Source of the DNA: Actinopolyspora lacussalsi
GTDB taxonomy: Bacteria; Actinomycetota; Actinomycetes; Mycobacteriales; Pseudonocardiaceae
Length of the DNA stretch: 64,000 nucleotides
Assembly (NCBI GenBank): GCA_030803735.1
Contig: JAURUC010000001.1
Location: 1,993,501 to 2,057,500 of the forward strand
Reading direction: 5' to 3'
The notes beneath the pieces were generated by a model that did not search any database, had not been told where the DNA came from, and saw only the letters and a list, made by a program, of their open reading frames with translations. The first letter of the stretch is position 1. Each line of letters starts with the position of its first letter. Positions 1-64,000 of the stretch are shown here, in pieces. The position numbers and the translations under genes were made by a program.

Positions 1-880
1 CGTTCTCCAGCTCCACCACGAGCTCCTCGCGGTTGTGCACCCGGTCCGCGTTGCTGGCGAACCGCGGGTCGTCGGCCATTCCGACGAGCCCGAGCGTTTC
101 GGTGAACCTGCGGAACTGCTCGTCGTTGCCCACCGCCACCGCGAGCGACGCGTCCTCACAACGCAGTGTCTCGTAGGGGGCGATACTGGGATGCCGGTTG
201 CCCATGCGTTCCGGGCTCTCACCCGTCACCAGGAAGCCGCCGATCTGGTTGACCAACCCGGAAAGCAGGCTGGAGAGCAGATTGACCTCGATGTGCTGCC
301 CGCGGCCGGTGGACTCGCGCTGCCGCAGCGCGGCCAGGACACCGAGCGCCGCGTCCTTGCCGGTGAGCACGTCGACGACGGCCACGCCCACCTTGTTGGG
401 CGGCCCGTCCGGTTCTCCGGTGATGCTCATCAGCCCGCCGACGGCCTGCACCACGAAGTCGTACCCGGCCAGCTCCGCTCCTTCCGCACTGCCGAAACCG
501 GAGACGGAGACGTAGAGCAGACCGGGGTTGTCAGTTCGGAGGCTCTCGTAGTCGAGCCCGAACCGCCGCAGCGAGCCCGGCTTGTGGTTCTCCACCAGCA
601 CGTCGGCGCGGCGCGCGAGCTCGATCGCGGCAGCACGGTCGCGCTCCGCGGTCAGATCGAGGGTGACGCTGTGTTTCCCCCGGTTCAGCGATTGGAAGTA
701 GGCGGAGCCCGATTCGGTCCACGGCGGCCCCCAGGACCGGGTGTCGTCCCCGGTGTCGGGGCGTTCGACCTTGACGACGGTGGCGCCGAGATCGGCGAGC
801 AGCATCGTCGCGTAGGGCCCCGCGAGCACCCGGCTGAAGTCCGCGACAAGCACCCCCTCCAGCGGCAGAGTCCGCGCCAT
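1..880 (-). CDS. CaiB/BaiF family CoA transferase (C-terminus outside window)
   Basis: Class III CoA-transferase, which moves CoA between carboxylic acids in acyl-CoA metabolism in the cytosol. About 293 residues are visible, reading in from an ATG at 880 with an AAAGGTGAG ribosome site. The N-terminus has the family pattern LADLGATVVKVERP and DTRSWGPPW, followed by LNRGKHSVTLDL, the ELARRADVLVENHKPG segment, and GKDAALGVLAAL with RGQHIEVNLL. The Asp expected to carry the acyl group lies in the YDFVVQAVGG to VVDVLTGKDAAL stretch; I did not fix it to one residue. The full family length is about 380-400, so roughly a quarter is cut off by the window edge. It is divergent from the GntR regulator at 1197, which probably controls it. 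Substrate unknown. Confidence 0.9.
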   Translation of the reverse strand, partial: MARTLPLEGVLVADFSRVLAGPYATMLLADLGATVVKVERPDTGDDTRSWGPPWTESGSAYFQSLNRGKHSVTLDLTAERDRAAAIELARRADVLVENHKPGSLRRFGLDYESLRTDNPGLLYVSVSGFGSAEGAELAGYDFVVQAVGGLMSITGEPDGPPNKVGVAVVDVLTGKDAALGVLAALRQRESTGRGQHIEVNLLSSLLSGLVNQIGGFLVTGESPERMGNRHPSIAPYETLRCEDASLAVAVGNDEQFRRFTETLGLVGMADDPRFASNADRVHNREELVVELEN

Positions 881-1196
881 TCGGCTCTCACCTTTTCTCG
901 CGTTCGCGGCGCGTACCGCGTCCTGTCGGTGTCCTCCGTCACCGCCGTACGACAGCCTTTCGAGTGGCCGAGTGTGATCACCTCAACGGCTTCGGTGGTA
1001 CGGAAGGCTTGCGGCGGCGTAAGGTTGGATCCAATATACAGTTGAGCGGGCGCCGGTCAAGCCGAACCGAACGTGAGAGGGACTACCCCTCCGACCGCAT
1101 CGGTCCAGTAACGGCTTTCCCGGAGACCACGGGCCCGTCGGGCACACGAAGAGGTTCCACGGACACTCGACTCCGACAGCGGATCACGGGAGTGAG
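881..1196. promoter_or_regulatory. Divergent control region with TTGGATCCAA palindrome at 1025-1034
   Basis: This non-coding stretch separates the CoA transferase from the GntR-type regulator. It contains a perfect 10-bp palindrome, TTGGATCCAA (1025-1034), inside an AT-richer patch (ggatccaatatacagttga). Short palindromes of the type TTG-N4-CAA are typical operators of FCD-subfamily GntR regulators, so this is the likely binding site of the adjacent regulator. The rest of the interval shows no convincing gene. Confidence 0.55.
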
Positions 1197-1853
1197 ATGC
1201 CACGACCGCCGACAACCCAGCAGTTCGTGCTCGAGGAGCTGCGCAGAGCGATCCTGTCCCGTCAGCTGGCGCCGAACCAGCCGATACGGCAGGACAGCGT
1301 GGCGCACGAACTGGGGGTCAGTCGGGTACCGCTCCGCGAGGCACTCAAAACGCTGGAGGCGGAGGGGCAGGTGGTCTACCGCCCGCACCGGGGCTACACG
1401 GTCGCCGAGCTGTCACTGGCGGACCTGCTCGAGGTCTACCGGTTACGCGAACTGCTGGAGACCGAGGCCGCCCTGGTTTCGGCCACCAAGGCCGATGAGG
1501 CCGACTCCGCGGCGGTACGGGCGGAGCTGCGTGCGGTCGCCGAGGCCGCGGCGAACGACGACCTGGTGGAGATGATCGCGGCCAACCGCAGGTTCCACTT
1601 CGCGATACTGGAACCGGCGGACATGCCGTGGCTGATGCGCATGGTGCGCACGCTGTGGGACACCACCGACGCCTACCGGGCGGTGTACTACAACGCCCCC
1701 GACAACCGGAGTCGCGTGCTCGAGGAGCACGAGACGATCGTGCGTGCCTTCGAGGCGCGCGACGGCGCGGAACTGGCCGAGCTGCTGCGACGACACCGGG
1801 AACACGCCGTGGCGGCGTTGCGGACGACGCTGGACGAGACCGCGAACGGTTGA
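1197..1853 (+). CDS. GntR family transcriptional regulator, FCD (FadR/VanR-like) subfamily
   Basis: Small-molecule-responsive DNA-binding repressor of 218 residues. The N-terminal winged helix (about 8-70) shows LRRAILSRQLAPNQPIRQ, then VAHELGVSRVPLREALKTLE (recognition helix VSRVPLREAL) and the wing VYRPHRGYTV. The C-terminal all-helical FCD domain has the metal/ligand signatures ELLETEAAL, NRRFHFAIL, HETIVRAFEARD and HREHAVAAL, whose His residues normally bind a metal. ATG at 1197 follows GGGAGTGAG. It is divergent from the CaiB-type CoA transferase, and the palindrome at 1025-1034 is its likely operator. The effector is probably a carboxylic acid or acyl-CoA, by family analogy. Confidence 0.9.
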   Translation: MPRPPTTQQFVLEELRRAILSRQLAPNQPIRQDSVAHELGVSRVPLREALKTLEAEGQVVYRPHRGYTVAELSLADLLEVYRLRELLETEAALVSATKADEADSAAVRAELRAVAEAAANDDLVEMIAANRRFHFAILEPADMPWLMRMVRTLWDTTDAYRAVYYNAPDNRSRVLEEHETIVRAFEARDGAELAELLRRHREHAVAALRTTLDETANG

Positions 1854-1931
1854 CCGGGCACCACCGGTCGAGGACACGCGGTGCGAGTCCGCGCCACATG
1901 CCCTCGGGCGAGCTCCGGTGGCAGCCGGACC

Positions 1932-2792
1932 TCAGTAGTCGTAGAATCCCCGCCCCGACTTCTTGCCGTTCAGTCCGGCGTCGACCATGCGCCGCAGCAA
2001 CGGCGGGGCCGCGTAACCGGGATCGCCGTACTCGGCGTGCATCGAGTCGGCGATGGCGACGATCGTGTCCAGCCCGACCATGTCGGCCAGCGTCAACGGC
2101 CCCATCGGGTGAGCACAGCCGAGCACCATCCCGTTGTCGATGTCCTCGGCAGCTGCGAAGCCGCCCTCGTACATCCGCACCGCGGAGAGCAGGTACGGCA
2201 CCAGCAGCGCGTTGACCACGAAACCGGCCCTGTCCTGCGCCCTGATGGGTTGCTTGCCGAGCTGTTCGGTGGCGAACGCCGAGGCCACCCGCACTGTTTC
2301 CTCCGAGGTGACCAGCGCGGGCACCAGTTCGACGAGTTTGAGCACCGGGACCGGATTGAAGAAGTGGACACCGATGACACTGCCGGGCCGCTCGGTGGCT
2401 CCCGCCAGCTTCGCGATCGGAATGGACGAGGTGTTGGAGGCCAACACCGCGTCCCGGTCGGTGACCACCCTGTCGAGCTCGGCGAACACGCCGGTCTTGA
2501 TGTCCGGGTTCTCGGCCACGGCCTCGACCACCAGCTGCCGGTCGGCCTGTTCGGCCAGTTCGTTGGTGATGCGCAACCGGCCCAGTGCCGCGTCCCGGTC
2601 CTCCTCGGCGAGCTTGCCGTTGCCGACCGCGCGGTCCATGGACTTCCGGATCCGCGCCCGGGCCGCCTCCGCCGCGCTCTCGTCGATCTCGGAAAGCACC
2701 ACGTCGAGACCTGCCCGGATACTGACCTCGGCGATACCCGACCCCATCAGACCGCCACCCACGACACCGACACGTTGGATCTGCCCCACCAC
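1932..2792 (-). CDS. fadB2: 3-hydroxybutyryl-CoA dehydrogenase
   Basis: NAD(P)-dependent oxidation/reduction of (S)-3-hydroxybutyryl-CoA and acetoacetyl-CoA in short-chain fatty-acid metabolism. The protein has 286 residues, the normal family length. The N-terminal Rossmann fold has VGVVGGGLMGSGIAE with an acidic E/D after the second strand (LSEID). The family motifs LASNTSSIPI and GVHFFNPVPVLKLVE carry the catalytic His and substrate-binding residues, and the C-terminal domain has GFVVNALLVPYL and NGKKSGRGFYDY. Translation starts at GTG 2792 behind GAAAGGA; a second in-frame GTG follows directly. Upstream lie TTACC-type palindromes (2862-2885) resembling those of the fadAB operon at 33 kb, suggesting common control. 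Confidence 0.95.
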   Translation of the reverse strand: MVGQIQRVGVVGGGLMGSGIAEVSIRAGLDVVLSEIDESAAEAARARIRKSMDRAVGNGKLAEEDRDAALGRLRITNELAEQADRQLVVEAVAENPDIKTGVFAELDRVVTDRDAVLASNTSSIPIAKLAGATERPGSVIGVHFFNPVPVLKLVELVPALVTSEETVRVASAFATEQLGKQPIRAQDRAGFVVNALLVPYLLSAVRMYEGGFAAAEDIDNGMVLGCAHPMGPLTLADMVGLDTIVAIADSMHAEYGDPGYAAPPLLRRMVDAGLNGKKSGRGFYDY

Positions 2793-2861
2793 TTACGTCC
2801 TTTCGCGCAACGACCGAACGTCGAGCGGGGGCTCGACGTTCGGGAAGTACTCGACCGAGAA

Positions 2862-2885
2862 TTACCGAACAGTAACCCTGGTTAC
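2862..2885. promoter_or_regulatory. Overlapping TTACC palindromes upstream of fadB2 (candidate operator)
   Basis: TTACCGaaCAGTAA (2862-2875, one mismatch in the dyad) overlaps GTAACCctGGTTAC (2872-2885, perfect 6+2+6 dyad). The pair lies about 70 bp upstream of the fadB2 start. The same architecture, TTACCG-N2-CGGTAA, occurs twice ahead of fadAB at 33055-33100. A TetR-type fatty-acid regulator is the natural candidate, but none is encoded in this window. Confidence 0.5.
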
Positions 2886-3029
2886 CCTAGTAGTTCGACA
2901 ACGGCACGAAAACAGCCCGCGCCGCGCGACGAACGGCCCCGCTCCGCGGCGTGGCGAATCCGGGGTGCCGCGAATCCCACGGCCGGGAATCCACGGCCAG
3001 AAATCCACGGCCGGGACGACACCCCCGAT

Positions 3030-3734
3030 TCATGCGGTGGCCGTGGTGGACAGATAACGGGAGAACCAGGCACCGGCGACCTCGGCGACCTGCCGCAGCG
3101 CACCGTTCTCCTCGAACAGGTGAGTGGCACCGGGAACCCGGTGTACCTCGTGGTCGATCGGGATGTGTCGAGCCACGTTCTCGTTGAGCCGCAACACCTC
3201 GCTGTCGCGCTCGCCCACGATCAACAGCGTCGGTGCCCGCAGGGCGGCGACCCGCTCGGTGGTCAGATCGGGACGTCCGCCGCGCGATACCACCGCACGC
3301 ACGTCGTGCGGTCTGCGGACGGCCGCTCCCAGGGCGGCGGCCGCCCCGGTGCTGGCACCGAACAACCCCAACGGGCGATTCCGCAGTTCGCCACGCTCGG
3401 AGATCCAGTCGAGCACCCCCAGCACCCTGGCGGTCAGCAACTCGACGTCGAACCGGAGCCTGCCGTCGAGCTCGTCCTGGAGCCGTTCCCGGGGCGTCAA
3501 CAGGTCCAACAGCAACGTGGCCAACCCCGTCCCGTTCAACCGTTCGGCTACGGCGACGTTGCGCGGACTGTGCCGCGAGGAACCACTGCCGTGCACGAAC
3601 ACCACGAGTCCACCCGGGTTGTCGAGCCCGGCCAGATCACCGGTCAACTCCTCGTCACCGCTGGTCTCCTTCGCGGGCAACGACACCTCTCGCCCCGAGG
3701 AAGTCGCGGCTGTGGTGTCCCGCTCAGCGTCCAT
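3030..3734 (-). CDS. Dienelactone-hydrolase-like alpha/beta hydrolase
   Basis: Predicted cytosolic serine hydrolase of 234 residues, alpha/beta fold. It shows the oxyanion-hole strand VVFVHGSGSSRHS, the nucleophile elbow LFGASTGAAAAL (G-x-S-x-G), the acid strand TLLIVGERDSEVL and the His loop PGATHLFEENGAL, so a complete Ser-Asp-His triad is visible. This subgroup resembles the hydrolase domain found fused to phosphoribosyltransferases in actinobacteria; the substrate is unknown. I start it at ATG 3734, which overlaps the upstream acidic DUF5709 gene by 11 bp, so the two are probably co-transcribed. A longer reading upstream runs through the DUF5709 gene in another frame and is not protein-like. 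Confidence 0.85.
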   Translation of the reverse strand: MDAERDTTAATSSGREVSLPAKETSGDEELTGDLAGLDNPGGLVVFVHGSGSSRHSPRNVAVAERLNGTGLATLLLDLLTPRERLQDELDGRLRFDVELLTARVLGVLDWISERGELRNRPLGLFGASTGAAAALGAAVRRPHDVRAVVSRGGRPDLTTERVAALRAPTLLIVGERDSEVLRLNENVARHIPIDHEVHRVPGATHLFEENGALRQVAEVAGAWFSRYLSTTATA

Positions 3735-4260
3735 CGTCCTCCACCCGTTCGGCGTCCTCTTCCGGTGCCCGTTGCACGACTCCGGAGTCGGTAGCCTCGA
3801 TGCCCTCGGTTGACGAGGCGCTGCGCCCGGTGCTCTCCACCCGTTCCGCTTCCAGCACGTCGGCGTGGAAGGTCCGTATCGGACGCTCCTCCTCGGCAGC
3901 CCCTTCCCCACCGATCTCACCGTGCTCACCGGTTTCACCGGGCTCGTCACGGGACTCCGCCGAGTCGGTGACCGACGATGCGTCGAGCACGTCCGCACCA
4001 CCCGCGTCGAAGTCGGGGCGTTGCTCCGCCAACCTGCTCTCCAACCCGCTCCCCTCCGCCTGTTCGCTCGGTGTCGGGCGCTGCCGGCTCACGGGGGACC
4101 AGTCATCGGGGGGTTCGATCCCCTCCTCCAACGGGTCCGCGGCGAGTTCGTCCTCGTCCAGATCAGCGGCCGACTGCAGCTGGGCGGGGTCTCTGGTCCG
4201 GTCCCCCTCGGAGACCGTCTCGTCCGCCGAAGGAGTCTCACCGTCGAACGGATCCGACAT
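3724..4260 (-). CDS. DUF5709 family acidic protein
   Basis: Very acidic protein of 178 residues with unknown function. The family core is recognisable: LDEDELAADPLEEGIEPPDD, then SEQAEGSGLESRLAEQRPD and, further on, EEERPIRTFHADVLE. The ends are low complexity (Glu, Asp, Ser, Thr) and probably disordered. There is no signal peptide or membrane segment. ATG at 4260 begins MSDPFDGET. It is followed, with an 11-bp overlap, by the hydrolase ending at 3030. DUF5709 proteins are common in actinomycetes and no biochemical role is known to me. Confidence 0.8.
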   Translation of the reverse strand: MSDPFDGETPSADETVSEGDRTRDPAQLQSAADLDEDELAADPLEEGIEPPDDWSPVSRQRPTPSEQAEGSGLESRLAEQRPDFDAGGADVLDASSVTDSAESRDEPGETGEHGEIGGEGAAEEERPIRTFHADVLEAERVESTGRSASSTEGIEATDSGVVQRAPEEDAERVEDDGR

Positions 4261-4569
4261 GGTCGCCTCCGTCTCGCTTCCATTGCTTCACCCGAACCGG
4301 TGGGAACGGTTGCCAGCACGACTACCCGCGAGCGCGTCGCACGCAAACCACGCGGAACGCGCCCTCGACCGAACGGGCGAGAACGACGCACTCGGATCGT
4401 CGCTGTCGCGACCGGGCGGGATGTATCAGAATGCGGTGGGACCGTGGTTTTCCGGCGTTTCGGGACGACACCGTTCCACCGTGAGTCCTCGGCGGACAGG
4501 GCCGAAGCAACGCGGGGTCGAAGCAACGGGGCGTCGAAGCAACGGGGCGGATGCGGAGAGGAGTTCGGC
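4261..4569. repeat. Non-coding gap with three short direct repeats (4501-4549)
   Basis: No convincing gene in this divergent gap. Near its right edge the sequence cgaagcaacg(c)gggg is repeated three times in tandem (about 4503-4517, 4520-4533 and 4535-4548), immediately before the ribosome site GGAGAGGAG (4555-4563) of the serine hydrolase. The repeats could be slippage products or a small operator; nothing further can be said from sequence. Confidence 0.5.
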
Positions 4570-5802
4570 GTGGGGCAACTGCAAACCGAGGTCGAGCCCA
4601 CCGATGTGGGACTCTGCCCGACGCGGCTGGAACGGATCGAACAGCATTTCGCCGACTACGTCACCGACGGCAGGCTGCCCGGCTGGCTGGTGCTGATCGC
4701 GCGGCACGGAAAGATCGCCTACCTCCGCACCCACGGGATGCGTGATCTGGAAGCAGGACTCCCGGTGGAGACGGACACGATCTTTCGGATCTACTCGATG
4801 AGCAAACCGGTCACCTCGGTGGCCGCGATGATGCTCTACGAACGGGGACTGCTGGAACTCACCGACCCAGTGGCCGATTACCTTCCGGAGTTCGACCAGC
4901 CCCGCGTCTACACCGGGGGCTCGGCCGCCGCCGCACAGACGCGCCCCGCCACCGAACCGATCAGGATCTGGCACCTGCTCACCCACACCGCGGGGCTCAC
5001 CTACGGCTTCCACCGGATCCACCCGGTGGACCAGATTTATCGTGAGCAGGGGTTCGAGAACGGCTACCCGGCGGAGCTCGATCTGGCCGGGGCGTGTGCC
5101 GCGTGGGCCCGGCTGCCACTGCTGTTCGACCCCGGTACGGCCTGGAACTACTCGGTGGCGACCGACGTGCTCGGACGCGTGATAGAGGTGATCTCCGGCA
5201 GCACGCTCGACGAGTTCTTCCGGGCGAACGTCTTCGAACCACTGGACATGCGCGACACCGATTTCGCGGTGGCGGAGTCGGAGCTGGACCGGCTGGCCGC
5301 GCTCTACAGCGTGGACCGCACGCGCCGCGCCGTACGCAACGAACGGTTGAACCGGGTGAGCACCAGCCGCCCCCGGGTACTTTCCGGAGGTGGCGGCCTG
5401 GTCTCGTCCGCACGCGACTACCACCGCTTCACGCAGATGCTGCTCGGCGGCGGAGTGCTCGACGGCAACCGGCTGCTGAGCAACCGCACGGTCGGGTTCA
5501 TGACCCGCAACCACCTGCCGGGCGGAGCTGATCTGGCCGAGACGGCGATGGGGTCGTTCTCCGAGTCCACCAACGCGGGGAAGGGTTTCGGGCTGGGGTT
5601 CTCGGTAACCGACCGCCCGCAGGCATCGAAGGTGCTGTCCTCGCAGGGACAGTACGCCTGGGGCGGGATGGCGAGCACCGCGTTCTGGGTGGATCCCGGC
5701 GAGGACCTGACCGTGCTCTTCCTGACCCAGCTGATGCCCTCCAGCGCTCATCCGATCAGGACACGGCTGCAGGCGCTGGTGTACCAGGCGCTGGTCGACT
5801 GA
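4570..5802 (+). CDS. Class C beta-lactamase-fold serine hydrolase (esterase/DD-peptidase-like)
   Basis: Member of the beta-lactamase class C / EstB family, 410 residues, no signal peptide seen, so probably a cytosolic esterase or amidase rather than a secreted lactamase. The catalytic SxxK tetrad is SMSK within FRIYSMSKPVTSVAAM, and the second motif YxN-like is WNYSVATDVLG. Other family marks are IWHLLTHTAGL, EPLDMRDTDF, GGGGLVSSARDY and the C-terminal WGGMASTAFWVDP. I chose GTG 4570, six bases after GGAGAGGAG (4555-4563); upstream in-frame sequence is antisense to the DUF5709 gene and does not look coding. Substrate unknown. Confidence 0.88.
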   Translation: MGQLQTEVEPTDVGLCPTRLERIEQHFADYVTDGRLPGWLVLIARHGKIAYLRTHGMRDLEAGLPVETDTIFRIYSMSKPVTSVAAMMLYERGLLELTDPVADYLPEFDQPRVYTGGSAAAAQTRPATEPIRIWHLLTHTAGLTYGFHRIHPVDQIYREQGFENGYPAELDLAGACAAWARLPLLFDPGTAWNYSVATDVLGRVIEVISGSTLDEFFRANVFEPLDMRDTDFAVAESELDRLAALYSVDRTRRAVRNERLNRVSTSRPRVLSGGGGLVSSARDYHRFTQMLLGGGVLDGNRLLSNRTVGFMTRNHLPGGADLAETAMGSFSESTNAGKGFGLGFSVTDRPQASKVLSSQGQYAWGGMASTAFWVDPGEDLTVLFLTQLMPSSAHPIRTRLQALVYQALVD

Positions 5803-5943
5803 CTCCACACGGTCCGGCGCCAACCGTGCTGGACGAGGCGGCTCCGGAAGCGGCTACCCGCCGCCCCTCGCGGAGGGCCGAAGTCGGGTGTTGGCTGTCC
5901 GATGTCGGCCCCTGACCGCGAGCGAGGACACGTGGCAACGCGC

Positions 5944-6273
5944 TCAACTGCCGCGGTTCTCCCCCAGTTCCTCCACGATGGGGTTGTTGGTGGTCTCGGT
6001 CTCGTGCTCGGCCAGTCCGTCCGCGGTACGCCGGGTGTTCTGGTCGGCCTTGTCGGCATCGGTCTGCCCCTGCTGGGAAGCCGGGTCGAGTTGGAGCGAA
6101 CGCCCCACCTCGGTGAGGTTCTCGTACTCGTCGGCACGCGGCATGGCACGCAACGCGGCGAGCAGTTCCGCGTCGGCACCGTTGTTCTCCGCGTACTCGA
6201 CGATCCGGTCCTTGCTCGCCGGGAAATCCAGTCCGGACAGACTCGTTTTCAGCTCGGCTCGATCCACAGCCAC
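5944..6273 (-). CDS. DUF2795 domain protein
   Basis: Small soluble protein of 109 residues. The N-terminal half (about 8-60) is a DUF2795 domain: LDFPASKDRIVEYAENNGA, then LRAMPRADEYENLTEVGRSL. The C-terminal part is polar and charged (many Thr, Glu, Asn, Asp) and probably unstructured. The start is GTG 6273, six bases after AAGGAG (6280-6285 on the opposite strand). A further upstream in-frame ATG exists but has no ribosome site. DUF2795 proteins are small actinobacterial proteins of unknown function, sometimes linked to stress; the neighbour at 6465 is a DJ-1/PfpI stress protein on the same strand. Confidence 0.8.
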   Translation of the reverse strand: MAVDRAELKTSLSGLDFPASKDRIVEYAENNGADAELLAALRAMPRADEYENLTEVGRSLQLDPASQQGQTDADKADQNTRRTADGLAEHETETTNNPIVEELGENRGS

Positions 6274-6464
6274 GGTCGGCTCCTTCCCTTTCGGGTGATG
6301 AGGTTGTCCTCGGGTAATGGGGTCGTCCTCGGGTGAGGTCCCCTGGGTAGGAGAGTCAGTCGCCACCGCCCCGTCACCGTGGGCGCTCGGCTCTGGCCGA
6401 GCGCGAACCGTTCGGTGGGCCGACACCCCCGGCACGGAGTTCGCGTGGGGCCCGGCCCCGCCGG

Positions 6465-7055
6465 TCATCCGGTTCCGGAGCCGGGAGCGCTGCGGGCCTG
6501 GGAACGATGCCTGCCCTCGGCCAACTCCTCGACCGCCTTTTCGCAGAAGGCGTCGAGATCATCGGGATTACGGCTGGTGACCAGCCCGGAATCGACGACG
6601 ACCCGCTCGTCGGTCCACTCCGCTCCGGCGTTGCGCAGATCGGTGGCCAGGCTCGGATACGAGGTCATTCGCCGACCACGCACTACGTCCGCCTCGATGA
6701 GCGTCCACGGGGCGTGGCAGATCGCTGCGACCGGTTTCTGGTCGGCGAAGAACTCGGCGACGAAACGAACGGCTTCCGGCACCCTGCGCAGGGCATCCGG
6801 GTTCGCCACACCACCGGGTAGGACCAGCCCCGCGTAATCGGCCACATCGGCATCGGTGACTATCCGGTCCACCGGGAAGGTGTCCGCCTTGTCGAGATGG
6901 TGGAACGCCCGAACGGAACCGGAGGAAACCGAAACCAGCTCCGGTAGCCCACCGGCCTGCTCGACCGCCTGCCAGGGACGTGTCAACTCCACCTGCTCGA
7001 CTCCTTCACCGGCGACCAGGAAAGCCACGCGCAGTCCGCTCAGGCTCCCGGCCAT
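6465..7055 (-). CDS. DJ-1/PfpI family protein (general stress protein 18-like)
   Basis: Class I glutamine-amidotransferase-fold protein of 196 residues. The nucleophile elbow AAICHAPWTLIEA holds the reactive Cys followed by His, the oxidatively sensitive pair of PfpI-type proteases and deglycases. LVLPGGVANPDALRR gives the oxyanion loop and VVDSGLVTSRNPDDL the C-terminal family signature. Cytosolic. ATG 7055 follows GGAGG by ten bases. Relatives act as protein/nucleotide deglycases or chaperones under carbonyl or oxidative stress; the exact activity here is not established. Divergent to the peroxiredoxin at 7275, hinting at a shared oxidative-stress theme. Confidence 0.9.
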   Translation of the reverse strand: MAGSLSGLRVAFLVAGEGVEQVELTRPWQAVEQAGGLPELVSVSSGSVRAFHHLDKADTFPVDRIVTDADVADYAGLVLPGGVANPDALRRVPEAVRFVAEFFADQKPVAAICHAPWTLIEADVVRGRRMTSYPSLATDLRNAGAEWTDERVVVDSGLVTSRNPDDLDAFCEKAVEELAEGRHRSQARSAPGSGTG

Positions 7056-7274
7056 TCGTCAAACACCTCCACTCGGCATCGGGCGATCCGTGTGGCCTCG
7101 CGTTACCCCGTGGCAGGGGGGCTCAAACCTCACCGACCAACGGGACCGTCCGAAAGGGTAGGTTCGGTAGGGGGCCGAAGCCGATCATCGGAGACGTCGG
7201 GAGTTCGTGGTGGAACGACTCGCTCCGATCGATCCGGGCACGCGAGCCGAAACGGCATCTCGAAAGGAGTCCTG

Positions 7275-7727
7275 GTGCGGTCTGGCGAACTCGTCCCGGA
7301 TTTCGAACTGACCGATCAGCGCGGAGCGCAGCGCACGCTGTCCGAACTGCTGACCGGCGGCATCGTGGTGCTGTTCTTCTACCCGGCCGCCATGACCTCC
7401 GGATGCACCACGGAGAGCTGTCACTTCCGGGACCTGGCGACCGAGTTCGCCGTGCTGGACGCCCAGCCGGTCGGTATCAGCCCGGACCCGGTGGACGAAC
7501 AGGCCCGGTTCGCGGAGCGGAACTCACTGGGATTCCCCCTGCTCTCCGACGAGGACGGTACGGTGGCGCGTTCCTTCGGCGTCCGTCGCGGTTTCGGTCC
7601 GCTGCCGGTGAAACGGCACACCTTCCTGATCGATCGCGACAGCCGTGTCCTGCGGGTGATCCGCAGCGAGTTCCGCATGGGGGTCCACGCGGACAGGGCG
7701 GTCGAGTTCCTGCGGCAACGCGGCTGA
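7275..7727 (+). CDS. Peroxiredoxin, BCP/PrxQ type
   Basis: Thiol peroxidase that reduces hydroperoxides, 150 residues, thioredoxin fold. The peroxidatic Cys lies in YPAAMTSGCTTESCHFRDL, with a resolving Cys five residues later, the arrangement of atypical 2-Cys PrxQ/BCP enzymes. LTDQRGAQRTLSELL and VVGIS-like VGISPDPVDEQ strands fit the family. The start GTG 7275 is five bases after AAAGGAG. The protein is expected to be regenerated by thioredoxin. It is followed after about 140 bp by the FAD-dependent LhgO-like oxidase, which may or may not be co-transcribed. Confidence 0.92.
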   Translation: MRSGELVPDFELTDQRGAQRTLSELLTGGIVVLFFYPAAMTSGCTTESCHFRDLATEFAVLDAQPVGISPDPVDEQARFAERNSLGFPLLSDEDGTVARSFGVRRGFGPLPVKRHTFLIDRDSRVLRVIRSEFRMGVHADRAVEFLRQRG

Positions 7728-7866
7728 CATCCGGTCGTGGCTCGCACGCTCCCGGGGTGCACTGTGTCGTCCCACACGCGAGGCCACCGGGACGGTCGTG
7801 CTCCGGGAAGCACACGGAACGTCCCTTCCCAGGACGTCGAGCAACGCGCGAGAGGACGTGACGCAC

Positions 7867-9063
7867 TTGACCGAACGGACCGTCGGCATCGTCGGGGGCG
7901 GCATCGTCGGCCTGGCGGTGGGGCGCGAGCTCACTCGACGTCACGAGAGCACCCGGGTAGTCGTGTTCGAGAAGGAGAACCGGCTCGGTGCGCATCAGAC
8001 CGGGCACAATTCCGGTGTCGTGCACGCGGGCCTGTACTACGAACCAGGCAGTCTCAAGGCGGAACTGTGCGCTCGCGGTCGGTCGATGCTGCGCGAGTAC
8101 TGCTCCGAGCGGGAACTGCCCTATGTGGAGTGCGGCAAGCTCGTGGTGGCTGTCGACGGTTCCGAGCTCGCCCGCTTCGACGCGCTCGAGACGAACGCGC
8201 GGCGCAACGGTGTTCCGGGACTGCGACGTGTGGCCGGTTCGGAGATCACCGAGATCGAGCCCCATGCCGCCGGAGTGGCCGCGCTGCACTCCCCCGAAAC
8301 CGCGATCACCGACTACGCGGCGGTGGCCCGAGCGTTGGGTGAGGACATCGAGCGGGCGGGTGGCAGCGTCCTGCTTTCCACGGCCGTGACCGGAGTGCGG
8401 CGGCGGGTCGGGGGTGTGGACATCGAGACCGCGGACGGGATCCACTCAGTGGATCGGCTCGTAGTGTGCGCCGGCCTGCGGGCGGACCGGGTGTCCCGCT
8501 GGGCCGATGGTGCCGACGGACCGCGAATCGTGCCGTTCCGGGGCGAATACATGCGGCTCGCCCCGTCGGTGCGCGAGCTGGTCCGCGGCATGATCTATCC
8601 CGTTCCGGACCCGCGTTACCCGTTTCTGGGGGTGCACTTCACCCGCCGTGTTTCCGGGGAGGTCGAGGTCGGGCCGAACGCGGTCCTCTCACCGCACCGG
8701 GAGGGCTACCGTCGTCGTGACGTGTCCCTGGACGAGCTGCGCGGCATGGCGGGTTGGCCGGGATTCTGGCGGATGGCCCGCGAACACTGGCGCACCGGTG
8801 CGGTGGAGATGCTGGGCAGCCTCTCGGTAAGGGCCTACATGCGCACGGCACGCCGTTACGTGCCCGAGGTGGGCGTCACCGATGTGCGGCGCGCGGGCGC
8901 AGGAATCCGGGCACAGGCCGTGGATCGGGACGGTTCACTGGTGGACGATTTCCGGATCAACCACGAGGACGGCATCACCACGGTGCGCAACGCGCCGTCT
9001 CCCGCGGCCACCTCCAGCCTGGCGATAGCCGAGCACATCGTCGATCGCGTGGCGGCGAACTGA
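7867..9063 (+). CDS. lhgO: L-2-hydroxyglutarate oxidase-like FAD oxidoreductase
   Basis: FAD-dependent oxidase/dehydrogenase converting L-2-hydroxyglutarate to 2-oxoglutarate, about 398 residues, the usual LhgO length. The dinucleotide fold VGIVGGGIVGLAVGREL sits at the very N-terminus. Typical LhgO motifs follow: HQTGHNSGVVHAGLYYEPGS, LPYVECGKLVVA, HSPETAITDY, VPFRGEYMRL and YPVPDPRYPFLGVHFTRR. The C-terminus has GIRAQAVDRDGSLVDDF and the NAPSPAATSSLAIAEHI flavin-contact loop. I favour TTG 7867 because GAGAGGA lies ten bases upstream; GTG 7858 in the same frame would leave that site too close. Membrane association is possible but no segment is seen. Confidence 0.85.
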   Translation: MTERTVGIVGGGIVGLAVGRELTRRHESTRVVVFEKENRLGAHQTGHNSGVVHAGLYYEPGSLKAELCARGRSMLREYCSERELPYVECGKLVVAVDGSELARFDALETNARRNGVPGLRRVAGSEITEIEPHAAGVAALHSPETAITDYAAVARALGEDIERAGGSVLLSTAVTGVRRRVGGVDIETADGIHSVDRLVVCAGLRADRVSRWADGADGPRIVPFRGEYMRLAPSVRELVRGMIYPVPDPRYPFLGVHFTRRVSGEVEVGPNAVLSPHREGYRRRDVSLDELRGMAGWPGFWRMAREHWRTGAVEMLGSLSVRAYMRTARRYVPEVGVTDVRRAGAGIRAQAVDRDGSLVDDFRINHEDGITTVRNAPSPAATSSLAIAEHIVDRVAAN

Positions 9064-9231
9064 GAACGATTCGGAACGGCCGAGCTCCGCGGCAGAGCCG
9101 AGGACAACCCGCCTGACCGTCACCAGCACCGAAAGGCAACCTCGGCACGAGACCGCACGTCACCCGGTTGGGACCACGCGCCCGGCCCGAACCATTAGGC
9201 TTGGTGACCGAGACGGTGAAGGGGGAACTCA

Positions 9232-10869
<1,638 letters not shown>

Positions 10870-10905
10870 GCTCCCCGGACCGGGATCGCCGGTAACTCCG
10901 AGCGC

Positions 10906-11733
10906 TCAGCTCGCCAACTGGCTCCGCGTGGCGACGAAGCCGGAAACATCGGGCAAGAAGCCCTGCTCGTGGCCGGTGGCATTGGGGTGGAAGGACTCCT
11001 CGACCGGGTAGGAGAGCCCGTTGATCCAGGGTTGCGCACCGCACACGCCGTGTCCGGAGAAGTCGTCGCGCACGTCGAGGAACGAGAAACCGGCGGCCGC
11101 CGCCTGCTCGGAGATCACACTGTCGAGCGTGTCGGCGGCGTCGTTGAGCCTGCCCCGCTCGAACTCGCTCAGCAGGGACAGGCAGGGGCCGAGCTCGAAC
11201 AGCCTCGGATAGCCCACGACGGCCACTCGGGCTTGCGGAGCCGCGGCGGCGATCGCGTCGTAGGTCTCGGCCAACTCGGCGGGAAGCTGTTGGGTGGCGT
11301 AGTTCTCCGCCTCGGTGACCGCGTCGTCACAGGTCTGGTCGCCGCCGGCGTTGCAGGTGGTGATCACATCGACGAATCCGGCGTCGTTGCCGCCGATCGA
11401 GACGGTGACCACATCGGTACTCGCGCTCAGCGCGTTGACCTGCTCGTTCAGGACATCCGGGGTCTGCGCCCCCGCGCACGCGGCGAAGTCCAGGGAATCG
11501 ACCGTTCCCCGGTCCGCCATCAGTCGCGGATAAGCCTGTGGGCTCCGCAGGCAGTCACCGCTCTCCGAGGTGTAGTTTCCGATTCCCACGCCGGACGCGT
11601 AGGAGTCGCCGAGGGCCGCGTACTCGACCGGATCGGCGAGGTCGTTCGCGGCGCTCGCGGCGGGGGCCAGCAGTGGGAGCAGGGCGGCAGCCAGGACGGC
11701 GGAACAGCTGTTCGACAGCACGGATTTGCGCAC
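10906..11733 (-). CDS. Secreted SGNH/GDSL esterase-lipase
   Basis: Exported hydrolase of 275 residues. A signal peptide spans the first ~27 residues (hydrophobic AVLAAALLPLLAPAASA, cleavage after ASA). Block I GDSYASGVGIG has the nucleophile Ser, block III is SIGGNDAGF, and block V is SFHPNATGH with the catalytic His. Six cysteines (in SGDCL, FAACAG, TTCNAG, QTCDD, GPCLS, HGVCG) fit the three disulfides of Streptomyces-type GDSL esterases. The start GTG 11733 has GGAGG five bases upstream. It is divergent from ornithine aminotransferase. It likely hydrolyses extracellular esters or lipids. Confidence 0.92.
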   Translation of the reverse strand: MRKSVLSNSCSAVLAAALLPLLAPAASAANDLADPVEYAALGDSYASGVGIGNYTSESGDCLRSPQAYPRLMADRGTVDSLDFAACAGAQTPDVLNEQVNALSASTDVVTVSIGGNDAGFVDVITTCNAGGDQTCDDAVTEAENYATQQLPAELAETYDAIAAAAPQARVAVVGYPRLFELGPCLSLLSEFERGRLNDAADTLDSVISEQAAAAGFSFLDVRDDFSGHGVCGAQPWINGLSYPVEESFHPNATGHEQGFLPDVSGFVATRSQLAS

Positions 11734-12050
11734 GGATACCTCCGGTGGCCTTGATCGACCGTCCGTGATTATCAACACACCGAAGGTCACGAAAGGCGAA
11801 CACGGGAAATCCGCCGGAATTGGCTGCGATCGTGTGAGACCCCCTCACCGGAAAGTCGGAACGGGCCGGGGCCCGTACGGAGCAGCCCCGCGGCGGGCGA
11901 GGCACGGGAGGACAGCAGGCGAGGCTTCCCACCCCAACGGGTGAAAGCGCACAACGAAGACGTGCACACCGGAACCACGACGCAACGAACAACCAAAGGA
12001 AGCAATGTGTCGCGGCTGAAAGTGTTGCCGTGACGACATAGTCTGTTGCC
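11734..12050. promoter_or_regulatory. Divergent intergenic region with leaderless-type promoter of rocD
   Basis: No gene seen. At the right edge TAGTCT (12039-12044) fits a -10 box, and the ATG of rocD begins seven bases later with no Shine-Dalgarno sequence between. This is the arrangement of leaderless actinobacterial transcripts. A -35 is weak (ctgaaa around 12016-12021). The left edge holds the GGAGG of the divergent esterase. The middle is featureless. Confidence 0.4.
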
Positions 12051-13292
12051 ATGACCGCGGCCGTACCGAGCGTGCGTGGCACGCCTACCGAGACATCCGA
12101 GTTCCTGGCACTGGACGAGACCTACTCCGCGCACAACTACCACCCACTTCCGGTGGTGCTCTCGAAGGGCACCGGAGCGTGGGTGACGGATGTGGACGGT
12201 AACGAGTACCTCGACTTCCTGGCGGGCTATTCGGCGCTGAACTTCGGGCACCGCCACCCGGACCTGGTCGCTGCCGCGACGGAACAACTCGAACGTGTGA
12301 CATTGACCAGCAGAGCGTTCCACCACGACCAGTTCGGGCCGTTCTGCCGGGAGCTGGCCGAACTGACCGGCACGGAAATGGTGCTGCCCATGAACTCCGG
12401 GGCCGAGGCCGTGGAGTCGGCGATCAAGGTCGCCCGCAAGTGGGCCTACCGGGTCAAGGGGGTCGCCGAGGACCGTGCGGAGATCGTCGTGGCGGGATCC
12501 AACTTCCACGGCCGCACCACCACGATCGTGTCGTTCTCCACCGACCCCGAGGCGCGCGCCGACTACGGCCCCTACACCCCCGGCTTCGTCGTCACCGATT
12601 ACGGCGACGCCGCCGCGGTCGAGTCGGCTATCACCCCCGACACAGCTGCCGTCCTCGTCGAACCCATCCAGGGCGAGGCGGGGGTGATCGTGCCCGAGCA
12701 GGGATACCTGCGCGAACTGCGAAGGCTGTGCGACGACAACAACGTGCTGCTGATCGCGGACGAGATCCAATCGGGACTGGCCCGGACCGGCGAGCTGCTG
12801 GCGACCTCGCACGAGGGGGTACACGCGGACCTCTACACCCTGGGCAAGGCCCTCGGCGGGGGAATCCTCCCCGTTTCCGCGGTGGTGGGAAGCCGCGCAG
12901 TGCTCGGTGTGCTGCGTCCCGGGGAGCACGGCTCGACGTTCGGCGGCAATCCGCTGGCCTGCGCGGTGGGTCGAGCGGTGGTGAACCTGCTGTCCAGCGG
13001 ATACTTCCAGGATCGGGCGCGCGAGCTCGGTGACCGGCTACACGCCCGCTTGAACCAGCTGGTCGGTAACGGTGTTTCCGAGGTCCGCGGCCGCGGCCTG
13101 TGGGCGGGCGTCGACATCTCGCCGGGCGGCCCCGAAGGACTCACCGCGGCCACGGAACTGATGCGGCGCGGTGTGCTCTGCAAGCAGACCCAGGAGAACA
13201 CGCTGCGGATAGCCCCACCGCTGGTGATCACCCCGGAGGAGCTGGACTCCGGCCTGGACGCCGTGGCACACGTGCTCACCACCGAACGCTGA
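12051..13292 (+). CDS. rocD: Ornithine--oxo-acid aminotransferase
   Basis: PLP-dependent transfer of the delta-amino group of ornithine to 2-oxoglutarate, giving glutamate semialdehyde in arginine/ornithine catabolism and proline supply. Length is 413 residues, as usual for this enzyme. Markers: AHNYHPLPVVLSKGTGAWV, DFLAGYSALNFGHRHP, MNSGAEAVESAIKVARKW, NFHGRTTTIVSFS, EPIQGEAGV, LIADEIQSGLARTGEL, and the PLP lysine in YTLGKALGGG. HGSTFGGNPLACAV and TLRIAPPLVI complete the fold. It appears leaderless (ATG 12051). It is convergent with zapE; the 80-bp gap has a duplicated gctgacaggacagg unit and a weak CCGG-based hairpin. Confidence 0.95.
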   Translation: MTAAVPSVRGTPTETSEFLALDETYSAHNYHPLPVVLSKGTGAWVTDVDGNEYLDFLAGYSALNFGHRHPDLVAAATEQLERVTLTSRAFHHDQFGPFCRELAELTGTEMVLPMNSGAEAVESAIKVARKWAYRVKGVAEDRAEIVVAGSNFHGRTTTIVSFSTDPEARADYGPYTPGFVVTDYGDAAAVESAITPDTAAVLVEPIQGEAGVIVPEQGYLRELRRLCDDNNVLLIADEIQSGLARTGELLATSHEGVHADLYTLGKALGGGILPVSAVVGSRAVLGVLRPGEHGSTFGGNPLACAVGRAVVNLLSSGYFQDRARELGDRLHARLNQLVGNGVSEVRGRGLWAGVDISPGGPEGLTAATELMRRGVLCKQTQENTLRIAPPLVITPEELDSGLDAVAHVLTTER

Positions 13293-13371
13293 CAGGACAG
13301 GGCTGACAGGACAGGGCGGCCGGCTACCGGTGCACCGGAACCGCCCAGCCAGGCTCAGGAACCCGCCCGGC

Positions 13372-14409
13372 TCAGGAGGTGGCCAGCTCCCTGGAGAGCG
13401 CGGTGAGCCTGCTCAGCGCACGCAGGTACTTCTTGCGGTAACCCCCCGCCAGCATCTCCTCGCCGAACAGTACGGACAACGGCTCGCCGGAGACGCGCAC
13501 CGGTACCGCGCGGTCGTAGAGCCGATCGGCGAGCGCCACCACCCGCAGCGCCACCCCCTGATTCGGCACGGTGTGCACCCCGCTCAGGTGAACCGCGGCG
13601 ACATCGTCGACCATTCGGCCGTACTTGGAGGGATGCACCCGCTGCAGGTGGGCGCACAGCTGTTCGAAGTCGTCGAAGGTGGCAGCGGGGGTGGCACGCG
13701 CCCGCTCGGCGAGCTCGGTCTCCTCGAGCGGTTCAGGTGGTTCGGGCTGATCGCGGTGCCGGTAGTCGGGACCGTCGACGCGCACGACGCGGAACCGCTC
13801 GGCCATCGCGTGAATCTCCCGCAGGAAGTCCACGGCGGCGAACCTGCCCTCGCCCAGCTTGTCGGGCAGTGTGTTCGAGGTCGCGGCCACCCTCACTCCG
13901 GCGTCGGTGAGTCTGCTCAGCAGCTGGGTGACCAGCATCGTGTCCCCGGGGTCGTCGAGCTCGAACTCGTCGATGGCCAACAGTCGATGGCCGGAGAGCC
14001 TGCGCACGGCCTCGTTGAAGCCGAGCACACCCACGAGATTGGTCAGCTCGACGAACGTGGCGTAAGCCTTCGGCTGCTCGACCTCGTGCCAGAGCGAGGC
14101 GAGCAGGTGCGTCTTGCCCACGCCGAAACCGCCGTCCAGGTAGAGCCCGGGCAGGCCACCGGAGTGGCCGTTCCTGCCTCCCCGGCCGAACAACGAGCGC
14201 AACCAGGACCCTCCACCGGAGGCGGAGCGTCCGGTATCGGCGGCGAACTCCCTGCAGGCGGCGACCGCCGCGGCCTGACTGGGCTCCGCCGGGTTGGGCA
14301 GGTAGTTGTCGAACCGTACTTCGTCGAAGCGCGGTGGAGGAGTCAGCGCGGCGACCAGTTCGTCGGAACCGAGCTCGGGATGGCGGTCGACCAGGCGCGG
14401 CATGCTCAT
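13372..14409 (-). CDS. zapE: Cell division protein ZapE (AFG1-like ATPase)
   Basis: P-loop ATPase of the AFG1/ZapE family, about 345 residues. Walker A is GGFGVGKTHLLASL and Walker B is LLAIDEFELDD; sensor-like VAATSNTLPDKLGEGRF and DFLREIHAMAERF follow. Bacterial ZapE destabilises FtsZ bundles at the septum; mitochondrial AFG1 handles misfolded membrane proteins. The position next to a RibD-like gene matches the Rv2670c/Rv2671 arrangement as I remember it. Start chosen at ATG 14409 (MSMPRL); ATG 14403 is an alternative and neither has a good ribosome site. Only 55 bp separate it from the divergent reductase gene. Confidence 0.88.
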   Translation of the reverse strand: MSMPRLVDRHPELGSDELVAALTPPPRFDEVRFDNYLPNPAEPSQAAAVAACREFAADTGRSASGGGSWLRSLFGRGGRNGHSGGLPGLYLDGGFGVGKTHLLASLWHEVEQPKAYATFVELTNLVGVLGFNEAVRRLSGHRLLAIDEFELDDPGDTMLVTQLLSRLTDAGVRVAATSNTLPDKLGEGRFAAVDFLREIHAMAERFRVVRVDGPDYRHRDQPEPPEPLEETELAERARATPAATFDDFEQLCAHLQRVHPSKYGRMVDDVAAVHLSGVHTVPNQGVALRVVALADRLYDRAVPVRVSGEPLSVLFGEEMLAGGYRKKYLRALSRLTALSRELATS

Positions 14410-14464
14410 GCTGGAACTGTAACCGGAGGCTCGTGGCTGCCCGTGGGCGTGCTGTGATGGGACC

Positions 14465-15235
14465 ATGCAGCAGCTGTGGCCCGTTCCAGAGACGAAACAG
14501 GTGGACAGCGAGCCGGAAACGGCCGACGAGCTGGAAAGTTTCTACGAGTACCCCTCGGAGCTGAGTCGCCCGTGGGTGAGGGTGAACTTCGTCTCCAGCC
14601 TGGACGGCGCCGCGGCGGTGAACGGCGGTTCACGCGGGTTGTCCAGCCCCGTGGACCGACGCGTGCTCTCGCTGATCCGGGATCTCTCGGATGTCGTGCT
14701 GGTCGGGGCCGGAACCGCGGCGGCCGAGGGATACCGGGGATTGCGGCGCACCGAGGCGCGCACCCGACGACGTGCCGAACGCGGTCTGGGTGAAGTGCCC
14801 CCGATAGCGGTGGTCACCGGCAGCGGTTCGATCGACCCAGCATCGCCGCTGCTCACCGACACGGTCACCACCCCGATCGTGCTCACCAGCGAGGCCGCGC
14901 CCGTCGAGCGCGTCGCCGCGCTGACCGAGGCGGGCGCCGATGTGGTGACGGCCGGGCGGAACGAGGTCGACCTCCCGACGGCCCTGCGGGAGCTGGCACG
15001 GCGCGGGCTGTACCGCATCGGTTGCGAGGGTGGTCCCGGCCTGTTCGGAGCCCTGATCGCCGCTGACGTGGTCGACGAACTCTGCCTCACCGTGTCACCA
15101 CTGCTGACCAGCGGGGACACCAGTAGGATCGCCACAGGCCCAGTGGCCGGAACACCGCGTGGCATGCGGCTGCTCTCGGCGCTGTACGCCGACGAATCGA
15201 TGCTTCTGCTCCGCTACGGGAGACTGGCCGAGTGA
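14465..15235 (+). CDS. RibD C-terminal-domain (DHFR-like) pyrimidine reductase
   Basis: Stand-alone reductase domain of the RibD type, 256 residues, predicted to use NADPH. Markers: RPWVRVNFVSSLDGAAA, SDVVLVGAGTAAAEGY, GLYRIGCEGGPGLFGALIAA, DELCLTVSPLL and the C-terminal LLLRYGRL. It resembles Rv2671, which has dihydrofolate reductase-like activity and confers p-aminosalicylate resistance when overexpressed. The true substrate here is uncertain (riboflavin intermediate or folate). ATG 14465 lies 55 bp from zapE. Its stop overlaps the ECF sigma-factor start by 4 bp (GTGA), so it is the first gene of the sigma operon. Confidence 0.85.
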   Translation: MQQLWPVPETKQVDSEPETADELESFYEYPSELSRPWVRVNFVSSLDGAAAVNGGSRGLSSPVDRRVLSLIRDLSDVVLVGAGTAAAEGYRGLRRTEARTRRRAERGLGEVPPIAVVTGSGSIDPASPLLTDTVTTPIVLTSEAAPVERVAALTEAGADVVTAGRNEVDLPTALRELARRGLYRIGCEGGPGLFGALIAADVVDELCLTVSPLLTSGDTSRIATGPVAGTPRGMRLLSALYADESMLLLRYGRLAE

Positions 15236-15816
15236 CCGACGGGGTCGATTCCGACCAACAGCTCGACGAGCGCGTCCGCGAAGACAGCGCACTGCTCATG
15301 GCGGCCAGGAACGGCGACACCTCGGCGTTCGACTCCCTCGTTCGCACGCACACCGACAAGCTCTACCGCGTGGCACTGCGGATCGTGGGCGATCCGGCGG
15401 AGGCGGAGGACGCCGTGCAGGACGCCTGGGTCTCCGCCTGGCGCTCGCTGGCCACGTTTCGCGGTGACTCCGCCGCGTCGACGTGGCTCTACCGGGTGGT
15501 CACCAACGCGGCGCTGAGCCAGGTCCGCAAACGGCGCCCCACGGTTCCGCTGGACCCGACCGACGAATCCATGACCCCGGTGGGGAATACGGGGAACCCG
15601 GAGGGAACGGCCTTACGCGAGGAGGAGACCAGACGAGTGCACGCGGCGATATCCCGCCTCGAAACCTCCCAACGACTGCCACTGGTGCTGCGTGAGCTCG
15701 AGGGGATGAACTACGAGGAGGTCGCCGAAGTGCTGGAGGTGAACGTCACCGCGCTGCGGTCTCGGCTCCACCGGGCACGTCTGGCACTGTTGGCCGAATT
15801 GAAGGAGGTGCCTTGA
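15232..15816 (+). CDS. ECF-type RNA polymerase sigma factor
   Basis: Alternative sigma factor of 194 residues. Region 2 (about 20-90) has FDSLVRTHTDKLYRVALRIV, EAEDAVQDAWVSAWRSL and STWLYRVVTNAALSQVRKRR, the DNA-melting and -10 recognition segment. Region 4 (about 130-185) has RLPLVLRELEGMNYEEVAEV and TALRSRLHRARLAL, a helix-turn-helix for the -35. The linker is short with a Pro/Thr-rich stretch, so there is no extra domain. It is coupled by 4-bp overlaps to the reductase upstream and to its zinc-finger anti-sigma factor downstream. Probable regulon: the Asp23 envelope cluster that follows, by position only. Confidence 0.93.
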   Translation: MTDGVDSDQQLDERVREDSALLMAARNGDTSAFDSLVRTHTDKLYRVALRIVGDPAEAEDAVQDAWVSAWRSLATFRGDSAASTWLYRVVTNAALSQVRKRRPTVPLDPTDESMTPVGNTGNPEGTALREEETRRVHAAISRLETSQRLPLVLRELEGMNYEEVAEVLEVNVTALRSRLHRARLALLAELKEVP

Positions 15817-16412
15817 ACGAAGAGAACTTCGCTTCGGATCGGCGCCTGCCCTGCGGTCAACGTGTCGGCGAGCTGATCGGATATCACCTGGACGGTGTAC
15901 CCCCGGCGTTCGAGGAGCACCTGCGGGACTGCCCGCACTGTCGGGCGGAGCTGGCGGAGATATCCCGGCGCTGGCGACCGGTGCGACGACTGGCACGGAG
16001 TCACGCGGTCCCCTCGAACGACCTGGTGGACCGAACGCTGACCACCCTGCGCGGACTGCGCGACAGGCACGGTGGCCAACCGCTGGAACTGTCACAGGAG
16101 CACGGCAAACTGCTCATCCAGGCAGCGGCGACGCTGAGCCTGACGCGACGGCTGAGCGCGGAGGTCCTGGACGACTTCTCCGGCATGGCGATGCGCTCGT
16201 GCCTGATGGCGGACGAGGCGGTGCGCGTCGATGTGGTGGCCGCCTACCCGACGGCCGCTCACGAATTCCTGCCCGAGATCCGTCGCAGGCTGGTAGCCGC
16301 GCTGCACGGCTATCTCGGCGCGGGAACCCCGGATGTCTCCGTACGACTGGCCGATGTCGTTCCGCCGTGGGACGGAACCGGGGAAGAAACTGACATTCCC
16401 CCAATCGGGTGA
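15813..16412 (+). CDS. Zinc-finger anti-sigma factor with Asp23-like C-terminal domain
   Basis: Soluble 199-residue protein starting at TTG 15813 (TTGA overlap with the sigma stop) behind a strong GAAGGAGGTG. The N-terminal zf-HC2 module reads HLRDCPHCRAEL (H-x3-C-x2-C) with an earlier Cys in RLPCGQRVGEL, typical of anti-sigma domains that bind ECF sigma factors. There is no membrane segment. Residues ~140-190 (VRVDVVAAYPTAAHEF, then LPEIRRRLVAAL, then TPDVSVRLADVVPP) line up by eye with the core of the Asp23 protein at 16536 (IDLDIVVEYG, AVRRNVIHSV, VTEVNISVNDIHLP). This is an unusual fusion that would tie the sigma switch to the Asp23 complex. The second assignment is inference. Confidence 0.82.
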   Translation: MNEENFASDRRLPCGQRVGELIGYHLDGVPPAFEEHLRDCPHCRAELAEISRRWRPVRRLARSHAVPSNDLVDRTLTTLRGLRDRHGGQPLELSQEHGKLLIQAAATLSLTRRLSAEVLDDFSGMAMRSCLMADEAVRVDVVAAYPTAAHEFLPEIRRRLVAALHGYLGAGTPDVSVRLADVVPPWDGTGEETDIPPIG

Positions 16413-16535
16413 TAACACGTATCGAGCCGGAAGACCGCGGCACGAATTAGCATCTGATCGGGTACCAGTCCACACCGACCAACCCCGTCATCAGCTCGGA
16501 AGGCGGGGCGACCGGTGTTTCCGAAAGGAGTCGGC

Positions 16536-17075
16536 ATGACGCAGTCGGGCAGCAGCTCCACCCGTTCGAGCAAGTCGGAGTCCACGCAGTCGGAACAGCC
16601 GGGCGGCACGGACGTGACCGGTATCCCGGAGTCCCGTTCGCCGGACACACCCGCGCGCCTGGCGGACGACACCTCGCAGGGCAGGACCAGCATCTCCTCC
16701 TCGGTGGTGCAGAAGATCGCCGGAATCGCCGCGCGGGAGATCTCCGGTGTGTACTCGATGGGTGGCGGCGTGTCACGCGCTTTCGGTGCCCTGCGGGAAC
16801 GCATCCCCGGCGGCACCGGGAGTTCGAACGTTTCGGGCGTGCAGGTGGAGGTCGGGGAACGCCAGACCGCGATCGATCTGGACATCGTCGTGGAGTATGG
16901 TGCCGCGATCGTGGATCTCGCCCGTGCGGTACGCCGCAATGTGATCCACAGTGTGGAACGCATGTGCGGCTTGGAGGTGACCGAGGTCAACATCTCGGTC
17001 AACGACATCCACCTCCCCTCCGAGGACGAGGAGGAGACCACCCAGCAGAACGGGACGGGATCACGAGTGCAGTGA
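16536..17075 (+). CDS. Asp23/Gls24 family envelope stress response protein
   Basis: Protein of 179 residues, ATG 16536 five bases after GAAAGGAG. The N-terminal ~55 residues are Ser/Thr-rich and disordered. The Asp23 domain then runs SISSSVVQKIAGIAAREISG, VYSMGGG, GVQVEVGERQTAIDLDIVVE, RAVRRNVIHSVERMCGLEV and VTEVNISVNDIHLP; it ends in an acidic tail. In Firmicutes, Asp23 is a very abundant alkaline-shock protein held at the membrane by AmaP, with cell-wall stress phenotypes. It is the first of seven co-oriented genes, ending with AmaP-like anchors at 18523-19707. Confidence 0.9.
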   Translation: MTQSGSSSTRSSKSESTQSEQPGGTDVTGIPESRSPDTPARLADDTSQGRTSISSSVVQKIAGIAAREISGVYSMGGGVSRAFGALRERIPGGTGSSNVSGVQVEVGERQTAIDLDIVVEYGAAIVDLARAVRRNVIHSVERMCGLEVTEVNISVNDIHLPSEDEEETTQQNGTGSRVQ

Positions 17076-17161
17076 CCGGCTGAGCGGTGACTCTGCCCGG
17101 TATCCCCGTCCGAAAACGTTGTGCGTCCCGAACCACGCCACGACAGCACGGGAGCACGAGG

Positions 17162-17515
17162 ATGACCACGGAGAACGAGACCACACGGGAGCACGAGCAC
17201 GTCGCCGAACGGATAGCGGCAGCGGCCCTCGAACACCCCTGTGTGGTCCGGCTGGACGGCGGGGAACACGGAATCGTCGCCACCCACCTGCCCGGGCGAC
17301 GGGTGACCGGCGTCCGAACCACCGCGGACACCGGCGACGCGACCGAGGTGTGTGTCGTGCTGCTGCTGCGACGTCCCGTTCCCGAGCTAGTGGCCGAGAT
17401 CCGGGAGAGGATACGCGAAGTGACCGATGAAACGATGATCGACGTGACCGTCGCGGACGTGCTGGCACCGGAACACGAACCGGAGTCGAACCACGGGACG
17501 GGTGAGGCGAGGTGA
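17162..17515 (+). CDS. Minimal Asp23-like protein
   Basis: Small soluble protein of 117 residues, ATG 17162, in the Asp23 cluster. The pattern AERIAAAALEHPCVVRLDGG, HLPGRRVTGVRTT, TEVCVVLLLRRPVPELVAEI, RERIREVTDE and MIDVTVADVLAP follows the strand-helix-strand order of the neighbouring Asp23 domain, with a truncated N-terminus. I infer an Asp23-fold partner; it is more divergent than the protein at 16536. The C-terminus is acidic and polar. Its stop overlaps the start of the next gene by 4 bp (GTGA), so translation is coupled. Confidence 0.72.
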   Translation: MTTENETTREHEHVAERIAAAALEHPCVVRLDGGEHGIVATHLPGRRVTGVRTTADTGDATEVCVVLLLRRPVPELVAEIRERIREVTDETMIDVTVADVLAPEHEPESNHGTGEAR

Positions 17516-17844
17516 TCGGTTCGCGCCGGGATGCGGATTCGCATCGGGGTTCGGATTCGCGCCGCGCCTCTGATGAAGCCAGTGAAGCGCGGGTCCGACT
17601 GCGGGAGTTCGTACGTGCGAACCATCCCGACGTCGGTGGTGATCCCGAAGTCTTCGCCGCCGGTGTCGCGGAACTACAGTCGGCACGGGACGGAGTGCGC
17701 TCGCCGAGCGAACCACCGACTCCCCTGCCCGGCGAACGGGGAGACGGGCCGGTGGTGCTCGTGCGTCGGCACGGTCTGCGCGGGCTGCTGGCCCGGATAC
17801 GGGAATGGCGAGCACGCCGCGGGCGCGGGCCGCGAGTCGTATGA
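17512..17844 (+). CDS. Small basic protein with an HPD-GGD J-domain-like motif
   Basis: Protein of 110 residues, GTG 17512, coupled to the preceding Asp23-like gene. Residues ~24-55 read ARVRLREFVRANHPDVGGDP then EVFAAGVAELQSARD. The basic helix, HPD tripeptide and following GGDPE-helix match helix II, loop and helix III of DnaJ J-domains, but helix I (YxxLG) is missing. A Pro-rich linker and an Arg-rich C-terminal helix (RHGLRGLLARIREWRARRG) follow. Function unknown. Either a degenerate J-domain that recruits DnaK to the envelope complex, or a coincidental motif. I did not recognise a named family. Confidence 0.65.
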   Translation: MIGSRRDADSHRGSDSRRASDEASEARVRLREFVRANHPDVGGDPEVFAAGVAELQSARDGVRSPSEPPTPLPGERGDGPVVLVRRHGLRGLLARIREWRARRGRGPRVV

Positions 17845-17907
17845 CCGCGGCGGTCACGTACCGACCGAACACACGCCGGCTCGCGGGACGAATAGGAAGG
17901 TTGTGCC

Positions 17908-18087
17908 ATGAACGCGACACAGACCGGTTTGATCGCCGGGCTGATTCTCGGCGTAGCGGTTACCACTGGTGGTTTCACCGCCTTTCTGATCACGTTGGCG
18001 GTCGGTCTGATCGGCTTCGTGGTGGGCCGGTTCGTGGACGGCGACATGGAGTTCGGTGACCTGTTCGGACGGGGTAAGGACCGGTGA
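17908..18087 (+). CDS. DUF2273-like small membrane protein of the Asp23 operon
   Basis: Membrane peptide of 59 residues, ATG 17908 behind AGGAAGG. It has two hydrophobic stretches: TGLIAGLILGVAVTTGGFTA, then FLITLAVGLIGFVVGRF, ending with a charged tail DGDMEFGDLFGRGKDR. Size and layout match the small integral membrane proteins (DUF2273) that sit beside asp23 and amaP in Firmicutes. It probably acts as a small anchor or channel-like partner in the complex. Its stop overlaps the next Asp23-like gene (GTGA at 18084-18087). Confidence 0.8.
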   Translation: MNATQTGLIAGLILGVAVTTGGFTAFLITLAVGLIGFVVGRFVDGDMEFGDLFGRGKDR

Positions 18088-18494
18088 CCGGGACAGTGGG
18101 CACCGCCGAGAGCGCCGCGACGACACGTTCCGAGCACGGCGGTATCACCGAGCCGTCGGAGCGCGGTGGACTGCGGATCGACCGGGGAGTGCTGCGCAGA
18201 ATCGCCGAACACGCGGCGGACTCCGTGTCGAACTGTGTCCGGACGCGACGGCGCGTGGCGGGACTCGGTACGGGCGAGCACGGAGCGACGGCACGGTTGG
18301 CCGGTCCGGAACGACAGTTGCGGATACGTCTGGACCTCGCGCTGCGTTATCCGGCACCGATCGCCGAGACCGTGAGCGCCGTTCGCGAACGAGTGCGCAC
18401 CGAGCTGGAACGCATGGCGGACTGCCGGGTCGCCACGGTGGACGTCACGGTCACCGCGCTGGTGCCACACCCCACCGCCCCACGAGTGGAGTAG
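18084..18494 (+). CDS. Asp23/Gls24-like protein (second full copy)
   Basis: Protein of 136 residues, GTG 18084, translationally coupled to the small membrane protein. Asp23-type layout: LRIDRGVLRRIAEHAADSVS, then RVAGLGTGEHGATARL, RQLRIRLDLALRYPAPIAET, VSAVRERVRTELERMADC and RVATVDVTVTALVP. The N-terminal 30 residues are polar. It differs strongly from the 16536 copy, suggesting a hetero-oligomer rather than simple duplication. Function inferred from family and neighbours: cytoplasmic layer of a membrane-tethered envelope-stress complex. Confidence 0.8.
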   Translation: MTGTVGTAESAATTRSEHGGITEPSERGGLRIDRGVLRRIAEHAADSVSNCVRTRRRVAGLGTGEHGATARLAGPERQLRIRLDLALRYPAPIAETVSAVRERVRTELERMADCRVATVDVTVTALVPHPTAPRVE

Positions 18495-18522
18495 CCGCTC
18501 CCACTGGAAGGACTGCCGACCG

Positions 18523-19056
18523 ATGCGTGCGTTCGTTCGAATCCTCACCACGCTGTTGGGACTGCTGTTCCTGGCCGCTGGTCTGCTGCTGGTGATCGAA
18601 GCGGTACGAGCCGCCGTCTCTACCGGTGCGGATCCGCTGCTGGTGGGTCGTGCCACCATGCGAGACGAACTGGCCGGAGTCTCCTGGCGGGACACGCTGG
18701 TGCGAACGGGGGCGGCCGTCACCGCCGTGCTCGGCCTGCTGCTGATTTTCGTGGCCGCCCGGGCCGGTAGGGGAGACATCAGGCTGCACGACCCCGCGCC
18801 GGAGGTGGTGGTGGTCACCCGTCCTCGGTCACTCGCACGGCTGGTCGGCCACCGGGTTCGGGAGCAGGACGGGGTGGCAAGCGCGTCCGTGGTCGCGCGC
18901 CGCAAAGCGGTGCGGGTGAACGCGGTCAGCCAATTCACCGAGGTCGGTGACCTCGAACCCAGACTGCGGGAGACCGCTCGTGCCGCGACGGAGGAACTGC
19001 CGCTGGTCACGCCCCCGAAGGTCTCGGTCGCGGTCAAACCGGCGAAGCAGCGATGA
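18523..19056 (+). CDS. DUF6286 protein: two-helix membrane anchor with Asp23-like tail
   Basis: Protein of 177 residues from ATG 18523. Two transmembrane helices near residues 5-33 (TLLGLLFLAAGLLLVIEAV) and 62-86 (TGAAVTAVLGLLLIFVAA) flank an ~30-residue external loop (ADPLLVGRATMRDELAGVSW). The cytosolic tail (about 95-175) has VVVTRPRSLARLVGHRV, VASASVVARRKAVRVNAVS and VSVAVKPAK, with alternating helix and strand like Asp23. DUF6286 is found in actinobacteria next to Asp23 proteins. The likely role is a membrane dock for the cluster. It sits 24 bp before the AmaP-like gene. Confidence 0.82.
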   Translation: MRAFVRILTTLLGLLFLAAGLLLVIEAVRAAVSTGADPLLVGRATMRDELAGVSWRDTLVRTGAAVTAVLGLLLIFVAARAGRGDIRLHDPAPEVVVVTRPRSLARLVGHRVREQDGVASASVVARRKAVRVNAVSQFTEVGDLEPRLRETARAATEELPLVTPPKVSVAVKPAKQR

Positions 19057-19080
19057 TCACAAGGCTGTCGAGGAGCGATC

Positions 19081-19707
19081 ATGGCGGTTGAGCAGTCGAG
19101 CACACCGAGACACACCGAGCGGACCGCGAACCGGCTGGGACGCTCGCTGACCTTCGAGCGGACGATCGTTCACGTGGTCGGGACGCTGGCGGTACTGGCG
19201 GGTGCGCTGACACTGCTGGTGGGCTCGGGTGTCCTCGGGGTGTACCGGGCGGACCGCCCGGTACTGGACCCGCTGCTGGAGCGGTGGATCCGGGACAATC
19301 CCCGGTTGAGCCTCACGGCAGTGGCCGTGCTGGGCGTGCTGCTGGTGCTGCTGGGACTCTGGTGGCTGATCCACGCGTTGCGTCCGGAGAACCGCCCGGA
19401 CATCCACATCGGCGGCGGTACCGCGGGAACCACCTCGCTCACCGGGACGGCGTTCACGGACGCGGTGCGGACCGACGCGCGCGAGGTCAGCGGTGTGACC
19501 CGAGCACGGGTGCGTACCACCGGCACCGCCGAGAACCCCGGGCTGCGGATGGTGCTGTCGTTGCAGCACGGCACCGACGTCCGTCAGGTCTGGGAGGAAC
19601 TGGACGAGAAGGTGCTCTCCCGAGCCCGCGAGGCGCTCCGTGTCGAGACGCTGCCGACCGTTGTCCGGCTGAACCTGGACAGCTCACCGGCGCAACGCGT
19701 GCGGTGA
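19081..19707 (+). CDS. amaP: AmaP-like alkaline shock response membrane anchor
   Basis: Protein of 208 residues, ATG 19081. Two membrane helices (VVGTLAVLAGALTLLVGSGV and LTAVAVLGVLLVLLGLWWLI) are separated by an external loop of about 35 residues containing DPLLERWIRDNPRLS. The C-terminal cytosolic domain (RTDAREVSGVTRARVRTTG, LRMVLSLQHGTDVRQVWEEL, LPTVVRLNLDSS) is Asp23-like. This matches AmaP, which anchors Asp23 to the membrane in staphylococci. It is the last gene of the cluster. It is convergent with the EamA transporter, with only 13 bp between stops. Confidence 0.82.
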   Translation: MAVEQSSTPRHTERTANRLGRSLTFERTIVHVVGTLAVLAGALTLLVGSGVLGVYRADRPVLDPLLERWIRDNPRLSLTAVAVLGVLLVLLGLWWLIHALRPENRPDIHIGGGTAGTTSLTGTAFTDAVRTDAREVSGVTRARVRTTGTAENPGLRMVLSLQHGTDVRQVWEELDEKVLSRAREALRVETLPTVVRLNLDSSPAQRVR

Positions 19708-19720
19708 GCTGTCCCGGCGC

Positions 19721-20719
19721 TCAAGCTCGTCCACCACCGCGAGTCGCTCCGATCGAGGCGAGCACCACGCACAGCACCGCGAGCCACTGTCCCGCGCCGA
19801 GCGCCTCCCGCAGCACCACCAGCCCGGCCAGGGCTGCCACGGCGGGCTCCAGACTCATCAGCACCCCGAAGACTCGCGGCGGAATACGGCGCAGCGCCTC
19901 CAGCTCCAGTGAGTAGGGCACGACGGAGGACATAAGGGCGACCACCAGTCCCACGGCCAGCACGTGCGGATCGAGCAGTGCGGTGTTCGACTCGACCACC
20001 CCGAACGGGAGCACCAGCACAGCGCCGACCGCCATCCCGACGGCGAGCCCGCCTCCGCCCGTGGTGCGGTCACCGAGTTTGGCCCCCATCAGGATGTAGC
20101 CCGCCCAGAACACCGCCGCCAGCAGCGCGAAGGCGACCCCCAGCGGATCGAGTCCGCCCTCCACGCGGGAGAGCAGCAGGACGCCGGTGGCGGCGAGCAG
20201 CGCCCAGACCACGTCGAGCTTGCGACGGGAACCGAAAACCGCCACCGACAGCGGCCCCAGGAACTCGATGGTGACGGCGATACCCAGCGGAATCCGCTCG
20301 AAAGCGTGGTAAATGCTGGTGTTCATCCCGGCGAGCATCGCGCCGTATCCGGCGACGACGAAAAAGGTCCTGCGGTCCATCCGCAACGCGGGACGCCACA
20401 CCAGCAGCAGCACCAGCGCGGCGAAGGTGAGTCGGATCGCGCTCACGCCGAACGCACCGGCCATGGCGAACAGCTGCTTGGCGAAGGCGGCACCAACCTG
20501 CAGACTGATCATGCCGGTGACCACGAGCACGGGAGGTGGCACGGCCCCGAAAGCACGGGTGGCCAGCGCGCCGAACCGCCCGTCGGGATGCCGCCCGGCT
20601 GACGATGCCTCGTCCAGTTGTGCCACGGTCGCGTTCCATTCCTGTCCGAATCGATGCTGCACGGGTCGACGACGTTCGCCACCACCGGTGTCCGCGCGGG
20701 TGCCCGTCTCGCGGGACAC
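19721..20719 (-). CDS. EamA family (RhtA-like) drug/metabolite exporter
   Basis: Inner-membrane transporter of 332 residues with ten predicted helices in two EamA repeats after a ~50-residue polar N-terminus. Characteristic stretches: GMISLQVGAAFAKQLFAMAG, AIRLTFAALVLLLVWRP, MNTSIYHAFERIPLGIAVTI, EFLGPLSVAVFGSR, MGAKLGDRTTGGGGLA, SSVVPYSLELEALRRIPP and GVLMSLEPAVAALAGLVVL. Sub-type resembles RhtA threonine/homoserine exporters; the real substrate is unknown. GTG 20719 has GGAG seven bases upstream. That ribosome site lies only about 30 bp from the tnpB stop, so the IS607 element sits right against this gene's leader. Confidence 0.88.
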   Translation of the reverse strand: MSRETGTRADTGGGERRRPVQHRFGQEWNATVAQLDEASSAGRHPDGRFGALATRAFGAVPPPVLVVTGMISLQVGAAFAKQLFAMAGAFGVSAIRLTFAALVLLLVWRPALRMDRRTFFVVAGYGAMLAGMNTSIYHAFERIPLGIAVTIEFLGPLSVAVFGSRRKLDVVWALLAATGVLLLSRVEGGLDPLGVAFALLAAVFWAGYILMGAKLGDRTTGGGGLAVGMAVGAVLVLPFGVVESNTALLDPHVLAVGLVVALMSSVVPYSLELEALRRIPPRVFGVLMSLEPAVAALAGLVVLREALGAGQWLAVLCVVLASIGATRGGGRA

Positions 20720-20737
20720 GGGGAACTCCGTTCGGAA

Positions 20738-20880
20738 AACGTGTAAGAACGTTCACCGAGTCAACGCGTTGCCGCGCTGACGTTGACCCGCGTGGGCCTT
20801 CCCGTGGCGATACCCATTGCCACCGAGGGTGGGCTTAAGCGGGTTTCCAGCGGGCTCGTTTAGCCTCACGGCGCAACTCG
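20738..20880 (-). ncRNA. Candidate omega-RNA (reRNA) at the tnpB 3' end
   Basis: TnpB guide RNAs overlap the 3' end of tnpB and run across the element's right end. On the tnpB strand this region has a stem GTCAACG/CGTTGAC (20760-20766 with 20781-20787, 14-nt loop) just before the presumed right end. The last ~40 codons of tnpB encode a low-complexity tail, as expected when the DNA is kept for RNA structure. The guide would be read from the flanking EamA leader. Boundaries are inferred, not seen. Confidence 0.35.
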
Positions 20881-22105
20881 CCGAAGAGGTGTCGTGCTCA
20901 ACAAGAGCAGCGAGGTTACGCGCTGCGTTGAGGTCCCGGTCGAGGACCAGGCCGCAATGTTCGCAGCGGTAGACCCGTTCGGACAGGCGCAGTTTGGCTT
21001 TCACCGCGCCGCAGTCGTTGCAGGTCTTCGAGCTGGGGTGCCACCTGGACGCGACGTGGGTGTGCACGCCGGACCAGGCTGCCTTGTACTCGATCTGACG
21101 CCGGAACTCGCCCATGCCGACCCCGGCAACGTGCCGGGACAAGCGCCGGTTGGACATCATTCCTGTGACGTTGAGGTCTTCCAGCACGATCGCACCGTGC
21201 TCGCGCACGAATCGGCTGGAGAGCTTGTGCAGCCCGTCTCGGCGGGCGTTCGCGACGAACGCGTGCAGCTTGGTGATGCGGGCTTGCGTTGCACGCCACC
21301 GGTTCGACGGCTTCTGCCGAGTGCGCCGATCCGGACCGGTGCGGCGGGACGCCTGGCGTTGCAGCCTGCGTAGTTCTTTCTGCGCGGCTTCGAGGTGGCG
21401 TGGGTTCGGCACAACCTCGCCGGTCGACAGCACCGCGAGGGACTTGATGCCCAGGTCGACACCCACGGCGCTGTCCGGGTCGGCGGGTGGAGGATCGTTG
21501 CGCTGGATTTTCACTGAGAACGACACGAACCACCGGCCGCCCCGGAAGCTCACCGTGGCGGACCGGATCGTCGCGGACCCGCGCTCCACGTGCCGGGCGA
21601 GTGTGCGGGTGGACTCGTGGGTGCGCACCGTACCGATACGCGGCAGCGTCACATGCCGACGGTCCGAATCGGCGAGACCGAACGAGCCGGTGGTGAACCG
21701 ACACGACCAAGTGTGGCGCTTGCCCTTGAACCGGGGGAACCCCACCGTTTTCCCGGCGCGCTTGCCGGTGCGGGACTGATGCCAGTTACCCAGCGCGTCA
21801 GCCAGATTGGCCAGCCCGGTGGCGTAGGCTTCCTTGGAGTTCTCGCCCCACCACGGGGCCACCTCGTCCTTGGCCGCGTTCCAGTCTCTGCGCAGCGAGC
21901 ACGCCGACCACGAGATCGACGGCGTCAGCTCCTCGGCCGGGATGCCGTAGGACGCTTCGGCCTTGCGCTGGTCCATGACCGCTTTCACGCGGGCGAGCCC
22001 CCAGTTGTAGGCGAATCGCTGAGCACCGCAGTGCGACCGCAGCTGGTCTTCCTGCTGTGAGTCCGGGTCGAGCGCAAACCGGTACGCCTGGATCACCTCG
22101 GTCAC
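20753..22105 (-). CDS. tnpB: TnpB, RNA-guided transposon nuclease (OrfB/RuvC-like)
   Basis: Protein of 450 residues, GTG 22105, coupled to tnpA by a GTGA overlap. N-terminal OrfB helix-turn-helix-like segment: YRFALDPDSQQEDQLRSHCG and RFAYNWGLARVKAV. The RuvC nuclease core is intact: Asp217 in VGVDLGIKSLAVL, Glu309 in AIVLEDLNVTGM, and the DRD motif 389-391 in LVLDRDLNAARN. The zinc ribbon Cys362/365 and Cys381/384 (TCNDCG and YRCEHCG) is complete. TnpB proteins cut DNA next to a short TAM under guidance of an RNA from the element's right end and help retain the transposon. Relatives are ancestors of Cas12. Confidence 0.93.
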   Translation of the reverse strand: MTEVIQAYRFALDPDSQQEDQLRSHCGAQRFAYNWGLARVKAVMDQRKAEASYGIPAEELTPSISWSACSLRRDWNAAKDEVAPWWGENSKEAYATGLANLADALGNWHQSRTGKRAGKTVGFPRFKGKRHTWSCRFTTGSFGLADSDRRHVTLPRIGTVRTHESTRTLARHVERGSATIRSATVSFRGGRWFVSFSVKIQRNDPPPADPDSAVGVDLGIKSLAVLSTGEVVPNPRHLEAAQKELRRLQRQASRRTGPDRRTRQKPSNRWRATQARITKLHAFVANARRDGLHKLSSRFVREHGAIVLEDLNVTGMMSNRRLSRHVAGVGMGEFRRQIEYKAAWSGVHTHVASRWHPSSKTCNDCGAVKAKLRLSERVYRCEHCGLVLDRDLNAARNLAALVEHDTSSASCAVRLNEPAGNPLKPTLGGNGYRHGKAHAGQRQRGNALTR

Positions 22106-22674
22106 GATCGCGGCTCCGCAGCGCACGCGGCAAGACCGTTCTGAGCGCGTTTCTTCGCCGACCGGCGCCCGTACAACCGGGCGCACATCGAGGTCAATAC
22201 CTCGGTGATGTCGCGCACCACATCCTCGGCGACCTCTTCGTTGTTGAGCACGACAATGGTGCGCCCGGTCGCGGACAGTGCGGCTTCCAGGTGCTCGACG
22301 CCGAATCGGGCCAACCGATCGCGGTGCTCGACCACGATGCAGGAGACCTCGGCGTCGGCGAGGAGTTTCGCGAGCTTGGCGCGACCGCCGTTCATGCCGG
22401 ACCCGACCTCGGTGATGGTCGCGTTCAGGGTGATGCCGCGCTTGCTGCATTCTTCCGCGACACGGCCAGCCTGCCGATGCAGGTCGTCTTTCTGGTCGGC
22501 GCTGGACACGCGGCAGTACGCGACGGTACGGCCAGTCGATTCCTTCGGCGGCTCGACCAGGATCGTGCCGGTAGGAAGCTGACGAGCGGCAACCGGCAGA
22601 GTGCCCGCGTGGAACCAGTTCAGCGCGGTTCGATACGAGACACCCTGCTCGCGCGCCCACTCCTTCAGCTTCAT
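22102..22674 (-). CDS. tnpA: TnpA, IS607-type serine recombinase
   Basis: Transposase of 190 residues, ATG 22674. A MerR-like DNA-binding helix-turn-helix (LKEWAREQGVSYRTALNWF) precedes the resolvase domain, the domain order that distinguishes IS607 from other serine recombinases. The catalytic serine lies in VAYCRVSSADQKDDL (Ser57/58), and the conserved arginines lie in VEHRDRLARFGVEHLE. VGSGMNGGRAKLAKLL is the family's signature loop. It catalyses excision and insertion through a circular intermediate with little target specificity. The C-terminal Lys/Arg-rich end overlaps the tnpB start. Confidence 0.93.
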   Translation of the reverse strand: MKLKEWAREQGVSYRTALNWFHAGTLPVAARQLPTGTILVEPPKESTGRTVAYCRVSSADQKDDLHRQAGRVAEECSKRGITLNATITEVGSGMNGGRAKLAKLLADAEVSCIVVEHRDRLARFGVEHLEAALSATGRTIVVLNNEEVAEDVVRDITEVLTSMCARLYGRRSAKKRAQNGLAACAAEPRS

Positions 22675-22705
22675 GCGTACAGTTTAGCACACATTGACGC
22701 GGATC

Positions 22706-22980
22706 TACTCATAACCTGGAACAGCGGAATACCCCGTTCCGCCTCGGTGGTGCTGTCCCGCTGCCGGGAAGTAAGAAGCGCCACGAGCGGTGGGGCCGTC
22801 GGTACTGCCGGAGGACCGGCCGGACGGCAGACTACTGCAACACCGCCTTACCGGTACCACCGACATGACCGCCGCGACCGTTCACCCGCTTCTCACACCG
22901 ACCGTGCGATGATTCCCGGAGTGCACAGGGGAGGGAAGGCGCCCGTCCGAGTCAGCACACCGCGCCGAGAAGGAGTTCAC
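22706..22980. other. Intergenic, nothing recognised except the ribosome site of the TAP-like gene
   Basis: This stretch lies between the IS607 left end and the lipoprotein gene. It has no coherent reading frame. GAAGGAG at 22969-22975 is the ribosome site for GTG 22981. Part of it could be displaced promoter sequence of the gene to the right. Confidence 0.4.
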
Positions 22981-24528
22981 GTGCCGCGCGTCATCGGCAG
23001 AGTCGGTGTCATCCTGCTGCTTCTGGTGCTCACGGCGTGTTCCGCGGGACCGTCCGACCGTCCGGCCGTGGCCTATCGGGACGACGGGAACTCCGGTGCG
23101 CGAACCCCGCGGAACTCCGAGCCACGAACCGTGCCGCCGCTGGGGCCGTCGAGCCACAACGCGCTGGACTGGTCGGACTGCACCGCCGCTACCAAAAGTG
23201 AGCTGGATTCGAGCCACTCCCCCGGAGACATGCGGTTCTCGTGCGCGAACCTGCTGACCAACACCGATCCCCCCGGGGCCGTGCGCGGTGGCACCACGCG
23301 GATCGCGCTGCTGACCGCCGGGTCCGGTGATGTCCCACTGGTGGTGGTCAACGACATCCGCGGCGCACCGGGAACAACCTTCGCCGCGCGCCTCGCCACG
23401 CGGCTGCCCGATCGGATGCTGCGCGAGTTCAGGATCATCGGAATGGACCGCCGGGGCACCGGGGATTCCGATCCGGCGAACTGCGTGCCCGAACGGGAAC
23501 GCGAGGCCATCACCCGGTTCGACTCGCGAGCGACCGATGACACGGCGTTGGACAGGTTGTTGGAATCGGTGCGTACGGCCAGCCAGAAGTGCCTGTTGGA
23601 ACTGGAGCGACGAGCCCAGACCTACGACACGCGCCACGCTTCGAACGACCTGGAGGAACTGCGGCTGCAACTCGGCGTTCCCCGGCTGCACGCCATCGGA
23701 CGTGGCGAGGGCTCGCGCGTGTTGAGCGTCTACGCGCGTGACCGTCCGAGCAACGTGGGCAGGATGGTCTTCGACGGTGCCCCGGATCCGGCGCTGAAAA
23801 CCCTGGCGCAACTGAAACGGCGCGCCGACGGCGCCGAGCGGACCTTCGACGTGTTCGCCGCGAGGTGCCGCGACTCCGAGGAGTGCGCGCTGGGGGACTC
23901 GCCGAGGCAACGGCTGGACTCGCTCATCGAACGCACCCGCGGACAGGCCCTTCCGACGGACGGAGCGCCGCTCACCTCGGGAGAACTGACCAGAGCGGTG
24001 CTGCACGGTCTGGGGAACCGGGACGACTGGCCCCGGTTGACGCGGGCCATCGCGGCGGCCGAGGACGGCGACGGCAGCGCGCTGGCGGGCTTCGTCCGGG
24101 ACTCCGAGGTCGGGGCCGACCGGCTGGGACAGCGCATGGTGACACGCTGCAACGACACGATGTCACGGCTCCCGCCGGAGCGAGCGCGCGACATCGCCGA
24201 GGAATGGGTCGACAGCAGACCACTGTTCGGCGGCGTGTTCGCACAACGACTGATCAGGTGCTCGACATGGCCCAGACCGCAACAGGCGATGCCTTCGCCA
24301 GGCAACGGCCGACTGCCGCGCATACCGGTGATAGCCACCGAGAACGATCCCCTGACCCCCGCGACCGGCAGTGAGAACATGGCCGCCACGCTGCCCAACG
24401 GCAGCAAGGTGAGCTGGCTGGGAAGCGGGCACGGTGCGCTGGGGCGGTCCGACTGCGTCACGGAACTCGTCAGCGGATTCCTGGTCGAGGGCGAGGTTCC
24501 GCCCCGCGACGCGGCCTGTCCGGCGTGA
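22981..24528 (+). CDS. TAP-family (tripeptidyl aminopeptidase-like) lipoprotein lacking the nucleophile Ser
   Basis: Exported alpha/beta hydrolase-fold lipoprotein of 515 residues. The signal peptide ends in the lipobox LTAC (LLLLVLTAC), so Cys should be lipidated. Overall layout matches the mycobacterial/Streptomyces TAP-like proteases: DWSDC, FSCANLLTN, FRIIGMDRRGTGDS, SNDLEELRLQLGV, VFDGAPDP, a Cys-rich lid, and the TAP C-terminal domain. The charge-relay Asp (ATENDPLTPATGS) and His (LGSGHGALG) are present. The nucleophile elbow, normally GxSxG, reads IGRGEGSRVL: Gly242 replaces Ser. The oxyanion loop is also altered (NDIRGAPG instead of a GGPG type). It is probably inactive, or acts as a binding protein. 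It occupies the Rv2672-equivalent position, from memory. Confidence 0.85.
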   Translation: MPRVIGRVGVILLLLVLTACSAGPSDRPAVAYRDDGNSGARTPRNSEPRTVPPLGPSSHNALDWSDCTAATKSELDSSHSPGDMRFSCANLLTNTDPPGAVRGGTTRIALLTAGSGDVPLVVVNDIRGAPGTTFAARLATRLPDRMLREFRIIGMDRRGTGDSDPANCVPEREREAITRFDSRATDDTALDRLLESVRTASQKCLLELERRAQTYDTRHASNDLEELRLQLGVPRLHAIGRGEGSRVLSVYARDRPSNVGRMVFDGAPDPALKTLAQLKRRADGAERTFDVFAARCRDSEECALGDSPRQRLDSLIERTRGQALPTDGAPLTSGELTRAVLHGLGNRDDWPRLTRAIAAAEDGDGSALAGFVRDSEVGADRLGQRMVTRCNDTMSRLPPERARDIAEEWVDSRPLFGGVFAQRLIRCSTWPRPQQAMPSPGNGRLPRIPVIATENDPLTPATGSENMAATLPNGSKVSWLGSGHGALGRSDCVTELVSGFLVEGEVPPRDAACPA

Positions 24529-24584
24529 TGCCGCGCCCGGGGAGCGGAATCCCCCGCGGATTCGCTCGCGGTGCCCTCGCGAAC

Positions 24585-24626
24585 AAGGCCCGACGTGGCG
24601 TATCCGACCACTCGACGTCGGGCCTT
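24585..24626. terminator. Strong 12-bp hairpin terminator after the TAP-like gene
   Basis: AAGGCCCGACGT (24585-24596) and ACGTCGGGCCTT (24615-24626) are perfect inverted repeats with an 18-nt loop. Position 57 bp after the TAP-like stop, and symmetric A/T flanks, suggest a bidirectional terminator that also protects the minus-strand Cys-rich peptide unit from read-through. Confidence 0.75.
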
Positions 24627-24671
24627 CCCGTAGCCAGGGCGGACGGCGGGGCTCAGTTCCGCGAGCACATG

Positions 24672-24696
24672 CGGAACCCGGGTCCGCGGGGTCCCG
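24672..24696 (-). terminator. Terminator hairpin directly after the Cys-rich peptide stop
   Basis: In the minus-strand transcript CGGGACCC pairs with GGGUUCCG (8 bp including one G-U), loop nine bases. The stem begins at the base after the stop codon (24697). On the plus strand the same stem has a mismatch, so it is built for the minus-strand transcript. This supports the small gene being a real, separately ended unit. Confidence 0.55.
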
Positions 24697-24801
24697 TCAG
24701 CAGCTGCTGCAGCACCCGCAGGAGGGACCACTGCAACTGGCGCAGCAGCTGCACCCACCGAACTGTGTTTCCGTCGCGGTCTGTGCCACGGCTTGCTCCA
24801 T
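24697..24801 (-). CDS. 34-residue cysteine-rich peptide (possible RiPP precursor or metal-binding peptide)
   Basis: A 34-residue gene from ATG 24801, six bases after an ideal AGGAGG. The N-terminal half is leader-like, free of Cys (MEQAVAQTATETQFGG). The C-terminal 18 residues hold eight cysteines (positions 17, 19, 20, 23, 28, 30, 31, 34) with Ser, Gly, one Ala and one Pro: CSCCASC, SGPSC, GCCSSC. A terminator hairpin starts right after the stop. A two-part leader/core layout is typical of ribosomally made, modified peptides, but no modification enzyme is encoded nearby. A metallothionein-like or thiol-redox peptide is an alternative. No family recognised. Confidence 0.7.
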   Translation of the reverse strand: MEQAVAQTATETQFGGCSCCASCSGPSCGCCSSC

Positions 24802-25108
24802 GACGGCCTCCTGATCGCAGGAATATCGACACGTCGATGCTGCCCCGCCGTCCGCGCCACGGATACCGCTGGACGGGCGACACCCGCGATCGAAAACCAT
24901 TTCCGGTTCGGTACCGGCGCTTCGTCGGTGTCCGCCCCGGCCGCGATCAGCCGCGCCCTACTCGACCAGCCGCGGGAGGTTCCGCCCGGACCGGAACGAG
25001 GGAACCGCTCGAACGAAGCCCCACCAGCCGCTTTCCGAACCGATCAGGTGGCTCCGGTGAACGTTCGATACGGGCGCGTGGAAGGGCACGGAGGGTTACC
25101 GTGGAAAC
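24802..25108. promoter_or_regulatory. Divergent leader of the Cys-rich peptide with ATCGAC-AC-GTCGAT dyad
   Basis: No gene seen. A perfect 6+2+6 dyad ATCGACacGTCGAT lies at 24825-24838, about 25 bp upstream of the peptide's start and next to the AT-richer motif cgatattcc (minus strand). It could be an operator or part of the promoter. The right part holds the weak leader of the 25109 membrane protein. Confidence 0.35.
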
Positions 25109-25417
25109 ATGTCACGCGCCGAGCACGGCGAACCGGACGAGCCGGCCGGCCGTTTCGCCGACGACCTGATCGGACTGGACCCGCAAGACCCGGAGGCGCA
25201 GGCGTTCGCCGCGCATCTGGACCGGATGCAGCACTGCGGTTCCCGAGCGACCGTCGAGGGCATGTTGCAGGGGGTCGGCGACTTCGCGCAGAGCGCGAAC
25301 CGACTGCGGGGTGAGCGGAGACTGCTCGCCGTCGTCGTGGTCACGCTGATCCTGCTGGGAGTGGCCTTCACGATATGGAACGCCCTGGTCTTCATGGTGG
25401 CGGCTTTCTCCGGATGA
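25109..25417 (+). CDS. Small single-pass membrane protein, unknown function
   Basis: Protein of 102 residues, ATG 25109. Residues 1-75 are polar and acidic, with a helical stretch DPQDPEAQAFAAHLDRMQHC and VEGMLQGVGDFAQSANRLRG. One C-terminal transmembrane helix follows (LLAVVVVTLILLGVAFTIW, about 73-93) with a short hydrophobic end. This looks like a tail-anchored protein with its bulk in the cytosol. It sits 85 bp before msrB and may be co-transcribed. I do not recognise a family. Confidence 0.65.
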   Translation: MSRAEHGEPDEPAGRFADDLIGLDPQDPEAQAFAAHLDRMQHCGSRATVEGMLQGVGDFAQSANRLRGERRLLAVVVVTLILLGVAFTIWNALVFMVAAFSG

Positions 25418-25502
25418 CTCCCGCCGTCCGGTGGGGCTCGCCGTTCGGTGGGCCCGCGCCTCCTGCGGTGCCGCCGCACTCGCGCGGAATTATCGTGGAG
25501 GT

Positions 25503-25931
25503 ATGGATCCGGTAGTGGGAAGCACCCCCAAGGTCGTCAAGTCGGAACAACAGTGGCGGGAGCGACTCGGCCAGAACGAGTACGCCGTGCTGCGACAGGG
25601 AGCCACCGAAGCGCCGTACAGCGGTGACTACGTGGAGGAGAAGACCCAGGGCGTCTACGAGTGCCGCGCTTGTGGCGCCGAACTGTTCCGCAGCGGCACC
25701 AAGTTCGAGTCGCACTGCGGCTGGCCCTCGTTCTGGGACCCCAGCGACTCGGAAGCGGTCCTGCTCCGGGAGGACCGCTCGCACGGCATGGTGCGCGTGG
25801 AGGTGCTTTGCGCGTCCTGCCACAGCCACCTCGGCCACGTGTTCGAGGGAGAGGGCTACCCCACCCCGACCGACCAGCGCTACTGCATCAACTCCATCGC
25901 GCTGCGGCTGGAGCCGGACGAGAACGCTTGA
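25503..25931 (+). CDS. msrB: Peptide-methionine (R)-S-oxide reductase
   Basis: Repairs methionine-R-sulfoxide in proteins using thioredoxin. 142 residues, ATG 25503 just behind GGAGGT. Two zinc CxxC pairs are present (YECRACGAEL and LCASCHSHLGH). The substrate-binding stretch is FESHCGWPSFWDP and the catalytic Cys is in RYCINSIALRL. Cytosolic. The gene order around it matches the Rv2674 neighbourhood. It lies near other redox genes (peroxiredoxin at 7.3 kb), but no common control is visible. Confidence 0.96.
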   Translation: MDPVVGSTPKVVKSEQQWRERLGQNEYAVLRQGATEAPYSGDYVEEKTQGVYECRACGAELFRSGTKFESHCGWPSFWDPSDSEAVLLREDRSHGMVRVEVLCASCHSHLGHVFEGEGYPTPTDQRYCINSIALRLEPDENA

Positions 25932-26086
25932 CCGAGGCGATCGAGCAGGCGGGGCGGAACTCCGGTCGGGATCAACGCATCCGGAAGGTGAAGTAGCGGG
26001 CGCTGCCCCCGCTTCCGGTGATCGCGGTCTCGGCCAGAGTTTCCACCCGCGCGGGCCAACCGAAACCTCGACTCGCAGCAGCGGCG

Positions 26087-26239
26087 TCACCGACGATCCG
26101 CGTCCAGGTCCTCGAGGATGCCATCAACGGTCACGCCGGTTCCCGTACTCGTCTCGAGCGCTCGGTGCGGCTCAGCGAAAACATCCGGTTCGGGGAGCTT
26201 TTCCGACGGCGAGGCATTCGACACGGCGTCGGAGCTCAT
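26087..26239 (-). CDS. 50-residue micro-ORF translationally coupled to hemQ
   Basis: A 50-residue reading frame whose ATG (26239) overlaps the hemQ stop as ATGA, in a gap that otherwise lacks genes. About three quarters of its codons end in G or C, similar to neighbours. The predicted peptide is acidic and Pro/Glu/Asp-rich ([32 protein letters not shown]) with a short C-terminal helix. No family recognised. It could be a real small protein expressed with the heme operon, or a chance frame. Confidence 0.4.
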
Positions 26240-26934
26240 GGCAGCCGCGCGACCAGGTCCTCCGACCCCACACGCGGCCCGGTGTAGAACGGGGTCTCCT
26301 CGCGCACGTGCAGCCGGGCCTGGGTGCCACGCAGGTGACGCATCAGATCGACGAGCCGGTGGAGCTCGTCCGCCTCGAAGGACAGGATCCACTCGTAGTC
26401 GCCCAGCGCGAAGGCGGGAACGGTGTTGGCCCGCACGTCCGGGTAGTCCCTGGCCTCCTTGCCGTGCTCGACGAGCATGTCCCGCCGCTCCTCGTCCGGG
26501 AGCAGGTACCACTCGTAGGAGCGCACGAACGGGTAGACGCACACGTAGGCACGCGGATCCTCGCCGGCGATGAACGCGGGCACGTGGCTCTTGTTGAACT
26601 CGGCGGGACGGTGCACGGCCACATTGCTCCACACCGGCTCGCTGGCCCGGCCGAGCGGAGTCTCGCGCCGGAAGTCCGAGTAGGCCGCCTGCAGGTCCTC
26701 GATCCGGGAGGCGTGCCACCAGATGAGGAAGTCGGCGTCGGCGCGCATGCCGGAGACGTCGTAGACGCCACGCACCACGAGATCCGAGGAGTCCTCGAGC
26801 CCTTCCAGGAACTGCCTGGTGCTCGCCCCGGCCTTCTCCCTGTCCTCGGGAAGTTCCCCGGCGCGGACGCGGAACACCGACCACATGGTGTAGCGGATCG
26901 TATCGTTCAACTCGGCGTAGTTCAGGCGGGCCAT
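26236..26934 (-). CDS. hemQ: Coproheme decarboxylase HemQ
   Basis: Last step of the coproporphyrin-dependent heme pathway: oxidative decarboxylation of coproheme to heme b with hydrogen peroxide. 232 residues, chlorite-dismutase fold, no signal. Markers: [34 protein letters not shown], the catalytic-Tyr segment [37 protein letters not shown] and the heme-proximal [20 protein letters not shown], ending with FYTGPRV. ATG 26934. It is third in hemE, cgoX, hemQ, 59 bp after cgoX. Confidence 0.95.
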
Positions 26935-26993
26935 GCCGACCAGTCTGCCACCGTTCTTCCGCCCCGAGGCGGACAGGTGGGCGGGTGTGTGCC

Positions 26994-28403
26994 TCAGGTC
27001 GCGGCCAGCTGTTCCGCGATCGTGGACGCGGCCGACTCGCCGGTGCCGACGCACGCGGGGACCCCGACGCCGTGCAGCGCGGCGCCCGCCACTGCCAGTC
27101 GCGGTGTCCGCGAGACGGCGTCCTCGATACCGGCGACGATCTCGGAGTGCCCCACGCCGTACTGCGGCAGCCCACCGCCCCAACGAACGACGCTGCTCTG
27201 CGAGGGCGGGGCGGTCACGCCGGTGAGTTCGGCCAGATCGGCGCGTACCCGGCGGAGCAGTTCCTCGTCGTCCGGCCGCAGTTCGGCGGGGTCTCCCCTG
27301 CCCACCGAGGCCCGGACCAGCGACTCGCCCTCGCCGCCACGCAGGTGCGGCCACTTGCGACTGGAGAAGGTGAACGCCTTCGCGGTGAACGGAGTCCCGT
27401 CCGTGTGGCGCTCGCCACGGGCGATGAGCACTCCGGAGGCCGCGGGCAGCTCGACGTGGGACGGCAGCGCCAGTCCGATCACGGCCATGGAGGCGAGCCG
27501 GAGGCGACCGAAGCAGTCGGCGGCGTCCGGAACGGGGTCGGCGAGCAGCTTGCGGGCGGCGGGAGCGGGCACGGCCAGCACGACCGCGTCCACATCGAGC
27601 GTCCGGGGACTCGGGGCGGAACCGATGGCCAGGTTCCAGCCCCGGGACAACGGACGCAGGGCACGGACCGGCAGGCCGAGCTCGAAACTCGCTCGCGAGC
27701 GCTTCCGCAGTTCGTCGAGCAGCGTGTCGTAGCCCTGCCGGAACGCCCCGAACACGGGCGGTCTGTCCGTACCGGGTGGCGGCGGTTCGGGCATGGCCGC
27801 GTTGACGGCGGCCGTCAGCGACTCGGCGCCCGCGTCCAGCGCGTTCGCCAGCGCGGGCATGGTGGCGCGCAGCCCCAGGGCGTCGGCCGATCCCCCGTAG
27901 ACCCCGCCGAGCAGCGGCTCCACGAGTCGTTCGACGGCCTCGTGGCCGAGTCGCTCCCGCACCAGAGCACCGACCGAGGCATCGCCGCCGGACAACCGCA
28001 GCGGTTCGAGTGACTCCTCCCGCTCGACGGCACGCACCCCGCTCTCCGAGAGGACCCCGCTGGCGGCCCGTCCGGAGGCGGGTACCCCCATGAGCATCCC
28101 CGCGGGCAGCGAACGATTCCCTCCCCCGGCGCGCACCGTCGCCGAGGCGGGACCGGGATGAACCAGCTCGTCGTCCAGCCCGAGCTCAGCGGCCAGTCGG
28201 GTGACTTCCGGACGCCGCGCCAGGAACGCCTCGGCGCCGAGGTCGTAGCCGCGATCGGCGAGCCGAGCGGTGTAGAGCTTGCCGCCGGTTCGCTCGGCCT
28301 GGTCGAACACCACGATCTCGGCGTGCTCACCCAGCAGCTTCCGCAACCGGTGCGCGGCGGTCATCCCGGCGATACCGCCGCCGATCACAGCGACTCTGGA
28401 CAT
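26994..28403 (-). CDS. cgoX: Coproporphyrinogen III oxidase (CgoX/HemY type)
   Basis: FAD enzyme of 469 residues oxidising coproporphyrinogen III to coproporphyrin III. In HemQ-containing actinobacteria this replaces protoporphyrinogen oxidation. N-terminal FAD fold: [20 protein letters not shown], with [20 protein letters not shown]. Family features include [35 protein letters not shown], the [13 protein letters not shown] region and the C-terminal FAD loop [23 protein letters not shown] 28403, 13 bp after the hemE stop, so it is the second gene of the heme operon. It is likely peripheral to the membrane. Confidence 0.95.
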
Positions 28404-28416
28404 GCTTCCGCTCCGG

Positions 28417-29496
28417 TCAGTCTCGGCGGGAGTGCACGAACTCGACGAGCCTGGTCAGCACTTCGGGATCGGTGTCGGGCAGTACGCCGTGGCCGAGGTT
28501 GAAGATGTGCCCACCGGCCGACTCACCCTCGGCGAGTATCCGTTCCGTCTCGCCGCGCACGGACTCCCAGTCCGAGAACAGCACCGCCGGGTCGAGATTT
28601 CCCTGCAACACCGGGCGCGAGGGCTGCAACGGATCGATCCGCGACGCGGCCGTGTCCAACGGGACCCGCCAGTCGACCCCCGTCACGCTGGCGCCGGCCT
28701 CGTGCATCGCTCCGAGCAGTTCACCCGTCCCGACCCCGAAATGGATCCGCGGCACCTCGCCGCCGGTGTACTCCGCTATGCCCCGCAGGATCCGGCTGGT
28801 GTGCGGCTGCACGTAGGTGACGTAGTCACGGGGGGAAAGCGCGCCTGCCCAGGAATCGAACAGCTGGATCGCGTCGACTCCGGCGTCGACCTGCACCCGA
28901 AGGAATTTCAGCGTGGTCTCGGCGAGCTTGCCGAGCAGCGCGTGCCAGGTTTCCGGGTCGGAGTGCATGAGCGCCTTGGTGCGTTCGTGGTTGCGACTCG
29001 GACCGCCCTCGACGAGGTAGGACGCCAGTGTGAACGGGGCCCCCGCGAACCCGATGAGCGGTGTGCTCCCCAGCTCGCCGAGCAACAGCCGGATCGCCTC
29101 GGAAACCCCTTCGACGTGTTCGGTCTCCAGCTCGGGCAGGGCAGCCACGTCGGCGGCACCGCGCACCGGCTGATTGACCACCGGCCCGGTGCCGGAGACG
29201 ATGTCCAGCCCCACTCCGGCGGCGTAGAGCGGAAGCACGATGTCGCTGAACAGGATCGCGGCGTCCACACCGTGCCTGCGGACGGGTTGCATCGTGATCT
29301 CACAGACCAGTTCGGGCGTGAGACAGGCCCGCAGCATGGGAACGCCTTCCCGGACCCGGCGGTACTCCGGCAGCGAACGCCCCGCCTGGCGCATGAACCA
29401 CACGGGGGTGTGTTCGGGAGTTCCGCCGTTCGCGGCCACCAGCAACGGGGCATCGTCGAGCCCGCGTCGGTTGGAGACGTGCGTGGGATGGGTCAT
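28417..29496 (-). CDS. hemE: Uroporphyrinogen decarboxylase
   Basis: Decarboxylates uroporphyrinogen III to coproporphyrinogen III, 359 residues, TIM barrel, cytosolic. Signature 1 [15 protein letters not shown] carries the substrate-binding Arg residues. [20 protein letters not shown] contains the catalytic Asp, signature 2 is [16 protein letters not shown], and [10 protein letters not shown] and [14 protein letters not shown] follow. ATG 29496 has GGAGGA five bases upstream. It is first of the hemE-cgoX-hemQ operon and divergent from the DUF3000 gene; the 350-bp gap holds a perfect 13-bp inverted repeat. Confidence 0.97.
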
Positions 29497-29846
29497 CGGA
29501 ATCCTCCGCCGATTCGAAGGGGTCAGGGGCGCCGTAGGGCCGACTCCGGGCCCCGGCCGCCGACGTGACGAACTGTCGCGGAGCCGGAAGGACCACGTCC
29601 GGACAAGCGCAATGGAGCTCCTCGGAAGTCCTCGCGGAACGGCTTGAGCGGGTGGCCGGGTAACGGCACGCCAACCGACGTCTCGGGCACGCCGGAGCCC
29701 CTACACCCGGGTGGTCGGATCCGCCTGGGACGGATCCGACCACATGTTCGCACGCCGTGTGAGGAAGCCGAGCGTCCGGTCCACTGTCCGTGATCTCCGG
29801 CGTGGCGTCGCCACGTGGTTGCGAACAGGTCATACAGTCACCTGCT
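29497..29846. promoter_or_regulatory. hemE/DUF3000 divergent region with perfect 13-bp inverted repeat (29711-29743)
   Basis: No gene recognised in 350 bp. GTGGTCGGATCCG (29711-29723) and CGGATCCGACCAC (29731-29743) form a perfect dyad with a 7-nt loop. Each arm also contains the palindrome CGGATCCG. With both neighbours transcribed away from it, a terminator is not expected, so an operator or leader hairpin is more likely. Confidence 0.5.
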
Positions 29847-30425
29847 GTGACCGAGATGTCGGCTGTTCCCATGGTTTTTCGGGACGCGGTGGCAACACTG
29901 CAGGCCCCACCTCCCCGCAGGGAGATAGAGCTCAGCGAGATACGCCCACCGAAACGGCTCGCTCCGTGGACCTACGCGCTGGCGGCCGAGACGAGCGGTC
30001 CCGAGGGCACGGCCGTCACGGCCCGACTCGTACTGCTGCACGACCCGGAGGGACAGCCCTCGTGGGAAGGTGTGCTGCGGTTGGTCCTATACCTGCGGGC
30101 CGACGTGGGAAGCGAACTGGCCGGTGACCCCGGGTTGGCCGAGCTCGGTTGGTCGTGGCTGACGGGAGCGCTGCACTCGTGCCGCGCCAACCACACGGCG
30201 CTGGGTGGAACGGTTACCGCGACCTGCTCGGCCAGGTTCGGTGACATAGCGGAACCGGCGCGCGAGCACGAACTGGAGCTGCGGGGTTCCTGGACTCCTT
30301 CGGACAGCGAACTGACCGCGCACGCACGCGCGTTCCAGGAAGTGATCGGTACCGCGGCCGGGCTGCCGCCGGTCGGCGTGAGCGTGTTGGGCAACCGGAC
30401 GGCGGAGCGTCGCAGGCACGGCTGA
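29847..30425 (+). CDS. DUF3000 family protein
   Basis: Conserved actinobacterial protein of about 192 residues, unknown function. Core: FRDAVATLQAPPPRREIELS, EIRPPKRLAPWTYALAAET, ARLVLLHDPEGQPSWEGVLR, LVLYLRADVGSELAGDPGLA, ELGWSWLTGAL and TCSARFGDI. There is no signal peptide or membrane segment. The start is uncertain: GTG 29847 or ATG 29856, neither with a clear ribosome site. Its place between hemE and a LuxR regulator/RNase D is conserved in Streptomyces and mycobacteria (Rv2680), as I recall. Confidence 0.85.
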   Translation: MTEMSAVPMVFRDAVATLQAPPPRREIELSEIRPPKRLAPWTYALAAETSGPEGTAVTARLVLLHDPEGQPSWEGVLRLVLYLRADVGSELAGDPGLAELGWSWLTGALHSCRANHTALGGTVTATCSARFGDIAEPAREHELELRGSWTPSDSELTAHARAFQEVIGTAAGLPPVGVSVLGNRTAERRRHG

Positions 30426-30894
30426 CCCCTCGGCGAGTGAATCGCTGCCGCCGGGGCCTGTCGGCTGAGGGCCGCCGAACGGGATCTGCCCAACGGGATC
30501 TGCCGGACGGGCTCCCATCGAGTGAGCTCCGGAGACCTCGGCAGGGCGTCCGTCGGGACGAGTGGCCGTCGTGGCGGCCGGGGACGCGGAACGACGGGGT
30601 GGCCGTCTCGCACCCTTCCGATGTCGTCGGAGACGCGAAGATCGAAAGATCTGTATCGAATCACTACGTTTCGGCGTTAACACTGTTTTTTAATATCACC
30701 CGAAAGAAGTAGGCAGCGTCACATCGAGAGCAACTCGATCGGGATACATACCCGTTTGATCGTCCCAATAATCCGCTCGGACGGTTACGCTACAACCTGA
30801 ACGACACCACTTTCGGTCGATCAGTGGCGCGGCTGATCGGTCGAGAGTCCCGGTGCCGGTCGGGGGGCACGACCGACTCCAGGGAGGTAGTGAC
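30426..30894. promoter_or_regulatory. Long AT-rich leader of the LuxR regulator with inverted repeats
   Basis: No gene in 469 bp. Observed: a tandem acgggatctgcc duplication (about 30478-30505); an AT-rich island (30640-30715) with the imperfect dyad ctac-g-tttcgg (30664-30674) / ccgaaa-ga-agtag (30700-30712) around a T6 run; and a perfect dyad CGATCAG/CTGATCG (30818-30824 with 30833-30839) about 55 bp before the start. The strong AGGGAGGT ribosome site is at 30881-30888. The drop in GC marks a promoter/operator region. Confidence 0.45.
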
Positions 30895-31611
30895 GTGGCT
30901 GCCGTCGGCTTAGGTCAGGCCGCTCGTACCACGCCAGCCGGTGCATTGCCGGCTAACATGGTTCCGCACCCGCGGGAAGAGCTGTTCACGGTGCTCGTGG
31001 TGGACGACCATCCGCTGCTCCGGGAGGCCATATCCTCCCGGCTGCTGCAGATGGGGGCCGGCACGGTGCACGAAGCCGCATCGATGGCCGAGGCCAAGGC
31101 ACGCGCCTTGGCCACCGGTCCGTGCGACCTGGCAGTCCTCGATCTGGGACTGCCCGATGGGACAGGTGTAGACCTGGTTACGGAATTACGTACCCAGGGC
31201 TGGCCACGGATCGTGGTGCTCGCCTCGTCCGATGACCCCTATGCGGTCCGGGCCGCGTTTCAAGCGGGAGCACAGGCATACCTGCTGAAATCGGCCTCAC
31301 CGACCGTGGTCACGGACGGTGTGCGCCGCGTGCTGGACGGTGGTGTGTACGCCGATCCGAACGTGGCTCCGGTGTTGGCCGCCGGTACCCGGGTTCCGGG
31401 TACCGACAACACTCCGCGCGAGCTCTCCGCTCGTGAGATCGAAGTGTTGCAACTGGTGGCGGACGGCCGATCCAACAAAGAGATCGGCGAAACGCTCAAT
31501 TTGTCCGCTTTGACGGTGAAGAGTCACCTGTCACGGATCGGACGCAAATTGGGCACCGGAGACCGGGCCCAGATGGTCGCGTTGGCAATGCGGGCCGGAG
31601 TGATTCGATGA
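30895..31611 (+). CDS. Orphan NarL/LuxR-type response regulator
   Basis: DNA-binding response regulator of 238 residues, GTG 30895 seven bases after GGAGG. Receiver domain about 25-145: TVLVVDDHPLLREAISSRLL, phosphoacceptor Asp in LAVLDLGLPDGTG, switch residues in VVLASSDDPYA and YLLKSASP. C-terminal LuxR helix-turn-helix: LSAREIEVLQLVADGRSNKE, IGETLNLSALTVKSHLSRIG. There is no sensor kinase next to it, and the location between DUF3000 and RNase D is shared with Streptomyces. The unusually long, AT-rich leader suggests control of its own expression. Confidence 0.93.
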   Translation: MAAVGLGQAARTTPAGALPANMVPHPREELFTVLVVDDHPLLREAISSRLLQMGAGTVHEAASMAEAKARALATGPCDLAVLDLGLPDGTGVDLVTELRTQGWPRIVVLASSDDPYAVRAAFQAGAQAYLLKSASPTVVTDGVRRVLDGGVYADPNVAPVLAAGTRVPGTDNTPRELSAREIEVLQLVADGRSNKEIGETLNLSALTVKSHLSRIGRKLGTGDRAQMVALAMRAGVIR

Positions 31612-31700
31612 TCTGACAACAACCATCGAGCCGGTCGGCGGACGGTGAATCGGACCGTTCGGTCCCCTCAGCCGATAGAGGGACGTATCGTCTGTGAGCC

Positions 31701-32966
31701 GTGGATGCTGTTCACCCCGAATCCGCCGAACCGGACCACTCCGAACCAGTGTTGCTGACACGTCCCTCCGGTGGTGTCCCACCGGTGGTCGAGCAGCCCC
31801 GATCCCTGCGTCTCGCTGCCGCGGCACTCGCCGCGGGCAGTGGGCCGATCGCGATCGATACCGAGCGCGCCTCCGGGTACCGCTACTCGCAGCGGGCGTA
31901 TCTGCTGCAGTTACGCCGCGAGGGCACGGGCACGGTACTGATCGACCCGATCGCGCTGAACGGGGATCCGGGGCCGCTCGTCGCCGCACTCGGTGACACG
32001 GAGTGGGTACTACACGCGGCCTCGCAGGACCTGCCGTGTCTGGCCGAACTCGGCCTACGTCCGGACCGGCTCTTCGACACGGAACTGGCGGGCCGACTGG
32101 CCGGCTACGAACGAGTGTCACTCGGCGCACTCGCGGAGCGACTGCTGTCGTACCGGCTGGAGAAGGGACACGGTGCGGCCGACTGGTCACGTAGACCGCT
32201 ACCCCGCGAATGGCTGGTGTACGCGGCGCTCGACGTGGAGCTGTTGGTCGAACTACGTGCCGCGCTACGCGCGGAGCTCGACAGGCAGGGCAAGCTCGAC
32301 TGGGCGATGCAGGAGTTCGAAGCGGTTCGCACGGCTCCGCCGCCACCCGCAAGACCGGAACCGTGGCGTCGAACCTCGGGAATCCACCGGCTGCGGACCC
32401 CGATACAGCTGGCGATCGTGCGCGCGCTGTGGCAACTGCGGGATGACATCGCCCGCCGCCGGGACATCGCGCCGGGACGGATCCTGCCGGACAGCTCGAT
32501 CATCCGGGCGGCGCGGGAGAATCCGGCCACCAGGGAGGACCTCGTCGCGCTGCCGGTATTCGGCGGCAAGCAGCAGCGCAGACGATCCGAGCAGTGGTTC
32601 GAGGCGCTGCGGGACGCACGCGAGCTGGACAAGGAGGAACTGCCCGCCATCACCGCACCGAACGACGGACCACCACCAACGAACAGGTGGGCGGAGCGGG
32701 ACACGGCCGCTGCGTCCCGGCTGAGCGCGGTCCGGAACGTGCTCTCCGGTATCGCCGAGCGGAACAACCTGCCGGTGGAGAACCTGTTGCTGCCGGATCT
32801 GGTGCGCAGGCTCTGCTGGCAACCTCCCTCGGATGGCGGCGTGGCATCGATAGCAGCACAGCTGCACGAACGCGGCGCCCGGCCCTGGCAGGTGGAACTG
32901 ACGGCGGAACCGATCGCGAAAGCGATGGGCGAGTCCGGCGGCGAGGCTTCCGACCAGGTGAAATAA
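31701..32966 (+). CDS. rnd: Ribonuclease D (DEDDy exonuclease with HRDC)
   Basis: 3'-5' exoribonuclease for tRNA and structured RNA maturation, 421 residues from GTG 31701. Exonuclease motifs: ExoI PIAIDTERASGYRYSQRAYL (D-x-E), ExoII LHAASQDLPCLAELGL, ExoIII YAALDVELLVEL (Tyr and Asp). An HRDC domain follows (about 230-310: LAIVRALWQLRDDIARRRDI, PGRILPDSSIIRAA). A C-terminal second HRDC-like helical part contains RNNLPVENLLLPDLVRRLCW. Cytosolic. It lies 90 bp after the LuxR regulator, in the order conserved in Streptomyces. Confidence 0.93.
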   Translation: MDAVHPESAEPDHSEPVLLTRPSGGVPPVVEQPRSLRLAAAALAAGSGPIAIDTERASGYRYSQRAYLLQLRREGTGTVLIDPIALNGDPGPLVAALGDTEWVLHAASQDLPCLAELGLRPDRLFDTELAGRLAGYERVSLGALAERLLSYRLEKGHGAADWSRRPLPREWLVYAALDVELLVELRAALRAELDRQGKLDWAMQEFEAVRTAPPPPARPEPWRRTSGIHRLRTPIQLAIVRALWQLRDDIARRRDIAPGRILPDSSIIRAARENPATREDLVALPVFGGKQQRRRSEQWFEALRDARELDKEELPAITAPNDGPPPTNRWAERDTAAASRLSAVRNVLSGIAERNNLPVENLLLPDLVRRLCWQPPSDGGVASIAAQLHERGARPWQVELTAEPIAKAMGESGGEASDQVK

Positions 32967-33054
32967 TCCGCTCGATTCACGGTCCGCGGCTTCGGTCCGT
33001 ACTGGTCCGACGGCGGTGTCACGGCTGTGGTTCAGCAGACATCGATCCCACTGG

Positions 33055-33100
33055 TTACCGTCCGGTAATGAGCGCTAGAGTGCACGTTACCGGCCGGTAG
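33055..33100. promoter_or_regulatory. Twin TTACCG-N2-CGGTAA operators ahead of fadAB
   Basis: TTACCGtcCGGTAA (33055-33068, perfect dyad) and TTACCGgcCGGTAG (33087-33100, inner 12 bp perfect) have centres 32 bp apart, about three helical turns. They sit 70-115 bp before the fadA start in the 200-bp gap after RNase D. The overlapping dyads upstream of fadB2 (2862-2885) are related. The pattern is typical of a TetR-family repressor of fatty-acid degradation. Confidence 0.6.
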
Positions 33101-33170
33101 CGGCAGAGCCCGCCGTCGGGCAACGGAGCCGCCCGGCCTGGCGCGTACCCACATCGACAAGGAGCACGCC

Positions 33171-34442
33171 GTGGCAGCACCTGCGTCGGCAGCAGCCGAC
33201 AAGAGCAGCGGCCCCGCACCGGCGGGAACGCCGCGTGCCCTCAGGAACGTGGTCTTCGTCGACGGCGTCCGCACGCCGTTCGGCAAGGCAGGAACCAAGG
33301 GCATCTACGCCGAGACCCGAGCTGACGATCTCATCGTCAAGGTCATTCGGGAACTGTTGCGGCGGCAGCCCGATCTTCCACCGGAACGGATCGACGAGGT
33401 CGCCATCGCGGCCACCACCCAGATCGGCGACCAGGGACTGACGATCGGCAGGAACGCGGCCCTGCTCGCCGGACTGCCCAAATCCGTACCCGGCTTCGCG
33501 ATCGACCGGATGTGCGCCGGTGCGATGACGGCGGTCACCAACGTCGCGGGCGGCATCGGATTCGGCGGCTACGACATCGCCGTGGCGGGCGGGGTCGAGC
33601 ACATGGGCAATCACCCCATGGGCGAGGGGGTGGATCCCAATCCGCGATTCGTGTCCGACAACCTGGTCGACTCCTCCGCGCTGGTGATGGGTTCCACCGC
33701 CGAGAACCTGCACGACCGGTACCCGAACCTGACCAAGCAGCGCACCGACGCCTACGCCGCGCTCAGCCAGCAGCGATACGAGGCGGCGGCGAACGCGGGC
33801 AGGATCGGCGCGGACCTGGTCCCGGTGGCCACCCGCTCCAGCGAGTCCGGCTGGGGACTGGCCACCGCCGACGAACCTCCCCGCCCCGGAACCACCGCGG
33901 AGTCCCTGGCAGGACTCAAGACCCCCTTCCGGCCGCACGGCCGGGTGACTCCGGGCAACTCCGCGGGACTCAACGACGGCGCGACCGGCTGTGTCGTCGC
34001 CGACGAGGACACCGCCCGTGAACTGGGGCTTCCCGTCGGGATGCGCATGGTCGGCTACTCCTTCGCCGGTGTGGAGCCCGAGGTCATGGGAGTGGGACCG
34101 GTGCCGGCCACCGAGAAGGCGCTGCACCGGGCGGGGCTGTCCATCGACGACATCGGACTCTTCGAGATCAACGAGGCGTTCGCGGTCCAGGTGCTGGCCT
34201 TCCTCGAACACTTCGGAATGGCCGACGACGACCCCAGGGTCAACAAGTGGGGCGGAGCGATCGCCTGCGGACACCCGCTGGCCTCCTCGGGGGTACGGCT
34301 GATGACCCAGCTGTCCAGGCAGTTCGCCGAGCATCCGGAGGTTCGCTACGGCATCACCACCATGTGCGTCGGCTTCGGCATGGGCGGCACGGTGATCTGG
34401 GAGAACCCGAACCACGACAAGACCGCCGGGGGCGCCAAGTGA
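33171..34442 (+). CDS. fadA: Acetyl-CoA acyltransferase (3-ketoacyl-CoA thiolase)
   Basis: Last step of beta-oxidation: thiolytic cleavage of 3-ketoacyl-CoA. 423 residues from GTG 33171 behind AAGGAG. The N-terminal ~22 residues are Ala-rich extension, then VVFVDGVRTPFGKAGTKG. Active-site Cys in GFAIDRMCAGAMTAV, signature GGVEHMGNHPMG, NEAFAVQVLAFLEH, catalytic His in GAIACGHPLASSGVRL, and the second Cys in TTMCVGFGMGGTVIWE. It forms the trifunctional fatty-acid oxidation complex with FadB; its stop overlaps the fadB GTG by 4 bp. Confidence 0.96.
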   Translation: MAAPASAAADKSSGPAPAGTPRALRNVVFVDGVRTPFGKAGTKGIYAETRADDLIVKVIRELLRRQPDLPPERIDEVAIAATTQIGDQGLTIGRNAALLAGLPKSVPGFAIDRMCAGAMTAVTNVAGGIGFGGYDIAVAGGVEHMGNHPMGEGVDPNPRFVSDNLVDSSALVMGSTAENLHDRYPNLTKQRTDAYAALSQQRYEAAANAGRIGADLVPVATRSSESGWGLATADEPPRPGTTAESLAGLKTPFRPHGRVTPGNSAGLNDGATGCVVADEDTARELGLPVGMRMVGYSFAGVEPEVMGVGPVPATEKALHRAGLSIDDIGLFEINEAFAVQVLAFLEHFGMADDDPRVNKWGGAIACGHPLASSGVRLMTQLSRQFAEHPEVRYGITTMCVGFGMGGTVIWENPNHDKTAGGAK

Positions 34443-36547
34443 GCATCGACAGCGATTCCGCAGCACTGTTTCCCGACGAGGTCGTGACCCGCGCCCACAC
34501 CCGGCTCGTCGAGGTTCCGGGAGTGGACGGCAGGGTCGCGCTCGTCACCATCGACAACGGCCACGACCACACCAAGCCGTCCACCTTCGGCCCGGCCGGA
34601 CTCGCCTCGCTGGACTCCGCGCTGGACGAGGCGTTCGCGGCGGAGCCTGCCGCCATCGCGGTGACCGGTAAGCCGTTCGTGTTCGCCGTCGGGGCCGACC
34701 TGTCCGGGATGGGCCAGCTCAGCGAACGGGAGTACGCCCACCGGATCGCCAAGGCGGGACACGACGTGTTCCGACGGCTGACCGAGTCCGAGATCCCCAC
34801 CTTCGCCTTCGTCAACGGTGCGGCCCTGGGAGGCGGGCTGGAACTGGCCCTGTCGTGCCACTACCGCACCGTGGCCGACAACGCGGGTGCGATCGCGTTC
34901 CCCGAGTGCTTCCTGGGCCTGTTCCCGGGCTGGGGCGGCACCCAGCTGCTGCCCAACCTGGTCGGCGCGGACCAGGCGGTGACCGTGATCCTGGAGAACT
35001 CGCTCAACCAGAACAAGATGCTCAACCCCGGTAAGGCCACCGGCATGGGCATCTTCGACATCCAGCTCGAGTCCCCCGACTTCCTGGAGGAATCGCTGCG
35101 CTGGGCCGCGCGGGTGATCAACGGGTCCAGCACCGTGCAGCGCGCCGAGATCGACCGCGGTCAGGGCTGGGACGAGGCGATCAGTCGGGCGAAGGAGATC
35201 GCGGCGAGCAAGACGCACGGCGCCTCGCCGGGTGTGAACAAGGCCGTCGAGCTGATCGAACTCGCCAGGAACAACGACCTCGACGCCGGTTACGCGGCCG
35301 AGACCGAAGCACTCGCCGACGCGCTGATGACCGACGAGCTGCGTGCCGGGCTCTACGCCTTCGACCTCACGCAGAAGCGGGCGAAGAAGCCGGCCGGAGC
35401 ACCGGACAAGTCCCTGGCCAACGACGTCAACAAGGTGGGCGTCGTCGGCGCGGGGCTGATGGCCGGGCAACTGGCGCTGCTGTTCGCACGCCGCCTGGAG
35501 GTGCCGGTGGTACTCACCGACATCGACCAGGGACGCATCGACAAGGGCGTGGCCTACGTACACGGCGAGATCGACAAGCTCGGTGCGAAGGGACGGCTCT
35601 CCTCGGACGGAGTGAACCGACTCAAGGCGCTGGTCACCGGTTCGCTGGACAAGAGCGCCTTCGCCGACGCCGACTTCGTCATCGAGGCCGTGTTCGAGGA
35701 GATGTCGGTCAAGCAGCAGGTGTTCGGCGAGTTGGAGCAGCACGTCTCGCCGGAGACGGTGCTGGCCACCAACACCTCCTCGCTCTCGGTCGGCGAGATG
35801 GGGGCGAAGCTCGCCCATCCGGAACGGGTGGTCGGCTTCCACTTCTTCAACCCCGTCGCGGTACTGCCGCTGCTGGAGATCGTGCGCGGCGAGCGGACCG
35901 ACGACACCGCGTTGGCCACGGCCTTCGCGGTCGGCAAGAAGCTCAAGAAGTCCTGCGTGCTGACCGCCGACACACCCGCCTTCGTGGTCAACCGGCTGCT
36001 GACCCGTTTCCTCGGCGAGGTCATCGCCTCGGTCGACGAGGGGACCCCCTTCGAGGTGGCCGACCGGGCGCTGAACCCGCTGGGGCTGCCGATGAGTCCG
36101 ATGGTGCTGCTACAGCTGGTCGGTCCCGCGATCGCCCAGCACGTCAACGAGACCATGCACGCCGCCTACCCGGACCGGTTCGGTCTCAGCGACAACCTGC
36201 GGCGGTTCGTCGACGCGGGGAAGACGGGCGTGTGGACCACCGACGAGGCGGGCAACCAGATCGTCGACCCCGAGGTCGCCGAGCTGTGGCAGCAGGGTGA
36301 CGAGCCGCTCTCCGAGGAACAGGTCCGTGACCGCGCGCTGCGCGCGTTGGCGGAGGAGGCGCGGATCATGCTGGACGAGGACGTGGTCGTCGAGGCCGCG
36401 GATCTCGACCTGTGCATGCTCCTCGGGGCGGGATGGCCGTTCTGGCTGGGCGGCATCACCCCGTACCTGGACCGCTCGGGCTACTCCGAGCTGGTCAACG
36501 GCAAGCGCTTCCACCAACCCGGAGTGGCCAGCCTGCCCAGCAGCTGA
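34439..36547 (+). CDS. fadB: Multifunctional 3-hydroxyacyl-CoA dehydrogenase/enoyl-CoA hydratase
   Basis: Fatty-acid oxidation alpha subunit of 702 residues. Enoyl-CoA hydratase domain about 1-300: GKPFVFAVGADLSGM, NGAALGGGLELALSCHYRT with a catalytic Glu, and FPECFLGLFPGWGGTQLLP with the second Glu. Dehydrogenase domain about 325-620: VGVVGAGLMAGQLALLFAR (NAD fold), LATNTSSLSVGEM, VGFHFFNPVAVLPLLEIV, TPAFVVNRLLTRFLGE, and the C-terminal duplicate helical domain. The start GTG 34439 overlaps the fadA stop. A strong terminator follows at 36599. Confidence 0.96.
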   Translation: MSIDSDSAALFPDEVVTRAHTRLVEVPGVDGRVALVTIDNGHDHTKPSTFGPAGLASLDSALDEAFAAEPAAIAVTGKPFVFAVGADLSGMGQLSEREYAHRIAKAGHDVFRRLTESEIPTFAFVNGAALGGGLELALSCHYRTVADNAGAIAFPECFLGLFPGWGGTQLLPNLVGADQAVTVILENSLNQNKMLNPGKATGMGIFDIQLESPDFLEESLRWAARVINGSSTVQRAEIDRGQGWDEAISRAKEIAASKTHGASPGVNKAVELIELARNNDLDAGYAAETEALADALMTDELRAGLYAFDLTQKRAKKPAGAPDKSLANDVNKVGVVGAGLMAGQLALLFARRLEVPVVLTDIDQGRIDKGVAYVHGEIDKLGAKGRLSSDGVNRLKALVTGSLDKSAFADADFVIEAVFEEMSVKQQVFGELEQHVSPETVLATNTSSLSVGEMGAKLAHPERVVGFHFFNPVAVLPLLEIVRGERTDDTALATAFAVGKKLKKSCVLTADTPAFVVNRLLTRFLGEVIASVDEGTPFEVADRALNPLGLPMSPMVLLQLVGPAIAQHVNETMHAAYPDRFGLSDNLRRFVDAGKTGVWTTDEAGNQIVDPEVAELWQQGDEPLSEEQVRDRALRALAEEARIMLDEDVVVEAADLDLCMLLGAGWPFWLGGITPYLDRSGYSELVNGKRFHQPGVASLPSS

Positions 36548-36598
36548 GCGATCCCTCCGGAGACTCCGGCCGGGAGTCACGGAATGACCGGCGTTCGA

Positions 36599-36632
36599 GG
36601 GCCGGGACGGTACCCACCGTCCCGGCCCTTTT
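36599..36632 (+). terminator. Rho-independent terminator of fadAB
   Basis: GGGCCGGGACGGT (36599-36611) and ACCGTCCCGGCCC (36616-36628) form a perfect 13-bp stem with a 4-nt loop, followed by TTTT (36629-36632), 52 bp after the fadB stop. The rest of the gap to 36833 shows nothing else notable. Confidence 0.88.
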
Positions 36633-36832
36633 GGTGTGGAGTGGTCCGCGACGCCCCGAGCGGGGAAGGCGTTCCGCACGGATCCCTCGGAGCCCGTGCC
36701 GATTCGCTCCCGGTGACGGCGCCCGCGTGGGTATCCTCGGAGCACAGCCGTCCCCGGAGCACGGCGAATCGCACGCACGGCGGCTCGCCGGTCGTGGCAT
36801 GATGGATCACGAACGAGGTGAGGTGATGCTCG

Positions 36833-37414
36833 GTGACCGCGCTTGTACAGCACGAGATCGGCCCGTTCACGATCGACGACTGGCACGCGCTGCCCGCCCG
36901 TGACGACGGGTCGCGCCTGGAACTGCTCGAGGGGTACTGGCTGGTGACGCCACCACCGAGCGGCCCGCATCAGTGGGCCGAGAACGAATTTCTCATCCTG
37001 CTCAAAACCGCACTCCGCGCTGCGGAACGAATGGATCTGTTCGCGGTGGGCGGCATCGGTGTGGAGATCGGCACCGCGCGGCGAACGGCACTGATCCCGG
37101 ACTTCGTGGTGCTGGACACCGCTCCCCTCGGCAACTCGTTCGGCGCCGAGCACGTACGGCTCGCCGGGGAGATCTGGTCACCCGGCAACACCTCACGGGA
37201 ACAGCGCGACAAGCTGGACGCCTGCGCCGAGGCGGGCATCCCGTTCTTCTGGAGCGTGGCCCAGGACGGGCGCGGGCCGACCGAGCTGGTGGCATACCGG
37301 TTGGACGGGGAACGGTACACCCCCGCCACATCGGTGCGTCTGGGCGACGGACCGGTACACATCGAGGAATCACCCGCACCGCTGGAACTGGACATCGCCA
37401 CCCTGCGGCTCTGA
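36833..37414 (+). CDS. Uma2 family (DUF820) predicted PD-(D/E)XK nuclease
   Basis: Protein of 193 residues, GTG 36833 behind GAGGTGAGGTG. Uma2 layout: FTIDDWHALPARDDGSRLEL, LEGYWLVTPPPSGPHQWAEN, GIGVEIGTARRTALIPDFVV (Pro-Asp of the nuclease core), LAGEIWSPGNTSREQRDKLD (E...K) and EAGIPFFWSVAQDG. Uma2 proteins are abundant in actinomycetes and cyanobacteria, mostly of unknown role, with a restriction-endonuclease-like fold. No mobile-element context is visible here. Confidence 0.82.
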   Translation: MTALVQHEIGPFTIDDWHALPARDDGSRLELLEGYWLVTPPPSGPHQWAENEFLILLKTALRAAERMDLFAVGGIGVEIGTARRTALIPDFVVLDTAPLGNSFGAEHVRLAGEIWSPGNTSREQRDKLDACAEAGIPFFWSVAQDGRGPTELVAYRLDGERYTPATSVRLGDGPVHIEESPAPLELDIATLRL

Positions 37415-37469
37415 GAAATCCGCGCGGCGGCTCGCCGGTGGGAAGTTCCGGGGGGCGATCCCGCGGAGC

Positions 37470-38645
37470 TCACCGCGCGGCGGGCAGCCACACGGTCACC
37501 GACAGCCCGCCACCCGGAACCGGACACGCCGAGACGGTGCCACCGTGCGCGCTCGCCGCGGCCCGCACGATGGACAGGCCGAGCCCCGCGCCCGTGCGCG
37601 CGGTGCGTTCCGCGCCCGCCCGGCGGAACGGTTCGAACAGCCCGTCCACCCGCTCCGAGGAGACCTCGGCCCCGGAAGAGGAAACCGTCAACGAGCTCCA
37701 CTCCCCCGAAACAGCGGTGACGACGGCGATCCAGCCGCCCTCGACGTTGTAGCGCACCGCGTTCTCCAGCAGGTTCCCCGCAACCCGTTCCAGCAACGCC
37801 GGATCCCCCATCGCGAAGGCCGGAGCGGGGCTGACCTCCGTACGCAGCCCGGACGCGCACGTCTGCTCCTCCATTGGCCGCAACGCAGCACGCGCCAGCT
37901 CGGTTAGGTCGACCGGCTCACGACTCGGCAGCTCGGCCCCCTCGGTACGGGCGAGCAGCAACAACGATTCGACGAGTCGCTGCGATTTGGCCGTCGCATC
38001 GCGCACCACTCCGGCCATCCGGCGCAGCTCGGCCGCGTCGGCGTTCGGATCGGACAGGGTGACGTCGAGCTCGGTACGGATCACCGACAGCGGCGTGCGC
38101 AGCTCGTGACTGGCATTGGCCACGAAACGGTGCTGGGATTCGAAAGCGGTTTGGAGTCGGTCCAGCATCCCGTCGAAGGTGTCGGCCAGCTCCGCGACCT
38201 CGTCCCTGGGGCCGTACAGCCCGATCCGCTCCCCCAGCGATCGTGCGGAAAGCCTCCGCGCGGTGCCGGTGACCGAGTGCAGCGGTCGTAGCACCCTGCC
38301 GCACACGGTCCACGCCGACACCGCGGCCGCCAGCACGACGGCCACGAAGGCGACACCACCGATCAGCAGCACCCGCTCCCGCGCCCGGCCGCGCAGCGCC
38401 TCGGCGAGTTCACCCGCGGAGACCGGCACGCCGTCCACCCGCACCGTGGTTCCGGGAGGCATGCGCGGCACGGCGGCCACCACGTCGCCGACCAACAACC
38501 AGCCGAGCCACAACAGCAGACCGCTGACCAGGGCGACCAGCACGGTCGACAGCAGCGTCAGCCGCAGTCGCAGGCCGGGACCGCGCCGCGCGGGGGATTC
38601 GGCGGGCACGGGACGTTCCACCGAACGAGCCCGGAACAGCATCAC
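37470..38645 (-). CDS. Two-component sensor histidine kinase
   Basis: Membrane histidine kinase of 391 residues, GTG 38645 overlapping the regulator's stop by 4 bp. Two transmembrane helices (about 23-48, LLSTVLVALVSGLLLWLGWL, and about 95-118, VLLIGGVAFVAVVLAAAVSA) enclose a short ~45-residue external loop. HAMP follows, then the HisKA box FVANASHELRTPLSVI with the phosphoacceptor His. The ATPase domain has the N-box ENAVRYNVEGG, FEPFRRAGAE and the G2 loop GAGLGLSIVRAAASAHGG; the G1 box is degenerate (VSSSGAEVS). The stimulus is unknown; the small sensor loop suggests an intramembrane or envelope signal. Confidence 0.93.
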   Translation of the reverse strand: MMLFRARSVERPVPAESPARRGPGLRLRLTLLSTVLVALVSGLLLWLGWLLVGDVVAAVPRMPPGTTVRVDGVPVSAGELAEALRGRARERVLLIGGVAFVAVVLAAAVSAWTVCGRVLRPLHSVTGTARRLSARSLGERIGLYGPRDEVAELADTFDGMLDRLQTAFESQHRFVANASHELRTPLSVIRTELDVTLSDPNADAAELRRMAGVVRDATAKSQRLVESLLLLARTEGAELPSREPVDLTELARAALRPMEEQTCASGLRTEVSPAPAFAMGDPALLERVAGNLLENAVRYNVEGGWIAVVTAVSGEWSSLTVSSSGAEVSSERVDGLFEPFRRAGAERTARTGAGLGLSIVRAAASAHGGTVSACPVPGGGLSVTVWLPAAR

Positions 38646-39358
38646 TTCTCGCCGGCACCGGAGACTTCGGCGTCCGTGTCGGACGAGGTCCCTGAACCGG
38701 CGGAGGGCACACGGTAACCGGAACCGACCACCGTGTCTATGACGCTCGGGTCACCGAGCTTCTTCCGCAACGTCATAACGGTCACTCGCACGGTGGTGGT
38801 GAACGGGTCGGCGTACTCGTCCCACACCCGTTCCAGCAGTTCCTCGGAACTGACCACGGCGCCCCGTGCGGCCAGCAGCACCTGCAGCACCCCGAACTCC
38901 TTGCGGGTCAGATCGACCTCGCCACCGCTCCTGCTGACCCGCATCCTGGCGGAGTCCAGCTCGAGATCGTGCGCGGTCAGCAACGGTGGCGTGGCAGGTG
39001 TGGAACGTCTACCCAGCGCACGAACCCTGGCCACGAGCTCGTCGAACGCGAACGGCTTCGCGAGGTAGTCGTCGGCACCCAGCGAGAGCCCCTCGACGCG
39101 GTCGGCCACCGTGCCGCTCGCGGTGAGCATCAGGACCCTGGTGAGCTCCTCGGACGCGACCAACTCGGCGCACAACCGGTCACCGGACAACGAGGGCAGA
39201 TCACGGTCCAGCACCACCACGTCGTAGCGAGTGACCGCGACCTTCTCCTGAGCATCGAGACCGTCGTAGGTCACGTCCACGGCAAGCCCTTCCCGTCTCA
39301 GCCCACGCGCGATCGCGTCGGCGAGCGGCTGTTCGTCCTCCACCACAAGGATCCGCAC
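38642..39358 (-). CDS. OmpR/PhoB-type response regulator
   Basis: DNA-binding partner of the adjacent kinase, 238 residues. Receiver: VRILVVEDEQPLADAIARGL, phosphoacceptor Asp in YDVVVLDRDLPSLSGDRL, VLMLTASGT and DDYLAKPFAFDELVARVRAL. Winged helix: LDSARMRVSRSGGEVDLTRK, EFGVLQVLLAARG, VWDEYADPFTTTVRVTVMTL and DTVVGSGYRVP. I start it at GTG 39358 because upstream residues do not belong to the receiver fold, though the ribosome site is weak. It overlaps the kinase gene by 4 bp. Confidence 0.93.
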   Translation of the reverse strand: MRILVVEDEQPLADAIARGLRREGLAVDVTYDGLDAQEKVAVTRYDVVVLDRDLPSLSGDRLCAELVASEELTRVLMLTASGTVADRVEGLSLGADDYLAKPFAFDELVARVRALGRRSTPATPPLLTAHDLELDSARMRVSRSGGEVDLTRKEFGVLQVLLAARGAVVSSEELLERVWDEYADPFTTTVRVTVMTLRKKLGDPSVIDTVVGSGYRVPSAGSGTSSDTDAEVSGAGEK

Positions 39359-39409
39359 GCGTTCACCGTGCCACAGCACGGCCGTTCCGGACGATCAGGG
39401 AGCGCGGGA

Positions 39410-41353
39410 TCACTCGGCGCGCGGTGTGTCCAGATCGGTGGCGATACCGGTCTCCTCCTCGTCCAACTGCCCTTCGAGCCGGTCGGCCACCCACTCGGTG
39501 ATCCTGCGGGCCACGTCCTGCTCGGTGAGCCCGAGTTCGGCGAGCAGCTCCCCGCGCGAGGCATGTTCCAGAAAACGATTCGGAATCGCGAGATCCCGCA
39601 GCGGAACGTCGATGTCCGCGTCACGCATGGCGGCCGCCAACGACCACCCGAAACCACCGTGCCGACCGCAGTCCTCGAGCGTGACGACGAGACGGTGGCG
39701 CCGGGCCATGTCGAGCACGGCACCCGGAACGGGCACCACCCAGCGCGGATCCACCACGGTCACGCCGATCCCCTGCGCGGCGAGTCGCTCGGCGGCGGCG
39801 ACCGCGAGCTCGCCGAACGCGCCGACCGCGCTCAACAGCACGTCCCGTTCCTCGTTTTCAGCGGGGCGGCGCAGCACGTCGACGCCGTCGACCCGCTCGA
39901 GCGCGGGCACCTCGTCGATGACCGTTCCCTTCGAGAACCGCACCACGGTGGGGCCGTCCTCCACCGCGACCGCTTCCCGCAGCTCCTCACGCAGCGTCGC
40001 CGCATCGCGCGGGGCGGCGACCCGAATCCCGGGGATCATCCCCAGGACGGACAGGTCCCACATGCCGTTGTGGCTCGGCCCGTCGTCACCGGTGACGCCG
40101 GAGCGGTCCAGGGTCACCGTCACCGGCTGCCGGTGCAGCGCCACATCCATGAGCAACTGGTCGAACGCGCGGTTGAGAAACGTCGAGTACACCGCGAACA
40201 CCGGGTGCAACCCGCCCATCGCCATACCCGCGGCCGAGGTCATGGCGTGCTGCTCGGCGATACCCACGTCCACGCAGCGATCGGGGTAGTTCCGGGCGAA
40301 CTTGTCCAGACCGGTGGGGCCCAGCATGGCACCGGTGATCGCGACGATGTCGTCGCGTTCCCCACCGATACGGACGAGCTCGTCCGAGAACACGTTGGTC
40401 CAGCTGGTCGCGGTGGGTCCGGTGGGGGCGCCCGTGGCCGGGTCCATCACCTTGACCTGGTGCATCTGGTCGGCCTCGTGGTTCTCGGCGGGCGCGAAGC
40501 CGTTGCCCTTCTGAGTGACAGCGTGCACGATCACCGGGCCACCGAACGTCTTGGCCATCCCCAGCGCGTAGTCCAGTGCCTTGAGGTCGTGCCCGTCCAC
40601 CGGCCCCAAGTACTTGATCCCGAGATCGGAGAACATCACCTGTGGGCTCAGCGCGTCCTTGATACCCCGCTTGGCCGCGTGCAGGCCGGTGTAGAGCGGC
40701 CGCCCCACCACCGGAAGACTGCGCACGGTACGACGACCGTTCTCCAACGCCCGCTCGTAGCCGGGACGCAACCGCAGCGAGGCAAGGTGCTCGGCCAGGC
40801 CACCGATCGTGGGGGCGTAGGAACGCCCGTTGTCGTTGACCACGATCACCAGCGGGCGTTCCTGGTCGGCCGCGATGTTGTTGAGGGCCTCCCAGCACAT
40901 GCCTCCGGTCAGTGCCCCGTCGCCGACCACGGCGACGACGTGGCGACCGGAGTCGCTCAGCTGGATCGCCCGCGCCAGGCCGTCGGCGTAGGACAACGAG
41001 GTGGAGGCGTGGCTGTTCTCCACCAGGTCGTGCTCACTCTCGGCCCTCGAGGGGTAACCGGACAGCCCGTCGCGTTTTCGCAGCCGGTCGAAGCCCCGCT
41101 GCCTGCCGGTGAGCATCTTGTGCACGTAGGACTGGTGCCCCGTGTCAAACACGATGGGGTCGCGCGGTGAGTCGAACGCACGGTGCAACGCCAGGGTCAG
41201 CTCGACCGCACCGAGATTCGGACCGAGATGACCACCGGTACGCGACACCTTCTCGATCAAGAAGGATCTGATCTCGGCGGCGAGCTCGACCAACTCACCG
41301 TGCTCCAGGCGCTGGACATCGGCCGGATCGTGCACGGACTCCAGCAGCGTCAC
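39410..41353 (-). CDS. dxs: 1-deoxy-D-xylulose-5-phosphate synthase
   Basis: Thiamine-diphosphate enzyme joining pyruvate and glyceraldehyde-3-phosphate, the entry step of the MEP isoprenoid pathway. 647 residues. TPP site: [20 protein letters not shown] with [13 protein letters not shown]. Other marks: [80 protein letters not shown] (catalytic region) and ISKG-like [12 protein letters not shown] start at GTG 41353 (GAGGTGGAG just upstream); a longer frame to 41485 would read through a palindrome. The leader contains the 15-bp repeat array at 41501-41560. Confidence 0.96.
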
Positions 41354-41439
41354 CGCTCCACCTCGCTCGTCGTGACCGACTACAGGTCTCGGGGCACGGA
41401 CACGGCTCCGGTTCGCGGAGCGGCCCGCTGCCCACGGCA

Positions 41440-41464
41440 CGCGGTTCCCGTCACGGGAACCGCG
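41440..41464. repeat. Perfect 11-bp inverted repeat in the dxs leader
   Basis: CGCGGTTCCCG (41440-41450) and CGGGAACCGCG (41454-41464) with a 3-nt spacer, 87 bp upstream of the dxs start. In the dxs transcript this would be a very stable hairpin if the transcript starts further upstream. No T-run follows on the minus strand, so an ordinary terminator is unlikely; leader attenuation or a protein-binding dyad is possible. Confidence 0.55.
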
Positions 41465-41500
41465 CTTCGAACTCTCACTTCGCACATCACGTGCCTGCCG

Positions 41501-41560
41501 TGATGCATTACATCGTCATGTGTTTCGGGATCATGCACTACGGGGTTATGTAATACAGGG
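41501..41560. repeat. Four tandem 15-bp repeats upstream of dxs (iteron-like)
   Basis: Four consecutive 15-bp units start at 41501, 41516, 41531 and 41546: tgatgcattacatcg, tcatgtgtttcggga, tcatgcactacgggg, ttatgtaatacaggg. Positions 1, 3, 4, 5, 9 and 11 are invariant (T.ATG...T.C), with GGG at the ends of three units. Local GC is about 45%, far below surroundings. The array sits 148-207 bp upstream of dxs on its coding strand, so it is a candidate multi-site operator. Confidence 0.6.
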
Positions 41561-41631
41561 TCACCACGTGACTTCGCCAGTCTACGGAGCCACGAACGAC
41601 GTGATTCCACAAGGCGTAGCGACGCGCTGAC

Positions 41632-42891
41632 TCACGAGTTCCGTTCAGTATCCTCCAACAGAGCGATGCATTCCACGTGCTGCGTCATCGGAAAGGCGTC
41701 GAAGGACTCCAGCCGGCTCAACCGGTAACCCCGCTCCCGGAAGAGCCCGATGTCGCGTGCCAGGGAGGCGGGATCGCAGGCGACGTGGACGACCCGGCTC
41801 GGCCGTGCACGGCTGATCGCGTCCACCACCTCGCTGCCCGCCCCCTTGCGCGGCGGATCGAGCACCACCACGTGGGGAGCGGGAACGGTCGGTTCGGTCA
41901 CCACGCGTTCCACACGGCCGGATCGCACCCGAACCTGCGGCAGATCGGCCAGGTTGGCCTCGGCGTCGCGTACCGCCGACTCACCGGACTCGACGAGCAG
42001 TACGTCACCGCTCGGTCCGGCCTGCTGCCCGAGCACGGCCGCGAACAGTCCGACACCGCCGTAGAGGTCCCATGCCCGGCCACCGGAAGGGACATCGGCC
42101 ATCCGGGCGACGACTTCGGCGAACCGATCGGCGGCCTCGGGGTGCACCTGCCAGAAGCCCTCCGAACGGACGCCCCACTCCCGCCCCACCGCGGCCTCGT
42201 GAGCGATCCCCGTTCCCCGTACCTTCCGGGCGGACCGGATGGGACGGCCACCGCCACGACCGGAGCGCCGGGGCCGAACCGAGTGCTCGGTGACGTGCAC
42301 CTCTCCCGAACCGTCCCGGGTGACGGCCACCTCGGCCCCTGGCGTCCAGGAACGGGAAGCGACCTCGTCGAGCGTGCCCTCCATCGTGATCGGGCAGTCC
42401 CGAACCGGTATCACACGGTGACTGCGGTGCGCCCGAAAACCGACCGCGCCGTCGTCGTCCACCGCCAACCGGACACGGCTGCGCCAGCGCAGCGGACCAC
42501 CGGGCAGCGGCGACACCTCGACCGGGTACTCGACCCCCGCCAGTCTGGTGAGTTGCTCGGCCACCACGGCGGCCTTCAGCTCCCGCTGGACGGCTGGGTC
42601 GACGTGCTGCCAGTCACAGCCACCGCAACGATCGGTCCCGCGTGCGATGTCGGCCAGCGGGCAGGACGGTTCCACCCTGCCGGGAGCGGCTTCGACCACC
42701 GCCACGGCATCGGCGCGGCAGAACCCACCGCCACGGTCCTCGGTAACCAGTGCGTCCACGGTCTCTCCGGGCAGGGTGTGCCGCACGAACACGACCCGAC
42801 CCTCGTACCGGGCGACACAGTGCCCGCCGTGGGCCACCGCACCGACCTCGAGACGAAGCCGTCGCCCCGTCCAGTCCGGTTTGTCATTCAC
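41632..42891 (-). CDS. TRAM-domain class I SAM-dependent RNA methyltransferase (TrmA/RlmD-like)
   Basis: RNA m5U-type methyltransferase of 419 residues, GTG 42891. The N-terminal TRAM RNA-binding domain (about 10-65) runs LEVGAVAHGGHCVARYEGRV, VFVRHTLPGETV. A Cys cluster (PSCPLAD, DRCGGCDWQH) could hold a 4Fe-4S centre as in RlmD. SAM domain: WDLYGGVGLFAAVLG, motif IV VVLDPPRKGAG and the catalytic-Cys region VHVACDPASLARDIG (classical SCNP becomes ACDP), with FPMTQHVECIALLE at the C-terminus. Mtb counterpart Rv2689c, from memory. Target base (tRNA or 23S rRNA) not decided. Confidence 0.9.
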   Translation of the reverse strand: MNDKPDWTGRRLRLEVGAVAHGGHCVARYEGRVVFVRHTLPGETVDALVTEDRGGGFCRADAVAVVEAAPGRVEPSCPLADIARGTDRCGGCDWQHVDPAVQRELKAAVVAEQLTRLAGVEYPVEVSPLPGGPLRWRSRVRLAVDDDGAVGFRAHRSHRVIPVRDCPITMEGTLDEVASRSWTPGAEVAVTRDGSGEVHVTEHSVRPRRSGRGGGRPIRSARKVRGTGIAHEAAVGREWGVRSEGFWQVHPEAADRFAEVVARMADVPSGGRAWDLYGGVGLFAAVLGQQAGPSGDVLLVESGESAVRDAEANLADLPQVRVRSGRVERVVTEPTVPAPHVVVLDPPRKGAGSEVVDAISRARPSRVVHVACDPASLARDIGLFRERGYRLSRLESFDAFPMTQHVECIALLEDTERNS

Positions 42892-43063
42892 CAGGTCTCA
42901 CGGCTCCAATCAAAGGTGGCTTCCGGCGGACGACCGGCACGGAAACCGATGCGGCGACGGTAGCGACGGTTTCCCGTGAAGCGCGGCGCGTGGGGTCGGG
43001 AACACCGGGCAGTGCACACCGGTCGGTAGCACCGTCCCGGCACGGACGTGCGTCAGGAGAGGA

Positions 43064-45100
43064 TCAACGCTGCCCGTTGCTCCTCCCCCCGCTGCTCCGC
43101 TCCCCGTTGCCCTTGTTCCCGTTTCCGGCTCCCCAGCGCACCGAACGGCGGGGCGTGGGCGCGCGCAGATCGACCCTGGTGGAGGACTCCAGCTGCCACG
43201 GAACACTGGTGACCATCACACCCGGCTCGAACAACAACCTGCTCTTGAGGCGAAGCGCACTCTGATTGTGCAGCAACTGCTCCCACCAACGTCCGACCAC
43301 GTACTCCGGGATGAAAACGGTCACCACATCGCGCGGACTGTCCCGCCGGATGCGCTTCACATAGTCCACGATCGGTCGAGTGATCTCACGGTAAGGGGAT
43401 TCGAGCACCTTGAGCGGGACCGTGATGTCACGTTCCTCCCAAGCCGCCACCAGCTGCCTGGTGTCCGAGTCGTCGACGTTGACCGTGATGGCCTCCAGCT
43501 CGTCGGGCCGGGTGGCGCGTGCGTAGGCCAGTGCCCGCATGCTCGGCAGGTGCAACTGCGAAACCAGCACCAGCCCGTAGTTTCGGGAGGGCAGTACCGT
43601 CGGCCCGTCGGTGCGGCTCAGCTCCGCACTGACCCGGTCGTAGTGCTTGCGGATACCACGCATCAGCAGGTAGCCCGCGACCATCGCGGCGATCGCGATC
43701 CAGGCACCGTGCAGGAACTTCGTGATCAGCACGATGACGAGGACCGTGGCGGTCATCGCGAGCCCGATCGAGTTGATCACGCGAGCCCTGCGCATGCTGG
43801 CCCGGGCGGAGGGGTCCTCCTCGGTACGTAACCGCCGGTTCCAGTGTCTGATCATGCCGCTCTGACTCAGGACGAACGAGACGAACACACCGACGATGTA
43901 GAGCTGGATCAGCTTGGTCACCTCGGCCTCGAACACGAGGACCAGCACGGTGGCGAACCCGGCCAGGAACAGGATGCCGTTGGAGAAGGCGAGTCTGTCG
44001 CCCCGGGTGTGCAGCTGCCGCGGCAGGTACCGGTCCTGTGCCAAGACGGAGCCCAGCAACGGGAAACCGTTGAAGGCGGTGTTGGCAGCCAGCACCAGGA
44101 TCAGCCCCGTGCAGAAGATCAGGTAGTACACGGCGGGTGTGAACCCGCCGAACACCGCGTGAGCCAGCTGCGCGATCAGCGTCTTCTGCTCGTAGCCCTC
44201 CGGTACCCCGATGAGCTGGTGCCGCGGGTCCTCCGCGATGACCACACCGGTGATGCGAGCCAGCATGAGCAGCCCCATGAACATGGTCACGGCGATCAGA
44301 CCCATCCACAACAGGGTCGTGGCGGCATTGCGTGGTTTGGGCTTGCGGAAGGCGGGAACACCGTTGCTGATGGCCTCCACGCCGGTCAACGCGGCGCTGC
44401 CGGAGGAGAAGGCGCGCAGCACGAGGAAGACGAAACCGAGTCCGGCGATCTGGGAGGGCTCCTGGGCCAGTTCGAAGCCGGCGCTCTCAGCCCGCAACTC
44501 GTCACCGCGCACGTAGGCGCGGTAGAGCCCGAAACCGATCATTCCCAGGATACCCAGCACGAACGCGTAGGTGGGCACGGCGAACGTGGTGCCGGACTCG
44601 CGGGCGCCCCGCAGGTTCACTGCCGTGAGCAGGGCGATGGCGCCCACCGCGAAGGCGACCTTGTGCGTGGCCACGAACGGCACGACCGAGCCTATGTTGG
44701 CGGCGGCCGAGGAGATGGACACGGCGACGGTGAGCACGTAGTCGACCAGCAGCGCGCTGGCGACCACGAGGCCCCAACGGGGACCGTGGTTGGTGGTGGC
44801 TACCTCGTAGTCACCACCCCCCGAGGTGTAGGCGCGAACGTTCTGGCGGTAGGAAGCCACCACCACCAGCATCACCGCGACGACGACGAGGCCGATCCAC
44901 GGGCTTATCGCGTACGCCGATATACCGGCCACGGACAGCGTGAGCAGGATCTCCTGCGGCGCGTAGGCCACGCTGGACATCGGGTCCGACGCGAACACCG
45001 GTAGGGCGATGCGCTTGGGCAGCAGCGTGTGCGACAACCGGTCACTGCGGAACGGTCGGCCCACCAGCAGACGCTTGGTCACGGTCGCGAGCTTGGACAC
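43064..45100 (-). CDS. APC-superfamily permease, KimA-like potassium importer
   Basis: Integral membrane protein of 678 residues. About 12 helices of the APC fold: LPVFASDPMSSVAYAPQEIL, GGGDYEVATTNHGPRWGLVV, LRAFSSGSAALTGVEAISNG, VPAFRKPKPRNAATTLLWMG, LAANTAFNGFPLLGSVLAQD and RYLPRQLHTRGDRLAFSNGI. A ~190-residue cytosolic C-terminal domain follows (RNYGLVLVSQLHLPSMRALA, VTVFIPEYVVGRWWEQLLHN). This layout matches KimA high-affinity K+ importers. Its divergent neighbours are two TrkA-type proteins, which supports a potassium role. GTG 45100 lacks a ribosome site; TACGCT lies about ten bases upstream, suggesting a leaderless start. The tail ends in low-complexity Gly/Asn/Arg. Confidence 0.88.
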   Translation of the reverse strand: MSKLATVTKRLLVGRPFRSDRLSHTLLPKRIALPVFASDPMSSVAYAPQEILLTLSVAGISAYAISPWIGLVVVAVMLVVVASYRQNVRAYTSGGGDYEVATTNHGPRWGLVVASALLVDYVLTVAVSISSAAANIGSVVPFVATHKVAFAVGAIALLTAVNLRGARESGTTFAVPTYAFVLGILGMIGFGLYRAYVRGDELRAESAGFELAQEPSQIAGLGFVFLVLRAFSSGSAALTGVEAISNGVPAFRKPKPRNAATTLLWMGLIAVTMFMGLLMLARITGVVIAEDPRHQLIGVPEGYEQKTLIAQLAHAVFGGFTPAVYYLIFCTGLILVLAANTAFNGFPLLGSVLAQDRYLPRQLHTRGDRLAFSNGILFLAGFATVLVLVFEAEVTKLIQLYIVGVFVSFVLSQSGMIRHWNRRLRTEEDPSARASMRRARVINSIGLAMTATVLVIVLITKFLHGAWIAIAAMVAGYLLMRGIRKHYDRVSAELSRTDGPTVLPSRNYGLVLVSQLHLPSMRALAYARATRPDELEAITVNVDDSDTRQLVAAWEERDITVPLKVLESPYREITRPIVDYVKRIRRDSPRDVVTVFIPEYVVGRWWEQLLHNQSALRLKSRLLFEPGVMVTSVPWQLESSTRVDLRAPTPRRSVRWGAGNGNKGNGERSSGGRSNGQR

Positions 45101-45512
45101 GGCCAAGAGCGTAGGAGGCCGCCCACGAACCGCTTCCGCGGGATCGCGTGCCCGAACCGCATCCCGCACCGGGACGGGTCGTCGCGGCACCCGCCGATGG
45201 CCCCTCGGCGACGGCGGCGTTACCGGGATCTCCGGGCCGGAACCGGTGACCACGAACTCGTTGCGCACGGGAAACCGAACACCGGGTTCGCAATGGGCCC
45301 CCTGGATGAGCGACCCCTGCCTCACTCGATACGGTGCACCGGCCCGCGTCGACTCAGCGCGTCGTGTCGATCCGCTCCGTCGTCCTCACCGGATCGGGCC
45401 CTTTCGAGACACGGAGACTCGGCACACCGACGGGTACTGTCAGAGCTGTGGGAAGGGTCACGGATCCCGACACAGTGGGTCCGGCAACCAGCCGAGAGCG
45501 AGGAAACCGGTC
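45101..45512. promoter_or_regulatory. kimA-ceoB divergent intergenic region
   Basis: No gene seen in 412 bp. The kimA side has a TACGCT -10-like box close to its GTG. On the ceoB side TACTGT (about 45435-45440) may be a -10. GAGCGAGGA (45496-45504) is the ceoB ribosome site. I looked for a c-di-AMP riboswitch, which controls kimA in Bacillus, and did not recognise one. Confidence 0.35.
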
Positions 45513-46178
45513 GTGCATGTCGTGATCATGGGCTGTGGCCGAGTGGGGGCTTCCCTCGCGGCCGCACTGCAACGGCTCGATCACACCGTGGCAGTCGTGG
45601 ACAAGAACGGTGAGTCCTTCCACCGGTTGAGCAAGCAGTTCCACGGCCAGTGTGTGACCGGGAACGGTTTCGACCGGGACGTACTGATCGAAGCCGGGAT
45701 AGAACGGGCCGGCTCCTTCGCCGCCGTGTCCAACGGGGACAACTCCAACATCGTCTCGGCACGGGTGGCCCGGGAGACCTTCGGGGTGGATCACGTGGTG
45801 GCACGGATCTACGACCCGAAACGGGCCGAGGTCTACCAGCGGTTGGGGATTCCGACGGTGGCCACGGTGCCGTGGACCACCGACCGGTTCCTGCGGATGC
45901 TGCTCCCGGAGGGGGTCGCGACGGATTGGCGGGATCCGTCCGGGAGCGTGGCCGTGCTGCGCCTGCCGTTGCACGAGAGCTGGGTGGGCAGGCGCACCCG
46001 TGACTTGGAAACCGCGACCGGATGCCGGGTCGCGTTCATCATGCGGTTCGGCAACGGTGTGCTGCCGAAGTCGGACACGGTGGTGCAGGCCGACGACACC
46101 GTCTACGTGGCGGCCCTGTCGGGAACGATCACCGAGATAACCGCGACGGCGCAGCGCCCACCCGAGGAGACCCAGTGA
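45513..46178 (+). CDS. ceoB: TrkA-type potassium uptake regulatory protein (CeoB)
   Basis: Cytosolic gating subunit of Trk/Ktr-type K+ transport, 221 residues from GTG 45513. RCK_N NAD(H)/ATP-binding fold: HVVIMGCGRVGASLAAAL, acidic end of strand 2 in TVAVVDKNGESF, GNGFDRDVLIEAGIERAGSF, AAVSNGDNSNIVSARVARE. The C-terminal RCK_C domain (about 135-210) has ESWVGRRTRDLETATGCRVA and VVQADDTVYVAAL. It overlaps the second TrkA gene (TGATG) and is divergent from the KimA-like importer. Named after the Mtb ceoB/ceoC pair by position. Confidence 0.93.
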   Translation: MHVVIMGCGRVGASLAAALQRLDHTVAVVDKNGESFHRLSKQFHGQCVTGNGFDRDVLIEAGIERAGSFAAVSNGDNSNIVSARVARETFGVDHVVARIYDPKRAEVYQRLGIPTVATVPWTTDRFLRMLLPEGVATDWRDPSGSVAVLRLPLHESWVGRRTRDLETATGCRVAFIMRFGNGVLPKSDTVVQADDTVYVAALSGTITEITATAQRPPEETQ

Positions 46179-46849
46179 TGCGCATCGCCATAGCCGGAGC
46201 AGGCGCGGTCGGGCAGTCCATAGCCGGCGAACTCCTCGACGGCGGGCACCAGGTCATGCTCATCGAGCGCTCGGCGCAGAACTACCAGCCCAGGGCCATT
46301 CCGGGAGCCCAGTGGGTGCACGCGGACGCCTGCGAGCTCTCCTCGCTGGAGGAGACCGGCATCGAGACCTGCGACGTGGTGATAGCGGCCACCGGTGACG
46401 ACAAGGTCAACCTGGTGGTCTCGCTGCTGACCAAGACGGAGTTCGCGGTCAGGCGAGTCGCGGCACGGGTGAACGATCCGCACAACGAGTGGTTGTTCAA
46501 CGAGGCGTGGGGAGTCGATGTGGCGGTGTCGACCCCACGCATGCTGGCCGCGATGGTGGAGGAAGCGGTCAGTGTCGGTGACATCGTCCGACTCATGACA
46601 CTGCGTCAGGGCCAGGCCAACCTGGTGGAGATGACCCTGCCCGAAGGGGCTCCGCTGGCGGGCCGCAGGGTCCGTGACCTGACGCTCCCGGCAGACGCCG
46701 CACTGGTCACGATCCTTCGCGGAGGACGGGTCATCGTTCCGCAGTCCGACGACCCGCTGGAGGTGGGTGACGAGATGCTCTTCGTCGCCTCGGGCGACGT
46801 GGAACGGCGGATCAGCGAACTGGTGCACGACCCGCCGGGCCTGGACTGA
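46178..46849 (+). CDS. ceoC: TrkA-type potassium uptake regulatory protein (CeoC)
   Basis: Second RCK protein, 223 residues, ATG 46178 sharing a base with the ceoB stop. N-domain: MRIAIAGAGAVGQSIAGELL, VMLIERSAQN, HADACELSSLEETGIETCDV, VIAATGDDKVNLVVSLLTKT and RVNDPHNEWLFNEAWGVDVA. C-domain: LVEMTLPEGAPLAGRRVRDL and GDEMLFVASGD. It probably forms a hetero-oligomeric ring with CeoB under a Trk channel subunit. No trkH-like pore gene lies in this window, so the pair may act on KimA or on a distant channel. Confidence 0.93.
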   Translation: MRIAIAGAGAVGQSIAGELLDGGHQVMLIERSAQNYQPRAIPGAQWVHADACELSSLEETGIETCDVVIAATGDDKVNLVVSLLTKTEFAVRRVAARVNDPHNEWLFNEAWGVDVAVSTPRMLAAMVEEAVSVGDIVRLMTLRQGQANLVEMTLPEGAPLAGRRVRDLTLPADAALVTILRGGRVIVPQSDDPLEVGDEMLFVASGDVERRISELVHDPPGLD

Positions 46850-46990
46850 GATGTGCCGGCCGCGAGCGGGACACTCCCGTAGCGGTCGGAGCTCCGAGCG
46901 GAACGGCCGGGAGGAACGGCCGGGAGGAACACGCGGCGGGGCCGCCCTCCCGGCAGCCGGAGTCATTCCATTTCCGGAGTCATCCCATTT
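46850..46990. repeat. Convergent gap with two short tandem repeats
   Basis: Between ceoC and the DUF3159 gene a 13-bp unit gaacggccgggag occurs twice (about 46900-46926), and a 17-bp unit ccggagtcattccattt / ccggagtcatcccattt occurs twice in tandem (46957-46973, 46974-46990, one difference). The second copy runs into the DUF3159 stop codon. No hairpin terminator stands out. Confidence 0.55.
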
Positions 46991-47804
46991 CGTGCCGGGG
47001 ACGCGCCGGAGTCACCTCGCCGGTACCGGCACCACCGTCGGAGCCCCCGGAATCGGCTTCGCGCGCCTGTTCGGCGACCTTGCCCGCGCGTCGAATGGCC
47101 CAGACCGTCACCAGCAGTGCCAACGCGGTGAGCGGATACCCCATGGCGATACGCGCCACGGCCAGCCAGCCCGTCTCGTCAGCGGCGTAAAGCCACTGCT
47201 GCACCACGAACTTGGCGACGAAAACGATCGTCCAGGCAAGCGTAGCCAGATCGTAACCGGTCAAGGCCTTTCGCTGCTCTCGCCACCGGAACCCGTGCCC
47301 GTTGAGCACGGACCAGGCGACGCCGATCAGCGGCCAGCGCACGAGCATCGAAACGAGGAAGACGCCACCATAGATCAGGCTGGTCCAGATCCCGAGCAGA
47401 AAGAACCCCTTGGCATCCCCAGTGCGGTAGGCGATGAAGGAACAAATCGCCACCCCGAGCACACCCGAGACAGCCGGTTGCAGGGGTTCCCTGCGGACGA
47501 TCCGCACCAGGGCGAGCACGAGGGAGCTCGCGATGGCGATCCAAATGGCCGGAACCATCCCGACCAACGAGTTGACGACGACGAACACGACGATGGGAAC
47601 TGCGGAATAGGCGAGACCGCTGACACCGCCCATCTGCTGCAGCAGTGTCTGCTCGGCCCCGTCTGCCCCCTCGGCGGGGGCACCACGCATCCCGAACGGC
47701 GCCTTGGGCGAACCGGCGGACCCGTCGGACCCGCCGTCGGACGCCTCGTCGTAACTCCGGACGGGGTCGGCCCCGTCCGGAGTGGATGAACTGGATTCAG
47801 TCAT
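46980..47804 (-). CDS. DUF3159 family membrane protein
   Basis: Integral membrane protein of 274 residues, unknown function. A polar N-terminus (about 1-55) precedes a conserved entry LLQQMGGVSGLAYSAVPIVV and about six membrane helices: FVVVNSLVGMVPAIWIAIAS, PAVSGVLGVAICSFIAYRTG, KGFFLLGIWTSLIYGGVFLV, RWPLIGVAWSVLNG, YDLATLAWTIVFVAKFVVQQ and GYPLTALALLVTVWAI. The Mtb equivalent is Rv2693c, next to ceoC, as here. Its start overlaps the OB-fold gene's stop (47801-47804), so the two are coupled. Confidence 0.9.
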   Translation of the reverse strand: MTESSSSTPDGADPVRSYDEASDGGSDGSAGSPKAPFGMRGAPAEGADGAEQTLLQQMGGVSGLAYSAVPIVVFVVVNSLVGMVPAIWIAIASSLVLALVRIVRREPLQPAVSGVLGVAICSFIAYRTGDAKGFFLLGIWTSLIYGGVFLVSMLVRWPLIGVAWSVLNGHGFRWREQRKALTGYDLATLAWTIVFVAKFVVQQWLYAADETGWLAVARIAMGYPLTALALLVTVWAIRRAGKVAEQAREADSGGSDGGAGTGEVTPARPRHEMG

Positions 47805-48178
47805 GCGATGTTCTGCAACTCGTAGTAGGGATTGTAAAGAACCTTGTGACCATCACGATCGGCAATCCGACCGCGGGCCTTTATAGTTCTGCCGGGTTCG
47901 ATACCGGTGATCTGACGCCTGCCGAGCCAAACCAATGTCACCCCGTCGGTGCCGTCGTACAGCTCGGCTTCCAACGTGGGGACCGAAGCCTTGGGCGCCA
48001 TACCGACGCAGCGGACTCGGCCCAGCACCTCCGCTTGTTCACCGCACTTGCAGTCGCACGCCCGCCTGGCTCCGCTCGCCCGCGACCTCTCGGAGAGGTC
48101 GTCGGCGTCGAGTTCGGCGACGTCGCTGGTGAGGCGACGTACGAGGCGGCGGAGGTAGCCGTCTCCGGTGTTGCTCAT
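47801..48178 (-). CDS. OB-fold nucleic acid-binding domain protein
   Basis: Protein of 125 residues, ATG 48178 behind GGAG. N-terminal helices GYLRRLVRRLTSDVAELDAD lead to the OB fold: CKCGEQAEVLGRVRCVGMAP, PTLEAELYDGTDGVTLVWLG, RRQITGIEPGRTIKARGRIA and HKVLYNPYYEL. Two closely spaced cysteines (ACDCKCGEQ) could bind metal. The Mtb equivalent is Rv2694c. Probable nucleic-acid binder; target unknown. It is coupled to the DUF3159 gene. Confidence 0.88.
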   Translation of the reverse strand: MSNTGDGYLRRLVRRLTSDVAELDADDLSERSRASGARRACDCKCGEQAEVLGRVRCVGMAPKASVPTLEAELYDGTDGVTLVWLGRRQITGIEPGRTIKARGRIADRDGHKVLYNPYYELQNIA

Positions 48179-48328
48179 CTCGCGCTCCTGTGCGCAGTGG
48201 GCCAGTGTGCCCGCGCGGGTTCTCACCCGTGCGAGTTCAGCCTAGTCTCGTAGTCCAGCCTCGTGAGGGTAACGACGGTTCGAGCGAACGACTTCCGGCT
48301 TCGAACCACAGCCGGAGTACGAGCGTTC

Positions 48329-48964
48329 TCAGGCTCCCGCCTGCTCCTGCTGCTGCTGAATGTGCTGTGCGATCTCCTCGGGAAGCTCGATCGGCAACGG
48401 AGTGCGGACCGGCATGGGATCCGAACCGCGATCGACGACCGTCTCGTCGATGACCGCGTACAGTAGCTTCGTGCACGCATCGAGGTCCTCGGACGGGCTG
48501 GCCGCCACACCGCGCAGCAACCAACGAGGCCCGTCCACGCCGACGAACCGCAACGAGGTCCTGTCCGTGTCGGCCACGAGTTCGGTGTCCCAGATTCCCT
48601 GCTCGTGACGCACGTCGGCCCCGTCGGAACGCAACTGCTCGATCAGTTCCTGGCGCACCTCCTGCCAGAGGTCACCGGTTCGCGGAGCGGCGAACGCGCT
48701 GACGGTGAGCCGCCCGGAGGGAGTGAGCAGGTGCACGGCCCGCACCGGCCCCTCGGGATCGACCTCCACCTGCAACTGGCTGTTCTCCGGCACAGGCAAC
48801 CGCACCGATCCGAGATCGAGCCGTTCGACCTCGTCATGCGGCGCCTCGTGCTTGTCATAGGGTCCGCCGTCGGGCGCGGAATCCGCCCCGTCGTGATAGT
48901 CCTCGCTGACGTCGGAACCATCCGCGTCATTCTCGCGTCCGTCGCGACGGCGCCATCCGAACAT
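48329..48964 (-). CDS. DUF3710 family protein
   Basis: Soluble protein of 211 residues, unknown function, ATG 48964 with GGAGG nine bases upstream. A highly acidic N-terminus (about 10-45) precedes the DUF3710 core: ERLDLGSVRLPVPENSQLQV, GPVRAVHLLTPSGRLTVSAF, AAPRTGDLWQEVRQELIEQL, GPRWLLRGVAASPSEDLDAC and PMPVRTPLPIELPEEIA. It ends in a Gln-rich tail. It follows dut on the same strand with a 4-bp gap, the order seen in mycobacteria (Rv2696c after Rv2697c). Confidence 0.9.
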   Translation of the reverse strand: MFGWRRRDGRENDADGSDVSEDYHDGADSAPDGGPYDKHEAPHDEVERLDLGSVRLPVPENSQLQVEVDPEGPVRAVHLLTPSGRLTVSAFAAPRTGDLWQEVRQELIEQLRSDGADVRHEQGIWDTELVADTDRTSLRFVGVDGPRWLLRGVAASPSEDLDACTKLLYAVIDETVVDRGSDPMPVRTPLPIELPEEIAQHIQQQQEQAGA

Positions 48965-48968
48965 CCCG

Positions 48969-49475
48969 TCAGACCTCCGTACTACCGGTCGTATTGCCTG
49001 TGTCGCCAACCTCGGCCGAACCCGTCAACGCACTGTGAACTCCGGTCGAACCATAACCGTCGGAACCGCGTACCGACTCCGGCAGTTGGACGACCTCCTC
49101 GAAAACGGCGTGTTCGACACGCTGCACCACCAACTGGGCTATTCGGTCCCCGCGCCGCAGTACGATCTCCCGGTCCGGATCATGATTGATCAAGCACACT
49201 TTGATCTCACCCCGGTAGCCCGCGTCAACGGTTCCCGGGGCGTTGACCACGCTGAGCCCCGACCGGGCGGCCATCCCGGAACGCGGGTGCACGAAACCGG
49301 CGAACCCCTCCGGGAGAGCTATGGCGATCCCGGTTCCGACCACAGCACGACGCCCGGGATGGAGCACCAGGTCCTCCGCTGTGACGAGATCCGCACCGGC
49401 ATCACCGGTCCGGGCGTAGGACGGGGGTTGTATTTCGGGATCGACACGAGTAAGCAGGACCTTCACGCTTGGCAC
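48969..49475 (-). CDS. dut: dUTP diphosphatase (dUTPase)
   Basis: Hydrolyses dUTP to dUMP, keeping uracil out of DNA; homotrimer. 168 residues. The five trimeric dUTPase motifs are visible: [68 protein letters not shown] and the C-terminal arm [13 protein letters not shown] (Arg, Phe position replaced by Tyr/His-type residues). I prefer GTG 49475; TTG 49484 and GTG 49466 are also in frame. There is no ribosome site, and TAGTCT lies just upstream, so it may be leaderless. It is divergent from the DUF3093 gene. Confidence 0.93.
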
Positions 49476-49499
49476 GGGGCGCAAGACTACCCTGAGGAC

Positions 49500-50039
49500 G
49501 TGTCGGATAGTTCAGAAGCGGCCCCCGAAAGCGGTCCCACAACCGGGTTGAATGACACGACCGGAGAAATCCGCTATCGGGAACGGCTGCACGTCTCCTG
49601 GTGGAGTTGGCCGTTGCCGCTCGTAGCGGCCGCTCTGCTGGCCGCCGAGGTGCACATGGGGTATCCGGGTATTCGGGCGTGGCTGCCCTACGCGGTGCTG
49701 TTGCCGTTGTCGATAGCCCTGCCGGTCTGGCTGAGCCGAACGCGCCTCGTGGTCACCGAGCGGGAACTACGGGCGGGCAACGCGCGGCTACCGCTGCGAT
49801 TCGTCTCCGACGTCGAGGTGATCCCACGGGAACGGAAACGACGAGCGCTCGGCCCGGAGCTGGATCCGGCGGCTTTCATGATGCACAGCCCCTGGGCACC
49901 AACCGCCGCACGAATCTGGTTGGACGATCCCGACGACCCGACCCCCTACTGGGTGATCAGCACGCGGCACCCGGAACGACTGGCCGAGGTGCTGCGGCGT
50001 GGCGAACGGCAGTCCGGCGGAGACCTACGAGAGGAGTAG
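49500..50039 (+). CDS. DUF3093 family membrane protein
   Basis: Protein of 179 residues, GTG 49500 after GAGGAC. After ~35 polar residues two adjacent membrane helices follow ([20 protein letters not shown] and [18 protein letters not shown]). A soluble domain comes next: [60 protein letters not shown] and [18 protein letters not shown]. The fold resembles a membrane-attached PH-like domain. Mtb equivalent Rv2698. Function unknown. It is divergent from dut with only 24 bp between the starts. Confidence 0.88.
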
Positions 50040-50242
50040 CCCGGGGACACGTGCTCGGGGTACGCGCACCGCATCCGGACAGCCCGTGGCGATAGTGGAT
50101 CGGCTCGGCGCCGAACGGGCCGGCGAGAAGTGCGCCACGGTGAGAGCGATGCGTCCGCCGCGGCACGCGTCGAACGTGAACAGCGGACTGGACGTGCGAT
50201 TCATCACATCCAGCCCGCCATCGGGTCCTCGACCCACGCGTT

Positions 50243-50545
50243 TCAGGCCGCGCAGTCGCGGCAGACGTATTTCCCGTTCCGCTCCCCCGCCAGTCGATTG
50301 CGGTGGTGCACTAGGAAACAGCTGGAGCAGGTGAACTCGTCGGCCTGCTTCGGGAGCACCTTGACGGTCATCTCCTCACCGGAGAGGTCAGCACCCGGAA
50401 GCTCGAAATTGTCCGCGATCTCACCCTCGTCCGTGTCCACGGACCCGGACTGAGCATCGTTGCGTTTGGCCTTGAGCTCTTCCAGCGAGTCCTCGGGAAG
50501 ATCCTCGGACTCGTTGCGCCGCGGAGCGTCGTAGTCGGTGGCCAT
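50243..50545 (-). CDS. DUF4193 zinc-ribbon-like protein
   Basis: Small acidic protein of 100 residues, ATG 50545 behind GGGGTGA. The N-terminal half is highly charged (MATDYDAPRRNESEDLPEDS, LEELKAKRNDAQSG). The C-terminal half carries two CxxC pairs (DEFTCSSCFLVHHRNRL and GKYVCRDCAA), a likely zinc site. It is among the most conserved small proteins of actinobacteria (Mtb Rv2699c). It may relate to RNA polymerase or envelope functions, but no role is established. It is preceded by a 556-bp non-coding gap shared with cei. Confidence 0.92.
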   Translation of the reverse strand: MATDYDAPRRNESEDLPEDSLEELKAKRNDAQSGSVDTDEGEIADNFELPGADLSGEEMTVKVLPKQADEFTCSSCFLVHHRNRLAGERNGKYVCRDCAA

Positions 50546-51101
50546 CTCGTTTCACCCCTGCATTTGTGGAGATTTGCAATGGTGTGCCGCTGGTCAACGT
50601 TCCAGGGCTCCAATTTGTGCCCGCACGCGAGAGTGGCGGAGGTCTCCGTTTGTCCTGCGCTCCAAGTTCCCCCGAAACGAGCGACCGACCTCAACCTCAC
50701 AGCGTGGAGCGCGGGAAGGGTAGCTCATCCCGGAGCGTGATACGCACCGGGTCACCCATAGGTGTGGTATGTGCTTCACCCTGCCGCCGGTGAATCCTGT
50801 GACCCGGGCAACGACATGGCAGGGTGGACACGGTCGAACGGGCACGAAGAACGACATCGGTCGGCCGCGGAGACGGTGGGGCGCTCCACCGTTGTCACGA
50901 TCTGTCCCAGCGACGTAACGGCACACCTGGCAACGACGAAGACACACCGGGCAACAACTTCGACACGACTGTCCGCACGAGGCCGCGTAGTCGCGTATCA
51001 ACACCTAAGCTGATTGGGGCGGACAGTCGATTCGGCATGAAACCGTTTCGATCTAACTCACCGGGACGAATGACGGCTCGATCAGGGGAGGGTGGCAGAA
51101 C
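50546..51101. promoter_or_regulatory. 556-bp divergent non-coding region between DUF4193 and cei
   Basis: No credible gene on either strand. Observations: a 9-bp inverted repeat CCGGGTCAC (50747-50755) / GTGACCCGG (50799-50807) flanking a 43-bp AT-richer segment (cataggtgtggtatgtgc), and a TAAGCT -10-like box near 51007, about 90 bp before cei. The length is unusual for this compact block and could hide a small RNA, but no structure is compelling. Confidence 0.4.
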
Positions 51102-51809
51102 GTGTCCACCGCGAGCACAGGAAAAGGGCTGCGGGGTCCGCGGTATCGGCGCCGGCGTCCATTGCCCGCGTTGATCCTGCTCGCCGTACTCGCCCTGTTG
51201 TCGGGTTTCGTCTGGACCAGGGTGTTCGAATCGACCGAGTCGGTGGAAATGGCGACTCGCTGCAACTTGCCGGAAGCCGGCGCCTCGGCGACGAAGCCCG
51301 GCGAACCTCCTACGAAGACGCCGGCGGGCACGATGCTGTCCCGCGACGCGTTGGACGACACCACGCCGAGCCCCCCACAGGACGTCTCGGTGCACGTGTT
51401 CAACGCCAACGGTGAGGCCAATCAGGCCACTCTGGTCACCGAGGAGCTGAACAATCTCGGATTCGCCAAGGGGGGCGACCCGGCCAACGATCCGGTCTAC
51501 ACGGATCTGAACCTGAAATGCCACGGCCAGATACGCTACGGCCGTGCGGGTGCCGGAGCCGCCCGCACGCTGAGTCTGATCGCCCCCTGCGCGCAGTTGG
51601 TCCGTGACCAACGCCCCGGCACGACGGTGGATCTGGCGCTGGGATCGGAGTTCGACGGGGTGCGCGCCACCCAGCAGGCACACCAGGTACTGCAACAACT
51701 CAAGAACTGGGCCAAGGAGAACCGCCGGAGCGGAGCCGACCAGCAGCGGGTGGACCAACCGAACGTCTCCGAGGAACTGCTCGACGCCGCCCGTGACGTG
51801 CACTGCTAA
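51102..51809 (+). CDS. cei: Envelope integrity protein Cei (LytR_C domain)
   Basis: Single-pass membrane protein of 235 residues from GTG 51102. Arg-rich cytosolic N-terminus (RGPRYRRRRP), one transmembrane helix (LPALILLAVLALLSGFVW, about 21-38), then an extracytoplasmic domain of LytR C-terminal type: SVHVFNANGEANQATLVTEE, LNNLGFAKGGDPANDPVYTD, GQIRYGRAGAGAARTLSLIA, PCAQLVRDQRPGTTVDLALG. Four cysteines (TRCN, LKCH, APCA, VHC) could form disulfides. The Mtb homolog Rv2700 (Cei) maintains envelope integrity and virulence. It is convergent with suhB. Confidence 0.9.
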   Translation: MSTASTGKGLRGPRYRRRRPLPALILLAVLALLSGFVWTRVFESTESVEMATRCNLPEAGASATKPGEPPTKTPAGTMLSRDALDDTTPSPPQDVSVHVFNANGEANQATLVTEELNNLGFAKGGDPANDPVYTDLNLKCHGQIRYGRAGAGAARTLSLIAPCAQLVRDQRPGTTVDLALGSEFDGVRATQQAHQVLQQLKNWAKENRRSGADQQRVDQPNVSEELLDAARDVHC

Positions 51810-51938
51810 CCGTTGCCCTTCCCCGGGCCCCACACGGGACCGGGGATGTTCCCGGTCCCGTATCGGCCGCGACACGGGTACGGCGTCGGACTCGGTTCAC
51901 GCCCGGGCTCCGGGCGAATGGCGCGGCACGCGAAGTTC

Positions 51939-52736
51939 TCAGATATCGGCGGCCCCGTGCTCGAACAACTTGCCGGTGAGCCCGTCGACGATCCCGGGCG
52001 CAGCGCAGACGATGGCCTCGTCCCCCAGACCGTCGGTGGTTCCCGTGGCGGGCAGTCGCAGCCGCGCGCCCGCCTCCGCGGCTATCAGCGAACCGGCGGC
52101 CCAGTCCCATCGCGACAGGCCGTGTTCGTAGTAACCGTCCAGCCATCCGGCGGCGACAGCACACAGTTCGAGGGAAGCCGCACCACCGCGCCTGATGTCG
52201 CGTATCTCACCGGCCAGCTCCAACAACAGCGAAGCCTGTCGGACACGACGTTGCCGGAGATAACTGAATCCGGTACCGAGCAACGCCAGGTCGAGGCGAT
52301 GTGAATCGGCGACCCGGAGGGGCTCACCGTCGAGCTCGGCACCGTGGCCCACCGCGGCGCTCCAGACACGCCCCGACGGGGGTTCCACCACGGCACCCGC
52401 CAACGAGACGCCGTCCAGCTGCGCGGCGATCGAAACGGCGTACGCGGGGTAGCCGTAGAGATAGTTGACGGTTCCGTCGATGGGATCGACCACCCAACGC
52501 AGCCCCGCCTGTTCGGCCTCACCCCCCTCCTCCTCGCCGAGTACCGACTCGCCAGGCCGGAGTTCGGCGAGTCGCCGCCTGATCAGCTTCTCTACCGCCC
52601 GGTCCGCGGCCGTCACCACGTCCGTCTCGGTACTCTTCGTGTCCACCGCACCCGTGGTGACGATCTCGTTCCGCATGGTCATCGCCAGGTCGGCGGCCTC
52701 CCGCGCGACGAGCACCGAAGTGTCCCGCAGCCCCAC
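51939..52736 (-). CDS. suhB: Inositol-1-monophosphatase family protein (SuhB)
   Basis: Mg2+-dependent phosphatase acting on inositol-1-phosphate (and possibly fructose-1,6-bisphosphate), about 265 residues. Metal motifs: SVLGEEEGGEAEQAG (Glu), WVVDPIDGTVNYLYGYP (DPIDGT), and GLSRWDWAAGSLIAAEAGA (WDxAAG); RRGGAASLELCAVAAGWLDG is the substrate segment. In actinobacteria it supplies inositol for phosphatidylinositol and mycothiol. The start is uncertain; GTG 52736 (GLRDTSVLV) fits homologs, while GTG 52763 is also open. It is divergent from ppgK, as in Mtb. Confidence 0.92.
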   Translation of the reverse strand: MGLRDTSVLVAREAADLAMTMRNEIVTTGAVDTKSTETDVVTAADRAVEKLIRRRLAELRPGESVLGEEEGGEAEQAGLRWVVDPIDGTVNYLYGYPAYAVSIAAQLDGVSLAGAVVEPPSGRVWSAAVGHGAELDGEPLRVADSHRLDLALLGTGFSYLRQRRVRQASLLLELAGEIRDIRRGGAASLELCAVAAGWLDGYYEHGLSRWDWAAGSLIAAEAGARLRLPATGTTDGLGDEAIVCAAPGIVDGLTGKLFEHGAADI

Positions 52737-52764
52737 GGCGTCATACTGATGTGTCAAACCCACG

Positions 52765-52793
52765 TTCACATCGCAACACAGCGCGGTTAAAGT
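52765..52793 (+). promoter_or_regulatory. Sigma-70-type promoter of ppgK
   Basis: TTCACA (52765-52770) and TAAAGT (52788-52793) are separated by exactly 17 bp, four to five matches each to the consensus hexamers. They lie about 40 bp before the ppgK ATG, with AGGAAGG in between. The same region must also hold the start of divergent suhB transcription. Confidence 0.6.
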
Positions 52794-52832
52794 CTGCACA
52801 CCTCGTCCTGAATCGAATAGGAAGGATCAGGC

Positions 52833-53591
52833 ATGGGCACTGCCCGCGGATTCGGCATTGACATCGGCGGCTCCGGCATCAAGGGATGCCCGGTCGATGT
52901 CGAGGGTGGAGTCCTGGCCGACGAACGGCTGCGCATCTCGACTCCCCACCCCTCCACCCCGGAAGCCGTGGCCGATGTGGTCGCCGAGATCGTCGGCAAG
53001 TTCGGCTGGGACGGCCCGGTGGGCATCACACTACCGTGCGTGATCAAGAACGGCACGGCGTTGACGGCCGCCAACATCGACGAAGACTGGATCGATACAG
53101 ACGCTCAGGGGCTGTTCGCCAAGCGGCTCGGGCGAGCTCGTGAGCAAATCGTAATGCTCAACGACGCCGACGCCGCGGGGCTGGCCGAGATGCGCTTCGG
53201 CGCCGGAGTGGAGCGCGAATCCGGTCTCGTAGTCGTCCTCACATTCGGCACCGGCATAGGCAGCTCGGCGTTCCTGGACGGGCGTCTGCTGCCCAACACC
53301 GAACTCGGGCACATCGAGGTCGCCGGGAAGGACGCCGAGGCTGAGGCAGCGGCCTCGGTCAAGGACAACCTCGGACTCAGCTACGAGGAGTGGGCTCCCA
53401 GGGTGAGCAGGTACATCCAGGGTCTGGAGAAGTTCCTGTGGCCGGATCTGATCATCGCAGGGGGTGGTGTCAGCAAGAAGTCGCACAAGTGGCTGCCGCT
53501 GCTGCAGAACAGAACTCCGATCGTGGCGGCGTCGCTGAAGAACGACGCGGGTATAGTCGGTGCGGCATCAGCCGCCGCGCGACGCGCGTAG
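52833..53591 (+). CDS. ppgK: Polyphosphate glucokinase
   Basis: Phosphorylates glucose using inorganic polyphosphate (or ATP); actinobacterial ROK-family enzyme. 252 residues, ATG 52833 behind AGGAAGG. Phosphate-binding loop [16 protein letters not shown], catalytic Asp in [20 protein letters not shown] (here [12 protein letters not shown]), [20 protein letters not shown] and [14 protein letters not shown]. The family's ATP site variant [18 protein letters not shown] is present. Gene order suhB-ppgK-sigA is as in Mtb (Rv2701c-Rv2703). Confidence 0.95.
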
Positions 53592-53782
53592 TATCCGGCT
53601 ACGGTGCGAAGACAACCGCACCGCGACTTCCCGAGCCGTGCACCGGGCGTTCCCGCGACGGGAGCGTGCGGCGCGGGCCCGGGGGTTGGTGCGCCGAATG
53701 GGGAATGTGGCTTCCGAGCGCGACGAACTCGGGGCGTCGGAGACCCGTGCACACGACACGGTGTTCTGATCAGCCTTGCAGC

Positions 53783-53812
53783 GGAACCACACTCACCTGA
53801 CGCAGTTACAAT
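53783..53812 (+). promoter_or_regulatory. Candidate promoters of sigA (TACAAT -10, plus GGAAC-N17-GTT)
   Basis: TACAAT (53807-53812) is an excellent -10 box about 135 bp before the sigA start, with no strong -35. Overlapping it, GGAAC (53783-53787) and GTT (53805-53807) are 17 bp apart, close to the -35/-10 pattern of SigR/SigH/SigE-type stress sigma factors. Streptomyces hrdB is known to have a SigR-dependent promoter, so stress induction of sigA is plausible here. Confidence 0.45.
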
Positions 53813-53945
53813 GGAACACGTCCCACCGAATTCACGGCCTTCCGGCACGCCTCGTAGGGCTCGAACGGTGGGTTGTCCCCGACCCCTGGCGGCCGAGGTT
53901 TCGCGCCCCCGGCCAGCCCTGACAGACCGTCGCGAAAGGGCGTAC

Positions 53946-55412
53946 GTGGCAGCCGCAGAAACCGCAACCCGACGCTCCGGCTCCGCTGCAGCATCAGGCG
54001 GGGCCCGGTCCGAGCCCAACAAGACGAAGACCGCTTCGAACGCGGACACGGCTCCCGAGGCCGAGACCGACGAAGCACCGAAATCCTCGTCCACCGGCAA
54101 GAAGAGCTCCAAGGGATCGACCACGACAAAGTCGAGCGGAACCAAGTCGAGCGGGACGAAATCGACCGGCCGCAAGAGCGCTTCCAAGTCGTCGGCGAAG
54201 TCGACGACGAAGAAGACGGCCAAGTCGGCCGGTGACGACACCGCGTCCCAATCGACGGGCGAGTCGACTCCGGACCAGGCCAACGGCGAGAACCTGGAGA
54301 TCGACGAACCGATCGAGACCGATCTGAGTTCGGCCAACATCGGAGACGGCGAGCTCGACGACATCGAGGTCGACATCCCCGAGGAGCCGGAGGTCGTCGA
54401 GGACGAGGAAGGCAAGACCGACCCGGACTTCGTCTGGGACGAGGAGGAGTCCGAAGCTCTCCGGCAGGCCCGCAAGGATGCCGAGCTGACAGCTTCGGCC
54501 GACTCAGTGCGTGCCTATCTCAAGCAGATCGGCAAGGTCGCGCTGCTCAACGCGGAGGAGGAGGTCGAACTCGCCAAGCGAATCGAGGCGGGCCTCTACG
54601 CCGCCGAGCGACTGCGGCAGGCGGAGGAAGCGGGCGAGATGCCCCCCTTGCAGCTGCGGCGGGACCTGCGCTGGATCGTGCGCGACGGTGAGCGTGCGAA
54701 GAGCCACCTGCTGGAAGCCAACCTGCGGTTGGTGGTGAGCCTGGCCAAGCGCTACACCGGGCGGGGAATGGCCTTTCTGGACCTGATCCAGGAGGGAAAC
54801 CTGGGCCTGATCCGTGCGGTCGAGAAGTTCGACTACACCAAGGGCTACAAGTTCTCCACCTACGCCACCTGGTGGATCCGACAGGCGATCACACGCGCCA
54901 TGGCGGACCAGGCCCGCACGATCCGTATTCCGGTCCACATGGTCGAGGTCATCAACAAACTCGGCCGTATCCAGCGTGAACTGCTGCAGGATCTGGGGCG
55001 CGAGCCCACTCCGGAAGAGCTCGCCAAGGAGATGGACATCTCCCCCGAGAAGGTACTGGAGATCCAGCAGTACGCCAGGGAACCCATCTCGCTCGACCAG
55101 ACCATCGGTGACGAGGGCGACAGCCAGCTCGGTGACTTCATCGAGGACTCCGAAGCCGTGGTGGCCGTGGACGCGGTCTCGTTCACCCTGTTGCAGGACC
55201 AGCTGCAGTCGGTGCTGCAAACGCTCTCGGAACGGGAGGCCGGTGTGGTCCGCCTCCGGTTCGGACTCACCGACGGACAGCCACGCACGCTGGACGAGAT
55301 CGGACAGGTTTACGGCGTCACCAGGGAACGCATTCGCCAGATCGAGTCCAAGACGATGTCGAAACTCCGGCACCCTTCGCGGTCCCAGGTACTGCGCGAC
55401 TACCTGGACTGA
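53946..55412 (+). CDS. sigA: Principal RNA polymerase sigma factor (SigA/HrdB)
   Basis: Essential housekeeping sigma factor, 488 residues from GTG 53946. The first ~110 residues are a Lys/Ser/Thr/Ala-rich basic tail with short [11 protein letters not shown] repeats, then an acidic stretch ([24 protein letters not shown]), both typical of actinobacterial SigA. Conserved regions: 1.2 [20 protein letters not shown]; 2 [60 protein letters not shown]; 3 [19 protein letters not shown]; 4 [40 protein letters not shown], with [12 protein letters not shown]. Its 5' region may hold stress and vegetative promoters. Confidence 0.97.
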
Positions 55413-55633
55413 GTGATCCGTTACGGGCCCGTGCCCGCTCGGGGTTCTCCCGGGTGGGGCGGTTCCCGCCAGGCGTGGCGGGGCACTTCGTGGGAACCAC
55501 ACCGTGTGCCCCGCGGCCCGGCAGTACTTCCGGTTCACCGTCTTCCGAACGGGGCTGGCCAATGGGATCGTGCGGCCGGGTGAACGTGTTCCAACACCCG
55601 AAATCACACTCACTCCGGCAGCCCCGGAACCGC

Positions 55634-55663
55634 GCCCGCCCCGAACGGGGCCGGGCGCTTTTT
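55634..55663 (+). terminator. GC-rich hairpin plus T5 terminator
   Basis: gcccg-cccc-g (55634-55643) pairs with c-gggg (55646-55650) and cgggc (55652-55656), with one bulged C and a 2-nt loop, followed within two bases by TTTTT (55659-55663). It is 220 bp downstream of sigA, rather far for the sigA mRNA itself. Confidence 0.6.
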
Positions 55664-55994
55664 CGTGTCGGCTCCGAACCCGCCCGAAGCGAAGTCCCGC
55701 CGCTCGCCCATGGGTGACGGACGGCGGGGCGCCACTCGCCGCGGCCACACCGCGGCCACGAGGCCGGGAGCCTGATCGTGAATGGCCTCGGCCGGGTCGT
55801 TCGGTCCGTCCACCCGTTCCGGAGAGGCCTCCGAGCGATACACCCCTCGCGAAAAGTGATCGGGGACACATTTTTCGTGCCACAGGTCGGGAACAGGACG
55901 ACTCAGCCCGTTCGCCCACAGCGGAACCCTTGGCGTCGCAGCAAGCGAAAATATGCCGAAAAACATACTGAAGAGCTATTGCTTTTTGATTCAC

Positions 55995-56009
55995 ATCACA
56001 GATCGTGAT
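55995..56009. promoter_or_regulatory. ATCAC-N5-GTGAT dyad in AT-rich leader
   Basis: A perfect 5+5+5 dyad (atcac agatc gtgat) inside the most AT-rich stretch of this gap, about 250 bp upstream of the DUF7455 start. Possible operator; no regulator can be named. Confidence 0.3.
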
Positions 56010-56219
56010 CGACCAACAGTATTGTTTTCGCTGGTCAGCATGCCAATGGCAGGCAGGGCTACAGTGTGCTCCCGCTCACTCCGCCATTCGGGCATTTCCG
56101 GGTGACGCAAGTCGCTGATCGAGGTTGGAACAGTGACGCGAGCCCAAGTGTCTGTAAGAGTGGAACTTGCGACACCGGCCCCGTCGCCAGCGGGCTACCG
56201 GTGGTTGCAGCAGGATCGA

Positions 56220-56241
56220 GGCGTCGGGTACCCCCGACGCC
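56220..56241 (+). promoter_or_regulatory. 9-bp hairpin next to the DUF7455 ribosome site
   Basis: GGCGTCGGG (56220-56228) and CCCGACGCC (56233-56241) form a perfect stem with a 4-nt loop. The ribosome site GGAGGGAG begins only about six bases later. A stem this close to the translation start may tune initiation or mark a processed 5' end. Confidence 0.45.
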
Positions 56242-56260
56242 GGGACGGAGGGAGATTCCG

Positions 56261-56455
56261 ATGCCTGACACACTCACCCGCCCCGAGTTGACCGCCGCCG
56301 ACCGCTGTGACCGCTGCGGGGCCGCCGCAAAGCTCAGGGCAGTTCTCCAGTCCGGCGGAGAACTGCTGTTCTGCGGACACCACGCCCGTGAGTTCAAGTC
56401 GGGACTCAGCGAGATCGAGGCGGATCTGCAGGAAGACGAACAGATCGAACTCTGA
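56261..56455 (+). CDS. DUF7455 small zinc-binding protein
   Basis: Protein of 64 residues, ATG 56261 behind GGAGGGAG. TAADRCDRCGAAAKLRAVL gives a CxxC, and GELLFCGHHAREFKSGL a CGHH, together a C2-CH-type zinc site. The C-terminus is acidic (EIEADLQEDEQIEL). Very conserved and usually found near sigA in actinomycetes; it may bind nucleic acid or polymerase, but no function is established. It is followed by a strong terminator at 56560. Confidence 0.88.
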   Translation: MPDTLTRPELTAADRCDRCGAAAKLRAVLQSGGELLFCGHHAREFKSGLSEIEADLQEDEQIEL

Positions 56456-56559
56456 GATCACGGTTACCGGACCCTCGGGACGCCGGACGAGCCGAGCAGT
56501 CGGTGAATCCGGCCACCCGGCGAACTCCGGAGCCGGTTCCGGGGATGGAACCACAACGA

Positions 56560-56589
56560 GTGCCCGGTCGGATTCCTCCGGCCGGGCAC
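56560..56589 (+). terminator. Terminator of the DUF7455 gene
   Basis: GTGCCCGGTCGGA (56560-56572) pairs over 13 bp with TCCGGCCGGGCAC (56577-56589), including one G-U, loop TTCC. T-rich sequence follows (ttcgtgtttcgttc). The remainder of the 56456-56778 gap has no gene. Confidence 0.75.
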
Positions 56590-56778
56590 TTCGTGTTTCG
56601 TTCCTTCTCACCCCGCTGGCTCCCCTGCCCCACTGCCCTTGCCCCACTGGCCTTGCCCCACCGGAGCCGGACGGCTCCGGACCGGAAGCGGCGGGAGGCA
56701 CCGGCGGCCACCCCGATACCGGCCCGGATGCCGAGACGTCGTCAGGAACCCGGGCACGTAACCGGAAGCCCGAGCACG

Positions 56779-58593
56779 TCACCAGGAACGAAGGGTGGCG
56801 ATGCGCTCCTCCAGCTGTTCGATGCTGGCGCTGGCGGTGGCCGGCCCGCCACAGACGCGACGCAACTCCTTGTGAATCGCCCCGTAGGGCTTGCCGGTCC
56901 GCTGGTGATGCAGTGAAACCACCTTGTTGAGTTCCTTGCGCAGCTCCTTGAGGCGCTCCTGGACACTCTGCGAACGCTGCTTGTCGGCGCCGGACTGCCC
57001 GTCACCGGACGATCCACCCTGCTGCGAAGCGCCCCTCGGTGGCGTGGCCTGCTCCGCCTTGTACTGCTTCTCGCGCTTGTCAACCTCGCGCAGCTGATCC
57101 TGCTGGCGCTGCTGCAACAGCGCTCGCACCTGGTCCGGCTCCAGCAGACCGGGCAACCCGATGTAGTCCTGCTCCTCCTCGGTGGTGGCGAAGGCAGCGG
57201 TACCGAACGAGGAGCCGTCGTAAATCACCTGGTCCAGCTCGGCCTCGGCACCCAGCGAGGTGTAGGGCTGCTCGTTCTCCCCCGGCTCGTCGCGCTGCCG
57301 GTTGGCCTCGACCAGTTCCTCGTCGTTCCAGCCCTCCTTCTCCCGGTGCGGCTTGCCGAGCACGTGGTCGCGATCGGCCTCCAGCTGGCTGGCGAGTTCG
57401 AGCAGCACGGGCACGCTGGGCAGGAAAATACTGGCGGTCTCGCCGGAGCGGCGGGCACGTACGAACCGGCCGATGACCTGTGCGAAGAACAGCGGGGTGG
57501 AGGCACTCGTGGCGTAGACCCCCACCGCGAGCCGCGGCACGTCCACTCCCTCGCTGACCATGCGCACCGCCACCATCCAACGGTCGTCGGACTCGGCGAA
57601 GGCGGCGATTCGCTCGGAGGCCTGCGGATCGTCGGAAACCACCACGACCGGTTCCGTTCCACTGATGCGTCGCAGCGTCTTGGCGTAGGAACGGGCGCTC
57701 TTCTGGTCCGAGGCGATCACCAACCCGCCCGCGTCCGGCATCCCGTCGCGGCGGAGGTGGGTGAGTCTGGTGTCGGCGGCCTGCAGGACGGAGGGAATCC
57801 ATTCCCCACCGGGATCGAGCGCGGTGCGCCAGGCGCGCGCGGTCTGCTCGGCGGTCATGGGCTCGCCCAACCTGGCGGTGAACTCGTCACCGGCGCTGGT
57901 GCGCCAGCGGGCCTCGCCCGAGTAGGCGAGGAAAATGACCGGCCGGACCACACCGTCCCGCAGCGCGTCGGAATAGCCGTACAGATGATCGGCCTTGCTG
58001 CGCTGCGCCCCGTCGGAGTCGGGCTCGTAGGTGATGAACGGGATGGGGTTGTCGTCGGAACGGAACGGTGTACCGGTGAGGCTGAGCCTGCGCTCTGCGG
58101 GGGTGAATGCCTCCCGAACCGCGTCGCCCCAGGATTTGGCATCGCCCGCGTGGTGGACCTCGTCCAGAATCACCAGGGTTTTTCTGCGCTCGGTTCGCAC
58201 CCGGTGCAGATTGGGATGCGAGGCGACCTGTGCGTAAGTGAGCGCGACACCACGATAGTCACGGGAGGTCGTACCGTCGGAGTTGCTGAACTCGGAGTCG
58301 ATCGGGATCCCGGCGCCGCCCGCGGCGAGCGCCCACTGATGCTTGAGGTGCTCGGTGGGGGTAACCACCGTCACAGCCTCCACCGTCCGGTCGGCCAACA
58401 ACTCGGCGGCGACGCGCAGCCCGAAAGTGGTCTTACCCGCTCCCGGCGTCGCCACCGCCATGAAGTCGCGTGGTTTGCTCGCCAGGTACCTCGTCAACGC
58501 TCTGCGCTGCCACGCACGCAGCGGCTTCTCGTTGGCCTGTGACGGGTCGCTGAGCACCGAACGAACGGATTGGTCAACTTGCGCCTCGGACAC
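56779..58593 (-). CDS. XPB/UvsW-like DEAD/DEAH-box helicase
   Basis: Superfamily 2 DNA helicase/translocase of 604 residues. Motifs: Q-like LRAWQRRALTRYL; I AVATPGAGKTTFGLRVAAEL; Ia VVTPTEHLKHQW; II VILDEVHHAGDAKSW (DEVH); III SLTGTPFRSDD; IV VIASDQKSARSYAKTL; V VRMVSEGVDVPRLAVGVYAT; VI FFAQVIGRFVRARR (QxxGRxxR). The C-terminal ~150 residues are Gln/Lys-rich coiled-coil-like with RTGKPYGAIHKELRRVCGGP at the end. Start at GTG 58593 (AAAGGAG 12 bases upstream); TTG 58623 is possible. Probable role in DNA repair. Independent of the neighbouring divergent gene. Confidence 0.9.
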   Translation of the reverse strand: MSEAQVDQSVRSVLSDPSQANEKPLRAWQRRALTRYLASKPRDFMAVATPGAGKTTFGLRVAAELLADRTVEAVTVVTPTEHLKHQWALAAGGAGIPIDSEFSNSDGTTSRDYRGVALTYAQVASHPNLHRVRTERRKTLVILDEVHHAGDAKSWGDAVREAFTPAERRLSLTGTPFRSDDNPIPFITYEPDSDGAQRSKADHLYGYSDALRDGVVRPVIFLAYSGEARWRTSAGDEFTARLGEPMTAEQTARAWRTALDPGGEWIPSVLQAADTRLTHLRRDGMPDAGGLVIASDQKSARSYAKTLRRISGTEPVVVVSDDPQASERIAAFAESDDRWMVAVRMVSEGVDVPRLAVGVYATSASTPLFFAQVIGRFVRARRSGETASIFLPSVPVLLELASQLEADRDHVLGKPHREKEGWNDEELVEANRQRDEPGENEQPYTSLGAEAELDQVIYDGSSFGTAAFATTEEEQDYIGLPGLLEPDQVRALLQQRQQDQLREVDKREKQYKAEQATPPRGASQQGGSSGDGQSGADKQRSQSVQERLKELRKELNKVVSLHHQRTGKPYGAIHKELRRVCGGPATASASIEQLEERIATLRSW

Positions 58594-58819
58594 GCTCGTC
58601 TGCCACTCCTTTCCGATCAACACCCGCGGCCGGAGTCATCCGCCTCCGATCGGCCGAAACCCTCGGCAACGATACTTCCGCGCGGCACCAAGAACCTCCG
58701 GGAGCCTACCGCTCGACCACTCGCCAACGAGCCCGCAGGGGCGGGGGCGCCGGAGAATGAAACCCCGCGACGACTACCGGGCGCACTACGGACACCGGCG
58801 ACGACATACTGGAGGTGGT

Positions 58820-60046
58820 ATGAATCCGAGTTCGAACCGCGACGGGCGGGAACGCTCCCGCAGCCGAGCGAGCGGACCGAGACGCCTGGTGGTCCAAACC
58901 CTGCGCAAGTCGTGGAACGACGACATCTTCTCGGAGTCGGCGGCCGCCGCGTTCTGGCAAACGCTCTCCCTGCCGCCGCTGCTGCTGGGACTGCTGGGCA
59001 GCCTGGGGTTCGTGGGTGAGTGGCTGGGCCCCGAAGTGGTCGAGACCATGCAGCGCAGAGTCGTGGGATTCGCCGGAACGATCTTCAGCGACAACGTCGT
59101 CGACCAGATCATCCATCCCACGGTCGCCGACATCCTGACCAGCGGGCGGACGAGGGTCGTCTCGGTGGCGTTCCTGCTGTCGCTGTGGGCCGGTTCCTCG
59201 GCCCTGGCCTCGTTGATCGACTCGATCACGCTGGCCTACGACCAGTACATGGTGCGTAACGCGATCTGGCAACGGGTACTGGCACTGTTGCTGTACCTGG
59301 TCAGCCTGGTCGCCGCGATGCTCATCCTGCCGCTGACCGCGCTGGGGCCGCGCTGGCTGCTCGACGTGCTGCCCGAGTGGCTCCGTGCGGACGTGACCGT
59401 GCTCATCCGGCTGTTGTACTTCCCGGTCACCGGGGTACTGCTGGTACTGGCGCTGGCGACGCTGTACAAACTCGCGCTGCCCCGCAAGCTTCCCTGGCAT
59501 CGCGGGTTGCCCGGCGCGCTGCTGGCGATGGTGGTGTTCCTGTGCTCCAGCGTGGGGCTGCGCCTCTACATCACCTGGGTGACCAGCACCGGATACACCT
59601 ACGGTGCGTTGGCCACTCCGATAGCCTTCCTGCTGTTCGCCTTCTTCATCGGATTCGCGGTGGTGGGCGGAGCGCAGTTCAACAACGCGATTCAACGCAC
59701 CTGGCCCGCCGGGATGACGCGACGGGAACGGCGGCGCTGGCGGCGCCTGGAGATGCAACGTGCCGCCCAGCGGTTGCGCACCGAACGTGGCTACGAAGCC
59801 TGGCGTGGCGGTACGGGGCACGACAGGACGGAGTACGAGCGGACAGGGCGGGACAGGACAGAGCACGACAGGACAGCGCAGGACCGGGAGCACGACACCA
59901 CGTCCGAGGACTGCGGCGCCACGACGAATTCCGCTCCCACAACCGGGGACTCCGACGGTGCCCGCGGGCCGGATTCACCCGGCGCGGGACCGGGTACCGA
60001 ACCTCCGCACCGCGGGCGACCGCCGACCGAACCGAATTCGGAATGA
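58820..60046 (+). CDS. YihY/virulence factor BrkB family membrane protein
   Basis: Inner-membrane protein of 408 residues, ATG 58820 four bases after GGAGG. Six helices of the YihY fold: LSLPPLLLGLLGSLGFVGEW, VSVAFLLSLWAGSSALASLI, WQRVLALLLYLVSLVAAMLI, LLYFPVTGVLLVLALATLYK, GLPGALLAMVVFLCSSVGLR and LATPIAFLLFAFFIGFAVVG. Conserved QTLSLPP, ALASLIDSITLAYD and GAQFNNAIQR segments. The cytosolic C-terminus has a short-repeat tail (DRTEYERTGRDRTEHDRT) followed by a disordered acidic end. Function unknown despite the old BrkB name. Confidence 0.9.
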   Translation: MNPSSNRDGRERSRSRASGPRRLVVQTLRKSWNDDIFSESAAAAFWQTLSLPPLLLGLLGSLGFVGEWLGPEVVETMQRRVVGFAGTIFSDNVVDQIIHPTVADILTSGRTRVVSVAFLLSLWAGSSALASLIDSITLAYDQYMVRNAIWQRVLALLLYLVSLVAAMLILPLTALGPRWLLDVLPEWLRADVTVLIRLLYFPVTGVLLVLALATLYKLALPRKLPWHRGLPGALLAMVVFLCSSVGLRLYITWVTSTGYTYGALATPIAFLLFAFFIGFAVVGGAQFNNAIQRTWPAGMTRRERRRWRRLEMQRAAQRLRTERGYEAWRGGTGHDRTEYERTGRDRTEHDRTAQDREHDTTSEDCGATTNSAPTTGDSDGARGPDSPGAGPGTEPPHRGRPPTEPNSE

Positions 60047-60066
60047 GGCACGGAACGAGATCGGCC

Positions 60067-60321
60067 CTACTCGTCGTCGCCACCACCGGGCGGGAGCCCC
60101 TCGAAGATCTCCTTGCACTCCGGGCACACCGGGGAGCCGGGCTTGGCCGATTTGGTGACCGGGAACACCTCGCCGCACAGGGCGACCACGTGGCTCCCCA
60201 TCACGGCACTCTCGGCGATCTTGTCCTTCTGGACGTAGTGAAAAACCTCGGGCCGGTCGTCACTGGTCTGCTCGGTGTTCTCCGGCCGGGTATCGGTCTC
60301 CGGAAGAGTAGTCGTAGTCAT
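60067..60321 (-). CDS. DUF3039 family protein
   Basis: Small protein of 84 residues, ATG 60321 (MTTTTLPET). Core: PEVFHYVQKDKIAESAVMGS, HVVALCGEVFPVTKSAKPGS, PVCPECKEIFEGLPPG, with a lone Cys and a CxxC pair that may bind zinc. There is no obvious ribosome site, and ATG 60342 is in frame upstream. Conserved in actinobacteria, function unknown. It is followed on the other side by the DUF3099 gene on the same strand. Confidence 0.85.
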   Translation of the reverse strand: MTTTTLPETDTRPENTEQTSDDRPEVFHYVQKDKIAESAVMGSHVVALCGEVFPVTKSAKPGSPVCPECKEIFEGLPPGGGDDE

Positions 60322-60406
60322 AACACCATGATGCCCCACCACGTGGGACCGCGACGCCGTCCGGTAGCGGCCGAGCCGAGGAACCGCCCCGGAAGGGCCA
60401 CGACCG

Positions 60407-60733
60407 TCATTCCCCGTCGATCACCCGGTGCTCCGTGTCCTCCAGCTCACGCTTCCGGGAATCGCGGTGGTACCGGTTGACGTGCTCGCTCTTACGAGGA
60501 GGCCGGTCATTGGCCACCAACACCGCTATCCAGGGCAACGGGATGGAGACGGCGATGATGATCAGGGACAGCCACCAGATCGGGTAAACCATGACGGCCG
60601 CCACCAGACAGGGGATGCGCAAGGACATCATCAGCGCGTACTTCTTGCGCCTGGCCGCTTGCTGATCGTCGTACGACGGCTCTGCCTCGGTGATGAGCAC
60701 CGGGGTGTCGTCACTACGCTGGGAGCCACTCAC
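60407..60733 (-). CDS. DUF3099 family membrane protein
   Basis: Protein of 108 residues, GTG 60733 with GGAGG seven bases upstream. An N-terminal conserved stretch VLITEAEPSYDDQQAARRKK is followed by two membrane helices (YALMMSLRIPCLVAAVMVYP and WWLSLIIIAVSIPLPWIAVL). A basic C-terminal tail follows (KSEHVNRYHRDSRKRELED). Function unknown; conserved in actinomycetes. Both ends face the cytosol in the simplest model. Confidence 0.85.
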   Translation of the reverse strand: MSGSQRSDDTPVLITEAEPSYDDQQAARRKKYALMMSLRIPCLVAAVMVYPIWWLSLIIIAVSIPLPWIAVLVANDRPPRKSEHVNRYHRDSRKRELEDTEHRVIDGE

Positions 60734-60889
60734 GACACCACCTCCACACTCACATCGTCCCACTCGACCGTCCCACCGCACATCCCCGGCGTGATTCGTC
60801 CCGGAGGACGCTGGCGAGCGCGCGGTACCGGCGACCCCGGACGACGCCGCCGGATCACGGGTGTGCCCGAATCCGGAGGACACCGACGT

Positions 60890-62422
60890 GTGAGGATCGA
60901 GGACGTGACTCCCGAACTATCGCACGATCGCATCGACCGGCTGCGCGAGGCGTTGCTCGCGGCGAACTACACGGCCGACGGCGTGCTCGACACGTTGGGG
61001 CCGCAGGCCCACGCCGCCCTGGGAAGAGGGGAACCCGAACCGGCGATTCGGGCCACTTCCGAAGCGGGCGCGCTCAACACGCTCATCCGCGTATTCCTGC
61101 TCGGGCACCCGGTCGACCAAGCCGCGGCGGAACAGGCACTGCACCCGCTGACCGTGGAAGAGGCCGTCGCGGCAGGCGTCCTCGTGCACGACGGTGACTC
61201 GGTACGTGCGGGACTGGACATCCGACCGCACGCCGCCACGGGCAACTCGTGGTGGATCATCTCCGACCTGGACGCGGACACGCGTCCCTCGAACCTGCCG
61301 GTTTCCCGCGAGCACGTGCTCGGAGTCGGCCACGCCTCGCTGAGTCTGATACGCGCCACCCCGACCAGGCAGGTGGGATCGTTGCTCGACCTGGGGACGG
61401 GATGCGGCGTGCAGGCGCTGCACGCCGGCACGCACGCGGAACGGGTGACAGTCACCGACGTCTCCGAGCGGGCGCTGTCGCTCGCGAAGGCCACGTTCCG
61501 ACTGAACCGCATCGATGTGGAGGCGCTCCACGGCGACTGGTTCGACCCCGTGGCAGGACGACGCTTCGACCAGGTGGTGTGCAACCCGCCGTTCGTGGTC
61601 GGCCCCGCACGAACCGATTTCGTCTATCGCGACTCCGGACTGTCCGGCGACGACGCGAGCGCTCTCGTGGTGGGCAGGGTTCCGGAACTGCTCAACGAGG
61701 GCGGCACCGCACACGTGCTCGCCTCGTGGTTGCACCTGGAGGACGAGGACTGGCGGGAACGGGTCGCCGGCTGGTTGCGCCACAGCGACGTGGACGCCTG
61801 GTTCGTGCAGCGCGACGTGGCCGAGCCGGAGTTGTACGTCGGCACGTGGCTGCGCGACGCCGGGATCGACCCGAAGTCGGAAACCGGCAGGACCAAATCG
61901 GCCGAATGGCTGGAGTGGTTCGAGACAAACGGTGTCACGGCCGTCGGTTTCGGCTTCGTCACGCTGCGCCGCAATCCGGGGCAACAGCCAGGTGAGGTGG
62001 TGTGCGAGGACCTCAGGCAGGCTTTCGACGACCCACTCGGCGCCGAGGCCGACGAGTGGCTGCGCAGGATCGAGTGGCTGCGGCAGCGCCCGACCCGGGA
62101 GGAGCTGCTGCGCAGTCCGTTGGTGACCGCACCGGGGCTGGTGCTGGAGCAGGTCAGCTCGCACGAGCAGGACGGCTGGAGCACCTTCGTACACCGGCTG
62201 CACCGAACCGACGGACCCGGCTGGCAGCACGAGGTCGACGAGATCGGGGCCAACCTGATCGCGGGTTGCCAGGGCGCGCTCGCCACCGACGAACTGCTGG
62301 AGCTGCTTGCCGCCGGACACGGGGCCGATTCCGCCGAGCTGGCCCGTTCGGCCGAACCGGTGCTGCGTGAGTTGATCCGGCACGGCATGCTGCTTCCCGC
62401 CGAGTGGGGAGCACAGCGATGA
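60890..62422 (+). CDS. Class I SAM-dependent methyltransferase with DUF7059 N-terminus
   Basis: Predicted methyltransferase of 510 residues. The N-terminal domain (about 1-135, LREALLAANYTADGVLDTLG, LNTLIRVFLLGHPVDQAAAE) resembles DUF7059. The SAM domain (about 150-330) has LLDLGTGCGVQALHAGTHAE, VTVTDVSERALSLAKATFRL and the NPPF motif VVCNPPFVVGPARTDF of N-methyltransferases acting on amide or adenine nitrogens. The C-terminal ~170 residues are family-specific. GTG 60890 (GGAGG ten bases upstream) preferred; GTG 60905 possible. It overlaps dtd by 4 bp (ATGA), which hints at a translation-related substrate. Confidence 0.85.
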   Translation: MRIEDVTPELSHDRIDRLREALLAANYTADGVLDTLGPQAHAALGRGEPEPAIRATSEAGALNTLIRVFLLGHPVDQAAAEQALHPLTVEEAVAAGVLVHDGDSVRAGLDIRPHAATGNSWWIISDLDADTRPSNLPVSREHVLGVGHASLSLIRATPTRQVGSLLDLGTGCGVQALHAGTHAERVTVTDVSERALSLAKATFRLNRIDVEALHGDWFDPVAGRRFDQVVCNPPFVVGPARTDFVYRDSGLSGDDASALVVGRVPELLNEGGTAHVLASWLHLEDEDWRERVAGWLRHSDVDAWFVQRDVAEPELYVGTWLRDAGIDPKSETGRTKSAEWLEWFETNGVTAVGFGFVTLRRNPGQQPGEVVCEDLRQAFDDPLGAEADEWLRRIEWLRQRPTREELLRSPLVTAPGLVLEQVSSHEQDGWSTFVHRLHRTDGPGWQHEVDEIGANLIAGCQGALATDELLELLAAGHGADSAELARSAEPVLRELIRHGMLLPAEWGAQR

Positions 62423-62844
62423 GAGCGGTGGTGACGCGAGTCTCGGAAGCGGCGGTGCGCGTGGACGGCGAGGTGGTGGGAAGCATCACCGAGCCGGGGC
62501 TGCTGGTGCTGGTGGCGGCGACCCACTCGGACACGTCCGAACAGGCGGAGGTCATGGCGCGCAAGCTTCACGAGCTGCGGGCGCTGCGGGACGAGCGGTC
62601 CTGTGCCACCGCTGACGCACCGTTGTTGGTGATCAGCCAGTTCACCCTCTACGGGAGCACTCGGAAGGGGCGGCGACCGTCCTGGAGCGCCGCGGCGGCG
62701 CCCGAACAGGCCGAACCGCTGGTGGAGTCGGTGGTCGAGCGGCTGCGCGACCGCGGCGCACGGGTGTCGACAGGAGTGTTCGGAGCGGAAATGGCGGTGG
62801 AGAGCACCAACGACGGCCCGTTCACACTGCTCGTGGAGACCTGA
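62419..62844 (+). CDS. dtd: D-aminoacyl-tRNA deacylase
   Basis: Hydrolyses D-amino acids mischarged on tRNA, 141 residues, homodimer. ATG 62419 overlaps the upstream stop. Markers: MRAVVTRVSEAAVRVDGEVV, GLLVLVAATHSDTSEQAEVM, the catalytic SQFTLYGSTRKGRRPSWS (SQxTL with Thr) and the C-terminal NDGPFTLLVET. The cross-subunit Gly-cisPro element, GVFGAEM here, is modified from the usual GxFGAxM form only slightly. Paired with the methyltransferase ahead of it. Confidence 0.96.
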   Translation: MRAVVTRVSEAAVRVDGEVVGSITEPGLLVLVAATHSDTSEQAEVMARKLHELRALRDERSCATADAPLLVISQFTLYGSTRKGRRPSWSAAAAPEQAEPLVESVVERLRDRGARVSTGVFGAEMAVESTNDGPFTLLVET

Positions 62845-62931
62845 TTGAAGTTTTCCGGTCGGGTCGGTGGGTCGCTCCGCTCGGCGGAACCTCTCGCACG
62901 GCTCGTGAGCGGTTCCGGAGACATCGAGTAG

Positions 62932-64000
<1,069 letters not shown>

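Follow-up and report, generated by a model that had tools for sequence, protein, structure and literature searches.

An ECF sigma factor, a putative ZAS-Asp23 anti-sigma factor and an Asp23/AmaP gene cluster in Actinopolyspora lacussalsi

A row of genes in the salt-loving bacterium Actinopolyspora lacussalsi raises the question of whether an ECF sigma factor governs the Asp23 cluster next to it, or whether the Asp23 proteins govern the sigma factor. The row occupies positions 14465–19707 of the window (the whole stretch of 64,000 nucleotides that was analysed) and comprises a RibD-like gene, an ECF sigma gene, a zinc-finger anti-sigma gene and the Asp23 cluster. All genes named in the preliminary description are present, and all lie on the + strand. 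Overlaps of 4 bases occur at four junctions (RibD/sigma, sigma/anti-sigma, Asp23-2/HPD and DUF2273/Asp23-3).

The first gene encodes a RibD-like pyrimidine reductase (14465–15235; RibD_C PF01872, 1.6e-32) and had been taken as the head of the operon. This role could not be upheld. Among 30 loci examined, 16 carry a divergent zapE-RibD pair, and in 11 of these 16 the roughly 1.5 kb around the pair contain neither a sigma nor an Asp23 gene. Since the zapE-ribD pair thus occurs elsewhere without the cluster, RibD is probably an inherited, older neighbour rather than a component. The sigma gene (15232–15816, GTG start) overlaps its neighbours by 4 bases at either end, and a Pfam search finds ECF regions 2 and 4 in its product (Sigma70_r2, 2.8e-21).

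The gene that follows (15813–16412, TTG start) encodes the anti-sigma factor. The preliminary description had recognized it as a zinc-finger protein, but had missed that it carries an Asp23-type domain of its own: judged by sequence, it consists of a ZAS zinc domain at the N-terminus joined to an Asp23-type domain at the C-terminus (about residues 88–185). The family profile matches the ZAS anti-sigma factor RsiW (5wuq; E 3.4e-6, profile positions 13–86). The candidate zinc ligands are C14, H36, C40 and C43, the last three forming the pattern H-x3-C-x2-C. Together with G15 they are invariant in 50/50 sequences of our A4 anti-sigma set, which was collected by profile without using the motif for choice; in the A3 set, the motif had served as a selection criterion. 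Compared with the canonical Asp23 profile, the C-terminal half reaches a probability of 98.3 (E 2.4e-14 for one comparison), and scores against five unrelated control profiles stayed under 1. PF03780 is matched at E <= 0.01 by 14 of 31 family members (best 7.5e-16). A Pfam search with the window's own anti-sigma gives no Asp23 match, and its assignment therefore rests on relatives and profiles. The 3D model shows four N-terminal helices followed by a b-b-a-b-b-a-b fold (pLDDT 87.4). The protein appears to be soluble, as a scan for hydrophobic segments found none above the threshold of 1.6. It is predicted to bind and inhibit the neighbouring sigma factor via its ZAS domain. Some Nocardia and Streptomyces proteins named Asp23/Gls24 by NCBI are members of this ZAS-Asp23 family.

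The cluster proper begins with Asp23-1, a canonical Asp23/Gls24 protein (16536–17075; PF03780, 5.5e-30). It is followed by the divergent Asp23-2 (17162–17515, ATG start, 117 aa), an HPD-motif protein with a basic tail (17512–17844), a small DUF2273-type membrane protein (17908–18087), Asp23-3 (18084–18494; PF03780, 8.7e-10), a DUF6286 membrane protein (18523–19056; PF19803, 2.8e-18) and an AmaP-like membrane anchor (19081–19707; NF033218, 1.7e-13). The DUF2273-type protein remains below the Pfam cut-off (PF10031, 9.8e-5; 22.7 against 25.4 bits) and has a hydrophobic segment with a KD value of 2.25; the AmaP-like protein likewise stays below the NCBIfam cut-off (50.6 against 55 bits). Both DUF6286 and AmaP possess two hydrophobic segments and a putative C-terminal Asp23-type domain.

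Up to six Asp23 folds had been proposed for this row, and profile comparison supports that number: Asp23-1, Asp23-2, Asp23-3, the anti-sigma C-terminus, DUF6286 and AmaP. The Pfam gathering score for PF03780 is reached by Asp23-1 and Asp23-3 only, not by Asp23-2, DUF6286, AmaP or the window's anti-sigma. The anti-sigma domain aligns with Asp23-3 (hhalign probability 98.6), AmaP (91.6) and DUF6286 (76.3). Asp23-2, which gives no Pfam match to Asp23 and was searched from 17159, one codon before its ATG, matches the anti-sigma domain at 92 (92.4), Asp23-3 at 86 and Asp23-1 at 57 (43 with sides swapped); against DUF6286 and AmaP the probability is 0.5, i.e. no match. DUF6286 and AmaP reach 23 and 54 against Asp23-3 and less than 1 against Asp23-1 directly, so that their domains are linked to the others via the anti-sigma profile, a weaker kind of profile link. 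For the divergent members, the Asp23-type assignment is thus upheld by profile comparison; 3D models were made for two proteins, the anti-sigma and Asp23-2, the latter showing a helix-strands-helix-strand arrangement (pLDDT 78.7).

The HPD-motif protein matches neither the Asp23-type profiles nor any Pfam entry. HPD is kept in all 31 relatives found among 60 relative loci, and the longer HPDxGG in 30 of them. DnaJ of Pfam is weakly matched by one of 25 members (at 0.17), and the profile gives weak matches to large T, small T and TIM14 (0.22–0.46; best row NDUEG6, 5.3e-4). A half J-domain is possible on this evidence.

The proposed link between the sigma/anti-sigma pair and the Asp23 cluster is borne out by adjacency that recurs across families. 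Besides the window, 30 of the 60 relative loci that were read have the pair next to Asp23 genes; it lies upstream in the same direction in 21 of them, upstream and divergent in eight and downstream in one. Because the arrangement recurs in relatives, it is not due to chance. In a class-level draw, 9/9 full-length anti-sigmas (our own included) have a separate Asp23 match within 3 kb, and in an order-wide draw 33 of 34 have an Asp23-family neighbour. For nine of the 34, this neighbour is merely weakly Asp23-like (47–90 bits, drifted profiles) with no canonical Asp23 gene at hand, and seven of these nine come from one genus; one of the 34 has no Asp23-family neighbour. Conversely, the sigma and anti-sigma genes both appear to be missing from two of the eight Actinopolyspora genomes, which retain the Asp23 operon; here the pair was apparently lost from beside a surviving operon. 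The dependence is one-sided: the operon apparently persists without the pair, and the anti-sigma nearly always has an Asp23-family neighbour. There is also one genus in which the pair sits apart from the main operon.

The anti-sigma carries the scaffold's own building block, and the scaffold may therefore work the sigma switch. The likely direction of signalling thus changes with respect to the earlier reading, in which the sigma factor controls the scaffold. We favour a reverse or two-way wiring, in which the membrane-anchored Asp23 assembly binds the Asp23 domain of the anti-sigma and so gates the sigma factor; in our judgement this has about an even chance of being correct. The ECF sigma would be held by the soluble ZAS-Asp23 protein, which would join, or be captured by, the Asp23 assembly through its own Asp23 domain. 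DUF6286, AmaP and the DUF2273-type protein would anchor this assembly at the inner membrane face. Envelope stress could then change the assembly state and alter the ZAS grip, so that sigma is freed or captured. The sigma targets could include this operon or lie entirely elsewhere. A more specific version, which we advance tentatively and regard as somewhat doubtful, makes the anti-sigma a decoy subunit that co-assembles via its Asp23 domain into a membrane-anchored Asp23 polymer; the length or membrane attachment of the cytoskeleton-like scaffold would directly set sigma activity, the scaffold being sensor rather than target, and the HPD protein possibly recruiting Hsp70 to remodel it. Against the favoured wiring it must be said that the window's own anti-sigma is among the copies without a Pfam Asp23 match, that nine anti-sigmas of the order-wide draw have a weak neighbour and one has none, and that Asp23-2 is unmatched to either DUF6286 or AmaP.

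An ordinary switch would give the same one-sided loss pattern: sigma would simply turn on the Asp23 operon, and the anti-sigma would use its Asp23 domain for feedback or tethering. The adjacency is constant in both orientations, and divergent layouts would fit a shared promoter region. Of 68 regions upstream of Asp23, eight contain GTGTCYT, with 9 sites in all where 2.7 would be expected. The closely related loci L107 and L112 have a half-site farther upstream in common, as do L131 and L132, another such pair, but all of these sites were noticed post hoc. The upstream region of the window lacks GTGTCYT, and no convincing two-part ECF motif emerged from 19 sigma-bearing upstream regions. Moreover, an 18-base conserved element 5' of the first Asp23 gene (GAAYTARCATYTKAYCGG, 16444–16461, + strand), essentially single-copy, is retained with the operon in both sigma-less Actinopolyspora genomes. 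This retention neither proves nor excludes sigma control of the operon; control of the scaffold by sigma, as originally stated, nevertheless found no support in a shared promoter, and we consider the ordinary switch rather unlikely.

We regard a redox switch as more improbable still. Here the ZAS zinc site would sense thiol oxidation in the manner of RshA, and the Asp23 domain would merely position it near the membrane. Passages of PMC8999054 describe oxidative stress as the usual signal of soluble ZAS anti-sigmas, a mode of sensing that requires no scaffold, and the four candidate ligands are invariant. However, the ligands of a structural zinc site would be invariant too, and redox sensing leaves the near-constant Asp23-family neighbour without a reason. 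That the pair and the operon are functionally separate and neighbours by descent only, as RibD exemplifies here and the detached pair of one genus might suggest, is very improbable, given that adjacency persists while orientation and position change in several families and class-level relatives, and that anti-sigma and scaffold proteins have an Asp23-type domain in common.

The sigma-Asp23 link had been thought undescribed, but a pairing of this general kind is already predicted in print: PMC8999054 places ECF286 and ECF292 beside Asp23-family proteins that are predicted to act as anti-sigma factors. The types are WP_003983642.1 of Streptomyces rimosus and WP_036395736.1 of Mycolicibacterium cosmeticum, respectively (PMC8999054, after Casas-Pastor et al. 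2021). The window resembles them in having an actinobacterial ECF sigma beside a soluble Asp23-family putative anti-sigma (for our own copy, on profile evidence), a likeness by description. The passages of PMC8999054 on these groups give ZAS domains for ECF270 and ECF271 rather than for ECF286/ECF292, and are without mention of a remaining Asp23 operon; the window has ZAS and Asp23 in one protein, and the operon besides. In ChrR, an N-terminal ZAS is likewise combined with a second, C-terminal domain that acts as sensor (PMC8999054); unlike the cupin of ChrR, the second domain here is of the Asp23 type found in the neighbouring scaffold proteins.

The activation of ECF286/ECF292 is without experimental data according to PMC8999054, and PMC6954212 describes it as still unclear what Asp23 does at the molecular level. 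If the Asp23 domain is indeed the link, both questions would be addressed together, and the assembly state of Asp23 could be read through a promoter reporter. Asp23 and AmaP share one operon in Staphylococcus aureus (PMC6954212). As in this module, known from S. aureus and other Firmicutes, the window unites Asp23 and AmaP-like genes. It differs in having several Asp23-type proteins and two anchors, an HPD protein, DUF6286 and an ECF/anti-sigma pair of its own. In staphylococci, the operon is transcribed by sigma B and also contains csbD and, as here, a DUF2273-type protein. CsbD-like genes were seen in five of our relative loci.

The ten genes at 14465-19707 all lie on the + strand, in a single direction as the preliminary description had it. 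The window itself covers positions 1993501-2057500 of a single 5.03-Mb contig. In 5' to 3' order they encode a RibD-like reductase (14465-15235), an ECF sigma factor (15232-15816), its putative anti-sigma factor with a TTG start codon (15813-16412), Asp23-1 (16536-17075), Asp23-2 (starting at 17162), an HPD protein, a DUF2273-type membrane peptide, Asp23-3 (18084-18494), a DUF6286 protein and an AmaP-like protein. The reductase and sigma genes overlap by 4 bases, as do the sigma and anti-sigma genes, and a 123-base gap precedes Asp23-1. Two named genomes, those of Actinopolyspora righensis and A. alba, have a close anti-sigma factor (96 and 95% identity); Actinopolyspora are halophilic actinomycetes. 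The HPD protein (17512-17844) looks like the latter half of a J-domain, with a helix, an HPDxGG loop and another helix, plus a basic tail; of 60 relative Asp23 loci, 31 retain its gene, at varying cluster positions. Shortly 3' of the cluster, past an EamA transporter, the - strand carries genes for a resolvase-type serine recombinase and an OrfB_IS605/Cas12f1-like TNB (TnpB) protein (20753-22690), a pair that looks like an IS607-type element.

Judged by profile comparison, the anti-sigma factor is a predicted fusion of an N-terminal ZAS domain and an Asp23-type C-terminal half. Over positions 13-86 of the family profile there is a match to RsiW (5wuq) with E 3.4e-6. No variation occurs at C14, G15, H36, C40 and C43 among the 50 sequences of alignment A4 (the window protein, five proteins from the first search and 44 from a further profile search); these residues are also invariant in the 31 sequences of alignment A3, but its members were chosen by the H-x3-C-x2-C motif. 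One A3 member (L108) is short and has no Asp23-type half. In one hhalign comparison, the C-terminal half matches the canonical Asp23 proteins from these loci with probability 98.3 and E 2.4e-14. In a scan of the 31 family members at E <= 0.01, PF03780 was matched by 14 (best 7.5e-16), the window's own protein not being one of them; DUF6286 was matched by 6 of the 31 (best 4.6e-4). Structure prediction, proposed earlier as a check, covered two of the proteins. The anti-sigma model (mean pLDDT 87.4, pTM 0.57) has helices between residues 18 and 86 and then a b-b-a-b-b-a-b order at 91-183, and the Asp23-2 model has a helix, strands, a helix and a strand (pLDDT 78.7). No hydrophobic segment over threshold was found in the window anti-sigma; two of 30 relatives just passed it (1.64 and 1.65).

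An all-against-all comparison of eleven profiles supports six Asp23-type domains, the upper count of the preliminary description; the profile members were collected by iterated searching, which drifted inside the superfamily, and may be mixed. The anti-sigma C-terminus scored 98.6 with Asp23-3, 98.3 with Asp23-1, 92.4 with Asp23-2, 91.6 with AmaP and 76.3 with DUF6286, and under 1 with each of the HPD, sigma, RibD, DUF2273 and ZAS profiles. DUF6286 matches AmaP (99.1). Since neither matches Asp23-1 (0.2) or Asp23-2 (0.5), and both match Asp23-3 weakly (23 for DUF6286, 54 for AmaP), it is mainly the anti-sigma profile that places them in the superfamily. The highest pair involving an unrelated profile was AmaP with DUF2273 (6.4). 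No PDB sequence match to Asp23-1 was found.

The arrangement recurs in other actinomycetes, where a survey had been suggested. Of 249 genomes drawn from the order, 128 carry DUF6286, 102 of them above the cut-off. Sixty loci were read, one from each of 60 of these 128 genomes, a non-random choice favouring genus, family and high scores; two (L093, L095) were cut off by contig ends. The sigma adjoins a ZAS protein of the anti-sigma kind in 30 of them, a different sigma/ZAS pair lies about 1.7 kb downstream in three, and two have a sigma without any ZAS ORF found. Across 32 pairs, including the window's and a second copy in the same genome, the pair lies upstream in the same direction in 23 cases, upstream and divergent in eight and downstream in one. 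Nine of 118 genomes drawn class-wide (our own included) have a full-length anti-sigma, each less than 3 kb from a separate Asp23 match. The sigma adjoins the anti-sigma in all six newly read loci of this draw; in four of them the pair diverges from the Asp23 operon, and in two it lies downstream.

Dependence of the operon on the pair fails, as 25 of the 60 operon loci have no such sigma (over 150 bits) within the stretch. From pair to operon, an order-wide draw of 150 genomes gave 34 full-length anti-sigmas in 32 genomes, 33 of them with an Asp23-family neighbour: 23 lie less than 5 kb from an Asp23-only match at E <= 1e-11, one belongs to a cluster already read (L106), and nine are followed directly by another Asp23-like gene (only 47-90 bits against drifted profiles). 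No such neighbour was found for the L181 anti-sigma. Seven of the nine weak cases come from one genus with genomes of 8-10.5 Mb (7/7 of its genomes in the draw; L172-L178), where a sigma gene, an anti-sigma gene and a single Asp23-like gene stand as a trio of their own, apart from the main Asp23 operon. The same seven genomes have a second, shorter anti-sigma match elsewhere (starting at model position 50 or 52), which adjoins RibD and sigma in both loci read (L144, L147).

Within Actinopolyspora, two of eight genomes (G294, G401) retain RibD, the Asp23 operon and the HPD gene. No sigma orthologue was found in them among all candidates scored, nor a full-length anti-sigma among 150/164 and 150/163 candidates scored. 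Their best sigma match, at 42-43%, belongs to a different ECF, and in a tree the copy from G294 groups with the window genome's copy of that ECF (100/100); the other six genomes have the sigma at >=82% identity.

The anti-sigma shares the scaffold's domain, the scaffold can do without it, and in 33 of 34 cases an Asp23-family neighbour lies beside it; from this we infer a direction in which the scaffold may feed into the sigma and not just be its output. A study of S. aureus (PMC6954212) describes AmaP as holding Asp23 at the membrane, a cell wall stress response induced on loss of either protein, and cord-like structures formed by purified Asp23. In S. venezuelae, ethanol shock lowers one Asp23/Gls24 gene, according to PMC9769785. 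The pairing of a dedicated ECF switch with Asp23, earlier thought unfamiliar, is of an already known, predicted kind: a review (PMC8999054) places the sigma groups ECF286 and ECF292 beside Asp23-family proteins that are predicted anti-sigma factors. This analysis adds the ZAS-Asp23 architecture, a count of the Asp23-type domains and the pattern of loss. No experimental study of an ECF sigma with an Asp23-family anti-sigma was found among the matches listed, judged by title and start of abstract, most subscription papers being outside reach.

An 18-base block, GAAYTARCATYTKAYCGG (16444-16461), lies upstream of Asp23-1 in all eight Actinopolyspora genomes (seven exact, one with one mismatch), a presence that holds by construction, the pattern having been derived from these sequences. 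The informative points are that it persists without the sigma in two genomes and is near-single-copy: two further sites occur across the eight genomes, with two mismatches each, versus 7 for the backward control. The block contains a TANNNT box and is single, unlike the two-part ECF promoter. A cross-family search of upstream regions found no convincing ECF motif. GTGTCYT, a lead noticed post hoc, has 9 sites versus 2.7 expected in 68 regions and is absent from the window's upstream region. By eye, L107, L112, L117, L131 and L132, with divergent layouts, share GTGTCYT ahead of Asp23 or CsbD; GTG-rich half-sites lie some 16 bases further upstream, and together these are a possible candidate ECF promoter. 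Since the block survives without the sigma, no convincing ECF motif emerged and GTGTCYT is both post hoc and missing from the window's upstream region, upstream sequence points neither way on sigma control of 16536-19707. Of the proposal that the sigma controls a hetero-oligomeric Asp23 scaffold at the membrane, the link between pair and cluster stands, whereas no convincing ECF promoter motif emerged, and G294 and G401 keep operon and block without the sigma.

RibD as the operon's head is not supported. Relatives of RibD are present in 56 of the 61 genomes drawn, and zapE is divergent from RibD in 16 of the best 30 loci, 11 of these pairs having neither a sigma nor an Asp23 gene within about 1.5 kb. 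The Asp23/sigma cluster seems to have arrived beside a zapE-RibD pair that predates it.

CsbD-like genes occur in five relative clusters (L117, L106, L115, L090, L097); csbD is also a gene of the staphylococcal asp23 operon. A second sigma/Asp23 cluster (L006, 4335-8281; genome 3.4123-3.4163 Mb, - strand) is matched in one of the eight Actinopolyspora genomes. Its anti-sigma frame is seemingly split, by eye, into pieces in different frames, possibly through sequencing error. In the tree, its sigma falls together with the one from G218, of a distant family (100/98), which suggests that the cluster was acquired from outside. A canonical Asp23 gene with neither anchors nor sigma adjoining, by eye, lies in L007 (5460-6050; genome ~4.710 Mb), and each of the eight genomes has a further full Asp23 match like it, candidate orthologues.
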